Shown: piece by piece, positions 1 to 64,000 of the stretch
How positions within the stretch are numbered: the stretch's first letter is position 1
Layout: each line of letters opens with the position of its first letter
NCBI RefSeq assembly: GCF_016056305.1
Contig: NZ_JAECZC010000003.1
Span: forward strand, 2,317-66,316
DNA length: 64,000 nucleotides
DNA from: Amazonocrinis nigriterrae CENA67
GTDB lineage: Bacteria; Cyanobacteriota; Cyanobacteriia; Cyanobacteriales; Nostocaceae
Direction of reading: 5' to 3'
Program-made: the position numbers and the translations under genes
The notes under the pieces: model-generated
Database searches by the model: none
What the model saw: the letters and a program-made list of their open reading frames with translations, nothing else
Told to the model about the DNA's origin: nothing

Positions 1-141
1 CTTGATAGCGTTTGGAATGCTCTCCACGCTTTGCATTGCGACTTTTACATGCTAAAAGAAATACAAAAAGTAAAACAATTGCAGCAACCGTGGGACATCT
101 TAACCCATGACGAAGCAATGCGTATGCTAATGTTTGTCTGA
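1..141 (+). CDS. C-terminal end of an unknown protein (partial)
   Basis: Frame 1 is open from the window edge for 46 codons and ends with TGA at 139-141. The visible tail reads LDSVWNALHALHCDFY, then a basic stretch rich in K and Q, then WDILTHDEAMRMLMFV. I do not recognise the family. It is not clearly an antitoxin for the toxin-like gene that follows, because 175 bp of repeat-rich DNA separates them. It could be a genuine C-terminus or a chance open frame; the amino-acid composition looks protein-like. Confidence 0.4.
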   Translation, partial: LDSVWNALHALHCDFYMLKEIQKVKQLQQPWDILTHDEAMRMLMFV

Positions 142-159
142 ATCAGCAGTCAAAAAGGG

Positions 160-300
160 ACTAGGTACTGGGGACTGGTGACTGGTGACTGGGGACTGGG
201 GACTGGGAAAAAATATTAGTTCATCAAACAGCGGTTTTTTTCTAATACCCAATCCCCGATACCCAATACCCAATCCCCAATCCCTAATCCCCAGTCCCTA
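160..300. repeat. Short tandem repeats in inverted orientation
   Basis: A block of GGGGACTGG/GTGACTGG units (about 163-208) is followed after a spacer by CCCAATCCC/CCCAGTCCCTA units (about 246-300). The two blocks are partly complementary and could fold together. They resemble the short tandemly repeated repetitive (STRR) heptanucleotide arrays known from filamentous cyanobacteria. Confidence 0.7.
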
Positions 301-316
301 GTAAAGGTGACGCCTA

Positions 317-574
317 GTGAGTCTGGAAGTGCGCTATGCCAGGTCTTTTTTGGTAGACCTGAAGAGTTTAGAACCGGCTGCCTACCAGCGGGTATATGAT
401 TTTGTGTTTTTAGAGTTTGCCCAAAAGGGACTGCTGCATAGTCTACCAGAACTGCGGCAGCTTGATAGTGAGGGTATTTTTCATCGCTTTACTATAGATA
501 AATATCTTATTGGTATAGAAATTAGGGGTGAAATTGTCAAATTTTTGCGGGTCATCCCTATGCCAGATGTTTAA
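317..574 (+). CDS. RelE/ParE-like type II toxin (mRNA interferase fold)
   Basis: An 85-residue protein with the compact layout of RelE/ParE toxins: N-terminal VRYARSFLVDLKSLEP, a central helical part with basic residues, and the characteristic C-terminal strand block RFTIDKYLIGIEIRG followed by VKFLRVI. Family members usually cleave ribosome-bound mRNA or poison gyrase and are neutralised by a small antitoxin encoded next door. The start is GTG at 317, since TGA at 308 closes the frame; AAAGG lies about 11 nt upstream. No antitoxin is evident on either side: the upstream fragment ending at 141 is unrecognised and pgi follows. It may be an orphan toxin or a domesticated one. Family assignment is fairly sure, activity is not. 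Confidence 0.65.
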   Translation: MSLEVRYARSFLVDLKSLEPAAYQRVYDFVFLEFAQKGLLHSLPELRQLDSEGIFHRFTIDKYLIGIEIRGEIVKFLRVIPMPDV

Positions 575-686
575 GCTAGAGAGTTAGACCAACACTTAAA
601 ACTGTAAACTGTATAAGGCTAGGCAGGGATGGCTCTATCCTTAAATTAAACTTGTTTTGGAAAAACACTTTACTTGAGATTTCCCT

Positions 687-2273
687 ATGGATGCAAGGGC
701 ACTTTGGCAACGATACCAAGATTGGTTATATTTCCACGAGGGATTAGGACTTTATCTAGATGTAAGTCGGATGCGTTTTGATGACGCTTTTGTGGAGTCG
801 TTGCAGCCGAAGTTTGACAAAGCGTTTGCGGATATGGCGGAATTAGAGAAGGGCGCGATCGCTAATCCTGACGAAAACCGCATGGTTGGTCACTACTGGC
901 TGCGAAATCCCGATTTAGCACCGTCTCCAGAACTTACACAAGAAATTGTCCAAACTCTAGAAAAAATCGAAGCCTTTGCTGAAAAAGTCCAAACAGGTGC
1001 TATTCATCCTCCTAGGGCTAGCCGCTTTACTGATGTGATTTCCATTGGTATTGGTGGTTCTGCCCTTGGCCCTGAATTTGTCGCTGAAGCTTTGGCACCT
1101 GATTTCCCACCCCTAAAAATTCACTTTATCGACAACACTGATCCCGCAGGTATTGACCGCACTCTCAATCATCTACGAAACAATCTTGCCAGCACTTTGG
1201 TGTTAGTCATCTCTAAATCAGGTGGCACACCAGAACCCCGCAATGGCATGATTGAGGTCAAAAAAGCTTATGCTGGGCACAATTTGGACTTTGCTCAATA
1301 TGCTGTAGCTATTACTAGCCCTGATAGCAATTTAGATAAAGTGGCTAAGTCTGAAGGTTGGTTGGCCAGGTTTCCCATGTATGACTGGGTAGGAGGACGC
1401 ACTTCAGAAATGTCTGCTGTGGGGCTAGTTCCAGCAGCATTACAGGGTATTGATGTTCGCGCCATGCTAGAAGGCGCAAAAGAAATGGATGACGCTACCC
1501 GCATCCCGGATGTGAAAAACAACCCAGCAGCTTTGTTGGCTTTATCTTGGTATTTTTCTGGCAATGGACGCGGTGAAAAAGACATGGTTGTCCTGCCATA
1601 TAAGGACAGCTTGCTGTTGTTTAGCCGCTATTTGCAACAGCTGGTGATGGAATCTCTAGGTAAGGAAAAAGACTTAGACGGTAACGTTGTCCATCAAGGC
1701 ATCGCCGTTTATGGTAATAAAGGTTCAACAGACCAACACGCTTACGTGCAGCAGTTACGCGAGGGTGTACCGAATTTCTTTGCTACTTTCATCGAAGTTT
1801 TGGAAGACCGTAACGGGTCATCTCCAGAAATTGATCCTGGAGTCACAGCAGGCGATTATCTTTCTGGTTTTCTCCAAGGAACTCGACAAGCGCTTTATGA
1901 AAATCAGCGCGATTCGATTACTGTCACTATTCCTCAAGTAAACCCCCGAACTGTTGGGGCGCTAATTGCTTTGTATGAACGGGCTGTTGGTTTCTACGCC
2001 AGCTTAGTCAATATCAATGCTTACCATCAGCCAGGGGTAGAAGCTGGCAAAAAAGCTGCTGCGGTCATTCTCGACTTGCAAACACGAGTATTAGCAGTCC
2101 TACAAAAAGAAAAAACTCCCCTTTCCTTGGGAGAAATTGCCGATAAAGCAGGTGCTGCTGATCAAATTGAGGCAATTTACAAGATTCTGCGTCATCTCCA
2201 TGCCAATCAACGGGGTGTGGTTTTGCAAGGTAATCTTGGACAACCCAGTAGTTTGAAGGTTTCTGCTAGCTAA
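687..2273 (+). CDS. pgi: Glucose-6-phosphate isomerase
   Basis: Interconverts glucose-6-phosphate and fructose-6-phosphate in glycolysis, gluconeogenesis and the oxidative pentose phosphate route; cytosolic. The 528-residue protein carries the SIS fold with the phosphosugar-binding block [19 protein letters not shown], the [11 protein letters not shown] loop, and the [15 protein letters not shown] segment. The later [18 protein letters not shown] motif contributes catalytic Glu/His residues in this family. The length matches cyanobacterial enzymes. It stands alone on the plus strand, with a strong hairpin terminator at 2341-2376. Confidence 0.97.
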
Positions 2274-2340
2274 TAAATCATACCTACTTCAGTAGTGTTA
2301 ACACATGCTTGTTAGTACTAATCAGTTGAGATTATTAGTT

Positions 2341-2376
2341 GATGTCGAGAAGTATGCTTTCTCGACATCTTTTTTC
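2341..2376 (+). terminator. Rho-independent terminator of pgi
   Basis: GATGTCGAGAA at 2341-2351 and TTCTCGACATC at 2359-2369 form a perfect 11-bp stem with a 7-nt loop, followed directly by a run of six to seven T. It lies 68 bp after the pgi stop codon. Confidence 0.9.
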
Positions 2377-2479
2377 ATTGGCAGCAATATAGTTAATGTT
2401 TTCGATCATGTATAGTTGTTTGGACTTTTGACTATCAAAAGCTCTTACAAATGGCTATGCAAAGAATATGTGTTTTACT

Positions 2480-3145
2480 TTATCTCGCAGATGCTAATTT
2501 ATCAGCAATGCGTGTAGTTTCTGGCAACCGATATTTTGGTGTGCAACGTAATACATAGTCAATTGCTGTAGGTAAACTAACTTTATATCCACTAGAGACA
2601 TACACTGGTTTAACTTTTGTGCGTGTCCTTAAAACTGCTCCTATTGTTTCACTTCGATCTATTAGTGGTTGCCAGCTGCCTCTTGTTTCTGGCAATTCTT
2701 GATGTTTGCCAATAAGTAATGATTTTGCTACACCTATTGTTGGTATATCAATAAGTATTCCTAAATGAGAAGCTATACCTAATCTGCGAGGGTGGGCGAT
2801 TCCTTGACCATCACACAAAATGATATCTGGTATTGTTTTAATCTTTTCCAGGGCATCAAGGACAGCAGGAATTTCTCGAAAGGAGAGAAAACCAGGAATG
2901 TAGGGAAAGGTCGTAGGACGGTATGCTAAGGTGGTTTCAATCACCTGTAAATCAGGGAAACTCAGTACAGCTACTGCTGCACGGCTAATAGTTCCATCAG
3001 CTTCAAAACCCATATCAACTCCAGCAACACACTGGACGGGTTCTTTAAATTTATCCTCTGTAATAACCTGCGATCGCAATTGTTCTTGAATAGCTATGGC
3101 TTCTTCCAGCGTCGCTGGCCAATTATGAGCTTGATAAATCTTCAT
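2480..3145 (-). CDS. nfi: Endonuclease V (deoxyinosine 3' endonuclease)
   Basis: Repair nuclease that cuts the second phosphodiester 3' of deoxyinosine produced by adenine deamination. The 221-residue protein shows the family signatures: AGVDMGF near residue 42 (first catalytic Asp), the FPYIPGFLSFREIPA segment, ILCDGQGIAHPRRLGIASH (second metal-binding Asp), and GVAKSLLIG. It starts at ATG 3145 and is divergent from the prohibitin gene, with about 124 bp between them that must hold both promoters. Typical length, no sign of damage. Confidence 0.95.
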   Translation of the reverse strand: MKIYQAHNWPATLEEAIAIQEQLRSQVITEDKFKEPVQCVAGVDMGFEADGTISRAAVAVLSFPDLQVIETTLAYRPTTFPYIPGFLSFREIPAVLDALEKIKTIPDIILCDGQGIAHPRRLGIASHLGILIDIPTIGVAKSLLIGKHQELPETRGSWQPLIDRSETIGAVLRTRTKVKPVYVSSGYKVSLPTAIDYVLRCTPKYRLPETTRIADKLASAR

Positions 3146-3269
3146 ATATATTTTGCGAAATTATTACTGGCAATGGTGTATCTACCCTTGCGATTAATTT
3201 TAACAATTTTGTACTATTTTTGGCTGAATCAATCAACAACAAATACTCAGTTAATTTAGTAGGCTAACT

Positions 3270-4112
3270 ATGCATAATCTACGCAGTAATAGTCTGAATA
3301 ACTTCAACTATATTTTCTACATAGCTGGAGGGATAATTGTATTACTTTTAATAACTAGTTTGTCCCCTTTTACAATTATTAATGCAGGCGAACGTGGCGT
3401 TGTGATGAAATTTGGCAAAGTCCAAGATAAAGTCTTAGATGAAGGTATTCATCCAATTATGCCAATTGTGACATCAGTTAAAAGACTCAGCGTCCGCGTA
3501 CAGCAAAACAGTTTTCAGTCTGATGCCGCTTCCAAAGACCTCCAGAAAATTACAACAGAACTCGCTGTCAATTGGCATGTTAATCCAACACGAGTTAATC
3601 AGGTTTTTCAGCAAATTGGCGACCAAGAACAAATCATTGGAGGAATAATTACTCCAGCGGTATCTGAAGTTTTAAAAGCAGCAACTGCGAAAAAGACAGC
3701 AGAGGAAATAATTACTAAAAGAACAGAATTAAAAGACGAAATTGATCAGCACCTAAAAACTCGTCTAGCAGCCTATAATTTGATAGTAGATGATGTCTCT
3801 CTAGTGAATTTTGCGTTTTCTCCAGAGTTTGGTAAAGCTATTGAAGCCAAACAAATCGCTGAACAAGAGGCTAAACAGGCAGAATTTATTGCTCAAAAAG
3901 CAACTCAAGAAGCTCAAGCAGAAGTCAATCGCGCCAAAGGTCAAGCAGAAGCGCAAAGATTACAAAGGCTTACTTTAACACCAGAATTATTACAAAAACA
4001 AGCTATTGAGAAATGGGATGGTCGTTTTCCGATGGTTATGGGTGGGAATGGTTCGCTGCCGTTAGTGAATATTAATCCTGAAAGTTTAGCAAGTGAAAAT
4101 AAGACTCAATAG
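3270..4112 (+). CDS. Prohibitin-like SPFH/Band 7 membrane protein
   Basis: A 280-residue protein with an N-terminal hydrophobic anchor (about residues 15-35, FYIAGGIIVLLLITSLSPF), an SPFH domain beginning INAGERGVVMKFGKV, and a long Ala/Glu/Gln-rich coiled coil (about 185-235: KQIAEQEAKQAEFIAQKA). This is the architecture of prohibitins, which form ring-like oligomers at membranes and modulate membrane proteases or act as scaffolds. No protease gene is adjacent, so the partner cannot be inferred here. The start at 3270 is supported by the spacing from the TM segment. Confidence 0.9.
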   Translation: MHNLRSNSLNNFNYIFYIAGGIIVLLLITSLSPFTIINAGERGVVMKFGKVQDKVLDEGIHPIMPIVTSVKRLSVRVQQNSFQSDAASKDLQKITTELAVNWHVNPTRVNQVFQQIGDQEQIIGGIITPAVSEVLKAATAKKTAEEIITKRTELKDEIDQHLKTRLAAYNLIVDDVSLVNFAFSPEFGKAIEAKQIAEQEAKQAEFIAQKATQEAQAEVNRAKGQAEAQRLQRLTLTPELLQKQAIEKWDGRFPMVMGGNGSLPLVNINPESLASENKTQ

Positions 4113-4229
4113 TTTCTTTTTATTTTTTAGTTAGGCTGGTAAGTAAGGTTGATTGGATTTGCGTTTTCGCTTATTTGCTATAGCAATCTTATCTGATTTA
4201 TTATGAAAAATGTTTTTTAATCGAACCGC

Positions 4230-4340
4230 CTTGGGGTGACGCTCGCAAGCTCGCTAACGCCAGTCCCCCATCGTGACGGAAACCGCCAAGACGGGGGCTG
4301 GACTCACCAAGGTGCAGAGAACGCGGAGAGTGAACAAACA
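4230..4340. repeat. Palindromic intergenic repeat
   Basis: GC-rich block in an otherwise AT-rich gap between the prohibitin gene and mnmH. It contains GGGTGACGCTCGCAAGCTCG, then GCTAACGCCAGTCCCCC and its partial complement GGGGGCTGGACTC, ending in GGTGCAGAGAACGCGGAG. The TGACGCTC...GCTAACG(G/C)CAGT order recurs at about 15650-15690 and 18413-18455, so this belongs to a dispersed repeat family in this genome. Confidence 0.65.
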
Positions 4341-4376
4341 GAGATTTTCATAATTGATTTAGAATTGCTATACTAA

Positions 4377-5429
4377 TTAATTTGATAGCAAATCTTTTAA
4401 TAAATTATCAATATTATTAGCTGATAAATTCGGTATTGATAGCAGTTGTTCAGCTTTGCCAAAAAACCGTTTGATTGACTGGTGATAGATGGGATCATAG
4501 TAAAACTGCAAAATATCTTGTACAAATATTTCCCACTCACCAGCATCAATCAATTTGTACCAATGGCTTATTTTTTCACCACCACAGCAAGATTTAAGTT
4601 TCTCCAGCTTGTTTTTTAAAATATCGGGATGAGTTACCAAATGTGGATATGTCTGTAAAAGAAAGTTAACTCTGGCAGCTAATGATAGTTGAATTTCTAC
4701 ACAATTACCTTGCTTCATTTCATGCCACAGAGACTGAGGTAAATAAAGTTTTCCAATTTTTTGGCTTTCTGATTCTACCCATACTGGCTGATGAAAATTA
4801 AACTTTTCCAGTTGTTGTAATAGCAAAGTTTCAAAATATTTTTGTGAAGGTTGAGGCGAAAGTTTTTCCTGCCATTCTTCACCCAGTAAAGAACCCCTAT
4901 GATTAGCCAAACTTTCCAAATCTAAAACTTGAGCGCCATACTGACGCATTTTATCTAAGATATAAGTCTTACCGCTACCAGTTAGACCACACAATACTTG
5001 GTAAGTAAATTTCTCTGGTAAATATTCTAATTTTTCGCGTACATAAGCACGATAAGTTTTATATCCACCTTCAAGTAATGTCACACACCAACCAATTTGT
5101 GTTAGCACTAAAGCCATGCTATTAGAACGCTGTCCCCCACGCCAACAATAGATTAGAGGATAGTAGTCTTTATCTTTAGCTGCAAAGTGTTCTATCAAAT
5201 GGTGAGAGATATTTTTTGATACTAAAGCGGCACCAATTTTCCGTGCATTGAAGGGAGAAACTTGTTTATAAATAGTTCCTACTTCAGCGCGTTCAGCATC
5301 ATTTAGTACTGGTAAATTTATTGCACCAGGAATGTGATCTTCTGCAAATTCACTAGGCGATCGCACATCAATTATCTCACTATAAGTTGCTGTCCAAGGC
5401 TGTTGGGTATATGTAAGTAAACCTGGCAT
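4377..5429 (-). CDS. mnmH: tRNA 2-selenouridine/geranyl-2-thiouridine synthase
   Basis: MnmH (SelU) modifies the wobble 2-thiouridine of certain tRNAs, replacing sulfur with selenium through a geranylated intermediate. The N-terminal rhodanese domain shows IIDVRSPSEFAEDHIPGA and the active-site cysteine in IYCWRGGQRS; the C-terminal half has a P-loop, GLTGSGKT. The open frame extends to a TTG at 5480, but the first ATG at 5429 (MPGLLTYTQQPW) fits the family N-terminus better and gives 350 residues. No selenophosphate synthetase gene lies nearby. Confidence 0.9.
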   Translation of the reverse strand: MPGLLTYTQQPWTATYSEIIDVRSPSEFAEDHIPGAINLPVLNDAERAEVGTIYKQVSPFNARKIGAALVSKNISHHLIEHFAAKDKDYYPLIYCWRGGQRSNSMALVLTQIGWCVTLLEGGYKTYRAYVREKLEYLPEKFTYQVLCGLTGSGKTYILDKMRQYGAQVLDLESLANHRGSLLGEEWQEKLSPQPSQKYFETLLLQQLEKFNFHQPVWVESESQKIGKLYLPQSLWHEMKQGNCVEIQLSLAARVNFLLQTYPHLVTHPDILKNKLEKLKSCCGGEKISHWYKLIDAGEWEIFVQDILQFYYDPIYHQSIKRFFGKAEQLLSIPNLSANNIDNLLKDLLSN

Positions 5430-5581
5430 GATGGTTATGACTTGAGTTATGAAATTCTCTGATGTGGTGATTTCAATCAATCTCAGAAAATATTGCCTGA
5501 AAAATTAACACAATGTTACTTGCACTTCTCAATTGGGAATCCTGAGATAAAAGACTATTTTTTCAGCTTTGTGTACTAGTT

Positions 5582-6103
5582 ATGATACAACCAAATTCTT
5601 TGGAACTTGCGAAACAGGGAGATACAGAGGCGATCGCGTTTTTGATGAATCGTCACTTACAATCTAAGGGTATCACTGCCACAGTCACTCTCAAAGATGC
5701 TTGCTTAGAAGTAATGCTGGAATCATTGCAAACGCCAAATCGGCAGGCTTTAGTTACATTTGTTCACAAAGGTATCACTGGCTTAGGTGCTGCATCCATT
5801 CAGAAAGTGAAAGTTTATTGGCAACAGACGGGTAAGGTTTTTCCCGCTTGGAGTGAAGAATTTAATGTAGGTACAGCAGAAAGTGAATTAGAAGTAATAG
5901 ATAATGAAGATGATTCTAACACTCCTCATTTTTTCACTGTTTCTATTACTTTAAGTGGTGATAGCACATCTGGATTAACAGCAGAAAATTTTGAAAGTAT
6001 TGCTGATAAAATGACAAAAGATATTTTTGCCTACTTTAGTGATATTTGTATTCAAAAAGTGAGTGTAACTAATGGTAGCTCTGTAATCACAAAAGAGCGT
6101 TAG
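5582..6103 (+). CDS. Conserved cyanobacterial protein, triad member 1 (N-terminal domain only)
   Basis: A 173-residue soluble protein. Residues 1-100 (start MIQPNSLELAKQGDTEAIAF, with ITATVTLKDACLEVMLES and a VKVYWQQTGKVFPAWS end) match the first 100 residues of the protein at 7442 closely. Residues 110-173 are unlike the other two copies and contain acidic, Ser/Thr-rich sequence. No membrane segment. It is preceded by GGGAATCCTGA and a CTAGTTATGA start context shared with the two following genes. Function unknown; I know of no named domain and do not assign one. Confidence 0.75.
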   Translation: MIQPNSLELAKQGDTEAIAFLMNRHLQSKGITATVTLKDACLEVMLESLQTPNRQALVTFVHKGITGLGAASIQKVKVYWQQTGKVFPAWSEEFNVGTAESELEVIDNEDDSNTPHFFTVSITLSGDSTSGLTAENFESIADKMTKDIFAYFSDICIQKVSVTNGSSVITKER

Positions 6104-6287
6104 TTTTTTATGTTGATGAGTCAATCTAATTACACTAGTTTTTACTTGGGATGTATAGTTACTATCAACTTATATAAATGTTGCCAAGATAAATTGAATG
6201 AAAATTTTTGATAATGTTGTTTTCAACTATAAACGGGGAATCCTGATGTTATCACAATATTTGATCAGGTTTTAGCATTTACTAGTT

Positions 6288-7232
6288 ATGACACAGCCCA
6301 AGATTTCAGAACTTGCAAAGCATAAATTACAAAAATTTCACTGGCCTGTATGGTTTCCTTATCCTAGTTCTTGGTTGAGAGCGCTGATTCTAGTTCCAAT
6401 AGTCTTCTTTGCAATACGTTTGATAGCCTTTAGCTTGACGGGAGTGCTTATATCATTTAGTAGAAATACTCCTAAATTATTAATATTGTCTACTTTATTT
6501 GGCTTATTAATACCAACAATTTTTTTAGCATTTATTTACCATATTTTTTGGTTTTTTTGGGGTAGTAAGAGTTATAACAATCGCTTACCTAAATGGATAC
6601 TTAGTTTAATTAGTTTATGGTCAGGTTTCTATGCTACGGTTGTGATTGGTTTATCTTTTCTCATAGTTTTAGTTATTTTTTCCGAATTAGCTTTTTCAAA
6701 TTGTAAATTATCCTATGAAATAGCAGAAGAATTAAGTGGCTATGCAGGATGTATAACTGGACGCGCTACAAGAGTAATTTTTAAAAGTATTGAGAATAAA
6801 ACTTTTGTCAATAAACCTTGGTTTATAATTTGGTTACTCACCGCAACTTATCTTTATCAAATTGAATACTTATTTAGTCAATGCTTAATGCCAAAGCTGA
6901 TATCCATACTCACAAAAAATAAGTTTAAGCGCCAGCCTAACAGTGTTGATAACACAGATTTAAATGTGGACAGATTACAAGGTGATATGGGTGTTATCCA
7001 GATGGAAAAGGAAAGAAAACAGCAATCAAATATGACTTCGTTACCCCAGTACTATAATCAAAAGCCTAAAAAACGAAAGAAGCAACTGCTGATATTGTTC
7101 TTAATTTCTTTAACTGCTCTAGGAATATACTTGTTTCCTAAATTATCAGAAGTTAAAGACAATATTCCTTTTCATCTAATTCCTACAAGTCAAACAAAAT
7201 TGCCATCCAAAACTGTAACATTGACACCTTGA
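6288..7232 (+). CDS. Membrane protein, triad member 2 (internally deleted and prematurely stopped copy)
   Basis: A 314-residue protein starting MTQPKISELAKHKLQKFHWP. Compared with the copy at 7442, the first ~11 residues are kept, about 110 residues of the soluble N-terminal domain are missing, and alignment resumes at WPVWFPYPSSWLRALIL. Four or so hydrophobic segments follow (about 30-50, 60-85, 100-130, 175-195), then the shared TDLNVDRLQGDMGV block and a final TM helix near 265-285. It stops after TVTLTP, but the following ~130 bp still resembles the 3' end of the 7442 gene. Probably a decaying duplicate, perhaps still expressed. Function unknown. Confidence 0.65.
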   Translation: MTQPKISELAKHKLQKFHWPVWFPYPSSWLRALILVPIVFFAIRLIAFSLTGVLISFSRNTPKLLILSTLFGLLIPTIFLAFIYHIFWFFWGSKSYNNRLPKWILSLISLWSGFYATVVIGLSFLIVLVIFSELAFSNCKLSYEIAEELSGYAGCITGRATRVIFKSIENKTFVNKPWFIIWLLTATYLYQIEYLFSQCLMPKLISILTKNKFKRQPNSVDNTDLNVDRLQGDMGVIQMEKERKQQSNMTSLPQYYNQKPKKRKKQLLILFLISLTALGIYLFPKLSEVKDNIPFHLIPTSQTKLPSKTVTLTP

Positions 7233-7365
7233 TTAGCAACTTCTTAATAACCTACTTTTACACCTAAGTCTGATAATTTTCTAGAGGCTGCTAATCAAGC
7301 GATTAGTGCAGCTAACCTAACCCAATCAGCAAAAAATCAAGATGATATGTCCTGAAAAATTTAGA
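7233..7365 (+). pseudogene. Relic 3' end of triad member 2
   Basis: Downstream of the TGA at 7230-7232 the sequence TAAGTCTGATAATTTTC, then GAGGCTGCTAATCAAGCGAT and CCCAATCAGCAAAAAATC, is nearly identical to codons for SDNFREAVNQAISAANLTQS in the gene at 7442. The intact copy codes a ~100-residue periplasm-like tail here; in this copy it is out of frame or stopped and breaks off at about 7350-7365. Confidence 0.75.
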
Positions 7366-7441
7366 AACTGTTGTTTTCATCTGTAACTGGGGAATCCTGA
7401 GTATAGAAAATTATTTCCTCAGGTTTTTGTATTTACTGGTT

Positions 7442-8947
7442 ATGACACAGCCTAATCTTTTGGAACTTGCAAAGCAGGGAGATGCACAAGCGATCGCCTC
7501 GACGATTAATTACCTTTTGCAAGACAAACACATCACTGCTAAAGCAGTTTTGAAAGACCTTTGCTTACATGTATTATTAGAATCTGCTCAAGTCCCTGAA
7601 CAACAATCATCAGTCAGATTTATTCGTAATGTGATGAAAAAATTGGCAGTTAAATCTATCAAGTCAGTTAAAATATATGCAAAAAAGACTGGACAACAAT
7701 CAGTAGCTTGGAGTGATTATTTAACTTTGATTGATGATGTTGAAAAACCACAAAATGACTTAGGCAATTTGGGAGTAAAATATCAGGATAATCAAAAAGC
7801 CGCTATATGGCCGGTATGGATACCTTACTTTAATTCATGGTGTAGAGCATTTATTTTAATTCCATTAATAGCTTCAATTGGGTTTATAACTTTTAGGTTG
7901 ACAGGTTTTTGGGGTCTTATTTTATCAGGTATTACTAATCAACTGGAAATATTTATTATAATTTTAATTTTAGGAATATTACTGCCAATGTTTTTGGTTG
8001 CTTATATTCATACTTTTTTTGTAAGTTTATGGAAAAAACAACCAATATCATCTATCTGGCCTCGATGGTTACCCAGTGCTAATAGTTTATGGGAAGGTTT
8101 TTATGCAGAAGTAGTGATGTTTTTATCTTTGTTAATAACTATTTTTATTATTTTACCATTTTTACCAATAAACAATTGTTACCATGAGCCATTATTTACC
8201 TCCTGTCTTAGATATAGTGAAATAGTTTTAAAACAATATATAGATAAATACTCTATTGATAAAATTGGATCATCGATTTGGATTGTGACTGCTGCATATC
8301 TTTATCAAATTGAATATTTATTTAGACATCGTTTCATACCAAAAGTAAAAATCATACTTACAAAATATCAGTCTAAGCGCCAGCCTGACAGTGTTGATAA
8401 CACAGATTTAGATTTGGACAGATTACTAGTTGATATGGGTGTAACCCAAATGCAAAAGGGTAAAAAACAGCAATTACAGATGACTTATTTACCACAGCAG
8501 CATAATCAAAAGCCTAAACAACTAAATAAGCGTCTACTGATATTGCTATTGATTCCCTTAGTGGCTTTAGGGATATACTCGTTTTCTAAACTATCACAAT
8601 TTCAAGAAACTATTACTTTGCCGATCGCCTCTAAAATTTCAACAGAATTACCATCAAAAACTATAGCAGTTACACCTTCAGCATTAACTTCCAAATCACC
8701 TAATTTTATATCTCAGTCTGATAATTTTCGAGAGGCTGTTAATCAAGCGATTAGTGCAGCGAACCTCACCCAATCAGCAAAAAATCCAGATGAATGGAAG
8801 ATAATAGTAAGTCAGTGGCAAGCAGCGATCGCGCTGATGAACAAAGTACCATCTTCTAGCCCCAATTATTCTATAGCCCAGCAAAAAATTACAGAGTATC
8901 AACGCAATCTTAGTTATGCTCAGAAAAATGCTACAGGTGGTAAATAA
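7442..8947 (+). CDS. Membrane protein, triad member 3 (full-length copy)
   Basis: About 501 residues from ATG 7442; the frame is open to a TTG at 7427, but MTQPNLLELAKQGD matches the start of both neighbours. Order: soluble N-terminal domain (1-100), linker, a membrane region beginning WPVWIPYFNSWCRAFIL with four or five hydrophobic segments, a basic cytoplasmic stretch (KKQQLQMTYLPQQHNQKPKQ), a single TM helix, then a tail with the pattern FREAVNQAISAANLTQSAKN and WKIIVSQWQAAIALMNKVP. That tail resembles short helical repeats seen in other cyanobacterial surface proteins. It looks like the ancestor of the two shorter copies upstream. Function unknown. Confidence 0.75.
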   Translation: MTQPNLLELAKQGDAQAIASTINYLLQDKHITAKAVLKDLCLHVLLESAQVPEQQSSVRFIRNVMKKLAVKSIKSVKIYAKKTGQQSVAWSDYLTLIDDVEKPQNDLGNLGVKYQDNQKAAIWPVWIPYFNSWCRAFILIPLIASIGFITFRLTGFWGLILSGITNQLEIFIIILILGILLPMFLVAYIHTFFVSLWKKQPISSIWPRWLPSANSLWEGFYAEVVMFLSLLITIFIILPFLPINNCYHEPLFTSCLRYSEIVLKQYIDKYSIDKIGSSIWIVTAAYLYQIEYLFRHRFIPKVKIILTKYQSKRQPDSVDNTDLDLDRLLVDMGVTQMQKGKKQQLQMTYLPQQHNQKPKQLNKRLLILLLIPLVALGIYSFSKLSQFQETITLPIASKISTELPSKTIAVTPSALTSKSPNFISQSDNFREAVNQAISAANLTQSAKNPDEWKIIVSQWQAAIALMNKVPSSSPNYSIAQQKITEYQRNLSYAQKNATGGK

Positions 8948-9081
8948 TGGCGATCGCTCTTCAATGCTAAGGTAAAAAAGCTTTCAGTGTGTACCTAATC
9001 TAACTGTAGTTTTGCTGTCTCAAATTAATTGTCCTTAGCTAACATACAAAAAGAAAAGCAATTTCGTACCTAAAGCCTACC

Positions 9082-10047
9082 ATGACAGAAAGACAGACAC
9101 GGCGGAATTTTTTACTTACCAGTGTTGCTGTCACTGGCGGTATTGTAACAACTAGTGCTTTGCAAAAAAATGCCACCAACACGGCTACACCACCAGCAAG
9201 TATGCCAGAAAGAGTGTTGGGACGCACAGAAGTAAAAGTGCCTATCTTCGGGTTGGGAGGAGCAGGACAAACACCGCTATCCTGGGAAGGAAAAGAGCGC
9301 GATGCTGTGGCAATTATTGAAAAAGCGCTGGAACTTGGGATACGATATTTTGATACTGCGGCTAGTTATGGCCCAAGTGAAGATTATTTGGGTAAAGTCT
9401 TACCACCTCATCGTTCAAAGCTGTTTTTAACCAGTAAGACTGATAAAAGAGACCGCGATGGTGCATGGCGAGAATTGGAGCGATCGCTCAAGCGTTTGAA
9501 TACAGAATATCTCGATTTATGGCAGTTACATCACGTTTCTTTTGCTCAAGAACTTGACACTATCTTTAGTCCATCTGGTGCAATTAAAGCTTTAGAAGAA
9601 GCCACTCAGCAGAAACTTGTACGCTTTGCAGGTATTACCGGCCATCATGATCCGCAAGTCATTGCTGAAGGCTTGCGCCGTTATCCGTTCCACACTACTT
9701 TGATTCCCATTAATGCTGCGGACAAACACCACCCGCGTCCTTTCATCCCCGTAGTTCTACCAGTAGCGCAAGAGAAAAACCTCGGTGTGATTGCTATGAA
9801 AGTCCCAGCCTACGGACGGCTGTTTAAACCAGGCGGATTAAGTGGTATGCAGCAAGCTTTGGGATACACGCTATCTCAGCCTGGTGTTCATTGTTGCGTA
9901 ATTGCGGCTGAATCGATTGCACAATTGGAGAGTAATGTCAAGATAGCGCGGGCTTTTCAGCCTTTGAATGAGAAAGAATTGACTGCGATCGCTCAACAAA
10001 CTGCTAGTATCTGGGAAGATAGCACCTTTTTCCGTGCTTGGACTTAG
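9082..10047 (+). CDS. Aldo/keto reductase with twin-arginine signal
   Basis: 321 residues. The N-terminus ERQTRRNFLLTSVAVTGG is a twin-arginine signal followed by a hydrophobic stretch, so export in folded form is likely. The mature part has AKR motifs: FDTAASYGPSEDYLGKVL (catalytic Asp and Tyr), a SKTDKRDRDGA segment (Lys), and the HH pair in WQLHHVS. AKRs reduce carbonyls with NADPH; the substrate cannot be told. No cofactor or partner gene is adjacent. The start at 9082 is set by the Tat signal. Confidence 0.88.
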   Translation: MTERQTRRNFLLTSVAVTGGIVTTSALQKNATNTATPPASMPERVLGRTEVKVPIFGLGGAGQTPLSWEGKERDAVAIIEKALELGIRYFDTAASYGPSEDYLGKVLPPHRSKLFLTSKTDKRDRDGAWRELERSLKRLNTEYLDLWQLHHVSFAQELDTIFSPSGAIKALEEATQQKLVRFAGITGHHDPQVIAEGLRRYPFHTTLIPINAADKHHPRPFIPVVLPVAQEKNLGVIAMKVPAYGRLFKPGGLSGMQQALGYTLSQPGVHCCVIAAESIAQLESNVKIARAFQPLNEKELTAIAQQTASIWEDSTFFRAWT

Positions 10048-10128
10048 GGAAATCTTGCAGATAAGCGAAAACACATTTAAAACCAATTGCCTAAAATCTT
10101 ATCCACAAACTCTTTCACAATCAAAAAT

Positions 10129-11406
10129 CTAAAATCTAAAATCCAAAATTGTATAATGTTGTGCTGCTTGTGATATATTCAGTTGCAGTAGTTTATCATC
10201 ACCCAACTGCTGCCGAAAACTAGGTTTAACAGGCGAAATATTCAAACTACGAATAATTTCTTTTGCCACAGCCTTGGCTAATAGTGGCGGTACAGAGTTA
10301 CCGACTTGCCTGAATCCGTGCCATTTGGTGACATGAAATCTAAACCAATCTGGATAAGAATGTAGTCTTGCTGCTTCCCTGACTGTAATGCATCTGGGTG
10401 TAAATGGATGAATCGGTCTTGGAGAGGTGAAAGAACCTCTATACTTGTCTGTACCTGCGCGCAAAGTGTTACAGACACCAGCAGGATGGAGTTTACGAAA
10501 ACGACTAATTGGTTCTGTTTCTCCTGGAATCGTAGCAGCAAAGCGTTCACTAGTTGCCGACGAGTGTTTTGTTCTTAAACTGGAAGAGAGAATTCGAGAA
10601 TCAAATTCACGTTTATAAGAATAATCATCTGCTAAAGTTTTGATACCACGAAGTGCCAGAGCATATTTACTAGGCTTACCATACTCTGCTACAACCCAAT
10701 CCCTTTGTAGTAACTCTGAATAATTTTCTATTTCTGGTAAATCTCCAATTGCATCCTGTACTGTCGGGCAAATTGGCAGTGTAGATGATTTTTGGTGTGC
10801 AGAGATATTTGGCTTCGCTACTTGGGTAATTGGTTGGGGGTATTTCGGTAACTCTACATCTTCCCTTGCACCAATTAAAAACAATCGCTCCCGTGACTGT
10901 GGTACACCATAATGAGCAGCGTTAAGAACTTGATAATTTTCTTCAACCTGATAACCTTTATTTTGGAACTCCCTAATCAAGGTTTGAAGTATTTTTTTAT
11001 GTTCGCCGACTGTGATGCCTCGAACATTTTCCATGACAAAAAATTTCGGTTTTAATTCCAAAACCAAGCGATGAAAGTGAAAAACTAGAGAATTGCGTGG
11101 GTCATCAAAAACTCGTTTCCCTATTAGTGAAAATCCTTGGCATGGTGAACCACAAATAACTGCATCAATTTCGCGCTCGCCAATTTTTGATCGATTCCGA
11201 ATTTCCGCTCCTGTTGTCTGTTCAACACTTTTACATAATACTGAGCAGTAAGGAAAGTTAAATTCATGTGTGGCACAATGGATGGGGTCAATTTCCACAG
11301 ATGCCAGCACATCAAAACCAGCTTGTTCAAAGCCAAGTGTCATACCACCAGCACCTGCAAACAAATCAACTGCTACGGGTCGTTGTTTTCTCATCTCATG
11401 AGCCAT
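10129..11406 (-). CDS. DNA (cytosine-5) methyltransferase, orphan
   Basis: About 425 residues with the ordered m5C methyltransferase motifs: I, VDLFAGAGGMTLGFEQAGF (S-adenosylmethionine site); IV, CGSPCQGFSLIG with the catalytic Cys; VI, FVMENVRG; VIII, QSRERLFLIGAR; IX/X, ITVREAARLHSYPDWF and RQVGNSVPPLLAKAVAKEI. The frame reaches a GTG at 11409, but ATG 11406 or 11394 is likelier. No restriction endonuclease or Vsr-like gene is adjacent, so it is a solitary enzyme. Filamentous cyanobacteria carry several such orphan enzymes, one of which modifies CGATCG, the core of HIP1; whether this is that one is a hypothesis. Confidence 0.95.
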   Translation of the reverse strand: MAHEMRKQRPVAVDLFAGAGGMTLGFEQAGFDVLASVEIDPIHCATHEFNFPYCSVLCKSVEQTTGAEIRNRSKIGEREIDAVICGSPCQGFSLIGKRVFDDPRNSLVFHFHRLVLELKPKFFVMENVRGITVGEHKKILQTLIREFQNKGYQVEENYQVLNAAHYGVPQSRERLFLIGAREDVELPKYPQPITQVAKPNISAHQKSSTLPICPTVQDAIGDLPEIENYSELLQRDWVVAEYGKPSKYALALRGIKTLADDYSYKREFDSRILSSSLRTKHSSATSERFAATIPGETEPISRFRKLHPAGVCNTLRAGTDKYRGSFTSPRPIHPFTPRCITVREAARLHSYPDWFRFHVTKWHGFRQVGNSVPPLLAKAVAKEIIRSLNISPVKPSFRQQLGDDKLLQLNISQAAQHYTILDFRF

Positions 11407-11429
11407 CACACCTCTATAGGCATTGGGTA

Positions 11430-11510
11430 TCGAGAATAGGGTATTAAGACAATTATTTACTAATTCCTAGTCCCCAGTCCCTAGTCCCTAGTCCCCAGTC
11501 CCCAATAGCA
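11430..11510. repeat. CCCCAGT/CCCTAGT short tandem repeats
   Basis: TAGTCCCCAGTCCCTAGTCC heptamer-type units run through the gap between the methyltransferase and lpxB and into the last codons of lpxB (stop at 11488). This is the complement of the GGGGACT array at 163-208. Confidence 0.75.
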
Positions 11511-12651
11511 TTTGCAAAATTTCGCCAGCAGCGCGATCGCATACTCCTAATTCTCCCAAACAACGCCGCATTTGAGCATAATCTGCTAAAGTTTGCTGCC
11601 GTCGGTCAGGATTTAGCAATAATTCCATTGCCGCTTGAGTAATATTTTCTGCTGTGGCTTGCTCTTGTAACAACTCTGGCACAATCGGCTTCATCACGAC
11701 TAAATTGGTTGGTGAAGCAAAAGGTATGGAACCTTTGAGAATTTTTCGGGCAATCCAAACTGTAACAGAATTTAAGCGATACACCACAACTTGCGGCACA
11801 TTTAATAAAGCAAGTTCCAGGTTGACAGTGCCAGATTTAGTTATGGCCAAATCAGCAGCAGCAAATACTTCCTTTTGAAGACCTGATACAACTGTAGCCC
11901 GTAGACCGTAACGTTTAATCGCCTCCTCAATCGGCTGTCTGTAGATTTCCAGAGAGAGAGGAATCCAAAAATGAACTTGGGGTAATTTCGCTTGAATAGT
12001 TTGGGCAGCTTGAAAAATAACTGGTAAGAGATATTTTAGTTCTTGGCGGCGAGAGGCAGGGAGAAGTGCGATCGCTATTTGTTCCGATTCAATACCCAAT
12101 TTACCACGAGCCTCCAAGCGACTGGGAGCGTTTTGCATCCGGTCAACCAAAGGATGTCCCACCCAACTCACATTCGCCCCATGTTCCTTAAAATAACGCG
12201 CTTCTTCTGGGAATATGGCCAAAAGCTTGTCTGTAAAACCGACAATTCGGGAAGTGTTACGCAAACTCATTGACCATACCCACTCTTGGGGGGCAATGTA
12301 ATATACCACAGGCACTTGTGGCATATGCTGTTGCATATAAGTGCCAATACCGAGATTTGGCCCCATATAGTCAATCAGCACCACCAAGTCTGGTGGATTT
12401 TGCTTTAAATAGGCGATCGCTTGGCGTTGTACCCAAAGAGTAGGCAAAATATAAGGCAGAGATTCTATCAGACCCATCGAGCCAATACCAGAGGTATTGC
12501 CTAGAATGGTTGCTCCTGCTTCTGCCATCTTTTCACCACCCAAAGCCACAATCTCTAACTGCAAACCAGCAGCTTGACGCTTTATGGCCTCAATTAGCAG
12601 CGACCCTTGCAAATCGCCAGACACCTCGCCAGTGCTGATAAATATCCGCAT
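11488..12651 (-). CDS. lpxB: Lipid-A-disaccharide synthase
   Basis: Inner-membrane-associated glycosyltransferase joining lipid X and UDP-diacylglucosamine into the tetra-acyl disaccharide of lipid A. 387 residues; N-terminus MRIFISTGEVSGDLQGSLL is the family signature (GE-SGD), followed by LIDYMGPNLG, IAPQEWVWS, and the C-terminal KSGTVNLELALLNVPQVVVYR nucleotide-sugar block. Last gene of the minus-strand bamA-lpxC-fabZ-lpxA-lpxB series; a 342-bp repeat-filled gap separates it from lpxA, so it may have its own promoter. The final residues are encoded by a repeat array. Confidence 0.97.
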   Translation of the reverse strand: MRIFISTGEVSGDLQGSLLIEAIKRQAAGLQLEIVALGGEKMAEAGATILGNTSGIGSMGLIESLPYILPTLWVQRQAIAYLKQNPPDLVVLIDYMGPNLGIGTYMQQHMPQVPVVYYIAPQEWVWSMSLRNTSRIVGFTDKLLAIFPEEARYFKEHGANVSWVGHPLVDRMQNAPSRLEARGKLGIESEQIAIALLPASRRQELKYLLPVIFQAAQTIQAKLPQVHFWIPLSLEIYRQPIEEAIKRYGLRATVVSGLQKEVFAAADLAITKSGTVNLELALLNVPQVVVYRLNSVTVWIARKILKGSIPFASPTNLVVMKPIVPELLQEQATAENITQAAMELLLNPDRRQQTLADYAQMRRCLGELGVCDRAAGEILQMLLGTGD

Positions 12652-12670
12652 TTGGTAAACAAAGTTAAAA

Positions 12671-12790
12671 GTTAGGAGTGAATAGTTAGGAGTTAGGAGT
12701 GAATAGTTAGGAGTTAGGAGTGAATAGTTAGGAGTTAGGAGTGAATAGTTAGGAGTTAGGAGTGAATAGTTAGGAGTTAGGAGTGAATAA
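12671..12790. repeat. 21-bp tandem repeat array (five copies plus ends)
   Basis: The unit GAATAGTTAGGAGTTAGGAGT recurs with exact 21-bp spacing, the GAATAG landmarks falling at 12680, 12701, 12722, 12743 and 12764, with a last GAATAA at 12785. Each unit is itself built of GTTAGGA heptamers. Confidence 0.95.
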
Positions 12791-12944
12791 TTTAATTCTT
12801 AAAACCGATTCTCTATAAACTTCCACTTAATAATTATTCCTTTCCCGCCATCAGACTCCTATTTTTTTCTTTGCGTCCTTAGCGTCCTTTGCGGTTCGTT
12901 TAATAAATATTAAATGTACGTACTCAGAGATTAAGTATAATTAT

Positions 12945-12990
12945 TAACTCCTGACTCCTAACTCCTAACTCCTAACTCCTAACTTTCAAC
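12945..12990. repeat. Inverse-complement heptamer array facing the 21-bp repeat
   Basis: TAACTCC units repeat here, complementary to the AGTTAGGAGT units at 12671-12790 about 160 bp away. A transcript of the lpxA-lpxB gap could form a long stem. Between the two lies unremarkable sequence containing TTTGCGTCCTTAGCGTCCTT. Confidence 0.85.
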
Positions 12991-12993
12991 TCT

Positions 12994-13809
12994 TCATTCA
13001 TCGCTTACAGTCCGTTTCCCCTTGCCAGGAATCAAACCACGCCTTCCTGGCATCTGAGAAAGTAGTAAAAAGCGACGTAGGTGTTGTAGTTGTTCAGTAT
13101 CTCCCAACTGCTCCAACTGTTCTAACGCGTCCTTAAAGCTGAAGCCAGAGCGGTAGAGAATGCGGAAGGCTTTTTTGAGTGTTTGCAAATCCTCTGAACT
13201 CATCCCAGAACGTTTAAGTCCCACCAGATTCAGAGTTCGCACTCGTGCAGGATTGCCTTCCACCAGCATGTAAGGTGGCACATCCCGGTCAACACGTGCC
13301 AAGCCACCCACCATTGACATACCACCGATATGTACAAATTGATGGACACCTAAAACCCCACTTAGTCTTGCCCGTGATTCTATATGCACATGACCTGCCA
13401 ACGCCACAGAGTTAGCAATGATCACATGGTCTTCAATCACGCAATTGTGAGCTACATGGACATAAGCCATCAGCAAATTATTATTGCCAATGACCGTTGC
13501 TTCACCTGCACCAGTAGCACGATTAATAGTGACATACTCACGAATCAAGTTATTATCGCCAATTTTGACCCAAGTCGGTTCCCCCACAAACTTGAGATCC
13601 TGGGGTTCCATGCCGATCGCTGCACCTGTAAAAATTTGATTTCGCGCCCCAATTTCACAAGGCCCTTCTAGCACTACATGAGCGCCAATGATTGTTTCAG
13701 GCCCCACTTTGACATGCGCTCCAATCACAGCATAGGCACCGACTTCCACTGTTGGGTGGAGTTCCGACTTAGGATGAATTACAGCAGTTGGATGAATAAG
13801 CGTCTTCAA
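12994..13809 (-). CDS. lpxA: UDP-N-acetylglucosamine acyltransferase
   Basis: First acylation of lipid A synthesis: transfers a 3-hydroxyacyl chain from ACP to UDP-GlcNAc. 271 residues of left-handed beta-helix hexapeptide repeats (HPTAVIHPKSELHPTVEVGA onward), with the catalytic His in MAYVHVAHNCVIEDH, a product-binding GVLGVHQFVHIG block, and a C-terminal helical domain (GLKRSGMSSEDLQTLKKAF). Start codon is TTG at 13809; the frame stays open upstream without an ATG, but HPTAV is near the usual N-terminus. Lies between fabZ and lpxB. Confidence 0.96.
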   Translation of the reverse strand: MKTLIHPTAVIHPKSELHPTVEVGAYAVIGAHVKVGPETIIGAHVVLEGPCEIGARNQIFTGAAIGMEPQDLKFVGEPTWVKIGDNNLIREYVTINRATGAGEATVIGNNNLLMAYVHVAHNCVIEDHVIIANSVALAGHVHIESRARLSGVLGVHQFVHIGGMSMVGGLARVDRDVPPYMLVEGNPARVRTLNLVGLKRSGMSSEDLQTLKKAFRILYRSGFSFKDALEQLEQLGDTEQLQHLRRFLLLSQMPGRRGLIPGKGKRTVSDE

Positions 13810-14010
13810 GGGTGAATCTCCAGAACTGTCTTGAGGAGCCAGCGCTGTGCTTTGGTTGCCAAAGTTGAGGCGACTGGCGTTGCTTTTTGTGTAAGTGTTC
13901 AGTGAAAGGAAGTGTCGGGCAAAGTAAGTTAAGTGTGAGGGCGTCGAAAATCAAGAAATTTTAAAAAGCTATTGTAGATTGCTTTTTTGCTGCTATTCTT
14001 TTCAAGATTG

Positions 14011-14041
14011 GGTAAGAGTACATCACGGCTGTACCCTTACC
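14011..14041. promoter_or_regulatory. Intercistronic hairpin between fabZ and lpxA
   Basis: GGTAAGAGTACA and TGTACCCTTACC form a 12-bp stem with one mismatch and a 7-nt loop, about 15 bp after the fabZ stop on the minus strand. No T-run follows in that direction, so it is more likely a processing or stability element than a terminator. Confidence 0.5.
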
Positions 14042-14055
14042 AAGAAAGCAAATTT

Positions 14056-14586
14056 TTAGTTAACTAGAGAAAACATCAATTCGCCTTCACAAGCGAGTTG
14101 ACCGTCAACCTCGGCACGTGCTTGCATCTTACCGAAACGACGTTGTTTAATCGTTAACAGTTCCACTGTCATCACCAGCTGATCACCTGGTACTACTTGG
14201 CGGCGAAAGCGCACTTTATCAATACCAGCAAAAACAAATAGTCCCTCTTCCAACCCAGGCAATTGTTTTAAGACAATACCGCCTACCTGTGCCATTGCTT
14301 CTACAATTAGTACTCCCGGCATTAGTGGTCGTCCTGGGAAGTGTCCTTGGAATTGGGGTTCGTTGACAGTAATGTTTTTAATGCCTACAGCTAATTTTCC
14401 TGGCACATAGTCAATTATTTTATCTACAAGTAGAAATGGGTAGCGGTGGGGTAGCAATTCCTGAATTTCTTCAGATGTGAAAGTAGTTTTAATCTCAGGT
14501 GTGGGTGTTGTTTCATCATTGGGCTGTGGTTCAGTAGATGTAGGCGTTGTAGTATCTGTACTATTTGCTTCGCTGAGGATTGACAT
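14056..14586 (-). CDS. fabZ: 3-hydroxyacyl-ACP dehydratase
   Basis: Dehydrates beta-hydroxyacyl-ACP in fatty acid elongation and competes with LpxA for the same substrate, which explains the linkage. 176 residues with hot-dog fold motifs: [14 protein letters not shown] (catalytic His), [21 protein letters not shown] (catalytic Glu), and a [13 protein letters not shown] strand. The first ~35 residues are a Thr/Pro/Glu-rich extension ([19 protein letters not shown]) not needed for the fold. Start ATG at 14586; about 90 bp after lpxC. Confidence 0.96.
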
Positions 14587-14675
14587 TGGCAGTAAGGTTG
14601 ATTTTGAATCTGTAAATTAAAGTAGTTTTGCGTTGAAACCTTTAATTATCTAGGATTTTAGTTTAGATTCAGACC

Positions 14676-15533
14676 CTAAATCTCAAATCCCAAATCTAAA
14701 ATTTTCTGAGCCAGTTGAATGTGTAAATTGTGGCTGGCTTTATACGCTAAAAAATGAGCATGAGGAAAAGTTCCCAATAAACTCAAATCTCCTACTAAAT
14801 CCAAGATTTTATGACGGACTGGCTCATTTGCAAATCTTAATGGTGGATTTAGCCAACCTTCAGGCCCACAAACGAGTGCATTATCTAAGCTGCCACCTTT
14901 TATTAACCCTGTTTGTTGTAAATGTTCAATTTGATGCAATAAACCAAAAGTCCGGGCGGGGGCAATTTCCGCAGCAAAGCTAGCAGCAGCTTTTCCTAAA
15001 TCAGTAGGAGCCGCCCAACTGTGCCATTGATTACCAATAGCAGATAAATCGAAGTCAATACCATAACTAAAGCGGGTTTCTGATGCTGGGAGGGCACAAG
15101 CAAAGGCATCACCTTGATGAACCCAGATTGGCTCTTTAATAGTCAAAGGTTCTTGGATGTTAGCGACTGGTTGTGATACTAAGCCAACTTGGGTAATGCT
15201 GGTTGTCCAAACTTCTGCTGAACCATCTAACAGTGGTACTTCAGACCCATCAATTTCAATTCGGGCGTTATCCACACCCATACCAGCAAGCGCCGCCAAC
15301 AAATGTTCTACAGTCCGAACACATGCCTCACCTTTACCCAGTTGAGTTGAGAGAACAGTCTGATTCACCGCCGCAACTTGGGCTGGAATTATCGGTAAAT
15401 CCGGTAAATCCACCCGCACAAAGTAGCGCCCACTTCCTGCGTTAGCTGGTAGTATTCGTACAAGGGTACTGACACCGCTATGCAGTCCCACTCCGGTCTG
15501 GGTGATTTCCGCCGCTATTGTATGCTGTTGCAT
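14676..15533 (-). CDS. lpxC: UDP-3-O-acyl-N-acetylglucosamine deacetylase
   Basis: Zinc amidase performing the committed step of lipid A synthesis. 285 residues; motifs include [20 protein letters not shown] (zinc-binding His), [26 protein letters not shown], and [15 protein letters not shown] giving the HxxxD zinc site plus [13 protein letters not shown]-type C-terminal His residues. ATG at 15533. lpxD, which acts between LpxC and LpxB, is not in this window. Confidence 0.96.
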
Positions 15534-15597
15534 AAGCGAAAAGTAAATATATTTAGATTTGTATCATTCATGTGAAGTTTTGGCAAAGGTTGTAATT

Positions 15598-15745
15598 AGT
15601 AAGTGGTCAGTTGTCATTTGCTACTGACAACTGACAACTTACCCTTCGGGTGACGCTCCTGCGTCGCTAACGCTGCGCTAACGGCAGTTGCGCGGCTGTC
15701 GGCAAAGCCGCCCAACGCACTGCCTCACAACTAACAACTGACAAC
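15598..15745. repeat. CAACTGA array interrupted by a palindromic element
   Basis: GTGGTCAGTTGTCAT and ACTGACAACTGACAACTTA give way at about 15641 to a GC-rich insert (CCCTTCGGGTGACGCTCCTG, a GACGC/GCGTC hairpin, then the 42-bp GGCAGT...ACTGCC module at 15683-15724), after which the array resumes as CAACTAACAACTGACAACTT. The bamA stop follows at 15746. Confidence 0.85.
15683..15724. repeat. GGCAGT-N30-ACTGCC hairpin module, copy A
   Basis: Terminal inverted hexamers GGCAGT and ACTGCC enclose 30 bp that contain their own inverted core (CGGCTGTCGGCAAAGCCGCC). The same layout recurs at 18449-18490 and 54055-54095. Confidence 0.8.
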
Positions 15746-18277
15746 TTAAAACCTTTCACCAATACCAAAGTTAATCCGGCTATCACCGTCGTCGTTGATA
15801 CCATAGTCGATGCGAATTGGGCCTAGTGGAGATTGCACTCGTACACCAATACCATAGCCGTAGCCTGTGCCATTTTTGTTTAGCAGTTCAGCTGCGGGAG
15901 TACTCGTTCCTAAATCGCTACCAACATCAAAAAATGCTGCGCCGCTGACAACTGAGAAAACTGGGAAACGGTACTCAACGGATGCTTGCACGTAACTGCG
16001 TCCACTGCTTAATGCTCCTTCTTCATAACCCCGAACGGAGTTACTACCACCAAGGGTAAAGGCTTCATAGGGAGGTAAGTCACCAAGGATAGTTCCCCCT
16101 TGCAAGTTAAATGCAAGAGTTTGTGGGCCTTTGGCGAAATTAAGAAACTTGACAGGTAAGTATTGGCTGTAGCTACCCCGTAACCTTGTGAGTAAAATAT
16201 TACCTAAACCTATAGGTACTGACTGATCCACGCCGAAGCGGAGGTAAGAACCGCTGGTAGGTTGTAAAGGATTATTACGGCGATCGCGTTGTGCCCCCAA
16301 TTGCAATAGCAGTAAATCGTCTTGTCCTTCCCCGGAAAAACTTAGAGGAACTGTTTCTGGTTGGCTGATGACGTTTCCATTGCGATCGATAGGCTGTCCG
16401 TCATTATTGAATAATCCTCCTACTCTTTTGATCCTGCCATCACCATCCCGTGTGGACACTCTTTGATATTGCAACCCTGCTGAAGCTGTCCATTCCGATC
16501 TTTCATAAGGATTACCGGAAAGGGGACGGGTAAAAGTCACACCACCACCTAGACGCAACACACGGGGACGGTCTTGAGCGTCTTCATTGGTAATATTGCG
16601 TGGGTCAAAAGTTCTGATATCGTCATCTTTGCCGTCAAAAATCAACGAAATAGAACTGCGGCGGAAAAGATTAGTTGTGTAGGAAGTTCTGTAAGGATCT
16701 CCAGCAATCCAAGGGTCAGTGAACCGCAGGTCAAACAGCAGTTCTCGCTGTCCTACTTGTACCTCAGCACCGAGTTTTTGATTTCTGCCGTTCAGGTTTT
16801 GCTGCTGATAGCTGACTGTACCAAACAGCCCACTAGCAGAACTGATACCAGCCCCAGCGGCAATAGAACCGCTGCTGCGTTCTGCCACATTCACCACCAC
16901 GTCCACCTTACTGGGGTCTGTACCTGGGTCAAGGGAAACATTCACATCTTCAAACAATCCCAATCCATATACCCGCTGTAGGTCTTTTTGCACCGTGTTG
17001 CGGTTGAATACTTGTCCCGGCTTTAATTCCAACTCTCGCTTAATAATATAGTCCTGTGTCCGTCCTCGAATTGGTTCTCCCTTTTCGTTTGTCTCCTGAC
17101 CTTCTTTATTACGAAAGCGGACTTTAATGTTCTCTACTACGCCTTCTGCTACTTGCAGGGTAACAACTCCGTTTTGGGAGACTTGCGGTGCCCCAATCAC
17201 GTTTGCCAATACATAACCTTTGTCTTGATAACGCTTAGTTAGCTGCTTGATACCCTCTTGCAAATCACGCAAATTGAGTATTTTACCATACTGTTCGCCG
17301 AAGACTTGATCAGTAGTTCCCGCAGGCAGTACTGAAGGAACGCCAGTGCCAGGATTAGCTTGCACTTCTACCTTTGTTAAAACTGGATTCGGCTGCACAA
17401 TAAAGCTGACTCGCACGCCCAACGGAGTATCTTCTGGTACTGCCTGGACGTTAGAAAAGTAGCCAGTACCAAATATGGCATTAATATCTTCTTGCAACTG
17501 GGAGCGCGTTGTCGTTCGTCCTGGTTGAGTACGAATTACTCGGTAAACTTGGTTTTCTAGTTCCGGTGATAGTTGCCCTGTCTGTGGTGTGACTACGACT
17601 TCCGACACTAACACACGGGGTTCATTCGCTTCTGGCGTGGCGTTTGGAGAGTTGAAATTCTCTTGAGGTGGAGTTGTTCCAGGTGTTGGGGAAGGCGTTT
17701 GTTGCTCAGATGCTGGGGGTGAAGTCTCTGGAGTGGAATTTGGTTGTTGAATTGTTGGGTTTGGGGTTGTCTCTGGTGTTGGGGAAGGCGTTTGTTGTTC
17801 AGATGTTGGGGGTGAAATCTCTGGAGTGGAATTTGGTTGTTGAATTGTTGGGTTTGGGGTTGTCTCTGGTGTTGGGGAAGGCGCTTGTTGCTCAGGAGGA
17901 GTGGAATTTGGCTGTTGAGTTGCCGGGTTTGGGGTTGTCTGTGGTATTTGTGCCGTTGTGGATGCCTTTGTGGACGTTGTTAAGGTAGGCACTATTAACT
18001 CTGATGTCGTTTTTGCTGCTGATTTAGCTGGAAAAACTCCCACAACAATAGACTCAGAATCTTGTGGCAGCTTCACCTCGGTTAAATTGGAGTGAGATTC
18101 TAGACTCTGGCTAGCTAAATCTTTACCTGTGTTTTTTTCTGGCTGCTGATTCGTCGCGGGTGTGAAAACCTCTGCTGTCTGTTTTAGACTATTAGCGGTT
18201 TGTGCCTTAACACTTAGCGAACCGCTTAAGGGTGCTGCAATTGCTACAGCAGCCAGCAATACGGGAGATAAACGCAT
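15746..18277 (-). CDS. bamA: Omp85/BamA outer-membrane assembly protein
   Basis: Core of the machine inserting beta-barrel proteins into the outer membrane. From ATG 18277 it has 843 residues: signal peptide (MRLSPVLLAAVAIAAPLSGS... ending near VKAQ), a Ser/Thr/Pro-rich region with a 31-residue tandem repeat, three POTRA-like domains (beginning VLVSEVVVTPQTG), and a C-terminal barrel with the LGGSNSVRGYEEGALSSGRS motif (VRGY of Omp85) and terminal aromatic residue (NFGIGERF). The frame reaches GTG 18304, but AAGAGGA sits about 10 nt before ATG 18277, favouring that start. First of the lpx series; two repeat-rich gaps flank it. Confidence 0.95.
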   Translation of the reverse strand: MRLSPVLLAAVAIAAPLSGSLSVKAQTANSLKQTAEVFTPATNQQPEKNTGKDLASQSLESHSNLTEVKLPQDSESIVVGVFPAKSAAKTTSELIVPTLTTSTKASTTAQIPQTTPNPATQQPNSTPPEQQAPSPTPETTPNPTIQQPNSTPEISPPTSEQQTPSPTPETTPNPTIQQPNSTPETSPPASEQQTPSPTPGTTPPQENFNSPNATPEANEPRVLVSEVVVTPQTGQLSPELENQVYRVIRTQPGRTTTRSQLQEDINAIFGTGYFSNVQAVPEDTPLGVRVSFIVQPNPVLTKVEVQANPGTGVPSVLPAGTTDQVFGEQYGKILNLRDLQEGIKQLTKRYQDKGYVLANVIGAPQVSQNGVVTLQVAEGVVENIKVRFRNKEGQETNEKGEPIRGRTQDYIIKRELELKPGQVFNRNTVQKDLQRVYGLGLFEDVNVSLDPGTDPSKVDVVVNVAERSSGSIAAGAGISSASGLFGTVSYQQQNLNGRNQKLGAEVQVGQRELLFDLRFTDPWIAGDPYRTSYTTNLFRRSSISLIFDGKDDDIRTFDPRNITNEDAQDRPRVLRLGGGVTFTRPLSGNPYERSEWTASAGLQYQRVSTRDGDGRIKRVGGLFNNDGQPIDRNGNVISQPETVPLSFSGEGQDDLLLLQLGAQRDRRNNPLQPTSGSYLRFGVDQSVPIGLGNILLTRLRGSYSQYLPVKFLNFAKGPQTLAFNLQGGTILGDLPPYEAFTLGGSNSVRGYEEGALSSGRSYVQASVEYRFPVFSVVSGAAFFDVGSDLGTSTPAAELLNKNGTGYGYGIGVRVQSPLGPIRIDYGINDDGDSRINFGIGERF
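17705..17890. repeat. 93-bp in-frame tandem repeat in bamA
   Basis: Two successive 31-residue units (QQxPSPTPETTPNPTIQQPN, then STPExSPPxSE) followed by a partial third, encoded by near-identical 93-bp DNA units. They lie in the Pro/Thr-rich linker between signal peptide and first POTRA domain. Confidence 0.9.
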
Positions 18278-18317
18278 TCTATTTAAATTCCTCTTTACAT
18301 CCACACACCATCACAAA

Positions 18318-18515
18318 CTAGTCATTTGTCAGTGGTCAGTGGTCATTGGTCATTTGTCATTAGTCAATAGTTAATGACAACTGACAACTGACCCTTACGG
18401 GTTCGACCTTCGGGTGACGCTCCTGCGTCGAAGATCGCTCTTGCTAACGGCAGTCCCTCATGGGGGTTCTCCCCCCAAGACCGCACTGGCTCACAACTGA
18501 CAACTGACAACTAAC
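18318..18515. repeat. GTCAGTG/CAACTGA array with nested palindromic element
   Basis: GTCAGTGGTCAGTGGTCATT units and ACAACTGACAACTGACC lead into a GC-rich insert at about 18391 (TTCGGGTGACGCTCCTGCGT, GCTAACGGCAGTCCC, CCGCACTGGCTCAC), then CAACTGACAACTGACAACTA resumes. Same order of parts as the block at the other end of bamA. It fills the bamA upstream region towards purC. Confidence 0.85.
18449..18490. repeat. GGCAGT-N30-ACTGGC hairpin module, copy B
   Basis: GGCAGT at 18449-18454 and ACTGGC at 18485-18490 flank a 30-bp core with the inverted stretch TGGGGGTTCTCCCCCCA. One terminal base differs from copies A and C. Confidence 0.75.
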
Positions 18516-18550
18516 AATTCACACGAGTTTAATCTATGTTGCCCATTTAG

Positions 18551-19288
18551 TTAATTTTTACTTTCTACTACTTGTAGTACTCGTTGTAAAACCTCCTGGT
18601 AAGCATCTTCTACATTCCCTAAGTCTCGGCGGAAGCGGTCTTTATCCATTACGCGACGGTCTGGGTCTGCTTCTGCTGTGTTCCACAGACGGCAGGTGTC
18701 GGGGCTAATTTCATCTGCTAAGAGTATCTGCTGTTGTGAATCCAAACCAAATTCTAGTTTGAAGTCTACTAGAGTAATGCCACACTGTTGCCAAAAGCCA
18801 CTGAGGAATTTGTTGACTTCCAATGCTAGATTGGTAATTACATCCACTTGTTCCGCAGTAGCCAGCTCGAGCAAAAGTAAGCGATCGCGTGTTAATAGTG
18901 GATCTCCCAATTGGTCATTTTTGTAATAAAACTCTACCAAAGGCTGTTGCAAAACTTTACCTAGTGGTAATCCTGTTTGCTGACACAGGCTACCAGCAGC
19001 AATGTTCCTCACTACTACTTCTAAAGGCAAAATCTTGACTGACTTCACCCGCATTTGATTTGGGGCTGGACTGTCAATAAAGTGAGTTTTTATACCATAA
19101 GCTTCCAATTGTTTAAATAAATGGCTGGAAATGCTACAATTAATTTCTCCTTTGCCGTGAATACTGCCGCGCTTTTGGGCATTAAATGCAGTGGCATCAT
19201 CTTTAAAGTCAGCTAATAAGACTTCCGGATCGTCCGTTGTATAAAGAATTTTTGCTTTGCCTTCGTATAACTTGGAATGAACAGACAT
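18551..19288 (-). CDS. purC: Phosphoribosylaminoimidazole-succinocarboxamide synthase (SAICAR synthase)
   Basis: Purine synthesis step joining CAIR and aspartate with ATP. 245 residues; hallmark YEGKAKILYTTDDPEVLLADFKDDATAFN at the N-terminus, VVVRNIAAGSLCQQTGL, the LVDFKLEFGLDSQQQILLADEISPD block, and CRLWNTAEADPDRRVMDKDRFRRDLG. Full length, ATG at 19288. Upstream of bamA on the same strand but separated by the repeat block at 18318-18515, so probably a separate transcript. Confidence 0.97.
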   Translation of the reverse strand: MSVHSKLYEGKAKILYTTDDPEVLLADFKDDATAFNAQKRGSIHGKGEINCSISSHLFKQLEAYGIKTHFIDSPAPNQMRVKSVKILPLEVVVRNIAAGSLCQQTGLPLGKVLQQPLVEFYYKNDQLGDPLLTRDRLLLLELATAEQVDVITNLALEVNKFLSGFWQQCGITLVDFKLEFGLDSQQQILLADEISPDTCRLWNTAEADPDRRVMDKDRFRRDLGNVEDAYQEVLQRVLQVVESKN

Positions 19289-19864
19289 GATGGCAGGTGA
19301 AGTTTTGAGCGATGTGCAGCTTTTGTCCTTTCGGGCTTAACCATTTTATCTTTAGTTATCCGAGATTAACCATTAGGCGTCAGTCGTCTAGGCCAAATAG
19401 ACAGCGACACAAAAATTGCCCTCAATATCTGACTTATGATATAGGACAATTGCTTCTAGCATGTGCTATTATCTGCTGTAAGTGGCAGTTTTATGTATAA
19501 AGTAATATTTACTACTTAAAATTAAGTATTATTTCGCTATAGTAGTATATTAAAATTTAGGAGATGTCCTTGATCAGGCCATAGTTAATTAAAATCTCAA
19601 TTTCACAATTGATGAAATATATTGACAATCGCTGCAAAGAGTCAACTCTCCTAATATTGTCTGTTTTACAGAAATTTTATTTGTCAAGCTTACTGCCAAA
19701 TCACTCTAAGCTCTATCTTCATGTATCTCAATTCAGAATCAACTAATTCCTGACTAACCTTTGCTAAAGAGGTATTACTGATTTAGTTTCTCCTGATCTG
19801 ACAAAAGAAAGATGAGGGTAGCTACTAGTTTAGCTTCAGATAAAACAGGAAGCATATTGCAAAA
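19289..19864. other. Gene-free stretch upstream of purC
   Basis: 576 bp between the divergent starts of purC and the small gene at 19865. AT-rich, with short frames but none that looks like protein. Both promoters should be here; I see no clear operator or hairpin. Confidence 0.5.
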
Positions 19865-20140
19865 ATGGAGAAAAAAATAGTGGACAAAGATGATTTTCTC
19901 TATCCTCGTGGCCGTTACTACGGTCAGGTAAAGCCAGAAAACTTGGTTTTTAATGCAAATCTACAAGAATTCGCTCAACGAGTAAGTTACATCTGTAACT
20001 TAGAAACAGGAGGAAAACTACCACCAGAGGAAGCCTACGAACAAATAAAAGTTTTGTGGAAGCAGTTAAAAAACACGAAAAAACAACTGAGAATAGGCGA
20101 AAACCCTTTTCAAAGCGACTCTGGTAATGCAGAAGAATGA
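19865..20140 (+). CDS. Small conserved cyanobacterial protein (DUF7219-like)
   Basis: 91 residues, hydrophilic, no signal. The pattern FLYPRGRYYGQVKPENLVFN, NLQEFAQRVSYICNLETGGK, then PEEAYEQIKVLWKQLK is, from memory, typical of a small uncharacterised cyanobacterial family (DUF7219); the family name is less certain than the conservation. The C-terminus is acidic (SDSGNAEE). Single gene with no obvious operon partner. Start ATG 19865. Function unknown. Confidence 0.75.
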   Translation: MEKKIVDKDDFLYPRGRYYGQVKPENLVFNANLQEFAQRVSYICNLETGGKLPPEEAYEQIKVLWKQLKNTKKQLRIGENPFQSDSGNAEE

Positions 20141-20270
20141 AAAAGTTGTTAACTGATAACTGATGACTGTCAAGAATGAACAATTACGATAGGATATTTT
20201 TTGTTTGGAATTGTTTGGAAGTCGTTTAATCAAGAGTCAAGATTTTTTACTACTGACCATTGACCATTGA

Positions 20271-20480
20271 CTACTTGGCAATGATTGTCCAAGCACCATC
20301 CCAGGAGTCTGGGGGGTTTGTTTGCTGGTAAGTCTGAGCGCGTTCCAAGTGTATGTTTACGGCTTGATCTGTGGGTCGAATGTTTTTAGCTGCTTCAAAA
20401 CAAGCGATCACTTGTGCAAAATGACGGGATAAATAAGCAGCACGTCCAATGTGGTTTGGTAATTCCTTCCAAACGAGAAC
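20271..20480 (-). pseudogene. C-terminal remnant of a CHASE2/adenylate-cyclase-type protein
   Basis: Minus-strand reading gives VLVWKELPNHIGRAAYLSRH, then IACFEAAKNIRPTDQAV, HLERAQTYQQTNPPDSWDGA and WTIIAK before TAG at 20271-20273. This layout (a TPR-like helix pair, LERCxxY, PPxxWDGVW, short basic tail) is the usual C-terminus of cyanobacterial adenylate/guanylate cyclases with CHASE2 domains. The frame is cut at 20481-20483 by TAA exactly where a GC-rich palindromic repeat begins. The catalytic domain is absent, so this is a relic. Confidence 0.65.
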
Positions 20481-20483
20481 TTA

Positions 20484-20670
20484 AAGCGATCTTCGACGCA
20501 GGAGTGTCACCCCCATTAGCGTAGCGAAGCGCGAGAAGAGCGAGCGTTACCCATTCGCTCGAAGAGCGTTCCCGTTCGCGTAGCGTCTTTGTCAGGAGAA
20601 GGGTAGGAGGTTCCCACGAGCCGCGCAAGTGGCGTCGGACTGGCGTTGCTGAGTAGGAACCCAGTTTTTT
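20484..20670. repeat. Composite palindromic repeat block
   Basis: GC-rich sequence composed of short inverted parts: GCGATCTTCGACGCAGGAG, GTAGCGAAGCGCGAGAAGAG, ATTCGCTCGAAGAGCG, TTCGCGTAGCGTC, AGGAGGTTCCCACGAG and TGGCGTTGCTGAGT. Several pieces match, directly or as complements, the repeat in the bamA upstream gap (TGACGCTCCTGCGTCGAAGA) and the one inside the gene at 47924 (GTGGCGTTGCTGAGT). It abuts the cyclase remnant and probably caused or followed its truncation. Confidence 0.75.
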
Positions 20671-20793
20671 CAAGGCTTTGAGCAATCAATATTGTCCTAA
20701 CACATCTGGCTACGGCTATAACACCTTTCGATTAAAGACCAGAAACCAAGTAATATTTTTCCCAGTTTCCAGTCTCCAGTCACCAAAGATAGA

Positions 20794-21321
20794 TTATTCA
20801 GGCTGGCTACAGTATTTATTTAGTTCATTTACTAATACATCCGACTCCTTACCAGCAGTTTTAGCTGCGGCTGTTAGTGCTGTATCTATTTCTGTTCTAG
20901 CCTTTTGTAGTTTTTCTCTACCAGCTGGCGAAGCTTCGGCTGCTTTCGCTGCACCTAACGCCCTAGCTGCTTTCGCGATCGCTTGACTCAGATTCTCAAA
21001 GACCTTGACAAAACGACTTTGCAATTCTTTCATTTTGGGATCTGCCAAATTCAGTTCCTTTAAAGAGCGGGTGACAGCTTCCAAATCTTTAGATAGTTGC
21101 ATACTCGTTATCACCTGCTGTCCTTTTTTTTGATCAATAAGAGAATTTCCTTCATTCACTACCTGAATTAGTCTTTGACACTGGGAAGCCTTATTTTCAC
21201 TGCAACCAGCAACTAATAAGACAATACTGAGACTAATAGGAGCAATAATGAGATATTTACACCACACAGAGATTAACACCCTACCATCAGTAAATCCTAC
21301 CAATATTAACGAATAATTCAC
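20794..21321 (-). CDS. Putative lipoprotein with helical, Ala-rich domain
   Basis: The protein has a hydrophobic signal with a lipobox (ISLSIVLLVAGCSENKAS), so it should be lipid-anchored after cleavage before Cys. The mature ~135 residues are predicted helical with heptad-like spacing (LSKDLEAVTRSLKELNLADP, AAKAAEASPAGREKLQKA, EIDTALTAAAKTAGK). Three GTG codons could start it: 21321, 21279 or 21267; the last gives a compact signal peptide (VWCKYLIIAPISLSI). I do not recognise a named family. Single gene. Confidence 0.75.
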   Translation of the reverse strand: MNYSLILVGFTDGRVLISVWCKYLIIAPISLSIVLLVAGCSENKASQCQRLIQVVNEGNSLIDQKKGQQVITSMQLSKDLEAVTRSLKELNLADPKMKELQSRFVKVFENLSQAIAKAARALGAAKAAEASPAGREKLQKARTEIDTALTAAAKTAGKESDVLVNELNKYCSQPE

Positions 21322-21803
21322 CTATTGAGATGTGATCTGCAAAAGAATGGAATATTTAAACTGTCTGGGAGAACAGACTAAACCTGTAATCACCCACAAT
21401 CTCGTCTATTTCCTCCCTAACTACCCTGACTCAGGTGGGTTTTTGCCTATTTCTGTGGACGCGATCGCTCATAGCTTAGGCTTCTTCACAATTACGACTT
21501 TCAGAAGTTTAAGATTTCACTTATAACAATATATTTAGACATTTAGTTGACAAAATAACATATGTAAATTTACTGATGATTTAAAATTTATTTATAGAAA
21601 AATAGCTATTTCTTTAAAAGATTTCTGCATATTTACTTATTTATAAGTTGAATTTATAATTATTAAATAATTATAAAAATGGCAGATTTTAAAGACTTAT
21701 TTAAATCACTGATTTGCTCTTGTTATGAAGAATTATTGAGAGATATTCTGATGGCATTGGGATAACGTTGATTCAAATTCTTCTGAAAACAAAACAGAAA
21801 ATC
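21322..21803. other. AT-rich upstream region of the PEP-CTERM gene
   Basis: About 480 bp with no convincing gene. A 64-codon open frame at 21332-21526 is unlike a protein and overlaps nothing conserved. From 21540 to 21720 the DNA is very AT-rich (TTATAATTATTAAATAATTA), as expected for a promoter region. Confidence 0.5.
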
Positions 21804-22844
21804 ATGCCGAAATTAAAGGTTATTTCTAAGCTGATAGCAGCATCTACAATTAGCATTGGCTTTTTATCTATTGCATCTACCGCTCATGCAGTGAATTTAG
21901 TCCCTCAGCAAGAAGGAGAAATTAAACTCACAAATCTGACATGTCTGAGTAATACAAGTCCCAAATGTATAGATACCAGTTCGGGTCAATACGGTTACAC
22001 AGTTACCAGTTTGAATTACGATCCACAATTTTCAGCCAGCCGCTTATTTGTGGATACAAAAAACACCGTCAACAATTACTCGCAATTTGGTATTCAGTTT
22101 GTAGCACAGGATGCAGGTACTAATCCTGCTTTAGAAGAGTTTTGGTTGCGTCCAGTAGCCTATACTGCTGCCGTTGAAAAAAAAGACTCGCCTAAATCCA
22201 ATACTGTTACACAAAAGAATGTTGATGCTCCCGCCGGAGCCAAGATTGGCACAGTAACAGTGACATCGCCTACTCAAACGCAAACGACTACAACTGCTGA
22301 TGGTAAAAAGATCATCACAGCTATTACTGTTCAAACAACAACAGTAACCAAACAAACTAAGGTTAACGGTGTCACCAAGCTAGTACAAGATATTTCTACT
22401 AAAACGACTACTCAAACAACTACAACTACCCCAGGTAAGCCTGTTGAAAATGGACAATTAGAAGTTGGTAAATTCCAATTTGATTTCAAAAATCCGTTGG
22501 AGGCACTAAAGCTTAGTTTCTTTGATGTTGAAGACTCAAAACACACAGGAATTTTTAGTTATACCAATAGTGAAGGCAAAACTTTTTCAATTCAGGAATT
22601 GCTTGCTGGCAAAGAAGACGGTAATTTGCAATCACTGATTATTAAAGATGTGCAATCCTTTGTAGTTCAACTAGGTAATCCTGGTCAAAAATATGGCTAT
22701 AACGACAGTCAGTTCGCTAAGACTGGTGATGGTGTGGATTTACAATTAGAAACTGTTCCCGAACCTGGTGATATGGCTGGCTTGGGTGCTTTAGCTATGT
22801 TAGGTATAATCAGCAGACGCCAACGCAAAAATAAAACCGCATAA
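21804..22844 (+). CDS. LEVG-type PEP-CTERM exported protein
   Basis: 346 residues from ATG 21804 (MPKLKVISKLIAAST); an upstream TTG at 21768 is less likely. Signal peptide ends near STAHA. The C-terminus has VPEPGDMAGLGALAMLGIIS followed by RRQRK: the PEP motif, hydrophobic helix and basic tail recognised by exosortase-type systems. The LEVGKFQFDF phrase marks the LEVG subgroup. A Thr-rich segment (about residues 145-210: TQTQTTTTADGK, TKTTTQTTTTTPGK) interrupts the domain and may be O-glycosylated. Probably a surface or extracellular-matrix protein. No exosortase gene is in the window. A perfect hairpin terminator follows. Confidence 0.88.
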   Translation: MPKLKVISKLIAASTISIGFLSIASTAHAVNLVPQQEGEIKLTNLTCLSNTSPKCIDTSSGQYGYTVTSLNYDPQFSASRLFVDTKNTVNNYSQFGIQFVAQDAGTNPALEEFWLRPVAYTAAVEKKDSPKSNTVTQKNVDAPAGAKIGTVTVTSPTQTQTTTTADGKKIITAITVQTTTVTKQTKVNGVTKLVQDISTKTTTQTTTTTPGKPVENGQLEVGKFQFDFKNPLEALKLSFFDVEDSKHTGIFSYTNSEGKTFSIQELLAGKEDGNLQSLIIKDVQSFVVQLGNPGQKYGYNDSQFAKTGDGVDLQLETVPEPGDMAGLGALAMLGIISRRQRKNKTA

Positions 22845-22894
22845 AAGAGATTTTTGAAGCGTTGTATATTTGCTCCACAATTTTGATAGTTTTT

Positions 22895-22926
22895 GGGATA
22901 GGCGAAAGCCTATCCCTTATTTTTTC
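22895..22926 (+). terminator. Rho-independent terminator of the PEP-CTERM gene
   Basis: GGGATAGGC, loop GAAA, GCCTATCCC: a perfect 9-bp stem at 22895-22916 followed by TTATTTTTTC. Confidence 0.92.
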
Positions 22927-23066
22927 ATGTGTTCAGTCATTAGACTATTTCACTCAACTATTGATACAAATTCTCTCACCCCTGCATCCCTGCTCCCCTG
23001 TACCCCTGCTCCTATTTCTGCACATTGGCTCTTTCCCTGATTGAAGCAAGTGGCTAGAATAGGGCT

Positions 23067-25988
23067 ATGTCTGAAAATTCTGCTTCTGTAACTGCAACAC
23101 GCCCCACGTTCATCTTAGTAGATGGGCACTCCCTGGCCTTTCGTTCTTACTTTGCTTTTGCCAAAGGACGAGATGGTGGACTGCGTACCAAAACGGGGAT
23201 TCCTACCAGTGTATGTTTTGGCTTCCTCAAGTCGCTGCTGGAGGTGATGGCTACACAACAGCCACAAGCAATGGCGATCGCTTTTGATTTAGGTTTGCCA
23301 ACTTTTCGCCACGAAGCTGATGATACCTATAAAGCCGATCGCCCCGGAACGCCAGAAGACTTTGTACCAGATTTGGAAAATCTGCACGAGTTGCTTGATG
23401 GTTTCAACTTGCCAATTTTCACTGCACCAGGTTACGAGGCAGATGATATTTTAGGGACTTTAGCACAAAAAGCCACTGCCGCTGGGTATAAAGTGAAAAT
23501 TTTAACGGGCGATCGCGATTTATTTCAATTAATCGACCCAGACAAAGAAATTACTGTTTTAAATTTTAGTCCTGATGCTCTGAAGCGCTCTACAAATAGC
23601 ATTACTGAATTTAGCACAGAAGAAGTTAAAGAAAAATTAGGCATATTTCCTACACAAATTGTCGATTTTAAAGCCCTTTGTGGCGATAAATCAGATAATA
23701 TTCCTGGAGTTAGGGGAATTGGGGAAAAAACAGCAGTTCAGCTACTTAATACCTACGGGTCTCTGGAAGAGATTTATGCTGGACTGGATCAAATTAAAGG
23801 AGCAACTCAGAAAAAGCTTTCAGAGGGAAGAGATGATGCTGAAAAATCTCGCTACTTGGCAAAAATAGTTGTCGATGTTCCTTTAGAAGTTGATGTTGAA
23901 AGTTGTAAATTAAAAGGATTTGACACAAGTACCCTGATACCAATTTTAGAAAAGTTAGAATTCAAAACTTTTTTAGGTAAAGTCAACGAACTTCAGCAAC
24001 GTTTTGGTGGCAAGCTTGAAGAAGCACCAGAAGTAGAAACAACTGATACAGAAAGTGAATTTGAAGAAGAAGACCCCGATTTTTTCACTTTTGCTGAAAC
24101 ACAAGCCGCACAACAGCAATTTGTTTCCCAAATTCAGCCGCGCATCATTAACACCGAAGCTAAACTGACTGAGTTAGTGAATCTGTTGCAACAATTCACA
24201 AACCCAGATAACCCAGTTGCTTGGGACACTGAAACTAGTGATTTAGAACCACGAGATGCTGATTTAGTAGGAATTGGCTGCTGCTGGGGAACGAACCCAG
24301 ATGAATCAGCTTATATTCCCATGAATCACAAATCTGGGGAGAATTTAAATCAAGACATAGTATTAGAAGCACTACGCCCAATTCTTGAAAGTGCAGATTA
24401 TCCAAAGACGTTTCAGAATGGTAAATTTGACCGCTTAGTTTTCCGCTGTCAGGGAATTAACTTGGCGGGAGTTGTGTTTGACCCCATGCTAGCAAGTTAT
24501 GTAATTAATCCCGATACTAGCCATAACTTAAGTGATTTGGCACTACGAAACTTGGGATTAACACTGCAAAATTATGTAGATTTAGTTCCTAAAGGCAAAA
24601 CCATTGCTGATATAAATATTAATGCTGTAGCAAATTATTGCTGTTTGCAAGTCTATGCAACATTCCAACTTGTGCCGAAATTGCGTGAAGAACTAGGGAA
24701 AGTTCCAGCTTTATATAAGTTGTTGATGGAAGTGGAACAGCCGCTAGAAGCAGTTTTAGCAGAGATGGAATACACAGGTGTCCGCATTGATTCGGCTTAT
24801 CTCAAGGAACTTTCACAGCAGTTAGAAACAGATTTAGCAAAGTGGGAGAATCAAGCAACTGATATAGCTGGAGAAAAATTTAATTTGGGTTCTCCTAAAC
24901 AATTGAGCCGGATATTATTTGAAGAATTAAAATTAGATACTAGATATTCTCGTAAGATTCAAAGCGGTTACTCTACAGATGCTGCAACTTTGGAAAAATT
25001 GCTAGAGGTTGATAAAAGTGGGTTTGTTGAAGCCATTATAGAGTATCGTACTTTATCTAAATTAAAGTCTACTTATGTTGATGCATTGCCAGCCTTGGTA
25101 CGTCCAGATACTCAGCGAGTGCATACCGATTTCAACCAAACAGCAACATCAACTGGTAGGTTATCTTCTTCCAATCCAAATTTACAAAATATCCCCATTC
25201 GGACAGCTTTTAGTCGTCAAATTCGTAAAGCATTTTTGCCAGAACCAGGTTGGTTAATGGTGGCTGCTGATTACTCGCAAATCGAGTTGAGAATTTTAGC
25301 TCATTTAAGCCAAGAGCCAGTATTAGTACAAGCATATCAGCAAAATCAAGATATTCATACTGTAACGGCAAAATTAATCTTTGAAAAAGAAGATATTACA
25401 TCAGATGAAAGAAGGGTAGCTAAAACTATCAATTTTGGTGTAATTTATGGCATGGGTTCTGTGAGATTTTCTCGTTCAACTGGGATAGATAGAGCCATTG
25501 CTAACGAGTTTATTAAACGATTTAACGAACGTTATCCGAAAATTTTCGCATATTTGGAAGAGGTAAAAAAACAAGCGATCGCTCAAGGTTATGTAGAAAC
25601 TATTCTGGGTCGTCGTCGTTATTTTGATTTTACCAATAACAGTTTACGCAAATTAAAAAATAGCAATCCTCAAGACATTGACTTGACTAAATTGAAGAAT
25701 CTCGGTGCTTATGATGCAGGTTTACTCCGCTCTGCTGCCAATGCACCAATTCAAGGTTCCAGTGCTGATATTATTAAAATTGCAATGGTGAGATTGCATG
25801 AGGTTTTGCAAAAATATCAAGCACGTTTGTTATTGCAAGTTCACGATGAATTAGTGTTTGAAGTCCCTCACGATGAGTGGCAAGAATTACAACCACAGAT
25901 TAAATCTGTGATGGAAGACGCTGTGCAATTGAGTGTACCGTTGGTGGTAGATGTGCGTGCAGGTGAAAACTGGATGGAGACGAAGTGA
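23067..25988 (+). CDS. polA: DNA polymerase I
   Basis: 973 residues. The 5' nuclease domain has FILVDGHSLAFRSYFAF, GYEADDILGTLA, TGDRDLFQLI and GDKSDNIPGVRGIGEKTA. The 3'-5' exonuclease-like domain has ExoI VAWDTETSDLE and ExoII FQNGKFDRL, but the third motif reads YCCLQ where a YxxxD Asp is expected. The polymerase domain is complete: TSTGRLSSSNPNLQNIP, DYSQIELRILAHLS (A), RRVAKTINFGVIYGMG (B) and VHDELVFEVP (C). Replaces Okazaki RNA primers and fills repair gaps. The proofreading domain may be impaired. ATG 23067. Confidence 0.97.
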   Translation: MSENSASVTATRPTFILVDGHSLAFRSYFAFAKGRDGGLRTKTGIPTSVCFGFLKSLLEVMATQQPQAMAIAFDLGLPTFRHEADDTYKADRPGTPEDFVPDLENLHELLDGFNLPIFTAPGYEADDILGTLAQKATAAGYKVKILTGDRDLFQLIDPDKEITVLNFSPDALKRSTNSITEFSTEEVKEKLGIFPTQIVDFKALCGDKSDNIPGVRGIGEKTAVQLLNTYGSLEEIYAGLDQIKGATQKKLSEGRDDAEKSRYLAKIVVDVPLEVDVESCKLKGFDTSTLIPILEKLEFKTFLGKVNELQQRFGGKLEEAPEVETTDTESEFEEEDPDFFTFAETQAAQQQFVSQIQPRIINTEAKLTELVNLLQQFTNPDNPVAWDTETSDLEPRDADLVGIGCCWGTNPDESAYIPMNHKSGENLNQDIVLEALRPILESADYPKTFQNGKFDRLVFRCQGINLAGVVFDPMLASYVINPDTSHNLSDLALRNLGLTLQNYVDLVPKGKTIADININAVANYCCLQVYATFQLVPKLREELGKVPALYKLLMEVEQPLEAVLAEMEYTGVRIDSAYLKELSQQLETDLAKWENQATDIAGEKFNLGSPKQLSRILFEELKLDTRYSRKIQSGYSTDAATLEKLLEVDKSGFVEAIIEYRTLSKLKSTYVDALPALVRPDTQRVHTDFNQTATSTGRLSSSNPNLQNIPIRTAFSRQIRKAFLPEPGWLMVAADYSQIELRILAHLSQEPVLVQAYQQNQDIHTVTAKLIFEKEDITSDERRVAKTINFGVIYGMGSVRFSRSTGIDRAIANEFIKRFNERYPKIFAYLEEVKKQAIAQGYVETILGRRRYFDFTNNSLRKLKNSNPQDIDLTKLKNLGAYDAGLLRSAANAPIQGSSADIIKIAMVRLHEVLQKYQARLLLQVHDELVFEVPHDEWQELQPQIKSVMEDAVQLSVPLVVDVRAGENWMETK

Positions 25989-26600
25989 TAGTAATTCCTA
26001 ATTCCTGATACGATTTCACGAAATACCTGCATACAAGAGGAGCATACATCTGTACGCCCCTACACTGATTCATGTGTTGCAAATATTTTTAAAATTGGTG
26101 TCAGTAGGGTTTTTGGGTTTCCCAAAGTGGAAAAATGAATTTCCTAAAGAGGAATGAAAAGGAGTTTGTTGAAATTAAGACGTGCTTGATTTATCCCTAA
26201 CCATTGAGCAAGTTTTTAGCTGGCTAACACTCTAACCCATTTCTTGACTCGCTTAAAAACCCTATTTATTCAAGCTTTTGGTCGCCAATGCTGTCAGCAC
26301 CTTCCTGCAAGGTCGTATTCTCTCACGAATGATTTCGGATTGCTATAGTCATGCCTTTGACATAACCTTGCAATACCTCTGTCAATATTCTGTAAGATAA
26401 TGCAATACTGACAATAATCAAATTATCAAAGCGAGTAAGTCATATTCAGGATTTTTTGGTTTTCCATAATATAAGCCAATGAATCAACTGGTTATTTGCT
26501 TCTAAAGAAACAACTAAATAAAGCCCAGGCATTTGAGAAGGAGGAAACTACAAACCAAGCACAATAGAATTGAGTTTGTGAGTTTATTCAGCAAATTATC
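25989..26600. other. Gene-free stretch with an inverted-repeat-bounded segment
   Basis: 612 bp between polA and the pentapeptide pair. TAGGGTTTTT at 26105-26114 and AAAAACCCTA at 26255-26264 are perfect inverted decamers bounding 160 bp. Read on the minus strand, the inside has short protein-like stretches (VKKWVRVLAS, LAQWLGINQARLNF) broken by stops. It could be a miniature element or a gene relic. The last 120 bp resembles the leader of the gene at 27681. Confidence 0.4.
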
Positions 26601-27482
26601 ATGGAAATACGAAATAATCGCTTCAGAACGATTGGTTTTGCTTTAATTCCTCTCGTGTCTTTAGTAATATATTTGGGAACTGTTGTAGTCAGAAAGATCC
26701 AAATAAAAGGACTTTGGGATACTGTCGAAGTTGCTCAAGAACAAAAAGACAGTACAGCAAGAATTGAAGCGTTGGAAAAACTGGTTAAGACTGATAACAC
26801 CTTGAGCAATATTCCATCGAATAATGTCGATTTATCCAGTGTCAATCTTGGAGATGCTGACCTTGAAGATGCCAACCTCAATAGTGCTGATCTCTCTAAT
26901 AGCAAGCTGGAAAATGCCAATCTTAAAGATGCTGAACTCAAGAGTGCCGACCTGAGTAGTGCCGACCTCTCTGGTACAAACTTTAAGAGTGCCAACCTAA
27001 CCAGTGCTAACCTAACTAGTGCTAACCTAACCAGTGCAGACCTGACCAGTGCTGACCTTAGCAGTGCTAACCTCAGAAATGCCGACCTTCAAGGTGCTAA
27101 CCTCAGCAGTACCAACTTCAGCAGTGCTAACCTTCAAGGTGCTAATCTTCAAGGTGCTAACCTTCAAGGTGCTAATATCACGAGCGTAAAACTCAGCAGT
27201 GCCAACCTCATCAATACCAACCTTCAAGGTGTCAACATCAAAAGTGCCAACCTTCAAGGTGCTAACTTAACTAGTGCCAACCTTGAAGATGCAGACCTCT
27301 CTAGTGCAAATCTTCAAGGTGCCAACCTTCAAGGTGCCAACCTTCAAAGTGCTAACCTTCAAGATACCCAAAACCTCAGTCTTCAAAGGCTAAAAGCAGC
27401 TAAAAATTGGGATCAAGCCTGCTATAGTCCAGAATTTCGCCAACAGCTAGGCTTACCTCCAGGAAAGCCTAGGCAATGCTAA
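26601..27482 (+). CDS. Membrane-anchored pentapeptide-repeat protein, copy 1
   Basis: 293 residues. Residues 1-33 hold an N-terminal hydrophobic anchor (FALIPLVSLVIYLGTVVV). A short helical region (EQKDSTARIEALEKLVK) follows, then about 190 residues of A(D/N)LxX pentapeptide repeats forming a right-handed quadrilateral beta-helix (ADLEDANLNSADLSNSKLEN and on), with many Ser and Gln-Gly positions (NLQGANLQGANLQGAN). A non-repeat cap ends the protein: LKAAKNWDQACYSPEFRQQL then GLPPGKP. Function of such proteins is usually unknown. Copy 2 starts 198 bp downstream and shares anchor, helix, cap and leader. Confidence 0.85.
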   Translation: MEIRNNRFRTIGFALIPLVSLVIYLGTVVVRKIQIKGLWDTVEVAQEQKDSTARIEALEKLVKTDNTLSNIPSNNVDLSSVNLGDADLEDANLNSADLSNSKLENANLKDAELKSADLSSADLSGTNFKSANLTSANLTSANLTSADLTSADLSSANLRNADLQGANLSSTNFSSANLQGANLQGANLQGANITSVKLSSANLINTNLQGVNIKSANLQGANLTSANLEDADLSSANLQGANLQGANLQSANLQDTQNLSLQRLKAAKNWDQACYSPEFRQQLGLPPGKPRQC

Positions 27483-27612
27483 CCTAATTTTTTGTACAGT
27501 CGAAGTTGTTTGTGAAGAGGGAAGCTTTCATAGCATTACGAATATCTTTATATTCCCAGGAAATTAACAAATCATTTGCTTCTAGCAAAACAAATAATTG
27601 AATTTAAGGTAT

Positions 27613-27644
27613 TTCGGCAGGAGAAAGCTACAAAGCTAGCCGAA
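27613..27644 (+). promoter_or_regulatory. Leader hairpin upstream of pentapeptide copy 2
   Basis: TTCGGC at 27613-27618 pairs perfectly with GCCGAA at 27639-27644; inside it GCT/AGC can pair around ACAA. The loop side includes AGGAG. It lies about 37 bp before the ATG. The matching region before copy 1 (GGAGGAAACTACAAACC) is related in sequence but does not form the outer stem. Confidence 0.35.
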
Positions 27645-27680
27645 TCCTGTTTGATTTGTGAGTTTATTTAGCAAAGTATC

Positions 27681-28667
27681 ATGGACATACGAAATAATCG
27701 CTTCCAGCCGATTGTTTTTGCTGTGATTTCGTTCGTAGCTTTAGCAATATATGCCGGAACTTTTGTAGAAAAAAAGATCCTAATCAAAGGACTTTGGGAT
27801 ACTGTCGAAGCTGTTCAAGGACAGAAAGACAGTACAGCAAGAATTGAAGCGCTGGAAAAACTGGTTAAGGCTGGCCGTAGTCTGAATAATATTTCATTGA
27901 ATGATGTCAATCTCTCCAATGCCGAACTCTCCAATGCCAAACTCTCCAGCGCCGACCTTTCCAATGCTGACCTCAATAGTGCCAAGCTCAAACGTGCTAA
28001 CCTCGATAGTGCCAACCTCAAACGTGCCAAGCTCAAACGTACCGACCTCTCCAATGCCGACCTCTCCAATGCTGACCTTGAGCGTGCAGACTTCAATAGT
28101 GCTAACCTTGAACGTGCAGAACTCAACACTGCCAACCTCAAGAGTGCAGGTCTAAATAGTGCCAATCTTGAAGATACAGACCTCTATAGTGCTAATTTTG
28201 AAGGTGCCGACCTCGAACGTGCCAACCTCAAGAGTGTTGACCTCGAACGTGGAGGGGGCAAAAGTAGCGAAATCGAAGATAACGATTTATTTCATGTCAA
28301 CTTTAAAGGTGCTAATCTCAAGAGTGCCAATCTCGAACGTGCAAACATCGAACATGCCAACCTGAAAAATGCCAGGCTTGCCAATGCCAACCTGGAAAAT
28401 GCCAATCTGGAAAATGCCAATTTGGAAAATGCCAATTTGGAAAATGCCAATTTGGAAAATGCCAATTTGGAAAATGCCAATCTGGAAGGTACTAACTTTG
28501 CAGGTACTAACTTTGAAGGTGCCAAGCTTAAGAGTGCTAACTTTAAAAGCGCTCGTAACCTAACTCTTCAAAAATTAAAAGTAGCCGAAAATTGGGATCA
28601 AGCCTGCTACGACCCAGAATTTCGCAAACAACTGGGATTACCTTCAGAAATTCCAGACCACTGCTGA
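27681..28667 (+). CDS. Membrane-anchored pentapeptide-repeat protein, copy 2
   Basis: 328 residues, paralogous to the gene at 26601: anchor (FAVISFVALAIYAGTFV), helix (GQKDSTARIEALEKLVKAG), pentapeptide array and end cap (VAENWDQACYDPEFRKQLGL). The array here favours Glu/Lys/Arg positions (NLERANL, KLKRANL, NLENANL) rather than Gln-Gly. A non-repeat break, VDLERGGGKSSEIEDNDLFH, interrupts the beta-helix near residue 195. A seven-unit 15-bp DNA repeat codes NLENA units at 28383-28487. The array must have expanded and diverged after duplication. Function unknown. Confidence 0.85.
   Translation: MDIRNNRFQPIVFAVISFVALAIYAGTFVEKKILIKGLWDTVEAVQGQKDSTARIEALEKLVKAGRSLNNISLNDVNLSNAELSNAKLSSADLSNADLNSAKLKRANLDSANLKRAKLKRTDLSNADLSNADLERADFNSANLERAELNTANLKSAGLNSANLEDTDLYSANFEGADLERANLKSVDLERGGGKSSEIEDNDLFHVNFKGANLKSANLERANIEHANLKNARLANANLENANLENANLENANLENANLENANLENANLEGTNFAGTNFEGAKLKSANFKSARNLTLQKLKVAENWDQACYDPEFRKQLGLPSEIPDHC
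28383..28487. repeat. 15-bp tandem repeat coding NLENA units
   Basis: Seven successive copies of AATGCCAAyyTGGAA with only C/T changes, each coding one pentapeptide. Near-perfect identity points to recent slippage or unequal exchange. Confidence 0.95.
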
Positions 28668-28899
28668 GTAACGTTTTTAGGCAGTATTGGTATAACTTGC
28701 ACAATTGCGATCGCGGCTAATGCGATAAACTGAGAATCCCCACGATTAGCCAGCGATCACACTTTGATATAAAAGTATCATAGCCATTTTTATATTGGGT
28801 AAGTCCTAACTTGACTTCGACAAAAATGTGGATAACGGTCACCTTGCTTGAAGATAGAGTGAGGTAAAACAAACACTCATGTCACAGAGGGAAAATTAA

Positions 28900-29673
28900 A
28901 TGGACGTAATCCCAGCAATTGATTTACTAGAAGGTCGCTGTGTCAGACTTTATCAAGGAGACTATGAGCGATCGCAAGTTTTTAACGAAAATCCTGTTGA
29001 TGTTGCTAAACAGTGGGCTGATGAAGGTGCTACTAGATTACACATTGTTGATTTAGATGGTGCAAAAGCTGGTAAAATAGTCAACTTAGCAGCAATTGAA
29101 GCGATCGCTCAAGCGGTGTCAGTGCCAATTGAAGTTGGTGGCGGATTGCGCGATCGCGCTAGTGTGCAACAAGTTTTCAATCTAGGTGTACGCTGGGCAA
29201 TTCTGGGAACCATCGCTGTAGAACAACCCCAGCTAGTACAAACACTCTGCCAAGAATTTCCCGAACAGATTATCATCGGCATTGACGCCCGTAACGGACT
29301 AGTAGCAACTCGCGGCTGGTTAGAAACCTCGGAAGTTGCAGCCACACAACTAGCTGTACAAATGCAAGAATTGGGTGCAGCCGCTATTATCTACACTGAT
29401 ATCCATCGTGATGGCACTCTCACAGGCCCTAATTTAGATGCTTTGCGAGAACTTGCTGCTGCCATTTCCATCCCTGTAATTGCTTCTGGGGGAGTTAGTT
29501 CTGTCACCGACTTGTTGAGTCTGCTGGCATTAGAACCACAAGGTGTCACTGGTGTGATTGTGGGTCGTGCCTTGTATACTGGCGATATTTCTCTTAAGGA
29601 AGCATTACAAGCGATCGGCCCAGGCCGTATTCAAGACATTCCACCAAATTTAGATTTTTCTACTTTTGCTTGA
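28900..29673 (+). CDS. hisA: Phosphoribosylformimino-AICAR ribotide isomerase
   Basis: Histidine synthesis isomerase with a TIM-barrel fold. 257 residues; [21 protein letters not shown] at the N-terminus holds the first catalytic Asp, [11 protein letters not shown] and VGGGLRD bind one phosphate, and [15 protein letters not shown] plus IASGGVSS (second catalytic Asp and phosphate loop) complete the site. Full length, ATG 28900. Isolated from other his genes, as is usual in cyanobacteria. A long hairpin lies 37 bp after the stop. Confidence 0.96.
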
Positions 29674-29709
29674 CATTAAGCTTTATTTCGACATAAAACT
29701 TAATTTTTT

Positions 29710-29827
29710 AACCGACCACAAGCCGATACTTTTTGACTTGTAATTTCTTCCTTTCCTTTTTTTACAAGAGTTGCGAGGAAAGTAGACAAGCGAAAAGTAT
29801 TCAGCTACAAGTCGGTTATTTTTTGGA
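29710..29827. terminator. Long imperfect inverted repeat after hisA, likely terminator
   Basis: AACCGACCACAAGCCGATAC at the left and GTATTCAGCTACAAGTCGGTT near the right are imperfect complements, and pairing extends inward through CTTTTT/AAAAGC and CTTTCC/GGAAAG. The 108-bp structure (29710-29817) has T-runs outside both arms (AATTTTTTAACCG on the left strand complement, GGTTATTTTTTGG on the right), so it could stop transcription in the hisA direction. Its size is greater than a usual terminator, so a miniature mobile element or a structured RNA is an alternative. Confidence 0.6.
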
Positions 29828-29899
29828 TTTCTGGAATAGCAATTTACACTATGGTAGTTATAACTAACAGAGAGTTCACTAACCAATAAGTGCATTTTT

Positions 29900-30034
29900 A
29901 TGACTAGCCAACAACCTGGTAACAATGGCAAACCGCGTAAAACTGAATCTGGTGCTATCCGGTTCAAAAGCGACAAAAACATTAACAATGAACAGCAACC
30001 CAACAAACCCCAAGGCGAAGGTCTTCAATCTTAA
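29900..30034 (+). CDS. Micro-protein 1 (44 aa), paralogue of the next
   Basis: ATG 29900 to TAA 30034. The product starts MTSQQPGNNGKPRKTESG, continues AIRFKSDKNINNEQQPNK and ends PQGEGLQS. It is polar and basic with no hydrophobic segment, probably disordered. Evidence that it is real: the gene at 30212 starts MSSQQP and also carries an NNGKP-basic-KT motif, although rearranged in position. An upstream TATGGTAGTTATAAC may act in the promoter. Function unknown. Confidence 0.55.
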   Translation: MTSQQPGNNGKPRKTESGAIRFKSDKNINNEQQPNKPQGEGLQS

Positions 30035-30037
30035 AAT

Positions 30038-30075
30038 TACAAATTACGAATTACGAATTACGAATTACGAATTAA
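30038..30075. repeat. AATTACG heptamer array
   Basis: TACAAATTACGAATTACGAA followed by two further GAATTA units: about five direct repeats of a 7-bp unit immediately after micro-protein 1. Confidence 0.85.
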
Positions 30076-30097
30076 ATAATGGGTTACCTCTTTTATA

Positions 30098-30130
30098 GGG
30101 ACGTATATATGTTAGCGTCTCTATTTTTGT
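30098..30130 (+). terminator. Probable terminator of micro-protein 1
   Basis: GGGACG and CGTCTC arms surround a TATATATGTTAG loop, followed by TATTTTTG. The stem is short but the T-run supports it. Confidence 0.5.
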
Positions 30131-30211
30131 ATGTATTTTTTTTGACGTTTTCTGAAAGCAGTAATATCCTGGTTGTATGTAAACATGTAGCCAATTTACA
30201 AATTCAGTTTT

Positions 30212-30325
30212 ATGTCTAGCCAACAACCTAATTCCAACCAACCACCGAAAAAACTAGTCAACGAAACAAACAAAAACAGAAAAAAACCCCTTAATAATGG
30301 TAAGCCTAAGAAAACAGACCAATAA
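30212..30325 (+). CDS. Micro-protein 2 (37 aa), paralogue of the preceding
   Basis: ATG 30212 to TAA 30325. Product begins MSSQQPNSNQPPKKLVNE, then TNKNRKKPLNNGKPKKTDQ. Highly basic, Asn/Gln/Pro/Lys-rich and without hydrophobic residues in number. Shares the first residues and the NNGKPKKT motif with the 44-residue product at 29900. A clean hairpin terminator follows at 30351. Basic character could suit nucleic-acid binding, but nothing proves it. Confidence 0.55.
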   Translation: MSSQQPNSNQPPKKLVNETNKNRKKPLNNGKPKKTDQ

Positions 30326-30350
30326 ATATTTTAGATGAAACTTGATTGTT

Positions 30351-30377
30351 AGAGACGTAATATGAATTACGTCTCTC
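30351..30377 (+). terminator. Hairpin terminator after micro-protein 2
   Basis: AGAGACGTAAT, short loop ATGA, ATTACGTCTCT: a perfect 11-bp stem. It sits between the micro-protein and the convergent coiled-coil gene. The T-run is weak, so it may serve both directions. Confidence 0.7.
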
Positions 30378-30394
30378 TAGTTAATTAACAAAAA

Positions 30395-31474
30395 CTATTT
30401 ATTTTTCACCTGACTTTTAGCCTGTTCTAAAGCTATTTCTTTAATTGCCTGATACGAATTTACATTTGCAGTACCTTCAATAGCCTTAACAGCTAAATCC
30501 TGAACTTGTTTGAGGGCTGATTCTAATTGTTTGGAAAGATTTTGAATCCGAGTTTCTTGGTTGGTAATTGTCTGTTCTAGAGATTGCAACCTTTGTTCGT
30601 AAAAACGCTTTTGTCCTTCCACTTCTTTAGCATATAAATCTGCTTTAACTTTCGCTTGGTAATGGGCAATACCTTTACCTTCCTCTGTAGATTTTTTGAT
30701 AGCCGCTTCTTTATCTTTAGGAAAAGCCTCTACCTTAGCTTTAGATTCTTCAAATTGCTTTTCTCGTTCAGCAATTGCTTTTTCCCGTTCAGACCATTGT
30801 TTTTCTGTTTCTTGCTGAAATTCATCTAGTTGTTTAGATAATGTTTTCTGTCTTTGTTGATATTCATCAGCATCTAGTTGACGCTGGAGTTCTAAATTAT
30901 ATTTATACTCTGCTGTATCTCGTTGCCGATTTTTATTGAGATTTTCATCTCGTTCTTTTATCGTCTGTTGATATTCGTCTTGCTCTTTTTGCCAAGCAAT
31001 CCTTTGTTCTAGTATTTCTTGGGATAATATTTCATAGCTTTGGCTAAACTCTTCTTGATATGCTTTGGAATTATCTTCATAAGCTTTGATCAGAGTATCC
31101 AAGGTATTGTCAGCAATTTCTAAGTTATGCAACTGTTTTAATTGCTCAACTTCCTTTTCTACATCTTGTCCAATTTCTTCTAGTTTAGAAGCTCTTGTAG
31201 TTAATTGTTCTGATAATTCATTAGCAGCACTGCCAAAACCCAACTGAATCTTTGCCAGACTTTCAATTGTATAATTCATTTTTTGCTGTACAGTTGATGG
31301 CTGATTCATAGTTGTAGTTTGCTGTAATTTAGGTTTATCTTTGATTGCAGACTGACTATCTTTCAGTGCTTGGTTAAGTTGAGTTTTGAGCGCGGCTGTT
31401 TCTTTTGCTAAATCCTCATATGCTTGCAGAATCTCAACTTTCGTATTTTTCTCGGTTGGTTTTTTAACTGGCAC
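30395..31474 (-). CDS. Coiled-coil protein, paralogue 2 of a pair
   Basis: About 359 residues from GTG 31474, chosen because AGAGG lies 6 nt upstream; the frame is open to TTG 31495. From residue ~10 to ~340 it is nearly all heptad-patterned charged helix (LEEIGQDVEKEVEQLKQLHN, QKTLSKQLDEFQQETEKQWS, QSLEQTITNQETRIQNLSKQ), with an ending QVQDLAVKAIEG. No signal or TM. It aligns along its length with the gene at 31529 (AELEKEWSQREKAI/ERQ-type block, QTLEE-ITNQ block, KQAQDLAxxA end). Long coiled coils in filamentous cyanobacteria include filament-forming cytoskeletal proteins; that role is only a hypothesis. Confidence 0.8.
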   Translation of the reverse strand: MPVKKPTEKNTKVEILQAYEDLAKETAALKTQLNQALKDSQSAIKDKPKLQQTTTMNQPSTVQQKMNYTIESLAKIQLGFGSAANELSEQLTTRASKLEEIGQDVEKEVEQLKQLHNLEIADNTLDTLIKAYEDNSKAYQEEFSQSYEILSQEILEQRIAWQKEQDEYQQTIKERDENLNKNRQRDTAEYKYNLELQRQLDADEYQQRQKTLSKQLDEFQQETEKQWSEREKAIAEREKQFEESKAKVEAFPKDKEAAIKKSTEEGKGIAHYQAKVKADLYAKEVEGQKRFYEQRLQSLEQTITNQETRIQNLSKQLESALKQVQDLAVKAIEGTANVNSYQAIKEIALEQAKSQVKNK

Positions 31475-31528
31475 AACAAACCTCTGCTGATTCAAAATTA
31501 GTAATAGATCAAAAAACCGAAACTACGG

Positions 31529-32512
31529 CTATTTAACATTGGAACTACCAAAAGCTCTCATTGCCAAGTCTTGTGCTTGTTTTAATGCCGCTTGTAATTG
31601 AGTGGAAATACTTTCAATTTGCTCGGATTGTTTTTTGATTACTTCTTCTAAGGCTTGAGTTTTCAACTCGTAACTTTGTTTACTAGCTTCCCACTCTTTT
31701 TCAAATAAATCAGCCTCTATTTTGGCTTTTTGACTAGTTTCTTTAATTGCCTCTTCTCTAGATTTTTTAACAGCTTCTTCCAATTCGCTAGGAAAGGTGG
31801 CTATTTTTTGTTGATACTCTGCAAATAGAGTTTGACGTTCTGTAATTACTTTTTCTCGCTGCGTCCAATCTTTCTCTTTTTGCTCAGTACTTTCTTGTAT
31901 TTCTCTTTCTAACGTGCGTTTTTTGGCCTCGTAAGCATCAGTATTTAGCTTGCGAGTAGTTTCTAATTTATATTGATATTCTTCCTGTTCTTGCCGACGT
32001 TCTTTAGCCAATAAATTATTGTATACTTGCAGTGCTTCTTCATACTCTGCTTGCGCCTTCTGCCACTCTTTACGCTGAGTTGTAATTTCTTTTTCTAATG
32101 TCTCCCGTTTGCTGGTAATATCTTGTTCTAATGTTTTTAACTTTTCTTGATGTTCTTGAGTTAAAATATCTAAAGTATCTGCAACGATCCTGATTTTTTG
32201 CAATTCTTGTAAACGCTGTGTTTGAATCTCTATCGCTCGGTTAAGTTCATCTAACTTGGAGTTCTCTTGAGCTAATTTTTCAGATAGTGAAGTAACAATG
32301 CTACCAAATTCCAACTGTAAATCAGCTAAGCCTTTGACAATGTTATCAACAGTATAAGTAGAAGCTGTAGCTAAAATTTCTTGATTTTTTGCCTTTTTTG
32401 CTTCTTCTTGTTTAGTTGCGATTTTTGACTCTAGCTTTTTCTTTTCTGTGAGAATTTGTTGAAACGCTTGCATTAATTGTTGTTTGCTGTCTTTGACTGC
32501 AACTGTAGTCAT
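31529..32512 (-). CDS. Coiled-coil protein, paralogue 1 of a pair
   Basis: About 327 residues from ATG 32512 (MTTVAVKDSKQQLMQAFQQI), preceded by GGGAG; a longer frame to 32554 adds 14 residues without support. Almost entirely coiled coil (LDELNRAIEIQTQRLQELQK, SKRETLEKEITTQRKEWQKA, QALEEVIKKQSEQIESISTQ), ending LKQAQDLAMRAFGSSNVK. Cytoplasmic, no membrane segment. Paired tail-to-head with its paralogue 54 bp downstream, so likely co-transcribed. The arrangement recalls the tandem pair of co-polymerising coiled-coil proteins ZicK/ZacK described in Anabaena; I cannot confirm homology here. Confidence 0.8.
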   Translation of the reverse strand: MTTVAVKDSKQQLMQAFQQILTEKKKLESKIATKQEEAKKAKNQEILATASTYTVDNIVKGLADLQLEFGSIVTSLSEKLAQENSKLDELNRAIEIQTQRLQELQKIRIVADTLDILTQEHQEKLKTLEQDITSKRETLEKEITTQRKEWQKAQAEYEEALQVYNNLLAKERRQEQEEYQYKLETTRKLNTDAYEAKKRTLEREIQESTEQKEKDWTQREKVITERQTLFAEYQQKIATFPSELEEAVKKSREEAIKETSQKAKIEADLFEKEWEASKQSYELKTQALEEVIKKQSEQIESISTQLQAALKQAQDLAMRAFGSSNVK

Positions 32513-32980
32513 ACTCCAACTCCCTTGAATTAGCAAAAATTTCTTAGGTAGCAAGCCATACCAAATACTACCCTATGCAGACATCAGGGTAGCCTTTAAT
32601 CCAGGAATTTAAGCGCAGTGGAAATACTGAATTAAAGCAACATAAGACACTTAGCTACGATGGAATTACCCATAGCAGCGTTCTTATGTCTATTTGGTAC
32701 AATTTCCTCTTCAGTTTTAGTACTTTTGTACTAAACACTATACTCAAGCTAATCTGCGATTGTCAAGACATAATTGGAGTTATTCCGGCTTGAACGGTGA
32801 AAAGACAGCAAAAATAATCTTGGCAAGTTATAACCACCGTGATTTATAATAATATAGTGTATGCTGTCGCATATATTACTTTTTACTAAAGAATTCACGA
32901 CGGTATAAGTATAGATGCACTGAAATTAGATAATTGTTTCAATGATCTAAATTGATACAAAAAACATACTCCCAAATTTC
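32513..32980. other. Divergent promoter region, coiled-coil pair and sphR
   Basis: 468 bp without a gene. AT-rich near sphR (TTTATAATAATATAGTGTAT). I looked for repeated CTTAACCT-type Pho boxes and saw no convincing tandem set. Both operons must be controlled from here. Confidence 0.5.
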
Positions 32981-33742
32981 GTGATATCAATGTACACCAG
33001 TGAATCGACTAAGTATTCTGCCAGAGTAGATATTGGAAAAACCAACAATATCTTAGTGGTTGAAGATGAAGAATTAATCCAAGAGATGCTAGCTGTAGCA
33101 TTAGAAGAGGAAGGTTACGGGGTGGTAACTGCTCCAGATGGGCGGTCTGCTGTAGAATATCTCAAAAGTTTTGAACCCAACTCAGGAGAATTTCCTTTTG
33201 ACCTAATTATTCTTGACTTAATGCTGCCTCAGATCAATGGGCTGGATATTTGCCGCTTACTACGTCATCAAGGCAACCCTGTACCGATTTTAATGCTTAG
33301 TGCTAAAGGTAGTGAAACCGATCGCGTTTTGGGTTTAGAAGTAGGAGCAGATGACTACCTGACCAAACCTTTTAGTATGCGAGAGTTAGTAGCCCGTTGT
33401 CGTGCTTTACTGCGTCGCCAGCGCCTAATTACTTTGCCGCAACTACCAGTGTTGAAATACAAAGATGTCACCTTGAATCCCCAAGAGTGTCGCGTGCTGG
33501 TTCGCGGTCAAGAAGTGAATCTTTCCCCCAAAGAATTTAGGCTGTTGGAACTGTTTATGAGTTACGCCCGGCGAGTATGGTCACGGGAGCAATTGTTGGA
33601 TCAGGTGTGGGGGCCTGATTTCGTCGGTGATAGTAAAACTGTAGACGTTCACATTCGCTGGTTACGCGAAAAATTAGAGCTAGACCCCAGCCATCCAGAA
33701 TATATTGTGACTGTCCGAGGTTTTGGCTATCGATTCGGATAA
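32981..33742 (+). CDS. sphR: Phosphate response regulator, OmpR/PhoB family
   Basis: 253 residues (GTG 32981; ATG 32990 is equally possible). Receiver domain: NILVVEDEELIQEML (acidic pocket), LIILDLMLPQINGLD (phosphorylated Asp), MLSAKGSETDR (Thr/Ser position) and DDYLTKPFSMREL (Lys). The C-terminal winged helix has NLSPKEFRLLELFMSYARRVWSR and KTVDVHIRWLREKLE, ending TVRGFGYRFG. Followed by a kinase and phoU, which identifies it as the phosphate regulator activating alkaline phosphatase and Pst genes in cyanobacteria. Confidence 0.92.
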   Translation: MISMYTSESTKYSARVDIGKTNNILVVEDEELIQEMLAVALEEEGYGVVTAPDGRSAVEYLKSFEPNSGEFPFDLIILDLMLPQINGLDICRLLRHQGNPVPILMLSAKGSETDRVLGLEVGADDYLTKPFSMRELVARCRALLRRQRLITLPQLPVLKYKDVTLNPQECRVLVRGQEVNLSPKEFRLLELFMSYARRVWSREQLLDQVWGPDFVGDSKTVDVHIRWLREKLELDPSHPEYIVTVRGFGYRFG

Positions 33743-33777
33743 TCTATTGAGATAGTTGTTAGTTTTGATAAATCATA

Positions 33778-35115
33778 ATGCAACTAGCAACTTCAACTCA
33801 AATGCTCTTATTGGGATTTATTCTTGGTTTAGCGGTCGGCATTGGGTTTTGGATTTGGCAACAGGTTCAACTTAACCGCTACCTGGGGCGAGTACACAAA
33901 CCGTTAACTTCCTACTCTTCCAAAGTGGTGCTGCTGCTGATTCCTCGCTTGCGCCAGGAAATAGCAATGGTAAAGCAGCAGCGGCAACATTGGCAGCAAT
34001 CGTTGCAAACTTACCAAGATGTGCTAGATTTCGCACCAATAGGATATTTGCTCTTAGACGAAGAAAATCAACTACTGTGGTGTAACCAGCAAGCGCGGGA
34101 AATCTTGTATTTGGAAAGATGGCAACCAGGACAGGTGCGTTTGTTGTTGGAGTTGGTACGGTCTTATGAACTTGACCGATTAATTGAGCAAACTCGCGAT
34201 CGCCAAAAACCACAAACAAAAGAGTGGATATTTCATCCTTCTTGTGATAACGCCGCAGAAATGCCGACAATCAAATCCTTGGCTTTACGGGCCTCCAGCT
34301 TACCACTGCCAAATGGACAAGTAGGAGTTTTTCTAGAGAATCGCCAACCCCTGTTGGATATGAATGAAGCACGCGATCGCTCTTTTTCTGATTTAGCCCA
34401 TGAACTGAGAACGCCACTTACTTCCATTAGTCTGGTAGTAGAAACCTTACAAAACCGCTTAGAACCACCGTTAAATCGCTGGGTTGACCGCCTAATGCAA
34501 GAAGTGAATCGGCTGATTAACTTAGTGCAAAACTGGTTAGAACTCACCCAAATGGAAGCAAACCCCAGCACTCAGTTGCAAACCGAAGTTATAGAATTGC
34601 GATCGCTGATTACATCTGTTTGGGAAACTCTAGAACCTTTGGCACAGCGTCAACATCTGTCTCTTAGCTATTCTGGGCCAGAAAAACTCTGGATTAAAGC
34701 AGATCAATCCCGCATTTACCAAGTTTTTCTCAATTTACTGGACAATAGTATTAAATACAGTCTGCCTTGTACAAGTATTCAAATTCAAGCAAAAATCTTA
34801 CCCACAAAGGATAATCATCGGGGTGATTTTGCTTCCCCAGTTTTAGAAATAAATCTTATTGATTCTGGGATTGGTTTTTCAGAAGCAGATTTACCCCATG
34901 TTTTTGAGCGATTTTATCGAGGAGATAAAGCGCGTACCCATTCCTCATTGCCAGATAATTATTCTATGGGGTCAATTGTTGGTAATGGTTTAGGTTTAGC
35001 GATCGTCCGGCAAATTCTTCTAGCTCATGGTGGTTCCATCAAAGCCATGAACCATCCAGAAACCGGTGGTGCATGGATGCAAATTCAACTTCCTGAAGTT
35101 ATGGCAAACTCTTGA
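33778..35115 (+). CDS. sphS: Phosphate sensor histidine kinase
   Basis: 445 residues. One N-terminal TM helix (about 7-27, MLLLGFILGLAVGIGFWIW), a PAS-like region (about 80-190, FAPIGYLLLDEENQLLWCN), HisKA with phospho-acceptor in SDLAHELRTPLTSISL (His near 208), and HATPase_c with NLLDNSIKYS, IDSGIGFSEADLPHVFERFY and GNGLGLAIVRQI. Full set of N, G1, F and G2 boxes. 35 bp after sphR and overlapping or adjoining phoU; in this family the single TM plus PAS region is needed for phosphate sensing and PhoU acts as negative regulator. Confidence 0.93.
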   Translation: MQLATSTQMLLLGFILGLAVGIGFWIWQQVQLNRYLGRVHKPLTSYSSKVVLLLIPRLRQEIAMVKQQRQHWQQSLQTYQDVLDFAPIGYLLLDEENQLLWCNQQAREILYLERWQPGQVRLLLELVRSYELDRLIEQTRDRQKPQTKEWIFHPSCDNAAEMPTIKSLALRASSLPLPNGQVGVFLENRQPLLDMNEARDRSFSDLAHELRTPLTSISLVVETLQNRLEPPLNRWVDRLMQEVNRLINLVQNWLELTQMEANPSTQLQTEVIELRSLITSVWETLEPLAQRQHLSLSYSGPEKLWIKADQSRIYQVFLNLLDNSIKYSLPCTSIQIQAKILPTKDNHRGDFASPVLEINLIDSGIGFSEADLPHVFERFYRGDKARTHSSLPDNYSMGSIVGNGLGLAIVRQILLAHGGSIKAMNHPETGGAWMQIQLPEVMANS

Positions 35116-35161
35116 GAGCAAGACTATAGTTAAGAATATCTTCACGTTTGAGATTACAAGT

Positions 35162-35830
35162 GTGAAAGCTGTTCTTTATATACCCAATTCTCCAAGACCT
35201 CAGATGGCACGCGCAATTAGGCGCTTAGAACAGGATGTACTACGGATGGGAGCTTTGGTAGAAAAATCATTTCGCCTCAGCCACCAAGCCTTATTTGCCC
35301 GTGACTTGACAGCAGCTGAGGAACTTCCCCAATTAGATAAAAAAATTGATCGTTTTTATAGACAAATAGAATCAGACTGTACAGCAATCATGACAATGAA
35401 AGCACCTACAGCCCAAGATTTGCGCTGTTTGAGTGCTTTCATGCAACTAGTGCGAGATTTAGAACGCATTGGGGATTATGCTGAGGATTTAGCTGAGATT
35501 GCCATTAAACTCTTTCCTTATCCGCCTCATACGTCTTTACCAGAGATTGCTGTCATGTCCCACCATGCCCAAGCAATGCTAGCAACTAGCTTGGTGGCTT
35601 TAGCCGATTTGGATGAAGCCGGGGGGCGGAGTATCAAGCATCTAGATGATGCTGTAGATAGTGCTTATGATCGCCTTTATCAGACTTTAGCCCAGCAACG
35701 GGATGTCTCAGGCGTAGTTGAACCAATTGTGCTGCTAGCACTGGCGATCCGTTGTCTAGAACGTATGGCAGATCATGCGACTAATATCGGTCAAAGAGTG
35801 GCATACATCGTTACTGGTCAACGTTCTTAG
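35162..35830 (+). CDS. phoU: PhoU phosphate signalling regulator
   Basis: About 222 residues from GTG 35162 (VKAVLYIPNSPRPQMARAIR); ATG 35204 is the other candidate. The open frame extends back into sphS to 35066, but that part is not PhoU-like. The protein has two three-helix PhoU bundles with the repeated metal-site patterns DLERIGDYAEDLAEIAI and CLERMADHATNIGQRVAY. It restrains the SphS kinase when phosphate is plentiful. Third gene of the sphR-sphS-phoU operon; a hairpin follows. Confidence 0.93.
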   Translation: MKAVLYIPNSPRPQMARAIRRLEQDVLRMGALVEKSFRLSHQALFARDLTAAEELPQLDKKIDRFYRQIESDCTAIMTMKAPTAQDLRCLSAFMQLVRDLERIGDYAEDLAEIAIKLFPYPPHTSLPEIAVMSHHAQAMLATSLVALADLDEAGGRSIKHLDDAVDSAYDRLYQTLAQQRDVSGVVEPIVLLALAIRCLERMADHATNIGQRVAYIVTGQRS

Positions 35831-35844
35831 TCAATTAGCACTGG

Positions 35845-35893
35845 AAGATGAGGTATCAGGAATTGGAAATTTACTATTTCCAATCCTCATCTT
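35845..35893 (+). terminator. Hairpin after phoU
   Basis: AAGATGAGG...AATTGGAAAT and ATTTCCAATCCTCATCTT form a long stem with an internal bulge (TATCAGG). Only a weak T-tract follows. It lies 15 bp after the phoU stop. Confidence 0.6.
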
Positions 35894-36813
35894 CACTCTG
35901 GCTTAACCTCTAATCAAGAAAACTTATTAATTAACTAAATACTACTTTAGATAGATGTACAAACAGCACACAGCACAGATTTGCTGCTGTTAGTCAGAAT
36001 AATTGTTTTTTTTAATACTAAAAAAATATAAATTTCTTAGTTAAGTAACATATATTTTACCAAAAGCTTACCTATTCTTAAACTTGCGCGATTAAAGTAA
36101 CCGAAGTCAACTGAAAAAATACGTTTCTGGCTAACTGGTCTAAAAGCGTATTGACAACTTGTCAGTTGCGATCGCAAGTATACGGATAACTTCCAGCTAA
36201 TATCGTAAACATTTTTTTGTATCTTTGACTACAAAGCAAGAGAACTGATGACTTAATAAACTCAACTGTTGATATTTTTTGCAGTAATACTATTTACTTG
36301 AAGTTTTACAAATTACGTATAAACTTTGAGTGATGAGCATCAGGAAATTGCTAAAAGCCTTTGATTAGCTAGTAAAAACACCATCTGGGATCAAGCTAGT
36401 AAAATAACTAACACTCAAGTTTTAATAATGCTTGTTGTTATCAAGTAATAATTTAGGAGGCTGATATACAAATCCGAAAATACACAAGTTTATTACGTAT
36501 TTGCTACCTCTTTCTTCATCATCAGAATGAATATTATCAAATTTTGTTGACAAAATTTACTTTCACTTAAGCAAAATTGCTATTAAAACTGATTTTTGCA
36601 TAAGAAATCATCAATATTTTAAGTTACATAACAACTAGGAAAATCAAAAAAATGGTCATTTGGTTAATAATCTAACTGCTCCTATCGATACTTAAAATTA
36701 CCTTTATTTTTTGAATATTTAATATTTTTGTTTATCAACTAGCTAAATCTGTGAATTAGCAAAGTAAATTTAAGAATTTTCCGATCAATTCTATCACTGT
36801 TTAATCTATTAAA
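35894..36813. other. Gene-free gap of about 0.9 kb
   Basis: AT-rich DNA with stops in every frame and no protein-like stretch, no repeat array and no recognisable RNA gene. A single GCTTAACCTC near 35902 resembles one half of a Pho box but has no clear direct repeat. One HIP1 site at about 36170. It may hold a long regulatory region for the CRP-type gene, or an RNA gene I cannot recognise. Confidence 0.5.
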
Positions 36814-37422
36814 ATGTCTTCCACAACTTTGATCCCCAATTCTTCTACTACATCAAACAACTCTACCCTTCTTGAAGAGTTACCGCAACAGTTATTTAGC
36901 CGCAGGGAAATAATTCCATCACGTATGGATGTACTGTGGCGTATTGATCGTGGGGCAGTCAGGACACTAACCTGGAGTGAAGAAGGAACATTTATTACGC
37001 TGGGTTATTGGGGAATAGGAGATTTGATTGGGTATCCCTTAACCAAAGTCCAACCCTATCAAATTGAATGTTTGACAAGTGTAGAGGTGAGCATCATACC
37101 AGCTCATATTTGGTATTTACAAACTAGCGCTTTATTATCTCATATTCAACAATCAGAAGAGCTTTTAACTATAGTTAATCGTAAACCAATTTCATTAAGG
37201 TTGTGGCAATTTTTGGGGTGGTTAAGTGAAAAATTTGGGCGGAATGTAGAACAGGGTAAACTAATTGAACTAAATTTAACCCATCAAGAAATATCAGAAG
37301 TATTAAACACAACTCGCGTAACAGTAACACGGCTATTACAGCAATTTGAAGAACAAGGAGCGCTGTTACGCTACAAACGTCGGATTATTCTACGTTATCC
37401 AAATAAATTAGCTAGAAATTAG
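36814..37422 (+). CDS. CRP/FNR-family transcriptional regulator
   Basis: 202 residues. The N-terminal cyclic-nucleotide-like barrel (IDRGAVRTLTWSEEGTFITLGYW, GDLIGYPL) lacks the canonical cAMP phosphate-binding RSE/RT pattern, so cAMP is unlikely as ligand. The C-terminal helix-turn-helix is LTHQEISEVLNTTRVTVTRL followed by LQQFEEQGALLRYKRRIIL. Same strand as, and 142 bp upstream of, the porin gene, which it may control; NtcA- or nitrogen-related roles cannot be assigned from sequence alone. Confidence 0.85.
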   Translation: MSSTTLIPNSSTTSNNSTLLEELPQQLFSRREIIPSRMDVLWRIDRGAVRTLTWSEEGTFITLGYWGIGDLIGYPLTKVQPYQIECLTSVEVSIIPAHIWYLQTSALLSHIQQSEELLTIVNRKPISLRLWQFLGWLSEKFGRNVEQGKLIELNLTHQEISEVLNTTRVTVTRLLQQFEEQGALLRYKRRIILRYPNKLARN

Positions 37423-37442
37423 TCCAAAAAACTAATGATTAC

Positions 37443-37472
37443 TTGTGCTATTTAGTGTAAATTCTGTATAAT
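37443..37472 (+). promoter_or_regulatory. Possible sigma-70 promoter of the porin gene
   Basis: TTGTGC at 37443-37448 and TATAAT at 37467-37472 with an 18-bp spacer, 93 bp before the chosen porin start. The -10 is a perfect consensus; the -35 matches in three of six positions. Confidence 0.45.
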
Positions 37473-37564
37473 CATCCGTGAAGTCTTGAGTAAATTTCCT
37501 TAAACAAATAAAGTTAAGTAGTTTACCATGACATTGACTAGTTGGTGTGAGTGAAATTAAAACT

Positions 37565-39160
37565 ATGACGAAACCATTCTGGAATGTTCTGAAGGTTAGT
37601 CCAATTGTTGTCGCTGCTACATTTTGTGCTGCTAACAGCACTTTAGCCGCGGAAGTAAATGAACAGACAACAAGTGTTGCCCAGCTGTCCCAAGAATCTA
37701 ACAGCATGGGCCAGGTAACATCAGTTTCTCAATTTTCGGACGTGCAGCCCACAGATTGGGCATTCCAAGCATTGCAGTCCTTAGTTGAGCGCTATGGCTG
37801 TATTGCAGGTTACCCCAGTGGCGTCTACCGTGGAAACCGTGCTTTGACTCGTTATGAATTTGCCGCAGGTTTGAACGCCTGTTTAGACAGAGTTAACGAG
37901 TTGATTGCTACAGCTACTGCTGATTTGGTAACTAAACAAGACCTAGCTACCTTACAGCGTTTACAAGAAGAATTTTCTGCTGAACTAGCAACCCTGCGCG
38001 GTCGTGTAGATTCCTTAGAAGCCCGCACCGCTGAGTTGGAAGCTAATCAATTCTCCACTACGACCAAGTTGGTTGGAGAAGCAATTTTCAACGTATCTGA
38101 TGTTTTCGGTGATAACAGAGTTGGCGGTGCTGATTTACAAAGCAATACCACTTTCTCCGATCGCGTGCGCTTGAATTTGTTAAGCAGTTTCAATGGTAAA
38201 GACCAACTGCAAGTCCGTTTGCAAGCCGGGAATATTGTCTCTAACAGTGGTGTAACTGGCACCAACATGACCCGCTTGGGCTATGATGTGGCTACAACCG
38301 ATAACAGTGTATCGATTGATAAAGTCAACTACGCTTTCAATTTCAGTGACGCAATCCGTGTCAAAATTGACGCTGCTGGTGGTGAGTTATGGGAAAACGT
38401 CAACACCTTTAACCCCGACTTTGCTAGCTCTGGCAAAGGTGCTATCTCTCGTTATGGACGTTTTAGCCCCATCTATCGCCAAGGTCAGGGCGGTGCTGGT
38501 ATAACGGTCGTCTTCAGTCCTAAAGGCCCTTTGAGTCTCACAGGGGCTTATCTAGCAACCACAGCTAATAACCCCACTGACGGTAATGGTCTTACCGATG
38601 GTGCTAGCACAGCCTTTGGACAAATAGCCTTCCAACCCAACAAAGCTTTTAACTTGGGTCTGAGCTACGCCTACACTTATCAAAATAACTCTAGTAATGT
38701 AAACCTGTTTAACAGCACAGGTGGCGCTCTGGCGAATCAGCCATTTGGTAGATTGGCTACCACATCCAACAACTATGGTGTGGAAGCAAACTTCCAACCC
38801 AACTCGAAAATTACCATTGGTGGTTGGGCTGGTTACACTGTGGCTACAGCTGAAACAGGTGCTAATAGAGGTAAAAATGCAGATATCTTCTATTGGGCTG
38901 CCAATCTAGCTTTCAGAGATTTTGGCAAAGAAGGTAATACACTCGGTGTAATTTTTGGTCAGCCACCAAAAGTTACTGAAAGCGAAGTCGATGGTGGAGC
39001 AAATGGAAATACCTCCTATCATTTAGAAGGACTCTACAAAATCAAGGTTAGCGATAACCTTCAGGTTACACCTGGCTTGTTAGTGATCTTTAACCCTGAA
39101 CACGACAACGCTAATGATACCATTTATGTAGGTACTCTACGTACAACCTTCACTTTCTAA
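37565..39160 (+). CDS. SLH-domain outer-membrane porin (OprB-like)
   Basis: About 531 residues from ATG 37565 (MTKPFWNVLKVSPIVVAATF); the frame is open to GTG 37547. A signal peptide ends at STLAA. Next is an S-layer-homology domain, FSDVQPTDWAFQALQSLVER and GYPSGVYRGNRALTRYEFAAGL, that holds peptidoglycan-bound polymer, a coiled coil (DLATLQRLQEEFSAELATLR), then a beta-barrel ending in alternating hydrophobic strands and a terminal Phe (LRTTFTF). This is the typical major cyanobacterial porin. A strong terminator follows. Confidence 0.93.
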   Translation: MTKPFWNVLKVSPIVVAATFCAANSTLAAEVNEQTTSVAQLSQESNSMGQVTSVSQFSDVQPTDWAFQALQSLVERYGCIAGYPSGVYRGNRALTRYEFAAGLNACLDRVNELIATATADLVTKQDLATLQRLQEEFSAELATLRGRVDSLEARTAELEANQFSTTTKLVGEAIFNVSDVFGDNRVGGADLQSNTTFSDRVRLNLLSSFNGKDQLQVRLQAGNIVSNSGVTGTNMTRLGYDVATTDNSVSIDKVNYAFNFSDAIRVKIDAAGGELWENVNTFNPDFASSGKGAISRYGRFSPIYRQGQGGAGITVVFSPKGPLSLTGAYLATTANNPTDGNGLTDGASTAFGQIAFQPNKAFNLGLSYAYTYQNNSSNVNLFNSTGGALANQPFGRLATTSNNYGVEANFQPNSKITIGGWAGYTVATAETGANRGKNADIFYWAANLAFRDFGKEGNTLGVIFGQPPKVTESEVDGGANGNTSYHLEGLYKIKVSDNLQVTPGLLVIFNPEHDNANDTIYVGTLRTTFTF

Positions 39161-39186
39161 AAGTGGTAACCACTTAAGAATAAGTA

Positions 39187-39211
39187 AAAGCCCGCCTTTG
39201 AGCGGGCTTTT
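39187..39211 (+). terminator. Rho-independent terminator of the porin gene
   Basis: AAAGCCCGC, loop, GCGGGCTTTT: a GC-rich 6-7 bp stem flanked by A-run and T-run, 27 bp after the stop codon; can act in both directions. Confidence 0.92.
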
Positions 39212-39257
39212 GCTTGGAAGAAATAGCTACATAGGATTAAAGTAAGTTCCATAAGTA

Positions 39258-39360
39258 CTGTTTCGACCTCTCCCCCAACCCCTTTCCTACGAGGAGAGGG
39301 AAGTAAAACCGTTGTTTTTCCTTACTCCTCCCTCGCTTTTAGGAGAGGCAGAGGTTTGTT
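39258..39360. repeat. CTCTCCCCCAACCCC / GGAGAGG intergenic repeat
   Basis: GACCTCTCCCCCAACCCC, ACGAGGAGAGGGAAG and TTTTAGGAGAGGCAGAGG form a weak inverted repeat. This type of block is common between genes in Nostoc-like genomes. It separates the porin terminator from the zinc-ribbon gene. Confidence 0.6.
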
Positions 39361-39364
39361 AAAC

Positions 39365-39625
39365 TCACATAGAATTACAATCTCGCTGATTATGTAGATC
39401 TGATGGGGGACGATCGCTACTCCACGCCCACCAAACAGAATCACAATGGCAATAATAGAACTCTTGCCATTTGCGACGATGCTCTTCTGTCATCACAGGC
39501 GATCGCCGATTGATCCAAACTTGCACAGCTTCTAAGCTAGTTGAGCGACACTTTGGACAGCAAAATTCATAAGCGTGAACTGCCTTGTTTGTCCATTCAG
39601 GTGGTATCGGGGCAAAAGCGTCCAT
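39365..39625 (-). CDS. Small putative zinc-ribbon protein
   Basis: 86 residues with two cysteine pairs, FCCPKCRSTS and YYCHCDSVWWAWSSDRPP, spaced as in a zinc ribbon. In between is VWINRRSPVMTEEHRRKWQE. N-terminus MDAFAPIPPEWTNKAV. No signal or membrane segment. I do not recognise a named family; it looks like a conserved small cyanobacterial protein. Probably binds zinc; whether it contacts nucleic acid or protein is unknown. Confidence 0.75.
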   Translation of the reverse strand: MDAFAPIPPEWTNKAVHAYEFCCPKCRSTSLEAVQVWINRRSPVMTEEHRRKWQEFYYCHCDSVWWAWSSDRPPSDLHNQRDCNSM

Positions 39626-39871
39626 GTATTTAAATAAAAGTGTAAACTTAATGCTTAACCAAAACTTTCAGGCTTTGAGTTTGGCGACGAAATGACACCA
39701 TAAAATCCCGCCACACTGTCAAATTGTTTAACTAATTATTTGCTAACTTTGTCTGTTCTAGCCACAAATCTTAATTTACAGAGGTTTTCCTCAATAGAAA
39801 AGCCATCTTTAGAGAATGTGACAAAGTTTAATAAAAGTTTTCTCAATTAAACAATAGCAAAAATAGCAAAT

Positions 39872-40303
39872 TTATAAATATGCAAAAAACACCTCTGGAA
39901 CTAATCTGAATTCCCCAGATTTAAAGCGAGAAATATCTACCCACAAAGCTTTATGATGATGAGTACCAGACTCAGAAAACATTAAGCTGTCCAATTGATA
40001 AAACTTTGGTTCAGCAAAGTCACATTGATAAAGTTGAATAATTTCATGTCCTTGCCGACCGTTGAATGTGAACAAATTTTCTATACAACCCAAATAGCGA
40101 ATATTCGTTAATTCAGCCTGAATCTCTTCTTGAAATTCTCTTTTTAAAGCGTCCTGGCTGGTTTCGCCAAAGTCAACCCCACCACCCAAAGCGCGATAAA
40201 ATTTATCTTGCTTTACTGAGTCGTAACCTTCAGAAACAAAAATGCGATCGCCATCTCGAATCAGCCCCAAGGCTAATACCCGAATTTCGCCTGGTTTGCT
40301 CAT
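39872..40303 (-). CDS. NUDIX hydrolase
   Basis: 143 residues with a clear Nudix box, GGVDFGETSQDALKREFQEE, matching GX5EX7REUXEEXGU. Family members hydrolyse nucleoside diphosphates linked to another group. Specificity cannot be read from the sequence. The gene starts 9 bp after the stop of the DUF3531 gene at 40312, so the two are very likely one transcript. ATG 40303. Confidence 0.92.
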   Translation of the reverse strand: MSKPGEIRVLALGLIRDGDRIFVSEGYDSVKQDKFYRALGGGVDFGETSQDALKREFQEEIQAELTNIRYLGCIENLFTFNGRQGHEIIQLYQCDFAEPKFYQLDSLMFSESGTHHHKALWVDISRFKSGEFRLVPEVFFAYL

Positions 40304-40311
40304 TGTTGAAA

Positions 40312-40764
40312 CTAATTATCGTAAATAGAGTAAGAACGATTGTCACTATCTTCTACAGGCCAATCTTCATTTTCGCCGCCAATGTACAATTCTTCAATAG
40401 TGACGTATTCTTCACTTAACTGTGTGAGGGCGTTGATTAAAACATCAATAGCGATCGCATCACTAGTTCCCAAATCAAACCAACAACGTGCCCACTGACC
40501 CTCATATTCAAACTCACCCATGTTATGCATCAAAGCTAGCAAGCTTTTATCATATCCTTGTGAGTCATAATTCATGTAGCTAATATCAAGTCCTGTTTCC
40601 TGTACTTGCAGGTTTTCAGCATTAAATGCCCCCAACTTGCCCAAATAAAACCAGGAACTAAAAACTTCTTCAACATATTGCCTTTCACGTCCAGAAGGAA
40701 TTGTACTGAACTTCAGCCAAAACCATACATCAAAAGGATTGAACTCACGAAACTGAATGTGCAT
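40312..40764 (-). CDS. DUF3531-family protein
   Basis: 150 residues starting MHIQFREFNPFDVWFWLKFS, with an acidic centre and WARCWFDLGTSDAIAIDVLI near the middle. This N-terminus is what I remember for DUF3531, a family of cyanobacteria and plastid-bearing plants with no known activity. Acidic C-terminus (EDWPVEDSDNRSYSIYDN). Directly upstream of the NUDIX gene with a 9-bp gap. Confidence 0.8.
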   Translation of the reverse strand: MHIQFREFNPFDVWFWLKFSTIPSGRERQYVEEVFSSWFYLGKLGAFNAENLQVQETGLDISYMNYDSQGYDKSLLALMHNMGEFEYEGQWARCWFDLGTSDAIAIDVLINALTQLSEEYVTIEELYIGGENEDWPVEDSDNRSYSIYDN

Positions 40765-40799
40765 TGTGTCAAAAATTAAGGTGTGTACTGCTTAAAACT

Positions 40800-40927
40800 A
40801 ATTTTAAAGGAATTGGGAATGGGGAATTGGGAATGGGGCATAGGGCATAGGGCATTGTTATTAGTTATTTCTCCCTCATCTCCCTCATCTCCCTCATTTC
40901 CCCCATCTCCCTCATCTCCCTCATCTT
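40800..40927. repeat. GGGAATG/GGGCATA and CTCCCTCAT repeats
   Basis: AATTGGGAATGGGGAATTGG, GGGGCATAGGGCATAGGGC and then six CTCCCTCAT-type units (CTCCCTCATCTCCCTCATCT). Two different heptamer-type arrays lie back to back between DUF3531 and the TPR gene. Confidence 0.85.
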
Positions 40928-40933
40928 TCCCTA

Positions 40934-41869
40934 CTATCTACTCACTTCAGCAAGGCCTTTAACGGCGCCGCCGCGTTCATTCTGAATTTGTTTCACCAAA
41001 CTAGCTGGAAGTTGGGATTTTTTAGTCAAGGCTTTGTCAAAATTAGCGATCGCTTCCTGAATTAATGCCTGACTTTTTTCTTTTTGCCCCTGTTCTCTCA
41101 GAATCTGGGCTTTGAGATAATAAAGTTCTGGGTTTTCGGATGTCCCTTTTAAAGCACGGTTGGCATACTCTAAAGCCTGAGAGTACTGTTTTAAATCTCG
41201 ATAGGCAAGGGCAATACCCCGATCCACTAAATATCTAGGGCCACCATTTGTCTCTAAACGTTTAATGGCCTCATCGGGATCAGCAAAAGGCAGATTCACA
41301 GCCAGCATCAAATCCATATAGCCCCGGAGTAAATTCAATTCTGGATCGTTGGCAGAAATCGCTTCTGCTTTGTCTAAATATTCATAGACTTGCCTTAGCC
41401 GACCTAGGACTGTTGGTACACTGCCTGTACCTTCACGAGTGTAAATTACTGCTCCCTCAAAAAAATGGCCAACAGCAGTGTATATATTACCGCGCAATTC
41501 GTCAGTAGCAATTAACTTTTGTCCAGTTTCTAGAGTTTTCTTGCTGTAAGTGTCTAGCCCAACCATATCTTTTTTCATGTATGCCAAGGATGCCCTCATA
41601 GCATACGCTAAAGGTTCATTTGGCTCACTGGATAAGGCTTCTTTGAGGTAACGCTCTGCTGCTGGATAATTACCTTGTTGAAAAATTGCTTTGAAAGCTG
41701 CTTCTGTTTTGTCACCAATTTGATGAGGTTCCCTACCCGGAAACGGATCGCCAGCTAGAGATGGACTCGTCCACAGATTGAGTGCGATCGCAGCTGCAAA
41801 AGTTGCCTGAACAACTTTGGTTAACCTAGAAAACACTATTAGTTGAGTATTAGATAACCGTTTAGCCAT
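40934..41869 (-). CDS. TPR-repeat protein (Sll0314/Alr1548-type)
   Basis: 311 residues. N-terminal basic-hydrophobic signal (VVQATFAAAIALNLW, cleavage near SLAGDP) predicts export. Several TPR units follow: GNYPAAERYLKEALSSEPNE, PLAYAMRASLAYMKKD, SQALEYANRALKGTSENPEL and YYLKAQILREQGQKEKSQAL. The GDPFPGREPHQIGDKTEAAF motif after the signal is typical of a cyanobacterial family named after Sll0314/Alr1548, as I recall. Likely a periplasmic scaffold; partner unknown. Confidence 0.85.
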   Translation of the reverse strand: MAKRLSNTQLIVFSRLTKVVQATFAAAIALNLWTSPSLAGDPFPGREPHQIGDKTEAAFKAIFQQGNYPAAERYLKEALSSEPNEPLAYAMRASLAYMKKDMVGLDTYSKKTLETGQKLIATDELRGNIYTAVGHFFEGAVIYTREGTGSVPTVLGRLRQVYEYLDKAEAISANDPELNLLRGYMDLMLAVNLPFADPDEAIKRLETNGGPRYLVDRGIALAYRDLKQYSQALEYANRALKGTSENPELYYLKAQILREQGQKEKSQALIQEAIANFDKALTKKSQLPASLVKQIQNERGGAVKGLAEVSR

Positions 41870-42190
41870 TTTTACTCTCAGAATAATTGCGGTTGTAATA
41901 GTTGTATATGTTACTTAGAATGCAAAAATCGTTAAGCTTAACAGGCGTTGATGATAGCCAAAATATTGTATACAGATTGACTTCAGTAATTTTTTCAGGT
42001 TCCCATAATTGTTGTAGCCATTGTTAAATCGTAGTCTGTCACAATGGAAGGAGAAGGATAGTTCTTACTGCTAGATTAAGGTTTTAACGCAGGTAATGCG
42101 CTGTAAATCTTTCAGAATTTTCCAGTCGCTCTCAGTGTAGTTAATACTAGTTAATTCAGTTAATCGCCAACTTTTTGGTAATCTTAACAA
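41870..42190. other. Divergent promoter region
   Basis: 321 bp between the TPR gene and the ABC ATPase gene, which point away from each other. AT-rich; no repeat, hairpin or operator stands out. Confidence 0.5.
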
Positions 42191-42865
42191 ATGCTCTATC
42201 TCAGAAATCTAATTTATCATCCAACAGCCTGCCCAACAGCAATTCTCAAAACTCTTAATTTGGAACTAGCACCCCAGAAACTCGGTTTAATAATTGGCCC
42301 TAGTGGTTCCGGCAAAAGTACATTACTAGAAATTTTATCAGGACTAGCTGAACCAACCGCTGGTGCAGTCTTCTGGCGAGAACAAGAACTCATAGCCGAA
42401 CAGCTACAACAATTGGCTGGGTTGGTGTTTCAGTTTCCAGAGCGACATTTTTGTGGAGGTACGATTTTAGAAGAATTGCGTTTAGGACATCCTGAGTTAG
42501 GGTCAGAACGAGTCAGGCAGGCACTCACTGAGGTAGGGTTAGAGCATTTATCTCTCTTGGCAGCACCCTATGCTTTAAGTGGAGGTCAGCAGCGGCGTTT
42601 AGCTTTAGCAGTACAATTGATCCGCCAGCCAAATTTATTATTATTAGATGAACCGACAGCCGGGTTAGATTGGTCAATGCGTCGGCAACTAGTCAATTTA
42701 TTGGCAAAACTGAAACAAGATTGGACACTGTTAGTAGTAACACATGACGCTGGGGATTTATTAGCGATCGCAGATAGTTGTTGGACACTCAACCACGGTG
42801 AACTAAAATCAATCGATCCCGCAGAACTGGGAGCTAAAGTCAAAGAACCGCAACCTGCTGTGTAA
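42191..42865 (+). CDS. ABC transporter ATPase, ECF/CbiO-like
   Basis: 224 residues with Walker A GPSGSGKSTLLEIL, Q-loop GLVFQFPERHF (the FQFPE form typical of energy-coupling-factor ATPases), signature ALSGGQQRRLALAVQL, Walker B LLLLDEPTAGLD and H-switch VVTHDAGD. No permease or substrate-binding subunit is beside it, as expected for a shared ECF-type module in cyanobacteria and plastids. Substrate unknown. The rsmG gene starts 75 bp later after a short repeat. Confidence 0.9.
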   Translation: MLYLRNLIYHPTACPTAILKTLNLELAPQKLGLIIGPSGSGKSTLLEILSGLAEPTAGAVFWREQELIAEQLQQLAGLVFQFPERHFCGGTILEELRLGHPELGSERVRQALTEVGLEHLSLLAAPYALSGGQQRRLALAVQLIRQPNLLLLDEPTAGLDWSMRRQLVNLLAKLKQDWTLLVVTHDAGDLLAIADSCWTLNHGELKSIDPAELGAKVKEPQPAV

Positions 42866-42894
42866 GGGAGTAGGGGAGATGGGGAGATGAGGGA

Positions 42895-42940
42895 GAAATA
42901 ACTCCTGACAAATGACAACTGACAACTGACAACTGACAAA
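42895..42940. repeat. ACAACTG heptamer array
   Basis: GACAAATGACAACTGACAAC and two further ACTGACA units run up to the rsmG start codon, so the ribosome-binding region of rsmG is made of repeat sequence with no clear Shine-Dalgarno. Confidence 0.8.
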
Positions 42941-43689
42941 TGACAAATTCCACCACTCCCTTACTGCCAGAGATGGCACAAACCTGGCAGCAAACTCTCA
43001 ATTGGCAACCAACTAGCCAACAGCAAGCACAATTTCAGCAACTTTACGAATTAATCCTAGAGGGTAATCGTCAGTTAAATTTAACTCGTATCACTGAGCC
43101 TCACGAATTTTGGGAAAAACATCTTTGGGATTCTCTACGAGGAATTGCACCACAGGGGCAATTTATCCAGTCTCTCCAAGAGGGTGCATCTGTGATTGAT
43201 ATTGGCACAGGTGCAGGATTTCCAGGCGTTCCAGTAGGAATTGCTGCACCTAATTGCAAAATTACTCTGATGGATTCAACTAGGAAAAAAATTGTTTTTC
43301 TCGACAAAATATTAAGTGAACTTGCCCTGATTGATGCCAAAACTATTGTTGGGAGAGCTGAAGAAATAGCACAGCAATCTCAGTACCGACAAACCTACGA
43401 CCTCGCTCTCATCCGTGCTGTCGGCCCGGCTTCTGTCTGTGCAGAATATGCCCTTCCATTTGTTAAACAAGGTGGTTTAGCTGTAATTTACCGTGGTAAT
43501 TGGACAGAAGAGGAAACAACAGCTTTGCAAAATGCTGTCAATCAGCTAGGTGGTGTCATTGAATCAATCGAAAGATTCATCACTCCCATAAGTACAAGCA
43601 TCCGTCACTGTTTGTACCTGCGTAAAGTAGCTACCACACCAGCAAAGTTTCCCCGTGCTGCTGGGATACCCACTCAAAAGCCACTGTGA
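42940..43689 (+). CDS. rsmG: 16S rRNA (guanine-527-N7) methyltransferase
   Basis: 249 residues. Methylates G527 of 16S rRNA. Motifs: LNLTRITEPHEFWEKHLWDSL (substrate side), VIDIGTGAGFPGVPVGIAAPN (S-adenosylmethionine loop), LMDSTRKKIVFLDKIL, and LIRAVGPASVCAEYALPFV with VIYRGNW. Length and order are standard. The start ATG 42940 lies at the edge of a repeat. Stop at 43689 is followed by a GGGAATT array. Confidence 0.96.
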   Translation: MTNSTTPLLPEMAQTWQQTLNWQPTSQQQAQFQQLYELILEGNRQLNLTRITEPHEFWEKHLWDSLRGIAPQGQFIQSLQEGASVIDIGTGAGFPGVPVGIAAPNCKITLMDSTRKKIVFLDKILSELALIDAKTIVGRAEEIAQQSQYRQTYDLALIRAVGPASVCAEYALPFVKQGGLAVIYRGNWTEEETTALQNAVNQLGGVIESIERFITPISTSIRHCLYLRKVATTPAKFPRAAGIPTQKPL

Positions 43690-43695
43690 CGAAAA

Positions 43696-43825
43696 GGGGA
43701 ATTGGGAATTGAGAATTGGGAATTGGGAATTGGGAATTGGGAATTGTTATTATTTATTTCTCCCCTGCTCCCCTGCTCCCCATCTCCCTCATCTTCCTCA
43801 TCCCCCTCATCTCCCTCATCCCCCT
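43696..43825. repeat. GGGAATT and CTCCCTCAT arrays
   Basis: GGGAATTGGGAATTGAGAAT and further GGGAATT units (43696-43746) are followed by CCCCTGCTCC and CTCCCTCATC-type units to the stop of the rhomboid gene. Same two array types as at 40800-40927 and 53925-54115. Confidence 0.85.
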
Positions 43826-44498
43826 AATAATCGCGCCTAAACAAACCAAAAAAGGGAGCAAGAATCATGCCAAAAACAAAACCGCCGATGTGCGCCCAGT
43901 AGGCTACTCCGCCTGATTCCACACTCATATTGGCAGCTGCTTGCAGGCTAGCTAGACCAGAGATGACATTCTGTATAAAGAAAATCCCGATTAATACTAG
44001 CGCTGGAACGCTGATTGTAGTTACGAAAAAACCCAAGAAAATTAGGGTTGCGATTCTAGCTTGAGGGAAGCGAATAATATACGCACCCAAAACTCCAGAA
44101 ATCGCACCACTTGCACCCAAAGAAGGAATTTCCGAATACATGCCAATAAGCCATTGGCACATGGCAGCTAAAGCACCACAAGCTAAATAAAAAATTAAAT
44201 ATTTGAAATGTCCCAATCGGTCTTCTACATTGTTGCCAAAGACCCAAAGAAATAACATATTCGATATTAAGTGCCACCAACCACCGTGTAAAAATTGCGA
44301 TGTGAATAACGTTGTCCACTCATAGGCAAAGTTGGTGGTTAACTGTTGTGGTATTACCGCGTAAAGCTGGAAAAACTGCTCTAACTGTCTATTAGACAGG
44401 CTCAATTCATGAAGAAAAACGAGAACATTCATTCCAATCAAACCGTAAGTGAAATACGGGGTGATTCGCGTTTGGTTTTCGTCGTAAAGGGGAAACAC
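43824..44498 (-). CDS. Rhomboid-family intramembrane serine protease, copy 2
   Basis: 224 residues, six TM helices. Catalytic Ser in SLGASGAISGVLGAYIIRFP, catalytic His in AYWAHIGGFVFGMILAPFFG, and the oxyanion-side HGGWWHLISNMLFLWVFGNN. Start GTG 44498 (MFPLYDENQTRITPYFTYGL) matches the neighbour's N-terminus. Paralogous to the gene at 44627, transcribed the same way with a 128-bp gap. Cleaves TM segments of unknown substrates. Confidence 0.93.
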   Translation of the reverse strand: MFPLYDENQTRITPYFTYGLIGMNVLVFLHELSLSNRQLEQFFQLYAVIPQQLTTNFAYEWTTLFTSQFLHGGWWHLISNMLFLWVFGNNVEDRLGHFKYLIFYLACGALAAMCQWLIGMYSEIPSLGASGAISGVLGAYIIRFPQARIATLIFLGFFVTTISVPALVLIGIFFIQNVISGLASLQAAANMSVESGGVAYWAHIGGFVFGMILAPFFGLFRRDY

Positions 44499-44626
44499 TG
44501 GTGTTTTTGCTAATTATTCATCATTATCTGCAATATAGCTTGTATGGCTGGCAGTCATTAAATTTTAGGTAAATTCATCTGTGAAATCACCAGCCATCAA
44601 AAAAGCTCCCGTGATACCCCAAAGAA

Positions 44627-45346
44627 TTATTGATACCAAGATTCTTTCTGGGATTTATCGCTAAATAAACCTAATATCGGCCCCAAAATCGCTCCAAATA
44701 TAAACCCGCCTGCATGTGCCCAATAGGCAATTCCACCGCTTTCCATACCGATGTTGGTGGGTGTCTCTAGACTAGCAATTCCATAAAAAGCTTGTTGGAG
44801 AAACCAAAATCCTAAAAAGAAATATGCAGGAACGCGGAAAGTAGGGAAGAAGAATCCCAATGGCACTACACCGAGAATTTCGGCTTGGGGAAAGCGAAGA
44901 ATGTATGCTCCCATAACACCAGCGATCGCACCACTCGCTCCCAATGAAGGAATGTTAGAATTTTGGGCAAAGTACCACTGTGTCAAGGAAGCTAAGATAC
45001 CACAACTTAAGTAAAAAAGCAAATATTTGGCATGACCTAACTTATCTTCAACGTTGTTGCCAAAAATCCACAGAAACAACATGTTACCAGCTAAGTGCAA
45101 AAAACCGCCGTGGAGAAATTGGGAGGTAATCAAGGTTGCCCACTCTGGTACTGGTTGATGAACAGAGACACCAGCAAAGCTTAAGCTGAGTTCTCGCGGC
45201 ACTACAGCCGCAAGATGTAAAAAGCCATTTAATGCTTGGGGAGGCAGACTTGCTTCATAAAGAAAAGCGAGGACATTAGCAGCAATCAGCCCATAAGTTA
45301 CATAAGGCGTGATTGTGGTAGGATTATCATCTCTAATTGGAACCAC
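44627..45346 (-). CDS. Rhomboid-family intramembrane serine protease, copy 1
   Basis: 239 residues, six TM helices. Motifs: HGGFLHLAGNMLFLWIFGNN, SLGASGAIAGVMGAYILRFP (catalytic Ser), AYWAHAGGFIFGAILGPILG (catalytic His). Start GTG 45346 (MVPIRDDNPTTITPYVTYGL). About 15 residues longer than copy 2 at a luminal loop (ELSLSFAGVSVHQPVPEWAT). Both copies keep the Ser-His dyad, so both should be active. Confidence 0.93.
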   Translation of the reverse strand: MVPIRDDNPTTITPYVTYGLIAANVLAFLYEASLPPQALNGFLHLAAVVPRELSLSFAGVSVHQPVPEWATLITSQFLHGGFLHLAGNMLFLWIFGNNVEDKLGHAKYLLFYLSCGILASLTQWYFAQNSNIPSLGASGAIAGVMGAYILRFPQAEILGVVPLGFFFPTFRVPAYFFLGFWFLQQAFYGIASLETPTNIGMESGGIAYWAHAGGFIFGAILGPILGLFSDKSQKESWYQ

Positions 45347-45617
45347 GGGCGTTTTTCCTAATTTTTCAGACCTAGCCCTAGAATACTGAATGGCAGAAGT
45401 ATTTTCTTCTACCTCGTGGATAGATTTGGGTTCAGTCGAATGGTACTAACGGTGTGCGATCGCTTCATCAGGTTTTGCTAGAAAAAGCAACAATTTTCTC
45501 ACTTTAAGCAAAGTTTCTTGTGTACAGCCAAGCTGAACTAAAATATAGTCAATCTCTCAAAATCGAATAAACATACTATATTTAATGGCGTAAAAATCCT
45601 TATTTTAGTGATTTTGC

Positions 45618-46121
45618 ATGATTTTGCATCTAGAAAAGGTGATGGAACACCACGCCGAATTACTCTACTTACACCTGAGTGAACCGAAGTTATACGAGTA
45701 TTTAGAAGGTGAAATTCCAACTATTTCGCAGCTAAAGCATCAGTTCAAGTTTGCTGCGCTGGAAAAATCACCAGATAACGACACTATGACCTGGCTAAAG
45801 TGGGTGGCGATGCTTCCACAACACCAGTATGTTGGAGTTGTCGAGATTGGTATTTTTGAAGATGCATATGCAGAAATCGGTTTTATGACATTTGTGGACT
45901 TCCAGAACCAGGGGTTAGCTTCTGTCTACTGTTCGCTAGCGATCGCCCAGGCGCGAAACCGTTTCGACTTTCCCGCGCTATATGCTTCGGTGAACGAGCA
46001 TAATCAAGCTTCTCGTAAAGTGATTGAAAAGCTTGGTTTTACTTTACATACTATTAATAAAGATGCAGAGTTGATTAAAGGCAAACTTTCTGATGAACTC
46101 ATCTATCGTTTATCCTTTTGA
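45618..46121 (+). CDS. GNAT-family N-acetyltransferase
   Basis: 167 residues. Acetyl-CoA site region AYAEIGFMTFVDFQNQGLAS then VYCSLAIAQ, and the classical C-terminal block LYASVNEHNQASRKVIEKLG followed by FTLH. This resembles RimJ/RimL-type acetyltransferases, which act on protein N-termini or small molecules. Substrate unknown. ATG 45618; single gene. Confidence 0.88.
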   Translation: MILHLEKVMEHHAELLYLHLSEPKLYEYLEGEIPTISQLKHQFKFAALEKSPDNDTMTWLKWVAMLPQHQYVGVVEIGIFEDAYAEIGFMTFVDFQNQGLASVYCSLAIAQARNRFDFPALYASVNEHNQASRKVIEKLGFTLHTINKDAELIKGKLSDELIYRLSF

Positions 46122-46277
46122 TTTTAAATTGTGAAAACTGGTGCTTTACTTTTACTGACTTAATTACAGCAATATTCACAATGCAAGGTCTACTTTCTTG
46201 GCAAAGTTGAAATTTAGCAAAATAGTCTAGTGCAGGCTGCTTTGGCGCAGGTCAAGCAGTGAAATAAATGCATTAAC

Positions 46278-46368
46278 AGGACTTACGCAAAGGTCACGGA
46301 AAAACGAACCACAGAGACACAGAGGACACGGAGGAATGAGAGTTTGAGAGATTTTTTGCGTAAGTCCT
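46278..46368. mobile_element. MITE-like element with terminal inverted repeats
   Basis: AGGACTTACGCAAA at 46278-46291 and TTTTGCGTAAGTCCT at the right end (to 46368) are perfect 14-bp inverted repeats. The 91-bp element carries no gene; inside is ACCACAGAGACACAGAGGAC, a phrase I associate with many cyanobacterial intergenic repeats. Right next to the SDR stop codon. Flanking TTAA-like sequence could be a target duplication. Confidence 0.75.
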
Positions 46369-46370
46369 AA

Positions 46371-47138
46371 TTAAAAACCAAAAGCTAAAAATCCGCCATC
46401 GACTGTAATACATTGCCCAGTTATAAAGGATGCGGCAGGCATACAAAGAAATGCTACTATACCCGCTACTTCTTCTGGTTGACCAACCCGTCCCATAGGT
46501 GTTTGTGATAAAACTAATTTGAGAAAATCTTGGTTATCAAGTACAGATTCCGTTAGAGGCGTGCGAATAGCCCAAGGTGCAACAGTATTTACTCTAATAC
46601 GATCTGATGCCCATTCAACTGATAGCGATCGCGTCAGTTGATTGATGGCGGCTTTAGTCATACCATAAGGTGCGCCAGTACGGTTTGATACCAAACCTGC
46701 TACAGAACTAATATTCACAATACTGCTGTTTTCCCCAAATTGCAGGAGAGGGTAAAACAAACGGCACATCTCGAAAATCGAGGTTTGGTTTGTCTGTATG
46801 AGAAATTCATACTCAGCTTCCGTATATTCTACTACTTTTTTGCTGATATTGGTTCCTACATTATTGACCAAGATATCTAGTTTTTCCCAAGTTTTGCTAA
46901 CTTGCTTAAAGATAAATTGGCGACCATCAGGTGTTGCAACATCTGCGGTAATTCCATAAGCAGGTAATCCTGCTTTTTGCCAGGTAGTTAGTTGTTGGTC
47001 AATATCATGAGAATTCCGTGCCACAATAGTGACTTCTGCACCAAGAGATAAGAACTCATTGGCAACAGTTAGTCCAATGCCTTTGGTAGCGCCTGTCACC
47101 AGTGCTTTCTTTCCTGTCAGTGTCCAGCGATCGCTCAT
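46371..47138 (-). CDS. Short-chain dehydrogenase/reductase (tropinone-reductase-like)
   Basis: 255 residues with [15 protein letters not shown] (NAD(P) site), NNVGTNISK, catalytic Ser in [10 protein letters not shown], the YGMTK catalytic Tyr/Lys pair, and the C-terminal [18 protein letters not shown]. The basic and Ser/His context after the second beta strand (VARNSHDI) favours NADP. Substrate unknown. ATG 47138; starts head to head with the truncated TPR gene. Confidence 0.92.
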
Positions 47139-47144
47139 TTGTAA

Positions 47145-47600
47145 TTCTGCCTGAAACCTTATTTATGGCAACGTGGCTTATCTTACTACTATGCAGAAAG
47201 ATTTGCTGAAGGCGCTCAACAGTTTGAGATAGATTTGACAGTGAACGCGCAAGATGTGGAAGAGACAGTATGGCGATATCTCTGCATGGCGCGTTTGGTG
47301 GGTGTTAAAGAAGCACGTAATTTCTTATTAACTGTCAAAAATGACCCTCGACGCATTATGCAGACTGTCTATAATTTATATGCCGGAAATTGTACACCAG
47401 ATGATGTTGTAGGTGTTGGTAAATTAGAAGGCGATCGCGGTAATTTTTACAGCCATCTTTACCTAGGATTATATTACGAAGCTGAGAATAATCTTGATTT
47501 AGCTCAAGAATATATAGTTAAGGCTGCTGATAATTATAAAATTGATGATTATATGTGGTATCTGGCACAGGTACACAAAAAGTTGCGACGATGGGTATAG
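47145..47600 (+). pseudogene. 5'-truncated TPR-repeat gene
   Basis: The frame is open from TAA 47142 to TAG at 47598-47600. Protein-like sequence begins before any usual start: [20 protein letters not shown] leads without break into QQFEIDLTVNAQDVEETVWR and YLCMARLVGVKEARNFL. A TTG at 47235 or GTG at 47241 could start a 121-residue product, but this would cut a TPR unit in half. Homologues known to me have an N-terminal TPR unit and signal here. The C-terminal helices (GLYYEAENNLDLAQEYIVKA) look intact. Most likely a gene that lost its 5' end where the SDR gene now begins. Confidence 0.6.
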
Positions 47601-47923
47601 GCGAGTAGATGATGATTTAAAGAATGCTCATAAACTTAATTTCTAGCAGCTAAAACCCTTATAAACACAGCTTTTGGGTGAGTCAATCAATTCTGTTTCT
47701 TACTACATTTTCTTAAAACCGCTCAAATCCATAGTTAATTTCATCATTATTACTTGATAGGCATTGATTAACACTTATGTAAGCATCATCACCTTCTAGT
47801 TGCGATCGCGGCTTAATTTCAATGCCCCCTTTGCTAGTAAAGTTTTGGTATTGTCAGTTAGCTTGAGTCTGGATGCTAACTTCATAGACAGTAATATTTT
47901 TGACACAGATTATATCATCTATA
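47601..47923. other. Gene-free stretch
   Basis: 323 bp between the truncated TPR gene and the end of the minus-strand ATPase gene. One HIP1 site near 47805. No repeat array, hairpin with T-run or protein-like frame was seen. Confidence 0.5.
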
Positions 47924-50227
47924 TCAATTAACAAACACTTCAAATGGTACACAAGCATGTACCAAAGGTAACAGCGGCCCTAATAGTTCTTGCCCATTCA
48001 CAGCTAAATCGCTGTGACACAAATAAACTTTATCAGAAACACGAGAGAGCAAATCTGCCAAAATCCTTCGCAGTCTTTCGGACTCTGCCATTTTTTCATC
48101 TTCTGCTGTCCAAGGTTCTCCCAACCTATCTTGCAAGAAAAACGGCGCACCGAATAAAGTAGCTGCACCGCCTTTTGCCCACAAAGGGGAACCAGCATCC
48201 AGCCAAAAATGCCAGCGGTGAAATCTTCTACTAGAACGGTATTGAAAGATAGTCGCTAAGGTGACAGCCTTTCTGGCTGGGCCAATGGGACGCAAGGGAT
48301 AGGGGTTAGCGGTGATGGTACCACGCCGCAGTAGTTGAATGAATTCGGCAATGGTAGTGCTGAGTGCTGAGTGCTGAGGAGCCACTGCGTTGCGGAGGTT
48401 CCCTCCGTTGTAGCATGTGGCGTTGCTGAGTCCTGAGTGCTGAGTAACAAGCTCCCCTGCTCCTCCATTGGGTATTTGTCTAAGTCTAGTGTCTATTTCC
48501 CAATAGTGTTGGGCGGTTTCTAGTAATTCTCGTAGTGCTGCTAGTTGGTCATAGGGGAGATTGCTACCATTCCACAAAAACTGCTGAATTGCTCTATCTA
48601 ATAGGGAAATAGGGCTGGGAATCAGTCGCAGTTCTTGTTGCGATCGCTGTTTCTCTAACCAGTCTAATATCTGACTATAGGCATTACTAGCTGCATAGCC
48701 GATTCTATCCCAGCGCTCGAAGGTTGTGACTGGCAGCAAGTTGGGGCGGTCAGGATGGGGTACAAAGCAGTAATCTGCGATTAATCCAGCGCGTACTGGG
48801 TCGATGTCGGTGCTGAATGCTGAAGAAGTACTCAGTTCTGTTGAGTTTTCTGGTGGTTGTTGTTTTCTACTTAATACTACAAGCATCTCTGCTACGGCAT
48901 CCCGGTCTACTAGGCGACCTAATCCGGGATACACTAGAGCCAGCATGGTGAGTAATGCTCGGATGACAGGTGAACTAATTAGCGGGCGTTGGTCGTTAAG
49001 CGACTCTACCAGGATGTTTTGCTTGTTGAGAATTTCTATTATGGTATAACGAGCGATCGCATCTAAACCTGGTGCAATAATTGCTACTTGGTCTGCTTGT
49101 ACTTGCCCTGATTTTATGGCATTAACGATCACTTCTGCTGTTTGCCGCAACAATTGGGCGCGGGAAGTGGTTTGAATCGACTGCACTGTATCCGGTAAAG
49201 TTGACAGTACCATCGATTCTGTAACTAACTCCGCCATTGGTGTAGCAAGTCTATCTGCTAAAGATTTTACGGGTGGCTCGGTCAAGCTTTCTACACGACA
49301 ACGCCCTGCTAACCCTTCTAGGTAGTTGGGGTCTGCTCCCAATCCCAGACGCACTGCACCATCAGGATTATAGCTAAATGCCCCGACTGCACCTTGATCC
49401 AAGAGAAAATCGAATAAATGACGCGCTACCCCAGGATATTCATCTACATCATCCGCTAGCACTGCCTGGTAACGTTGAATCAGGCGTTGTTGGTAATTGC
49501 GATCGCTCAATAAGTGCCGGGTGTAGAGTTCGGTAATAATCCCATAAGTTAGTAATCCTCTCTCTAAACACCAGTTACGCCAATCTATTAGCAAAGACGC
49601 TAGAAATTCTGGCTCTAAATTTAAGGTATTTTCTTGTAAGCTTCTTTGCAAAATCTTAGCAATATCTTCACAATGTGTGCCACTGTAAGCTGCTAATTGT
49701 AATATATCCAAAATGCGCCGCACTAAGCGATACTCATTTACTCCAGCACGACGTAAGGTTTCTTCATTTAATTGAGAACGCCAGAGTTTTGTTGCTAATT
49801 CTTGCTCTGTTTCCGGGCGTAACCTAACCGGAAATTGCGCTTTCAGATTTAACGACTGAATTAATAAAGGCCAAAATAAAATAACTTCATCTTGAAAAAA
49901 ACCTAGAATAGTTTTAGCACGAACAGGATATTTCCCTAAAGTAGCTGTGACGATTTTATCGCCTAATTCTCGGCGATTTTCATCATTGGCAGCCAGCACT
50001 AAAACTCCTGGCTCTATTTTTTGAAGATACAAAGATTTTCTGAGGGTAGTACCTTCTTTCTTGACACCCTTTTTAGTATAAAATAATTCTGGCTCATGAT
50101 TGTCATTTTGTAACCATTGACAAAAATGCTCTAATAAGCGAGTGGTCTTACCACTGCGGCTACTGCCCACAATCCAAACAGAATAAGAAAGCACAAACCA
50201 ACTCCTAGTAAATCTGTTAGTATACAT
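47924..50227 (-). CDS. RecB/AddB-like ATPase of unknown role
   Basis: 767 residues. Walker A near residue 20 (VGSSRSGKTTRLLEHF), Walker B-like VLADDVDEYPGVARHLF, and UvrD-type later pieces: VAIIAPGLDAIARYTIIEIL, LISSPVIRALLTMLALVYP, and a final RVSDKVYLCHSDLAVNGQEL. This fits a superfamily 1 helicase-like or AddB-like inactivated helicase subunit; cyanobacteria have such large genes annotated vaguely as recombination proteins. A C-terminal nuclease domain is not evident. Residues about 590-625 are coded by an inserted repeat. ATG 50227; 54 bp from the divergent pxcA start. Confidence 0.7.
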   Translation of the reverse strand: MYTNRFTRSWFVLSYSVWIVGSSRSGKTTRLLEHFCQWLQNDNHEPELFYTKKGVKKEGTTLRKSLYLQKIEPGVLVLAANDENRRELGDKIVTATLGKYPVRAKTILGFFQDEVILFWPLLIQSLNLKAQFPVRLRPETEQELATKLWRSQLNEETLRRAGVNEYRLVRRILDILQLAAYSGTHCEDIAKILQRSLQENTLNLEPEFLASLLIDWRNWCLERGLLTYGIITELYTRHLLSDRNYQQRLIQRYQAVLADDVDEYPGVARHLFDFLLDQGAVGAFSYNPDGAVRLGLGADPNYLEGLAGRCRVESLTEPPVKSLADRLATPMAELVTESMVLSTLPDTVQSIQTTSRAQLLRQTAEVIVNAIKSGQVQADQVAIIAPGLDAIARYTIIEILNKQNILVESLNDQRPLISSPVIRALLTMLALVYPGLGRLVDRDAVAEMLVVLSRKQQPPENSTELSTSSAFSTDIDPVRAGLIADYCFVPHPDRPNLLPVTTFERWDRIGYAASNAYSQILDWLEKQRSQQELRLIPSPISLLDRAIQQFLWNGSNLPYDQLAALRELLETAQHYWEIDTRLRQIPNGGAGELVTQHSGLSNATCYNGGNLRNAVAPQHSALSTTIAEFIQLLRRGTITANPYPLRPIGPARKAVTLATIFQYRSSRRFHRWHFWLDAGSPLWAKGGAATLFGAPFFLQDRLGEPWTAEDEKMAESERLRRILADLLSRVSDKVYLCHSDLAVNGQELLGPLLPLVHACVPFEVFVN
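48355..48455. repeat. GTGCTGA array with palindromic insert inside a coding region
   Basis: AGTGCTGAGTGCTGAGTGCT is followed by GCCACTGCGTTGCGGAGG, TTCCCTCCG, then ATGTGGCGTTGCTGAG and AGTCCTGAGTGCTGAGT. GCGGAGG/CCTCCG forms a hairpin and GCCAC/GTGGC bound it. The whole block is read in frame, as GELVTQHSGLSNATCYNGGN then LRNAVAPQHSALST, in the ATPase gene at 47924. Confidence 0.85.
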
Positions 50228-50281
50228 TGTGCGTTAACTTAGGGTTAAGAATCACCAAAAATTGCTGGATGATTGCCTACA

Positions 50282-51631
50282 ATGAAAAATTCTGTTTTTA
50301 GCCAAAAAATATACTCTTTTTTGCTATCTGCTTACCGATGGTATTTACAAACTCCAGAACGTTCTCTGGAAGAAGCTTACAAGGCTGCATTACAGATTAA
50401 AGCAATAGAGGATGAGCATTTTAATGGCCAGAAAATAGACTACCAATCAACTATCCACAGCAATAGTGTGATGGATTATTTTGAGTCAGACTTAAAAAAG
50501 CAATTGAAAATTGCTCGGATGCGACTGACAGAGTTTAAAGCTAGTCGCTGGTTCTCCAACGAGTCTCACCAAAAAGCAGCCCATAAAACGGGTATAGAAT
50601 ATCCCAGTACTTCCTTAATTTTAGAAAAATTAAGATTCATTGATGAAGTCATATCAAAATACACCCACTTTGCTACAGAAACTACTTCTCCCCCGATAGT
50701 AGATAAACCGATAGTCGATAAACCGATAGTAGATAAACCGCAAATTGTACAAGTTGATCGAGCAGTCGCTCAACCATTACAGCCTAAGTTACCAAATCCA
50801 AATAAAGAAATAAATCCAAAAAAGTTTCGGAAAGTCGATACCACAGGAATATTGCCTCGGTCGATTTTAAATACAATTAGCCGTTTGCAAATTGAATTAG
50901 ACCCAAATTCTGAAGAAGACGTTGTTAAAAATTTCCGTCAAGCTCAACGAAGAACAATAATATCCATTAGATTTATTTTACTACTAATTATAGTACCTTT
51001 ATTAACTCATCAGATAGCTAAAACATTAGTGGTAGGGCCACTGGTTCAGCATTTTAGAGGCTCGGAAACAGAAGAAGTTTTCCTCAATGAGGAAATGGAA
51101 GAAGAAGCGCTGCAAAAACTACAAAGGTTTGAAGAAGAAATTAAATTTGAAAGTTTTATTACCAATGCACCGCCACTATATCCAGAAGAGTTAGAAAATA
51201 AGTTAAAAGAAAAAGCTAGTGAAATAGCTGAAGAATTTCGTGTTGAAAGTGCCAATGCAATTAAAAATGTTTTTGCAGATATTTTCGCTGTTGGTGCTTT
51301 TATCTGGTTATTAGTTACCAGCAAGTCTTCTATCATGGTATTGAAGGATTTCATTGATCATGTTGTCTATGGTCTAAGTGACAGTGCTAAGGCATTTATT
51401 ATCATTTTGTTTACTGATATCTTTGTAGGATTCCACTCTCCACATGGCTGGGAAGTAATTCTAGAAGGAATATCACATCACTGGGGCTTACCAGCAAATC
51501 GAGATTTTATCTTCTTATTTATTGCTACATTCCCAGTGATTTTAGATACTATTTTTAAATATTGGATATTCCGTTACTTAAACCGCATATCGCCTTCCGC
51601 AGTTGCTACCTACCGTAACATGAATGAATAG
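50282..51631 (+). CDS. pxcA: Proton extrusion protein PxcA (CemA family)
   Basis: About 449 residues from ATG 50282; a TTG at 50273 is also in frame. Inner-membrane protein needed for light-dependent proton release and high-light acclimation; homologue of chloroplast CemA. N-terminal soluble half begins FSQKIYSFLLSAYRWYLQTP; four TM segments lie in the C-terminal half (ILLLIIVPLLTHQIAKTLVV; VFADIFAVGAFIWLLVTS; AKAFIIILFTDIFVGFHSPH; FIFLFIATFPVILDTIFKYW). FTDIFVGFHSPHGWE is the family signature. A 5-residue repeat (IVDKP) sits in the linker. Confidence 0.95.
   Translation: MKNSVFSQKIYSFLLSAYRWYLQTPERSLEEAYKAALQIKAIEDEHFNGQKIDYQSTIHSNSVMDYFESDLKKQLKIARMRLTEFKASRWFSNESHQKAAHKTGIEYPSTSLILEKLRFIDEVISKYTHFATETTSPPIVDKPIVDKPIVDKPQIVQVDRAVAQPLQPKLPNPNKEINPKKFRKVDTTGILPRSILNTISRLQIELDPNSEEDVVKNFRQAQRRTIISIRFILLLIIVPLLTHQIAKTLVVGPLVQHFRGSETEEVFLNEEMEEEALQKLQRFEEEIKFESFITNAPPLYPEELENKLKEKASEIAEEFRVESANAIKNVFADIFAVGAFIWLLVTSKSSIMVLKDFIDHVVYGLSDSAKAFIIILFTDIFVGFHSPHGWEVILEGISHHWGLPANRDFIFLFIATFPVILDTIFKYWIFRYLNRISPSAVATYRNMNE
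50693..50737. repeat. 15-bp in-frame triplicate in pxcA
   Basis: CCGATAGTAGATAAA, CCGATAGTCGATAAA, CCGATAGTAGATAAA: three contiguous 15-bp units coding PIVDK in the soluble linker. Confidence 0.95.
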
Positions 51632-51745
51632 GGGATTGGGGAATAGGGAATGGGGAATGGGAACTAATGACAACTGACAACTGACAAATGATAAATGACA
51701 AATGACAACTAACAACTAACAACTGACAACTGACAACTGACTAAT
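51632..51745. repeat. GGGGAAT and GACAACT arrays
   Basis: GGGGAATGGGAAC-type units pass into ACAACTGACAACTGACAAAT, GACAAATGACAACTAACAAC and more, ending just before mltA. Confidence 0.85.
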
Positions 51746-51758
51746 AACCAATTTTTAG

Positions 51759-53081
51759 ATGAGAAAGCAACTAGCAGCCATTGGCATTAGCTTACCTGTA
51801 ATTCTGTTGATTTTTCTGGCACGTATGCAAGCTGTAGCGCATCGAGAAGTTAGTCTAGCAGAATGTCGGGTGAATAAGTGGGATATTCCAGTGTCGTTGC
51901 AAACCCAACCACAAAATATATCTACTAAAAATCAACAACTACCAAAACTACCGATATTTATCCAAAGATCAGCAGTTACTTGTTGTCAGGATGATACTTC
52001 TTGTTTGGATGAGGTTCTTGATCAGGAAGAAAATAATCAATTACCGAATAAAAAAGCATTGGTGACAGCTATCGATCGCAGTCTACAATATCTGCAAACC
52101 CCTAATGCGATCGCTGCTTACCAAAAATATCAGGTAGCTGGAATTACACGCGATCGCGTTTTGAATAGTTTAACAAGATTCCGCGAACTCTTACTCAAAA
52201 CCAATTCTGCAACAGAATTACACAAAGCCATAGAACGAGAGTTTGTTTTTTACCAGTCAGTCGGTAAAGACAACAAAGGTTCAGTTTTATTTACTGCTTA
52301 CTACGAACCACTTTATTTTGCCAGTCGCGTTCCTACAAAAGAGTTTCGTTATCCTGTTTATCGATTACCGCATGATTTAGATTCTTGGCAAGAGCCTCAT
52401 CCCACACGCTTAGAATTAGAAGGAGCAGATGGTCTACAAGCAGCAAAAGGCAAGCTTAAAGGATTAGAGTTATTTTGGTTTCGCGATCGCCTGGAACCAT
52501 ATTTAGCTCAAATTGAAGGTTCAGCCCGACTGCAACTAACAGATGGCACTCAGACAACAATAGGTTATGCCGGTAATACTGCTTATCACTACAAAAGTAT
52601 TGGGCGAGAACTCGCCAACGATGGCAAACTACCGCTAGAAGGCATGACTATGCCCATTATTCTCGACTATTTTAACAAAAATCCCCAACAATTAAACATT
52701 TATATTCCCCGCGACCCCAGCTTTGTGTTTTTTCAAGAAAACAAAGGTGCGCCAGCGCAAGGTTCCATTAACGTACCAGTCACAGCAGAACGTTCCATAG
52801 CCACAGATAAATCCCTCATGCCTCCTGGTGCTTTAGCTTTAATTCGTACCGCCATTCCCTTTGCAGATGCTAACGGCAAAATGGAACATCGCATTGTCAG
52901 TCGCTACGTTCTTGACCAAGATACCGGAGGTGCAATTAAAGGTGCAGGGAGAGTAGATTATTTTTTAGGTACTGGGAAATTAGCAGGCGATCGCGCTGGT
53001 GTCACAGTTAGTAATGGACATCTGTATTATCTGTTGCTGAAGCCAAAGGGGAGCAGGGGTGCAGAGGTGCAGGGGGGATGA
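51759..53081 (+). CDS. mltA: Membrane-bound lytic murein transglycosylase A
   Basis: Cuts glycan strands of peptidoglycan to 1,6-anhydro products. 440 residues: N-terminal hydrophobic signal (IGISLPVILLIFLARMQ), MltA domain with VLFTAYYEPLYFASRVP, IGYAGNTAYHYKSIGRELAN and DPSFVFFQENKGAPAQGSIN, then the 3D domain with VSRYVLDQDTGGAIKG and the catalytic Asp in GAGRVDYFLGTGKLAGDRAG. The last ten residues (KGSRGAEVQGG) come from repeat DNA. No lipobox, so anchoring is by the uncleaved signal or it is periplasmic. Confidence 0.94.
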   Translation: MRKQLAAIGISLPVILLIFLARMQAVAHREVSLAECRVNKWDIPVSLQTQPQNISTKNQQLPKLPIFIQRSAVTCCQDDTSCLDEVLDQEENNQLPNKKALVTAIDRSLQYLQTPNAIAAYQKYQVAGITRDRVLNSLTRFRELLLKTNSATELHKAIEREFVFYQSVGKDNKGSVLFTAYYEPLYFASRVPTKEFRYPVYRLPHDLDSWQEPHPTRLELEGADGLQAAKGKLKGLELFWFRDRLEPYLAQIEGSARLQLTDGTQTTIGYAGNTAYHYKSIGRELANDGKLPLEGMTMPIILDYFNKNPQQLNIYIPRDPSFVFFQENKGAPAQGSINVPVTAERSIATDKSLMPPGALALIRTAIPFADANGKMEHRIVSRYVLDQDTGGAIKGAGRVDYFLGTGKLAGDRAGVTVSNGHLYYLLLKPKGSRGAEVQGG

Positions 53082-53180
53082 GGGGGATGAGGGAGATGAT
53101 TCTTCAACTCTTAACTCCTAACTCCTAACTCCTAACTCCTAACTTCTAACTCCTAACTCCTAACTCCTGACAACTGACTT
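53064..53180. repeat. GGGGATGA and CTCCTAA arrays
   Basis: GGTGCAGGGGGGATGAGGGG with GGAGATGA units, then TAACTCCTAACTCCTAACTC and more to 53170. The first part codes the end of mltA, showing that the array grew into the gene. Confidence 0.85.
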
Positions 53181-53810
53181 CTAAAAACTTTGTTCTAAAC
53201 GTTGGAAGTCTCGCTGTACTTCAAGCCACAAAGCTTTGTTGTTAGGGTCTGTTTTTAGGGCTTTTTTAAGATAAATTCTGGCTTTGAGTAGTTGATTTTC
53301 ACTAATTAGCGCCCTTCCCCAAATTTGATATGCGACTGCTTGCCATTGGCGTACTTCCGCGTCTTTTGGTAAACGTTCTGCTAAAGCTTCCGCCAGTGCG
53401 ATCGCTTGGGGAAATCGTTTTTCTTTTAAAAATCGTTGCAGTTGTTCATAAGTCTTCCACTTTAGCCGCTGTTCTATTTCCAAAATATTAGGCGGCTTTG
53501 GTGTCGGTGGCTTTTCGGTTGTCACCGTAGTTTTGGGTGCTTTTTGTTGGCGGGTAGCCTTTGTTGCTTTACCGTCACCCCCAGATGCAGAGGATTTGCT
53601 TGTTCCTTGGGTTGTCTCCTCTGGCGGTACAACTGTCAAAAGTAATCTGTAAGCCTCTGTCAAGGCAATAAATTTATCTTTAGCTTTTGCATCATCTGGG
53701 TTAATATCGGGATGATATTGTTGGGCCAAGCGTCTATAAGACGCTTTAATGTCGCCAAAAGAAGCTCCTGACCTTAAACCCAATAAACGGTAGCAATCTC
53801 CAAGATCCAT
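53181..53810 (-). CDS. J-domain protein with TPR-like C-terminus
   Basis: 209 residues. J domain at 1-65 with HPD in RRLAQQYHPDINPDDAKAKD, so it can stimulate DnaK. A Ser/Thr/Lys-rich linker (about 68-110) follows and then helices of TPR type (FPQAIALAEALAERLPKDAE, LLKARIYLKKALKTDPNNKA). No Gly/Phe or zinc-finger region, so a class III J-protein. ATG 53810. Conserved type in cyanobacteria; client unknown. Confidence 0.92.
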   Translation of the reverse strand: MDLGDCYRLLGLRSGASFGDIKASYRRLAQQYHPDINPDDAKAKDKFIALTEAYRLLLTVVPPEETTQGTSKSSASGGDGKATKATRQQKAPKTTVTTEKPPTPKPPNILEIEQRLKWKTYEQLQRFLKEKRFPQAIALAEALAERLPKDAEVRQWQAVAYQIWGRALISENQLLKARIYLKKALKTDPNNKALWLEVQRDFQRLEQSF

Positions 53811-53924
53811 TTTGATCTCTTAGCTTTCAAATATTTAGCTATCAGCTATCAGCTTTTAGCTTGAGGTTTTAATAATAAAGACTAATCTACTAATTTATAG
53901 TTCAAATTTGACAGTTTTTCTAGG

Positions 53925-54140
53925 GAATGGGGAATGGGGAATTGGGAATTGGGAATTGGGAATTGGGAATTGGGGATTGGGAATGGGAATGGGGAATTGG
54001 GAATGGGGCATGGTAAATGTTCTCCCTCATCTCCCTCATCTCCCTCATCCCCACGGCAGTTGCTCCACTTGGGGAGACCCCAAGACCGCACTGCCTCCTC
54101 ATCTCCCTCACCCCCCCTACTCCCTACTCCCTACTCCCCA
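53925..54140. repeat. GGGAATT and CTCCCTCAT arrays with nested hairpin module
   Basis: GGGGAATGGGGAATTGGGAA units to 54010, CTCCCTCATCTCCCTCATCT at 54022-54050, the 41-bp GGCAGT...ACTGCC module at 54055-54095, then CTCATCTCCCTCACC resuming and CTCCCTACTCCC units to the clpP stop. Confidence 0.9.
54055..54095. repeat. GGCAGT-N29-ACTGCC hairpin module, copy C
   Basis: GGCAGT at 54055-54060 and ACTGCC at 54090-54095 bound a 29-bp core with CTTGGGGAGACCCCAAG as inner palindrome. The flanking array is the CTCCCTCAT type, whereas copies A and B sit in CAACTGA arrays. Confidence 0.8.
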
Positions 54141-54150
54141 CTCCCCACTC

Positions 54151-54744
54151 TTACGGGCGTTCCTCAATTACACGGTCAATTAAACCGTATTCCTTCGCCT
54201 CTTGGGCAGACATGAAAAAGTCGCGATCCATATCTTTTTCAATCTTGGCCACAGTTTGTCCCGTGTTGTGAGCATAAATTTCATTGAGCTGGTTACGAAT
54301 CCTTAGAATCTCTCTAGCTTCAATTTCAATATCGGTTGCTTGTCCACGGGTGCCGCCAGAAGGCTGGTGAATCATGATCCGAGAATGGGGCAATGCCATG
54401 CGTTTGCCTTTGGTACCAGCCGACAATAGGAAAGACCCCATTGAAGCTGCTAAACCTACACAAATGGTTACAACATCTGACTTAATATGTTGCATGGTGT
54501 CATAAATCGCCAAGCCAGATGTCACCATACCACCAGGCGAATTGATGTATAAATAAATATCTTTGCCTGGATCGTCAGAATCCAAATACAGCATTACAGC
54601 AATGATTTGGTTGGCAATTTCATCATCAATATCTCGCCCTAGGAAAATAATTCGTTCGCGGTAAAGGCGATCGTAGATGCTAATCCAATCTGTATATTGT
54701 CCTCCGGGCATCCGGTAAGGAACTTTAGGAACGCCTATAGGCAT
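54151..54744 (-). CDS. clpP: ATP-dependent Clp protease, catalytic subunit
   Basis: 197 residues. All catalytic residues are present: Ser in [19 protein letters not shown], His in [14 protein letters not shown], Asp in [20 protein letters not shown]. Second gene of a pair with clpR 107 bp upstream on the same strand. In cyanobacteria the paired subunits form the essential mixed ClpP3/R core that works with ClpC. ATG 54744. Confidence 0.95.
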
Positions 54745-54851
54745 TTTCGTTACTCCGATATTAATAGACTGGGGGCGATGAGAGAGTTAAAAGTTAGGAA
54801 TAAGGAGTTTTCTATAACTCATAACTCATAACTCATAACTCCTAACTGAAT

Positions 54852-55514
54852 TTAAAGGACACTAGCCGGGAGTGGAGGATTTGCGAGTTCTTCTTTTTCA
54901 AAAACTCTGTCAATCAGTCCGTATTCCTTCGCTTGGTATGGTGTCATGTAGAACAGCCGATCCATATCTTTAGTAATTTTTTCTGGGGGCTGTCCGGTGG
55001 TGCGACACAGAATATCAACCATCGAGGCTTTATTTGCCAGAACTTCCTTCGCCCGAATTTGAATATCCGTTGCTTGACCTTGGGCGTAGCTCTTGGGCTG
55101 GTGCAGGATAATGGTGGAATGAGGCAAACTGGCGCGGCAACCTTTTGTGCCAGCACTGAGTAACATTGCTGCCATACCCATTGCCGAACCCAGGCAGATG
55201 GTGTAGATAGGGGGCTTGATGTATTTTATGGTGTCATAGATGGCAAAGGCTTCGGTTTCAAAGCCAATCGGATCGCCACTATAACCGGATGTGCCGGTGG
55301 AGTTGATATAAATTTTAATCGGCTTTTCGGGGTCGTCGGACTGCAAGTACAGTAGTTCGGCCACGATCAATTCCGTGACAGCAGGCACCAGTGGCATTCC
55401 CAGATAGACAATTCTTTCCTTTAATAACAAGGAAGGCAAATCTGGCGGCGGTGTCCGGTAGAAATTATCGCCGTAATAGGGGGCTTGAACAGCCTTGATG
55501 GGGGAAATGTCCAT
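54852..55514 (-). CDS. clpR: ClpR, non-catalytic ClpP-like subunit
   Basis: About 220 residues from ATG 55514 (MDISPIKAVQAPYYGDNFYR); a TTG at 55583 would add 23 residues unlike the family. Aligning [19 protein letters not shown] with the active copy's [19 protein letters not shown] puts Gly at the catalytic Ser position. His (LPHSTIILHQP) and Asp (KDMDRLFYMTPYQAKEYGLI) positions remain. Ring-forming subunit of the ClpP3/R proteolytic core. First gene of the clpR-clpP pair. Confidence 0.93.
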   Translation of the reverse strand: MDISPIKAVQAPYYGDNFYRTPPPDLPSLLLKERIVYLGMPLVPAVTELIVAELLYLQSDDPEKPIKIYINSTGTSGYSGDPIGFETEAFAIYDTIKYIKPPIYTICLGSAMGMAAMLLSAGTKGCRASLPHSTIILHQPKSYAQGQATDIQIRAKEVLANKASMVDILCRTTGQPPEKITKDMDRLFYMTPYQAKEYGLIDRVFEKEELANPPLPASVL

Positions 55515-55764
55515 AGCAACTGATTCGCCTGAAATTATGCCGTTAACTGTAATACATCCTAGCGTGATGCTAGCTTTGTTCAAGTTCGGATTTCTCCCTA
55601 GTGAGTAAAAAGCCTAAGCATCTGCCAAGGGGTGGCTACTAAGATATTCTGAATATATTATCCGAAAATATTATTGGATATGTGTTGGCTGGGTTTTCCG
55701 TAACACTGTTGTTACGCTTTGAAGTTATTTATAAATATGTGTATCTGATCTAGGAAGTTTCTTT
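55515..55764. promoter_or_regulatory. Divergent promoter region, clpR and VWA pair
   Basis: 250 bp between divergent starts, with AT-rich parts (GATATTCTGAATATATTATCC; TTATTTATAAATATGTG). TGAATATATTATCCG-like sequence may include -10 elements. No clear operator seen. Confidence 0.4.
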
Positions 55765-57021
55765 ATGAGAGTTAACTTGCAGCCTGTCCTCAATGATGCT
55801 AATTTAGACGCAAATCAACACAGTAGTCAACGTCAGTTAGCAATTTCGATTTCCGCGATCGCGGAAAATCTTGACCGGAATGTGCCGCTAAATTTATGCT
55901 TAATTCTCGACCATAGTGGCTCGATGAATGGGCGGCCGCTAGAAAATGTCAAAAAAGCCGCCAATCAACTGGTTGATAAACTCAATCCTGGCGATCGCCT
56001 GAGTGTTGTAGTGTTCGATCATCGGGCAAAGGTCTTAATACCTAATCAAATTATCCAAAACCCAGAACAAATTAAAAACCAAATTAACCGCTTGTCTGCC
56101 GATGGTGGTACCGCCATTGATGAAGGCTTACGCTTGGGTATTGAGGAGTTAGGAAAGGGCAAAAAAGACACAATTTCTCAAGCTTTTTTGTTAACCGATG
56201 GCGAAAATGAACACGGTGATAACAATCGTTGCTTGAAATTAGCCCAATTGGCTGCTGGCTATAATTTGACTTTGAACACTTTGGGTTTTGGGGACAATTG
56301 GAACCAAGATGTTTTAGAAAAAATCGCTGATGCGGGCTTGGGTACTTTATCTTATATTCAAAAACCCGATCAGGCAGTGCATGAGTTTAGCCGCCTGTTC
56401 AGCCGAATGCAAACAGTGGGATTGACTAATGCTTATTTATTATTCTCCCTCATGCCTAATATCCGGCTAGCGGAACTCAAACCCATCGCCCAAGTTGCAC
56501 CAGACACCATTGAATTACCAGTGCAACAAGAAGCCGATGGACGCTTTGCCATCCGTCTGGGGGATTTAATGAAAAACGCAGAACGGGTGATTTTGGCTAA
56601 TATTTATTTGGGACAGTTGCCAGAAGGTAAACAAGCGATCGCGAATGTGCAAGTCCGCTACGATGATCCTAGCCAGAATCAAATCGGGTTGTTTACTGCC
56701 AATATCCCCGTTTACGCCAATGTTGTCAGGGTTTACCAACCAGACCTCGATCCCCAAGTGCAAAAGTCGATTTTGGCATTAGCCAAATATCGCCAAACCC
56801 AATTAGCAGAAACGAAATTGCAACAGGGCGATCGCGCTGGTGCTGCTACCATGTTACAAACTGCTGCGAAAACTGCTTTGCAAATGGGAGATACAAGCGC
56901 GGCGACGGTGTTGCAAACTTCTGCGACTCAATTACAAACTGGTGGAGATTTATCGGAAAGCGATCGCAAGAAAACCAGGATTGTCTCAAAAACCGTGTTG
57001 CAAGATAATTCTGCCAAATGA
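55765..57021 (+). CDS. VWA-domain protein, copy 1
   Basis: 418 residues. A von Willebrand A domain begins at LNLCLILDHSGSMNGRPLEN (MIDAS DxSxS), with GGTAIDEGLRLGIEEL (MIDAS Thr), and LLTDGENEHGD (MIDAS Asp). A beta-rich domain (LAELKPIAQVAPDTIELPVQ) and a helical end (TQLAETKLQQGDRAGAATML) follow. No signal or TM, so cytoplasmic. Overlaps copy 2 by 4 bp (ATGA), implying translational coupling. Binds a divalent metal and probably a protein ligand; partner unknown. Confidence 0.92.
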   Translation: MRVNLQPVLNDANLDANQHSSQRQLAISISAIAENLDRNVPLNLCLILDHSGSMNGRPLENVKKAANQLVDKLNPGDRLSVVVFDHRAKVLIPNQIIQNPEQIKNQINRLSADGGTAIDEGLRLGIEELGKGKKDTISQAFLLTDGENEHGDNNRCLKLAQLAAGYNLTLNTLGFGDNWNQDVLEKIADAGLGTLSYIQKPDQAVHEFSRLFSRMQTVGLTNAYLLFSLMPNIRLAELKPIAQVAPDTIELPVQQEADGRFAIRLGDLMKNAERVILANIYLGQLPEGKQAIANVQVRYDDPSQNQIGLFTANIPVYANVVRVYQPDLDPQVQKSILALAKYRQTQLAETKLQQGDRAGAATMLQTAAKTALQMGDTSAATVLQTSATQLQTGGDLSESDRKKTRIVSKTVLQDNSAK

Positions 57022-58298
57022 AAGTTCAATTGCTCTGGGCATTAAATGATACCAATGTTGATGTCGCTCAATTAAGTAATCAACGTCAATTGGCGATTTC
57101 AATTTCGGCGATCGCTGGTGAGTCGCCTCTGGCTTTGCCACTCAATTTATGCTTAATTCTCGATAAAAGTGGTTCGATGCATGGGGAACCAATCTCAACT
57201 GTGATTCAAGCAGTAGAACAATTATTGGATAGGTTAAAGCCAGGCGATCGCATCTCAGTTGTAGCTTTTGCTGGTCATGCTGAAGTAATTATTCCTAACC
57301 AAGTAATTGACAACATTGATAGTATTAAATCCCAGATTAAAAAGAAACTCAAAGCTAGCGGTGGTACGGTAATTGCTGAGGGTTTGGAACAGGGAATTAC
57401 AGAATTAATGAAGGGAACAAAAGGAACTGTTTCCCAAGCTTTTCTACTGACAGATGGTCATGGTGAAAGCAGTTTGCGAATTTGGAAGTTTGAGTTCGGT
57501 GCAGATGATAATAAGCGCTGTCTGCAACTCGCCCAAAAGGCAGCTAAAATCAATTTGACTATCAATACTCTGGGATTTGGTAATAGTTGGAACCAGGATC
57601 TTTTAGAAAAGATTGCCGATGCTGGTGGTGGTACTTTAGCTCATATTGAACGCCCGGAACAAGCTGTAGAGCAGTTTAGCCGCATATTTAAGCGTATTCA
57701 ATCTGTGGGGCTAACTAATGCCTACCTGCTATTTTCTTTTGTACCCAATGTGCGACTTGCAGAACTCAAACCCATTGCCCAAGTTGCCCCAGATACAATT
57801 GAGTTACCAGTAGAAACAGAAGCGGATGGAGGCTTTGCTGTACGCTTGGGAGATTTAATGCAGGATGTGGAACGGGTAGTTTTAGCGAACATTTATCTGG
57901 GACAATTGCCAGAAGGCAAACAGATAATTGGGCATGTGCAAATTCGTTATGATGATCCAGCGGTAGATAAACAAGGTTTATTGTCGCCGATGATACCAAT
58001 ATATGCAAATGTGGTTAAGGCTTATCAGCCTGCGATCAATCCCCAAGTGCAGCAATCTATTTTGACATTAGCGAAGTATCGACAAACACAGTTAGCAGAA
58101 GTGAAATTGCAACAAGGCGATCGCACTGGTGCAGCTACAATGCTACAAACAGCAGCTAAAACTGCCTTACAAATTGGTGATACCAGTGCAGCCACAGTTT
58201 TGCAAACTTCCGCCACCCGCCTGCAAGCTGGAGAACAACTTTCCGAAGCTGAACTCAAGAAAACTAGGATTGTCTCAAAGACAGTTTTACAGGAATAA
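57018..58298 (+). CDS. VWA-domain protein, copy 2
   Basis: 426 residues, paralogous to copy 1 over the whole length. MIDAS: LILDKSGSMHGEPISTV, SGGTVIAEGLEQGITEL, LLTDGHGESSLRIW. An extra loop after the MIDAS Asp (GESSLRIWKFEFGADDNKRC) lengthens copy 2. The same LAELKPIAQVAPDTIELPVE domain and helical end (TQLAEVKLQQGDRTGAATML) close it. ATG 57018 lies within the stop codon of copy 1. The two are likely to act together. Confidence 0.92.
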   Translation: MKVQLLWALNDTNVDVAQLSNQRQLAISISAIAGESPLALPLNLCLILDKSGSMHGEPISTVIQAVEQLLDRLKPGDRISVVAFAGHAEVIIPNQVIDNIDSIKSQIKKKLKASGGTVIAEGLEQGITELMKGTKGTVSQAFLLTDGHGESSLRIWKFEFGADDNKRCLQLAQKAAKINLTINTLGFGNSWNQDLLEKIADAGGGTLAHIERPEQAVEQFSRIFKRIQSVGLTNAYLLFSFVPNVRLAELKPIAQVAPDTIELPVETEADGGFAVRLGDLMQDVERVVLANIYLGQLPEGKQIIGHVQIRYDDPAVDKQGLLSPMIPIYANVVKAYQPAINPQVQQSILTLAKYRQTQLAEVKLQQGDRTGAATMLQTAAKTALQIGDTSAATVLQTSATRLQAGEQLSEAELKKTRIVSKTVLQE

Positions 58299-58339
58299 CT
58301 CTACCCTCGTTGTGATTTTGTAAAAACCTCTGTTTGCTT

Positions 58340-58436
58340 CTATTAGCATCAATGCTGATGGGGAAGCTAAAATCAATGGGCTTTAAATTTAATTTGGTAC
58401 TGGCAGATAGTTTATATGGTGAGCAGCGCCTTGGGC
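58340..58436 (+). pseudogene. Scrap of a DDE transposase (IS701/IS4-like)
   Basis: A short frame reads MGKLKSMGFKFNLVLADSLYGE. The ending VLADSLYGE is the conserved catalytic-Asp block of IS701/IS4-type transposases. Only about 25 codons survive; the match breaks at 58421 where GCGCCTTGGGCGGCTTTGCC, a palindromic repeat, begins. Confidence 0.55.
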
Positions 58437-58494
58437 GGCTTTGCCGACTTGAAGTGACTGCTGACAAAACAAGGTTAAAGACCTTTTGATATTT

Positions 58495-58762
58495 TCAACT
58501 TTCATCTTTATAAACTTTGCTTCGATGTCCAATTTCTACAACCGTTACCAATAGAACATCGTCCAAAATATCGTATAAAATGCGATAATCGCCTACTCTT
58601 ATTCTATAAGTATTTTATTGACCTTTTAGCTTTTTTACACCGTTGGGACGGGGTTCTGTGGCTAACTCATCAATTTTAATCTGTATGCGTTCTTGAACTT
58701 CAGGCGATAATTTTTTTCAATTGTTTGAATGCACCCTTCAATATTTCAACTCTATAACTCAC
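58495..58762 (-). pseudogene. Broken RelE/ParE-type toxin gene
   Basis: Minus strand from GTG 58762: SYRVEILKGAFKQLKK, then one extra A in a seven-A run (CAATTGAAAAAAATTATC) shifts the frame. The original frame resumes as LSPEVQERIQIKIDEL, ATEPRPNGVKKLKGQ, then an in-frame TAA, then NTYRIRVGDYRILYDIL, and VVEIGHRSKVYKDES to a stop at 58495. This is a full-length RelE/ParE fold with one frameshift and one nonsense change. It starts inside the antitoxin stop codon. Confidence 0.85.
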
Positions 58763-58992
58763 GCCACTTCCTTTTTTACTTCTGTTTGAAGTTCTTTTTT
58801 TGCTTCTGACCATGACACTGAGCCGTCAAAGTCAGCATCCTTTTTTGCTTGCTCATAGGCTTTTAATTCTTCTTCTTCTTCTTCTATTTTTTGGAGTAGT
58901 GCGTAAATCTCATCTAATGTACTGTCATAAGCTTGGTTTAGCAGTACGTTGATAGCTTTGATTAATTCTGAGCGTTCCTGTTCGGTTTTCAT
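58759..58992 (-). CDS. Antitoxin-like protein of a type II toxin-antitoxin pair
   Basis: 77 residues, very acidic in the centre (IEEEEEELKAYEQAKKD). N-terminus MKTEQERSELIKAINVLLNQ. The GSVSWSEAKKELQTEV C-terminus resembles the toxin-wrapping end of small antitoxins. It overlaps the toxin pseudogene by four bases (GTGA), the usual coupling of antitoxin and toxin. Reading frame is intact although its toxin is broken. Family name not certain. Confidence 0.7.
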   Translation of the reverse strand: MKTEQERSELIKAINVLLNQAYDSTLDEIYALLQKIEEEEEELKAYEQAKKDADFDGSVSWSEAKKELQTEVKKEVA

Positions 58993-59476
58993 AATGAAGC
59001 GTCTTGAAGATTGTTAAGTTTAATTTAGCGGGTTACTGTCCTAATCTAATTTATAAACCATTGTTCACCTCTGGTGACTCAAAAGCTCTCAACTAAGAAA
59101 CTCTGGTAGCTAATTTCTTACTAAGGATGGTCAAAGCCTACAGATATCAAAGTATTTGATAGCCAATGCTGCTCCCGCTTTATTGTGCAGTCGTGGCTAC
59201 TTTTAGAGTATTGAGTATTCGTTAAACTAAGCAAAATGCAAAATTGACTTTTCGAGAAGCTAAAAATATTTTAAAGTTATTAAACACAGCAGTTTTGATT
59301 TGCATGAGGTACAAATTAACTGGTTATGAGGCAGGAGCAGGAGGCAGGAGGCAGGAGAAGAATTTCGATATTTAATTCTCCGGTTGTTACCTCATTTAGT
59401 TACAACCTGCTGTAAATTAAGCAGTAGTCAAAAACAGTAGATTTTTTACTCAAACATGATATAGCTGATAATTTTT
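58993..59476. other. Gene-free stretch with a short GGAGGCA repeat
   Basis: 484 bp. At about 59331-59359 GAGGCAGGAGCAGGAGGCAG continues with another AGGAGGC unit. The rest is AT-rich with no protein-like frame; it must contain the promoters of the antitoxin gene (minus) and the VOC gene (plus). Confidence 0.5.
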
Positions 59477-59863
59477 ATGAAAACCACTGGCATTCATCAC
59501 ATAGCTATTATTTGTTCTGACTACGAACGTTCAAAAAAGTTTTATGTAGAAACTTTAGGTTTTTCTGTTATAAACGAGACTTTTCGCGCTGAGAGAAATT
59601 CTTATAAATTAGATTTACGTGTAGGAGAAAATAGCCAAATAGAGTTATTTTCCTTTCCAAATCCTCCCCAAAGAGTTGGCAACCCAGAGGCTTGTGGTTT
59701 AAGACATTTGGCTTTTGAAGTTGAGGATATTGAGCAAACTGTTGTTTATTTAAATTACCATAATGTTGAGGTAGAAAATATCAGAGTTGACGAGATTACA
59801 GGTAAGAAATTTACTTTTTTTAAAGACCCAGATAATTTACCATTAGAGATTTATCAGCGTTAA
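59477..59863 (+). CDS. VOC-superfamily protein (glyoxalase/YaeR-like)
   Basis: 128 residues. Metal-site pattern: TTGIHHIAIICSDYERSKKF (His), DLRVGENSQIELFSFPNPP (Glu), ACGLRHLAFEVEDIEQTV (His), FFKDPDNLPLEIYQR (Glu). These match the HxxxxxxD...E...H...E layout of the SMU1112c/YaeR group of glyoxalase-like proteins. Possible lyase or isomerase; substrate unknown. Single gene, ATG 59477. Confidence 0.9.
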   Translation: MKTTGIHHIAIICSDYERSKKFYVETLGFSVINETFRAERNSYKLDLRVGENSQIELFSFPNPPQRVGNPEACGLRHLAFEVEDIEQTVVYLNYHNVEVENIRVDEITGKKFTFFKDPDNLPLEIYQR

Positions 59864-60088
59864 TCACAGCAGTTTGTAGCTAAGTCTACTTAGCCGATAG
59901 ACACCTATGTTAATTGTAAGGGGCGATCGCGTACAATTATGTGCTTGTTCAGGACGGTAATCAACGAGTCAAAAATTAACCCAGGAAATCGCTTAAAAAT
60001 TTGGTAATAAATCGAGTCACGTTTCACTTAATATTTTGATTGTCTCTGTTTGACCACTGACAACTAACAACTGACCACTAACAATAAT

Positions 60089-61006
60089 TTATCGCTTAGG
60101 TAAAGCTTCACCGTACTTAATTAAAAGAGCGATCGCAATACTTACAGCTAAAATTAAAGTCATACTCAAAGCGGAACCAAATCCCCAATTTTGAGTACCT
60201 CCCAAAAACTGATTATAAATTAAACGCGCCGCTGTCATACTAGAAGCACCACCAAGTAATTCTGGGTCAATAAAATCTCCTAATCCTGTGATCAAAACTA
60301 GCATTGAACCGGCAGCAATTCCTGGCATAACTTGGGGTACTGTAACTTTCCAAAAAGTTTGTACAGGATTTGCACCTAAATCGGCTGCTGCTTCTAGCAA
60401 ACGTTTGTCTAACTTTTCCAAAGACGCATATAAAATTACAATCATATAAGGTAGTAAGCTATAGCTCATACCAATTAAGACAGCCGGAACACGGTTAAGT
60501 AATTCTAAAGCAGGCAAACCTAAACTAGTTAAGAAAGTATTTAACAAACCAGTGGGACGAAGAATTGTAATCCAAGCGTAAGACCGGAGTAAAGAAGAAG
60601 TCCACAGAGGTAATACAAAACCTAGTAGCAGTAAGTTTTGCCAACGTTTTGGTGCTTTTTGAGCAATCCAATAAGCAACAGGAAAACCTAAAATTAAACA
60701 AATTATAGTTGTACCAATCGCTAACCATAGCGATTGCAGAATTACATATACATAAAGCGGATCAAATATTCGTTGATAGTTACTAAATCCACTAGGATTA
60801 ACCAAATCTCCTGGTCTAATGTCTGGTACCAAACTCAACTCAAAAATGATCAGAGTTGGCAAGACTAGTAAAAGCAGTAACCAAATACCAGATGGTGCAA
60901 GTAATACCAGAGGTTGAAGCCAATTTAACCGTAGACGATGCAATTTTTTGATTTTGGGAATATCGCCTGTTAATTTTAGTTGAGAAGAACGATTTATTGT
61001 TGACAC
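60089..61006 (-). CDS. potB: Polyamine-type ABC transporter permease
   Basis: 305 residues with six TM helices. Binding-protein-dependent transport signature: LEAAADLGANPVQTFWKVTV PQ (EAA loop, about residues 207-228). Start GTG 61006. Third gene of the minus-strand potA-potD-potB set. Import of spermidine or putrescine is inferred from PotD and PotA homology. Only one permease gene is present in the cluster, whereas classical systems have PotB and PotC. Confidence 0.88.
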   Translation of the reverse strand: MSTINRSSQLKLTGDIPKIKKLHRLRLNWLQPLVLLAPSGIWLLLLLVLPTLIIFELSLVPDIRPGDLVNPSGFSNYQRIFDPLYVYVILQSLWLAIGTTIICLILGFPVAYWIAQKAPKRWQNLLLLGFVLPLWTSSLLRSYAWITILRPTGLLNTFLTSLGLPALELLNRVPAVLIGMSYSLLPYMIVILYASLEKLDKRLLEAAADLGANPVQTFWKVTVPQVMPGIAAGSMLVLITGLGDFIDPELLGGASSMTAARLIYNQFLGGTQNWGFGSALSMTLILAVSIAIALLIKYGEALPKR

Positions 61007-61014
61007 AAGGGTAA

Positions 61015-61214
61015 ATAAAATTTGGTAGTGAAAAGTTAGGAATTAGGAGTTAGGATTGATTAAAACATGTAATTTTATTTCTGGTAATTGAAATCATGCT
61101 GATTACTATTTCCAAGAAAATATTATTTTTAGGAACTATTTTATTCATATTTATATGCAGCTATAATACTTATTAACTTAATTTATAACTTCTAACTCCT
61201 AACTCCTAACTATT
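61015..61214. other. Gap between potD and potB with heptamer traces
   Basis: About 200 bp, AT-rich, holding GTTAGGAATTAGGAGTTAGG near 61035 and TAACTCCTAACTCCTAAC near 61190. The two short arrays are inverse complements and could pair across the intercistronic region. Confidence 0.7.
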
Positions 61215-62300
61215 TTAGCCACTGGTTAATTTAGTCCAATAACGATCATAAACCTCTTCAAATTTTCCTAAAGGAGTAATGCGTTCACATTTTTCTAATA
61301 GGAGATTTGGCGGAAACAAATTGACATTATTTTGGATTTTATTTGGTAATTGTTCAAAGCCTGCACTATTTGGTGTAGAAACGCTAATACTTTGGCTAAT
61401 TATACTTGCTATGTGTGGTTGCAAAATAAAGTTGAGCCAAGCATAAGCTCCATCCAAATTAGGGGCTGTTTTAGGAATTACAATGGTGTCTGTCCATAAC
61501 GAAGAACCACTACGAGGAATTATATACTTGAGTTTGGGATTTTCCTTAATAATTCTGATAGCATCTGCTGAGTAGCACATTGCTATTAGTAAATCTCCTG
61601 CCAAAATTTGGTTTTGCCAAGCGTCAGTGTCAAAAGCTGCGATCGCTGGCTTCAGTTCTGTTAATTTTTCATAAGCTTGCTTAACTTGCTTTTCATCTTT
61701 TGAATTATACGAGTAACCCAGCATCCTTAACACAGCACCCATCACCTCGCGGACATCATTTAGCAATGTCATTCGCTTATGAAGTAGTTTTTGATTTTGC
61801 CAAAGATAGTCCCAATCTCTTGGTGCTTCTTTAAGGATTTCGGAATTGTAAATTAAACCTGTCGTTCCCCAATTGAAGGGGATACTGTAACGGTTATTGG
61901 GGTCATAACTAGGATTTTGGAACTGAGGAAATAAATTATTTAAACCAATTAAGCGATTGTGATTTATTTCTCTTAGCAAACCTTTATCTACCATCTTTTG
62001 TACCATATAGTCAGAAGGATAAACAAGGCTATAACTTCCACCACCTCCGGCTAATAATTTCGCTAGCATCACTTCGTTAGAATCATATGCATCTATCAGC
62101 ACTTTTATGCCAGTCTGATTACTAAAGGTTTGCAATAATTCGGGTTCGGAATATTGCGTCCAAGTATAAATATAGAGTTGGCCACTTTGACCAGAGTTAG
62201 TAGGATTTGCCCGCACTTCAGCCAGTCTCCAGCCGCAACCCGCTAAAGACAAACTAGAAATCGCTGCTATTCCTTGTAAAAACTGTCGTCTGTTAGTCAT
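61215..62300 (-). CDS. potD: Polyamine-type ABC transporter substrate-binding protein
   Basis: About 361 residues from ATG 62300 (MTNRRQFLQGIAAISSLSLA); the frame also has TTG 62315. The signal has both a twin-arginine (NRRQFL) and a lipobox (LSLAGCGW), so a Tat-exported lipoprotein is likely. Mature start LYIYTWTQYSEPELLQTFSN is the PotD/PotF fold; WGTTGLIYNSEILKEAP and DAWQNQILAGDLLIAMCYSADA are ligand-side segments. ATG lies 4 bp after the potA stop. Confidence 0.9.
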   Translation of the reverse strand: MTNRRQFLQGIAAISSLSLAGCGWRLAEVRANPTNSGQSGQLYIYTWTQYSEPELLQTFSNQTGIKVLIDAYDSNEVMLAKLLAGGGGSYSLVYPSDYMVQKMVDKGLLREINHNRLIGLNNLFPQFQNPSYDPNNRYSIPFNWGTTGLIYNSEILKEAPRDWDYLWQNQKLLHKRMTLLNDVREVMGAVLRMLGYSYNSKDEKQVKQAYEKLTELKPAIAAFDTDAWQNQILAGDLLIAMCYSADAIRIIKENPKLKYIIPRSGSSLWTDTIVIPKTAPNLDGAYAWLNFILQPHIASIISQSISVSTPNSAGFEQLPNKIQNNVNLFPPNLLLEKCERITPLGKFEEVYDRYWTKLTSG

Positions 62301-62304
62301 TTGA

Positions 62305-63432
62305 CTATTGACCAATAGCTAAACAATCACTTTCTGCCCAAGAAGCATAAATAGGTGTGTCACGGTCTGGCAAATTGCCAAAAGTATTGGGTTGCAAAAC
62401 ACTGATGTTGATACCGTTTTTTAATTCCACAACATAATTAACATGAGTTCCCAAATACATAACATTCACTAGCCGTCCCTCAAAGCAATTATGCAATACA
62501 GTAGGCTGATAAAGTGAGAGTTGAATTTTCTCTGGACGCACACTAACTACTACTGTTTGTGCTAACTCAGTTGGTGTATCTTCAGTGCGAGTTACTACAA
62601 TTGTGAGTCCTGTTTTTGTGATAATTTGTACACAAGAAGATTCCACCACAGCGATTTCACCAGTGAATAAATTAGTATCACCAATAAAATCAGCGACAAA
62701 AGATGTTAAGGGACGTTCGTAAATTTCGCTGGGAGTGCCGATTTGTTCAATTTTGCCTTGATTCATCACAGCAATGCGATCGCTCAAGGATAACGCCTCT
62801 TCTTGGTCATGTGTCACCATGACAAAGGTCAATCCCAAATCTCTATGTAAATTTGATAACTCGACCTGCATTTCCTTACGCAGCTTTAAATCCAACGCCC
62901 CCAACGGTTCATCTAGTAATAGAACAGCAGGACGGTTGACTAAGGCCCTAGCTAAGGCGACTCGCTGCTGTTGTCCACCAGATAATTGATGGGGAAAACG
63001 CGATCGCAAACTTTCCATTTTTACGAGCTTGAGAGCATCTTTAACTCTGTCTTCAATTGTTGATTTGTGGATTTTTTGCAGACGCAATCCGAAAGCAATG
63101 TTATCCCACACATTCAAATGGTTAAACAAAGCATAGCTCTGAAATACAGTATTGACAGGCCGACGGTAAGGTGGCACATTATTCATCGGCTGACCCTGAA
63201 TTAACAGCTTGCCAGCATCGACTGTTTCAAACCCAGCGATTAAGCGTAATGTCGTTGTCTTGCCGCAACCAGAGGGGCCAAGAATACTAAAGAATTCCCC
63301 CTGCCTAACATCCAAGTCTATTCCGTGTATCGCTGGTTCCTCGTTAAAAAACTTGAACACGTTACGCAGTTCAACATCAAGTGCCTGAAAAGCCGCTATC
63401 CCCCTCTGATTCTGCATGACAGTTTGAGCCAT
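62305..63432 (-). CDS. potA: Polyamine-type ABC transporter ATPase
   Basis: About 375 residues from ATG 63432, preceded by GAGGATT; the frame reaches 63474. Walker [15 protein letters not shown]-loop [12 protein letters not shown], signature [15 protein letters not shown], Walker [13 protein letters not shown]-loop [14 protein letters not shown]. The C-terminal TOBE region ([15 protein letters not shown]) is typical of the PotA/MalK group. First gene of potA-potD-potB; its promoter lies in 63433-63726. Confidence 0.94.
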
Positions 63433-63726
63433 AATCCTCAGTAGAATGCCGTAAATTAAAGTATGAAGTATCAAGGATGAAAGATGAAATGCTTATCCTT
63501 CGGTATCAGTTAAGGGGCACAGCTTGATCTGTGAAATCTTAACTTGACAGTATGGGTGCAAAACCTTACACCCTTTCACTTTTCATCCTTCAGTGAACGC
63601 CCTGATTTATTGTATCCACCAAAAACTCATGATTGGGAATATACTTTCTGGATTGTTACACGATGAATAGCCAGTAGAAGTTTAGGGGAAACATATACAA
63701 GTCATACTAATTTTGAGATTTATCCC
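63433..63726. promoter_or_regulatory. Divergent promoter region, potA and PBP2 gene
   Basis: 294 bp. ATGAAGTATCAAGGATGAAA and AGATGAAATGC on the left and CTTTTCATCCTTCAGTG on the right form a spaced inverted heptamer-type pair. The rest is AT-rich. Promoters for both genes must be here, but no -10/-35 pair stands out. Confidence 0.45.
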
Positions 63727-64000
63727 ATGTCTTTATTTCCATCCTCTCTACCGAGTAGCAAAAAAGATATACGAACAGTCGGGCGTGGTTTCCAGTCAAT
63801 ATTTTTAATTGCATTTACCCTACTAATGTGCGCTGGTATTCAGGCTCGTTTGGCATATTTACAAATTGCTGAAGGGCCAAAACTCCGGCAACGAGCAGAG
63901 GCAAACCGAGTCCGAACGATCGCTAAACAACCAGAACGAGGTAATATTTTTGACCGTAATGGCAAATTGTTAGCTAGTACACGCTATCCTCATTCTGTAT
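63727..64000 (+). CDS. mrdA: Penicillin-binding protein 2, N-terminus (partial)
   Basis: The frame from ATG 63727 runs off the window. Product: SLFPSSLPSSKKDIRTVGRG, a TM helix (QSIFLIAFTLLMCAGIQARL), AYLQIAEGPKLRQRAEANRV, and the PBP dimerisation start AKQPERGNIFDRNGKLLAST. That RGxIxDRNGxxLA pattern is typical of class B PBPs for cell elongation. The transpeptidase domain lies outside, so PBP2 versus PBP3 is inferred from the N-terminus alone. Confidence 0.8.
   Translation, partial: MSLFPSSLPSSKKDIRTVGRGFQSIFLIAFTLLMCAGIQARLAYLQIAEGPKLRQRAEANRVRTIAKQPERGNIFDRNGKLLASTRYPHSV

Follow-up and report, generated by a model that had tools for sequence, protein, structure and literature searches.

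The window analysed here is a stretch of 64,000 nucleotides from Amazonocrinis nigriterrae CENA67, in which a check of open reading frames located three related genes in tandem on the + strand (Table 1). Alignment of copies 1 and 3 is restricted to residues 1–94, with 50% identity. Copy 2, with its stops read through, aligns with residues 122–453 of copy 3 (49% identity, E 4.5e-86); its first codons are common to both other copies, and the similarity resumes at the membrane region. At the DNA level copies 2 and 3 share two direct repeats, 6828–7127 versus 8276–8575 (79% identity) and 7183–7345 versus 8631–8793 (83% identity), the latter match of 163 bases being far above chance. The tandem triad with shared modules that an earlier note had described is therefore confirmed by the reading frames, the protein alignments and the direct repeats, and a common ancestry of the modules is supported.

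Table 1. Features of the three-gene locus; nucleotide positions are those of the window and aa denotes residues of the encoded protein.
Feature	Position	Strand	Description
Copy 1 5' leader	5485..5581	+	carries GGGAATCCTGAG element; direct repeat families D4/D5; conserved upstream of orthologues
Copy 1 (N1)	5582..6103	+	173 aa; intact soluble protein
Copy 1 domain 1	aa 1-95		alpha-alpha-beta-beta-alpha-beta-beta
Copy 1 conserved second domain	aa ~117-173		beta-alpha-beta-beta (predicted, model)
Copy 2 5' leader	6199..6287	+	homologous to copy 3 leader; 80% over 6199-6322 vs 7353-7476; 72/100 identical
Copy 2	6288..7232	+	314 aa; membrane protein without N-domain, chimeric; ends at TGA 7230-7232
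Copy 2 front segment	6288..6825	+	unfused-M / G007-type membrane lineage; 53/65 informative sites M-like
Recombination breakpoint interval	6826..6878	+	spans conserved YLYQIEYLF motif; max-chi2 34.3
Copy 2 back segment	6879..7345	+	copy-3 lineage, tail relic included from 7233; 16/17 informative sites F-like
Tail-domain relic	7233..7345	+	TAA TAA in frame at 7245-7250, last ~48 codons deleted; codon read-out
Copy 3 5' leader	7353..7441	+	repeat comparison, orthologue upstream regions
Copy 3 (F)	7442..8947	+	501 aa; fused N-domain, membrane region and tail
Copy 3 parts (AlphaFold model)	aa 1-115; about 130-310; 366-384; 428-497		N-domain; membrane region; last TM; three-helix tail

A leader with a GGGAATCCTGA element precedes all three copies and most of the Nostocaceae orthologues. 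Since the element is common to the copies and orthologues and nearly absent elsewhere in the genome, common regulation of the three copies is plausible. A genome-wide regulon was considered and dropped, as the leader 12-mer occurs at only three exact sites in the genome, two of them at the present locus. A conserved leader hairpin (CCTGAG...CTCAGG) was also rejected; the pairing is good in the copies of the window, but the second arm is missing from most Nostoc copy-1 leaders, and conservation would appear to lie in the leader element only.

From its N-terminus copy 3 is predicted to have an alpha/beta N-domain joined by a linker to about four membrane helices; a positively charged loop then leads to the last membrane helix, and the protein ends in a three-helix tail. 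The membrane-protein model is of middling confidence (pLDDT 68). The orthologue in the same genus is 78% identical, others are 53–65% identical, and dN/dS for copy 3 is 0.34 (here and throughout, dN/dS values are pairwise counting estimates). In this fused protein (F; unfused membrane-plus-tail relatives are termed M), the distribution of charges suggests a topology with the N-side in and the tail out. In a separate locus of the same genome (L004, C32) the tail domain stands behind a lipoprotein-like signal and is followed by an aspartyl-protease-like region, an arrangement that suggests an extracytoplasmic tail domain and agrees with the tail-out topology. A 19-base inverted repeat with one mismatch, well beyond chance expectation (0.03 matches in the window), has its arms at 8188–8206 inside copy 3 and at 8933–8951 at the end of the gene; it was not found in orthologues.

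Structural comparisons returned general resemblances. The predicted tail (residues 421–501) superposes on MIT domains and TPR-like three-helix bundles such as those of Vps4 and NRBF2 (2v6y_A, Z 10.1, rmsd 1.6 over 71 residues), although a Z-score under about 13 may reflect the common arrangement of helical bundles, and designed bundles score the same. Moreover, the copy 3 tail is predicted to lie outside the membrane and has no sequence match, so that the resemblance is one of fold only. The predicted N-domain resembles alpha-lytic protease prodomain-like, KH-like and ring-building alpha-beta domains (4hlb, Z 8.3, 85 residues, rmsd 3.5, and others), but this is a common small fold with no sequence match, from which function is unreadable. 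Assignment of a function from the fold was dropped for these reasons, the N-domain matches representing a common fold and the tail matches generic three-helix bundles. The A3 match to a designed membrane binder (9ivk_A, E 0.00046) was set aside because it covers just a hydrophobic stretch. Elsewhere, N-domains stand before Pilin_GH, M48 peptidase, EcsC, DUF4429 and TM2 domains, which suggests a common docking or sensing domain of membrane proteins.

Copy 1 had been described as a leftover N-domain with a new end, a description that the comparative data overturn. In a search of 100 genomes, comprising its own and 99 relatives, full-length matches (residues 1–173) with the same end were found in eight of the 99 others, from seven genera, with identities of 86, 78, 67, 65, 63, 62, 61 and 60%. 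About 40 more orthologues occur in named genomes, mainly of Nostoc, with Dendronalium, Atlanticothrix, Komarekiella, Desmonostoc and Anabaena also represented. The 173-residue family is present in Nostocaceae at 50–86% identity, at full length and in the same chromosomal slot. The supposed new end is a conserved second domain, terminating in SNGSSVITKER, that is absent from copy 3 (AlphaFold model of copy 1, pLDDT 78.7). With the same-genus orthologue as reference, dN/dS is 0.23 for the whole of copy 1 and 0.11 for domain 1, and in the N-domain tree, which rests on few columns, copy 1 falls outside the clade of fused-gene N-domains (93/87). Because of this conserved short form, the low dN/dS and the position outside the fused clade, copy 1 is an intact, stable family under purifying selection and the steady member of the slot. 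A pseudogene or decay product of copy 3 was ruled out by the conservation of the short form in many genomes and by the same dN/dS value. At one locus (L133:6404-7888, in G200) the same slot is rearranged, the copy-1 orthologue being broken and its second domain joined in frame to the membrane gene.

Long matches to copy 3 in other genomes are mostly limited to residues ~115–500, the membrane region and tail, in open reading frames of ~360–420 aa. Copy 2 was matched at E 1e-15 or better in 61 of the 217 genomes of the family searched (its own included), and many of the alignments begin at residue 1; this residue pairs with residue 1 in G029, G052, G248, G215, G173, G178 and others. Starts within the unfused M family resemble MTQPNxxExxKQKLQKFxWPxWFPYPSSW, and that of copy 2 reads MTQPKISELAKHKLQKFHWPVWFPYPSSW. 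Codons 12–18 of copy 2 (KLQKFHW) agree with the M-family leaders and differ from the copy 3 N-domain. The earlier note held that copy 2 had skipped about 110 codons of copy 3; because codons 12–18 match the unfused family, this gap did not arise by deletion from copy 3. Of the M-family features, copy 2 has the leader start and the WPxWFPYPSSW motif that opens the membrane part; an intact tail is missing, and the back half resembles copy 3. The short start without an N-domain is the usual, stable form in a widespread family of unfused membrane-plus-tail genes.

The two halves of copy 2 have different affinities. In sliding windows, DNA identity between copies 2 and 3 rises at about position 6828, from 41–70% to 68–88%, a step that, like the shared leader, the earlier note had not mentioned. 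By the same measure the sequences nearest to copy 2 are those of G007, G029 and G052 up to ~6827, and copy 3 with its same-genus orthologue from 6828. In the front protein tree copy 2 is placed with the G029/G052/G007 group, apart from the copy 3 clade at 99/98, and in the back tree it joins copy 3 and the same-genus orthologue (G001) at 95/86. There are 82 informative sites, of which 53 are M-like and 12 F-like to the left of 6825, against 1 M-like and 16 F-like to the right of 6879; the max-chi2 of 34.3 was reached in 0 of 2000 permutations. These well-supported conflicting trees and the breakpoint analysis show copy 2 to be a recombinant of two membrane lineages, and we infer gene conversion as the process. 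Derivation from copy 3 by deletion was ruled out, as 53 of the 65 sites before 6825 fit the other lineage and the tree separates the two at 99/98. In the proposed course of events, recombination at the conserved YLYQIEYL motif would have exchanged the back half of a former M-type gene for copy-3-type sequence, and a later step would have removed the tail via stops and deletion. In its back half copy 2 branches just outside copy 3 and G001, which probably dates the recombination to before the split of these two species. G001 has no copy 2, its copy 1 and fused gene being ~120 bases apart, and with recombination before the split it would have lost this copy. Alternatively, copy 2 could possibly have been transferred from an unsampled relative.

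The tail of copy 2 contains three in-frame stops (TGA at 7230–7232 and TAA TAA at 7245–7250), and the relic keeps the copy 3 frame from 7233 to about 7345. The homology ends there because copy 2 lacks the last ~48 codons, and the copy 3 leader begins at 7353. The relic is accordingly real and in frame, as the earlier note had it, but does not extend to ~7360. Beyond the stop the homology is disrupted but still readable, and relatives have intact tails, which identifies the C-terminus of copy 2 as that of a truncated gene. Values of dN/dS differ along copy 2, with 0.27 for the front (against G029), 0.59 for the back half of the reading frame and ~1.2 for the relic (only 36 codons). Such values agree with a long period of constraint in the past and a recent relaxation of the C-terminal end, the only part of copy 2 to have decayed. 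Decay, as originally proposed, applies to this tail but not to copies 1 and 2 as fragments of a copy-3-like gene.

Copy 2 may be at least partly non-functional. It could conceivably still be a functional variant in which the membrane part is under selection and the tail is dispensable, a reading that we consider rather unlikely. It would account for the open frame of 314 codons and the low front dN/dS of 0.27 against G029, and a fused gene in the same slot of G004 likewise ends before the tail. However, the front value spans the whole history of the sequence and not the time after truncation, the back half has relaxed to 0.59, the tail is present in nearly all long relatives of copy 2, and the same-genus genome G001 has no counterpart.

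Across genomes the family occupies a slot in the order nfi - phb - mnmH - [family] - akr - dcm - lpxB - lpxA. In Nostoc, a copy-1 orthologue most commonly stands ahead of an unfused membrane-plus-tail gene, and the pair of soluble and membrane genes that the earlier note took for a product of splitting is thus a standing arrangement. Fused genes are found in 17 examined loci, and a copy-1 orthologue adjoins the fused gene in 15 of these, so the fused N-domain is no substitute for copy 1. This retention, with the absence of the copy 1 second domain from copy 3, weakens the suggestion that copies 1 and 2 together reconstitute a split copy 3. The second position of the slot normally holds the membrane-plus-tail gene. 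Among 43 named loci, selected through copy 1 and hence biased towards it, copy 1 is full length in 41, and the second gene is intact and unfused in 12, intact and fused in seven, fused and running off the contig in two, broken in eight, replaced by another N-domain protein in four and undetected in 10. The second gene is thus frequently lost, and the tail loss of copy 2 is ordinary for this slot. At one locus of another genus (L079:10494-12029, G046) the fused gene has a single stop inside the N-domain, a case of independent decay.

The origin of copy 3 is addressed by the sequences at its junction. Fused genes of the G007 type have an M-leader-like stretch between the N-domain and the membrane part (SSILELAKQGKYETLSQIWPVWFPYPSSW), which in the fused gene of G211 reads SSILEATKQKK / SSILEATKQKKSRTLSQIWP. 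Leader-bearing unfused genes make up much of the sister clade of copy 3's membrane clade in the front tree, and no fused gene was found in that sister clade. The N-domains of fused genes fall into one clade, while the front tree requires at least three changes of the fused state. Because the fused genes keep the leader-like stretch and this sister clade has no fused member, fusion rather than splitting probably made copy 3, and the fused form looks derived. The N-domain would have been joined in front of a complete unfused M gene in some lineages. An old fusion followed by losses is rather less likely. According to this reading the fused form was ancestral in the wider membrane clade of copy 3, and unfused genes, including the donor of the copy 2 front, lost the N-domain, perhaps by recombination between repeated ELAKQ leader sequences. 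It would agree with the grouping of fused-gene N-domains in one clade (93/87) that includes the distant genome G079, and with the position of the unfused genes of G029, G052, G215, G248, G243, G250 and G063 among fused genes in the front tree, where the placements of G079 and G063 are unsure owing to long branches. The resemblance of the M leader to the first N-domain codons could mark it as a remnant. Against this stands the sister clade, rich in leader-bearing unfused genes and without fused ones, so that the leader-plus-membrane form most simply predates fusion.

The model of the earlier note, in which two duplications of a copy-3-like ancestor were followed by loss of the membrane part from copy 1 and of the N-domain and tail from copy 2, in a gene that is splitting or dying, is very improbable. 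The leaders and first codons common to all three copies, the tail relic and the relaxed back half of copy 2 (0.59) count in its favour. However, the exact copy 1 form with its second domain is conserved across genera, the copy 1 N-domain lies outside the fused clade, the front of copy 2 is closer to genes of other genera than to copy 3, and the unfused form is widespread. The note's claim that one gene is dividing into a soluble and a membrane gene, or is dying, mostly fails for a stable copy 1 and a recombinant copy 2. Of the two observations it had named as telling against itself, short forms that are stable elsewhere were found for copy 1 and for the copy 2 start, whereas absence of the relic was not. 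In the most probable account, which includes a fusion origin of copy 3, all three genes belong to one modular family of cyanobacteria and stand in tandem in a single conserved slot. The tempting reading of short paralogues beside a long gene as decay or splitting is corrected here by comparative data, in which the short families prove stable and one gene is a mosaic.

Although well resolved, the locus is an ordinary example of domain fusion, recombination and partial decay among tandem paralogues. As in gene-converted or domain-fused tandem paralogues generally, the paralogues are adjacent with common 5' leaders, a sharp mosaic breakpoint falls in a conserved motif and one copy is partly decayed; the locus is within this known range and differs in that the gene family has no name. 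No named family was identified in Pfam (best matches 11–16 bits against cut-offs of 25–33) or NCBIfam (best 12 bits against cut-offs of 180–208, and no match for copy 3), none of the three proteins matched a family of the PADLOC anti-phage HMMs at E 0.1, the PDB sequence profiles gave nothing usable for naming the family, and the literature searched contained nothing on this family. An unnamed, widespread modular family of cyanobacteria is thereby exposed, and a conserved slot with repeated fusion, recombination and loss gives a handle on its function.

Our working guess for that function is a membrane protein with a soluble partner. Tentatively, the M and F proteins would reside in the plasma or thylakoid membrane, their N-side facing the cytoplasm and their three-helix tail lying outside, copy 1 would be a cytoplasmic partner meeting them through the related alpha/beta domains, and all family genes would be expressed under the same kind of 5' leader. 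More speculatively, and unlikely on present evidence, the slot may be a two-gene module in which a constant soluble copy 1 is paired with an exchangeable membrane partner, kept variable by recombination among tandem copies; the partner would be unfused, N-domain-fused, N-domain plus pilin-like, decayed or absent. If true, such turnover of the partner would point to a role in recognition, conflict or envelope interaction. Two further arrangements were seen in the same slot. At L088:8840-9973 and L160:6687-8384 the second gene encodes an N-domain with a type IV pilin-like (Pilin_GH) part and no membrane protein. At L144:6536-8986 (G151) two unfused membrane-plus-tail paralogues from different deep branches stand in tandem.
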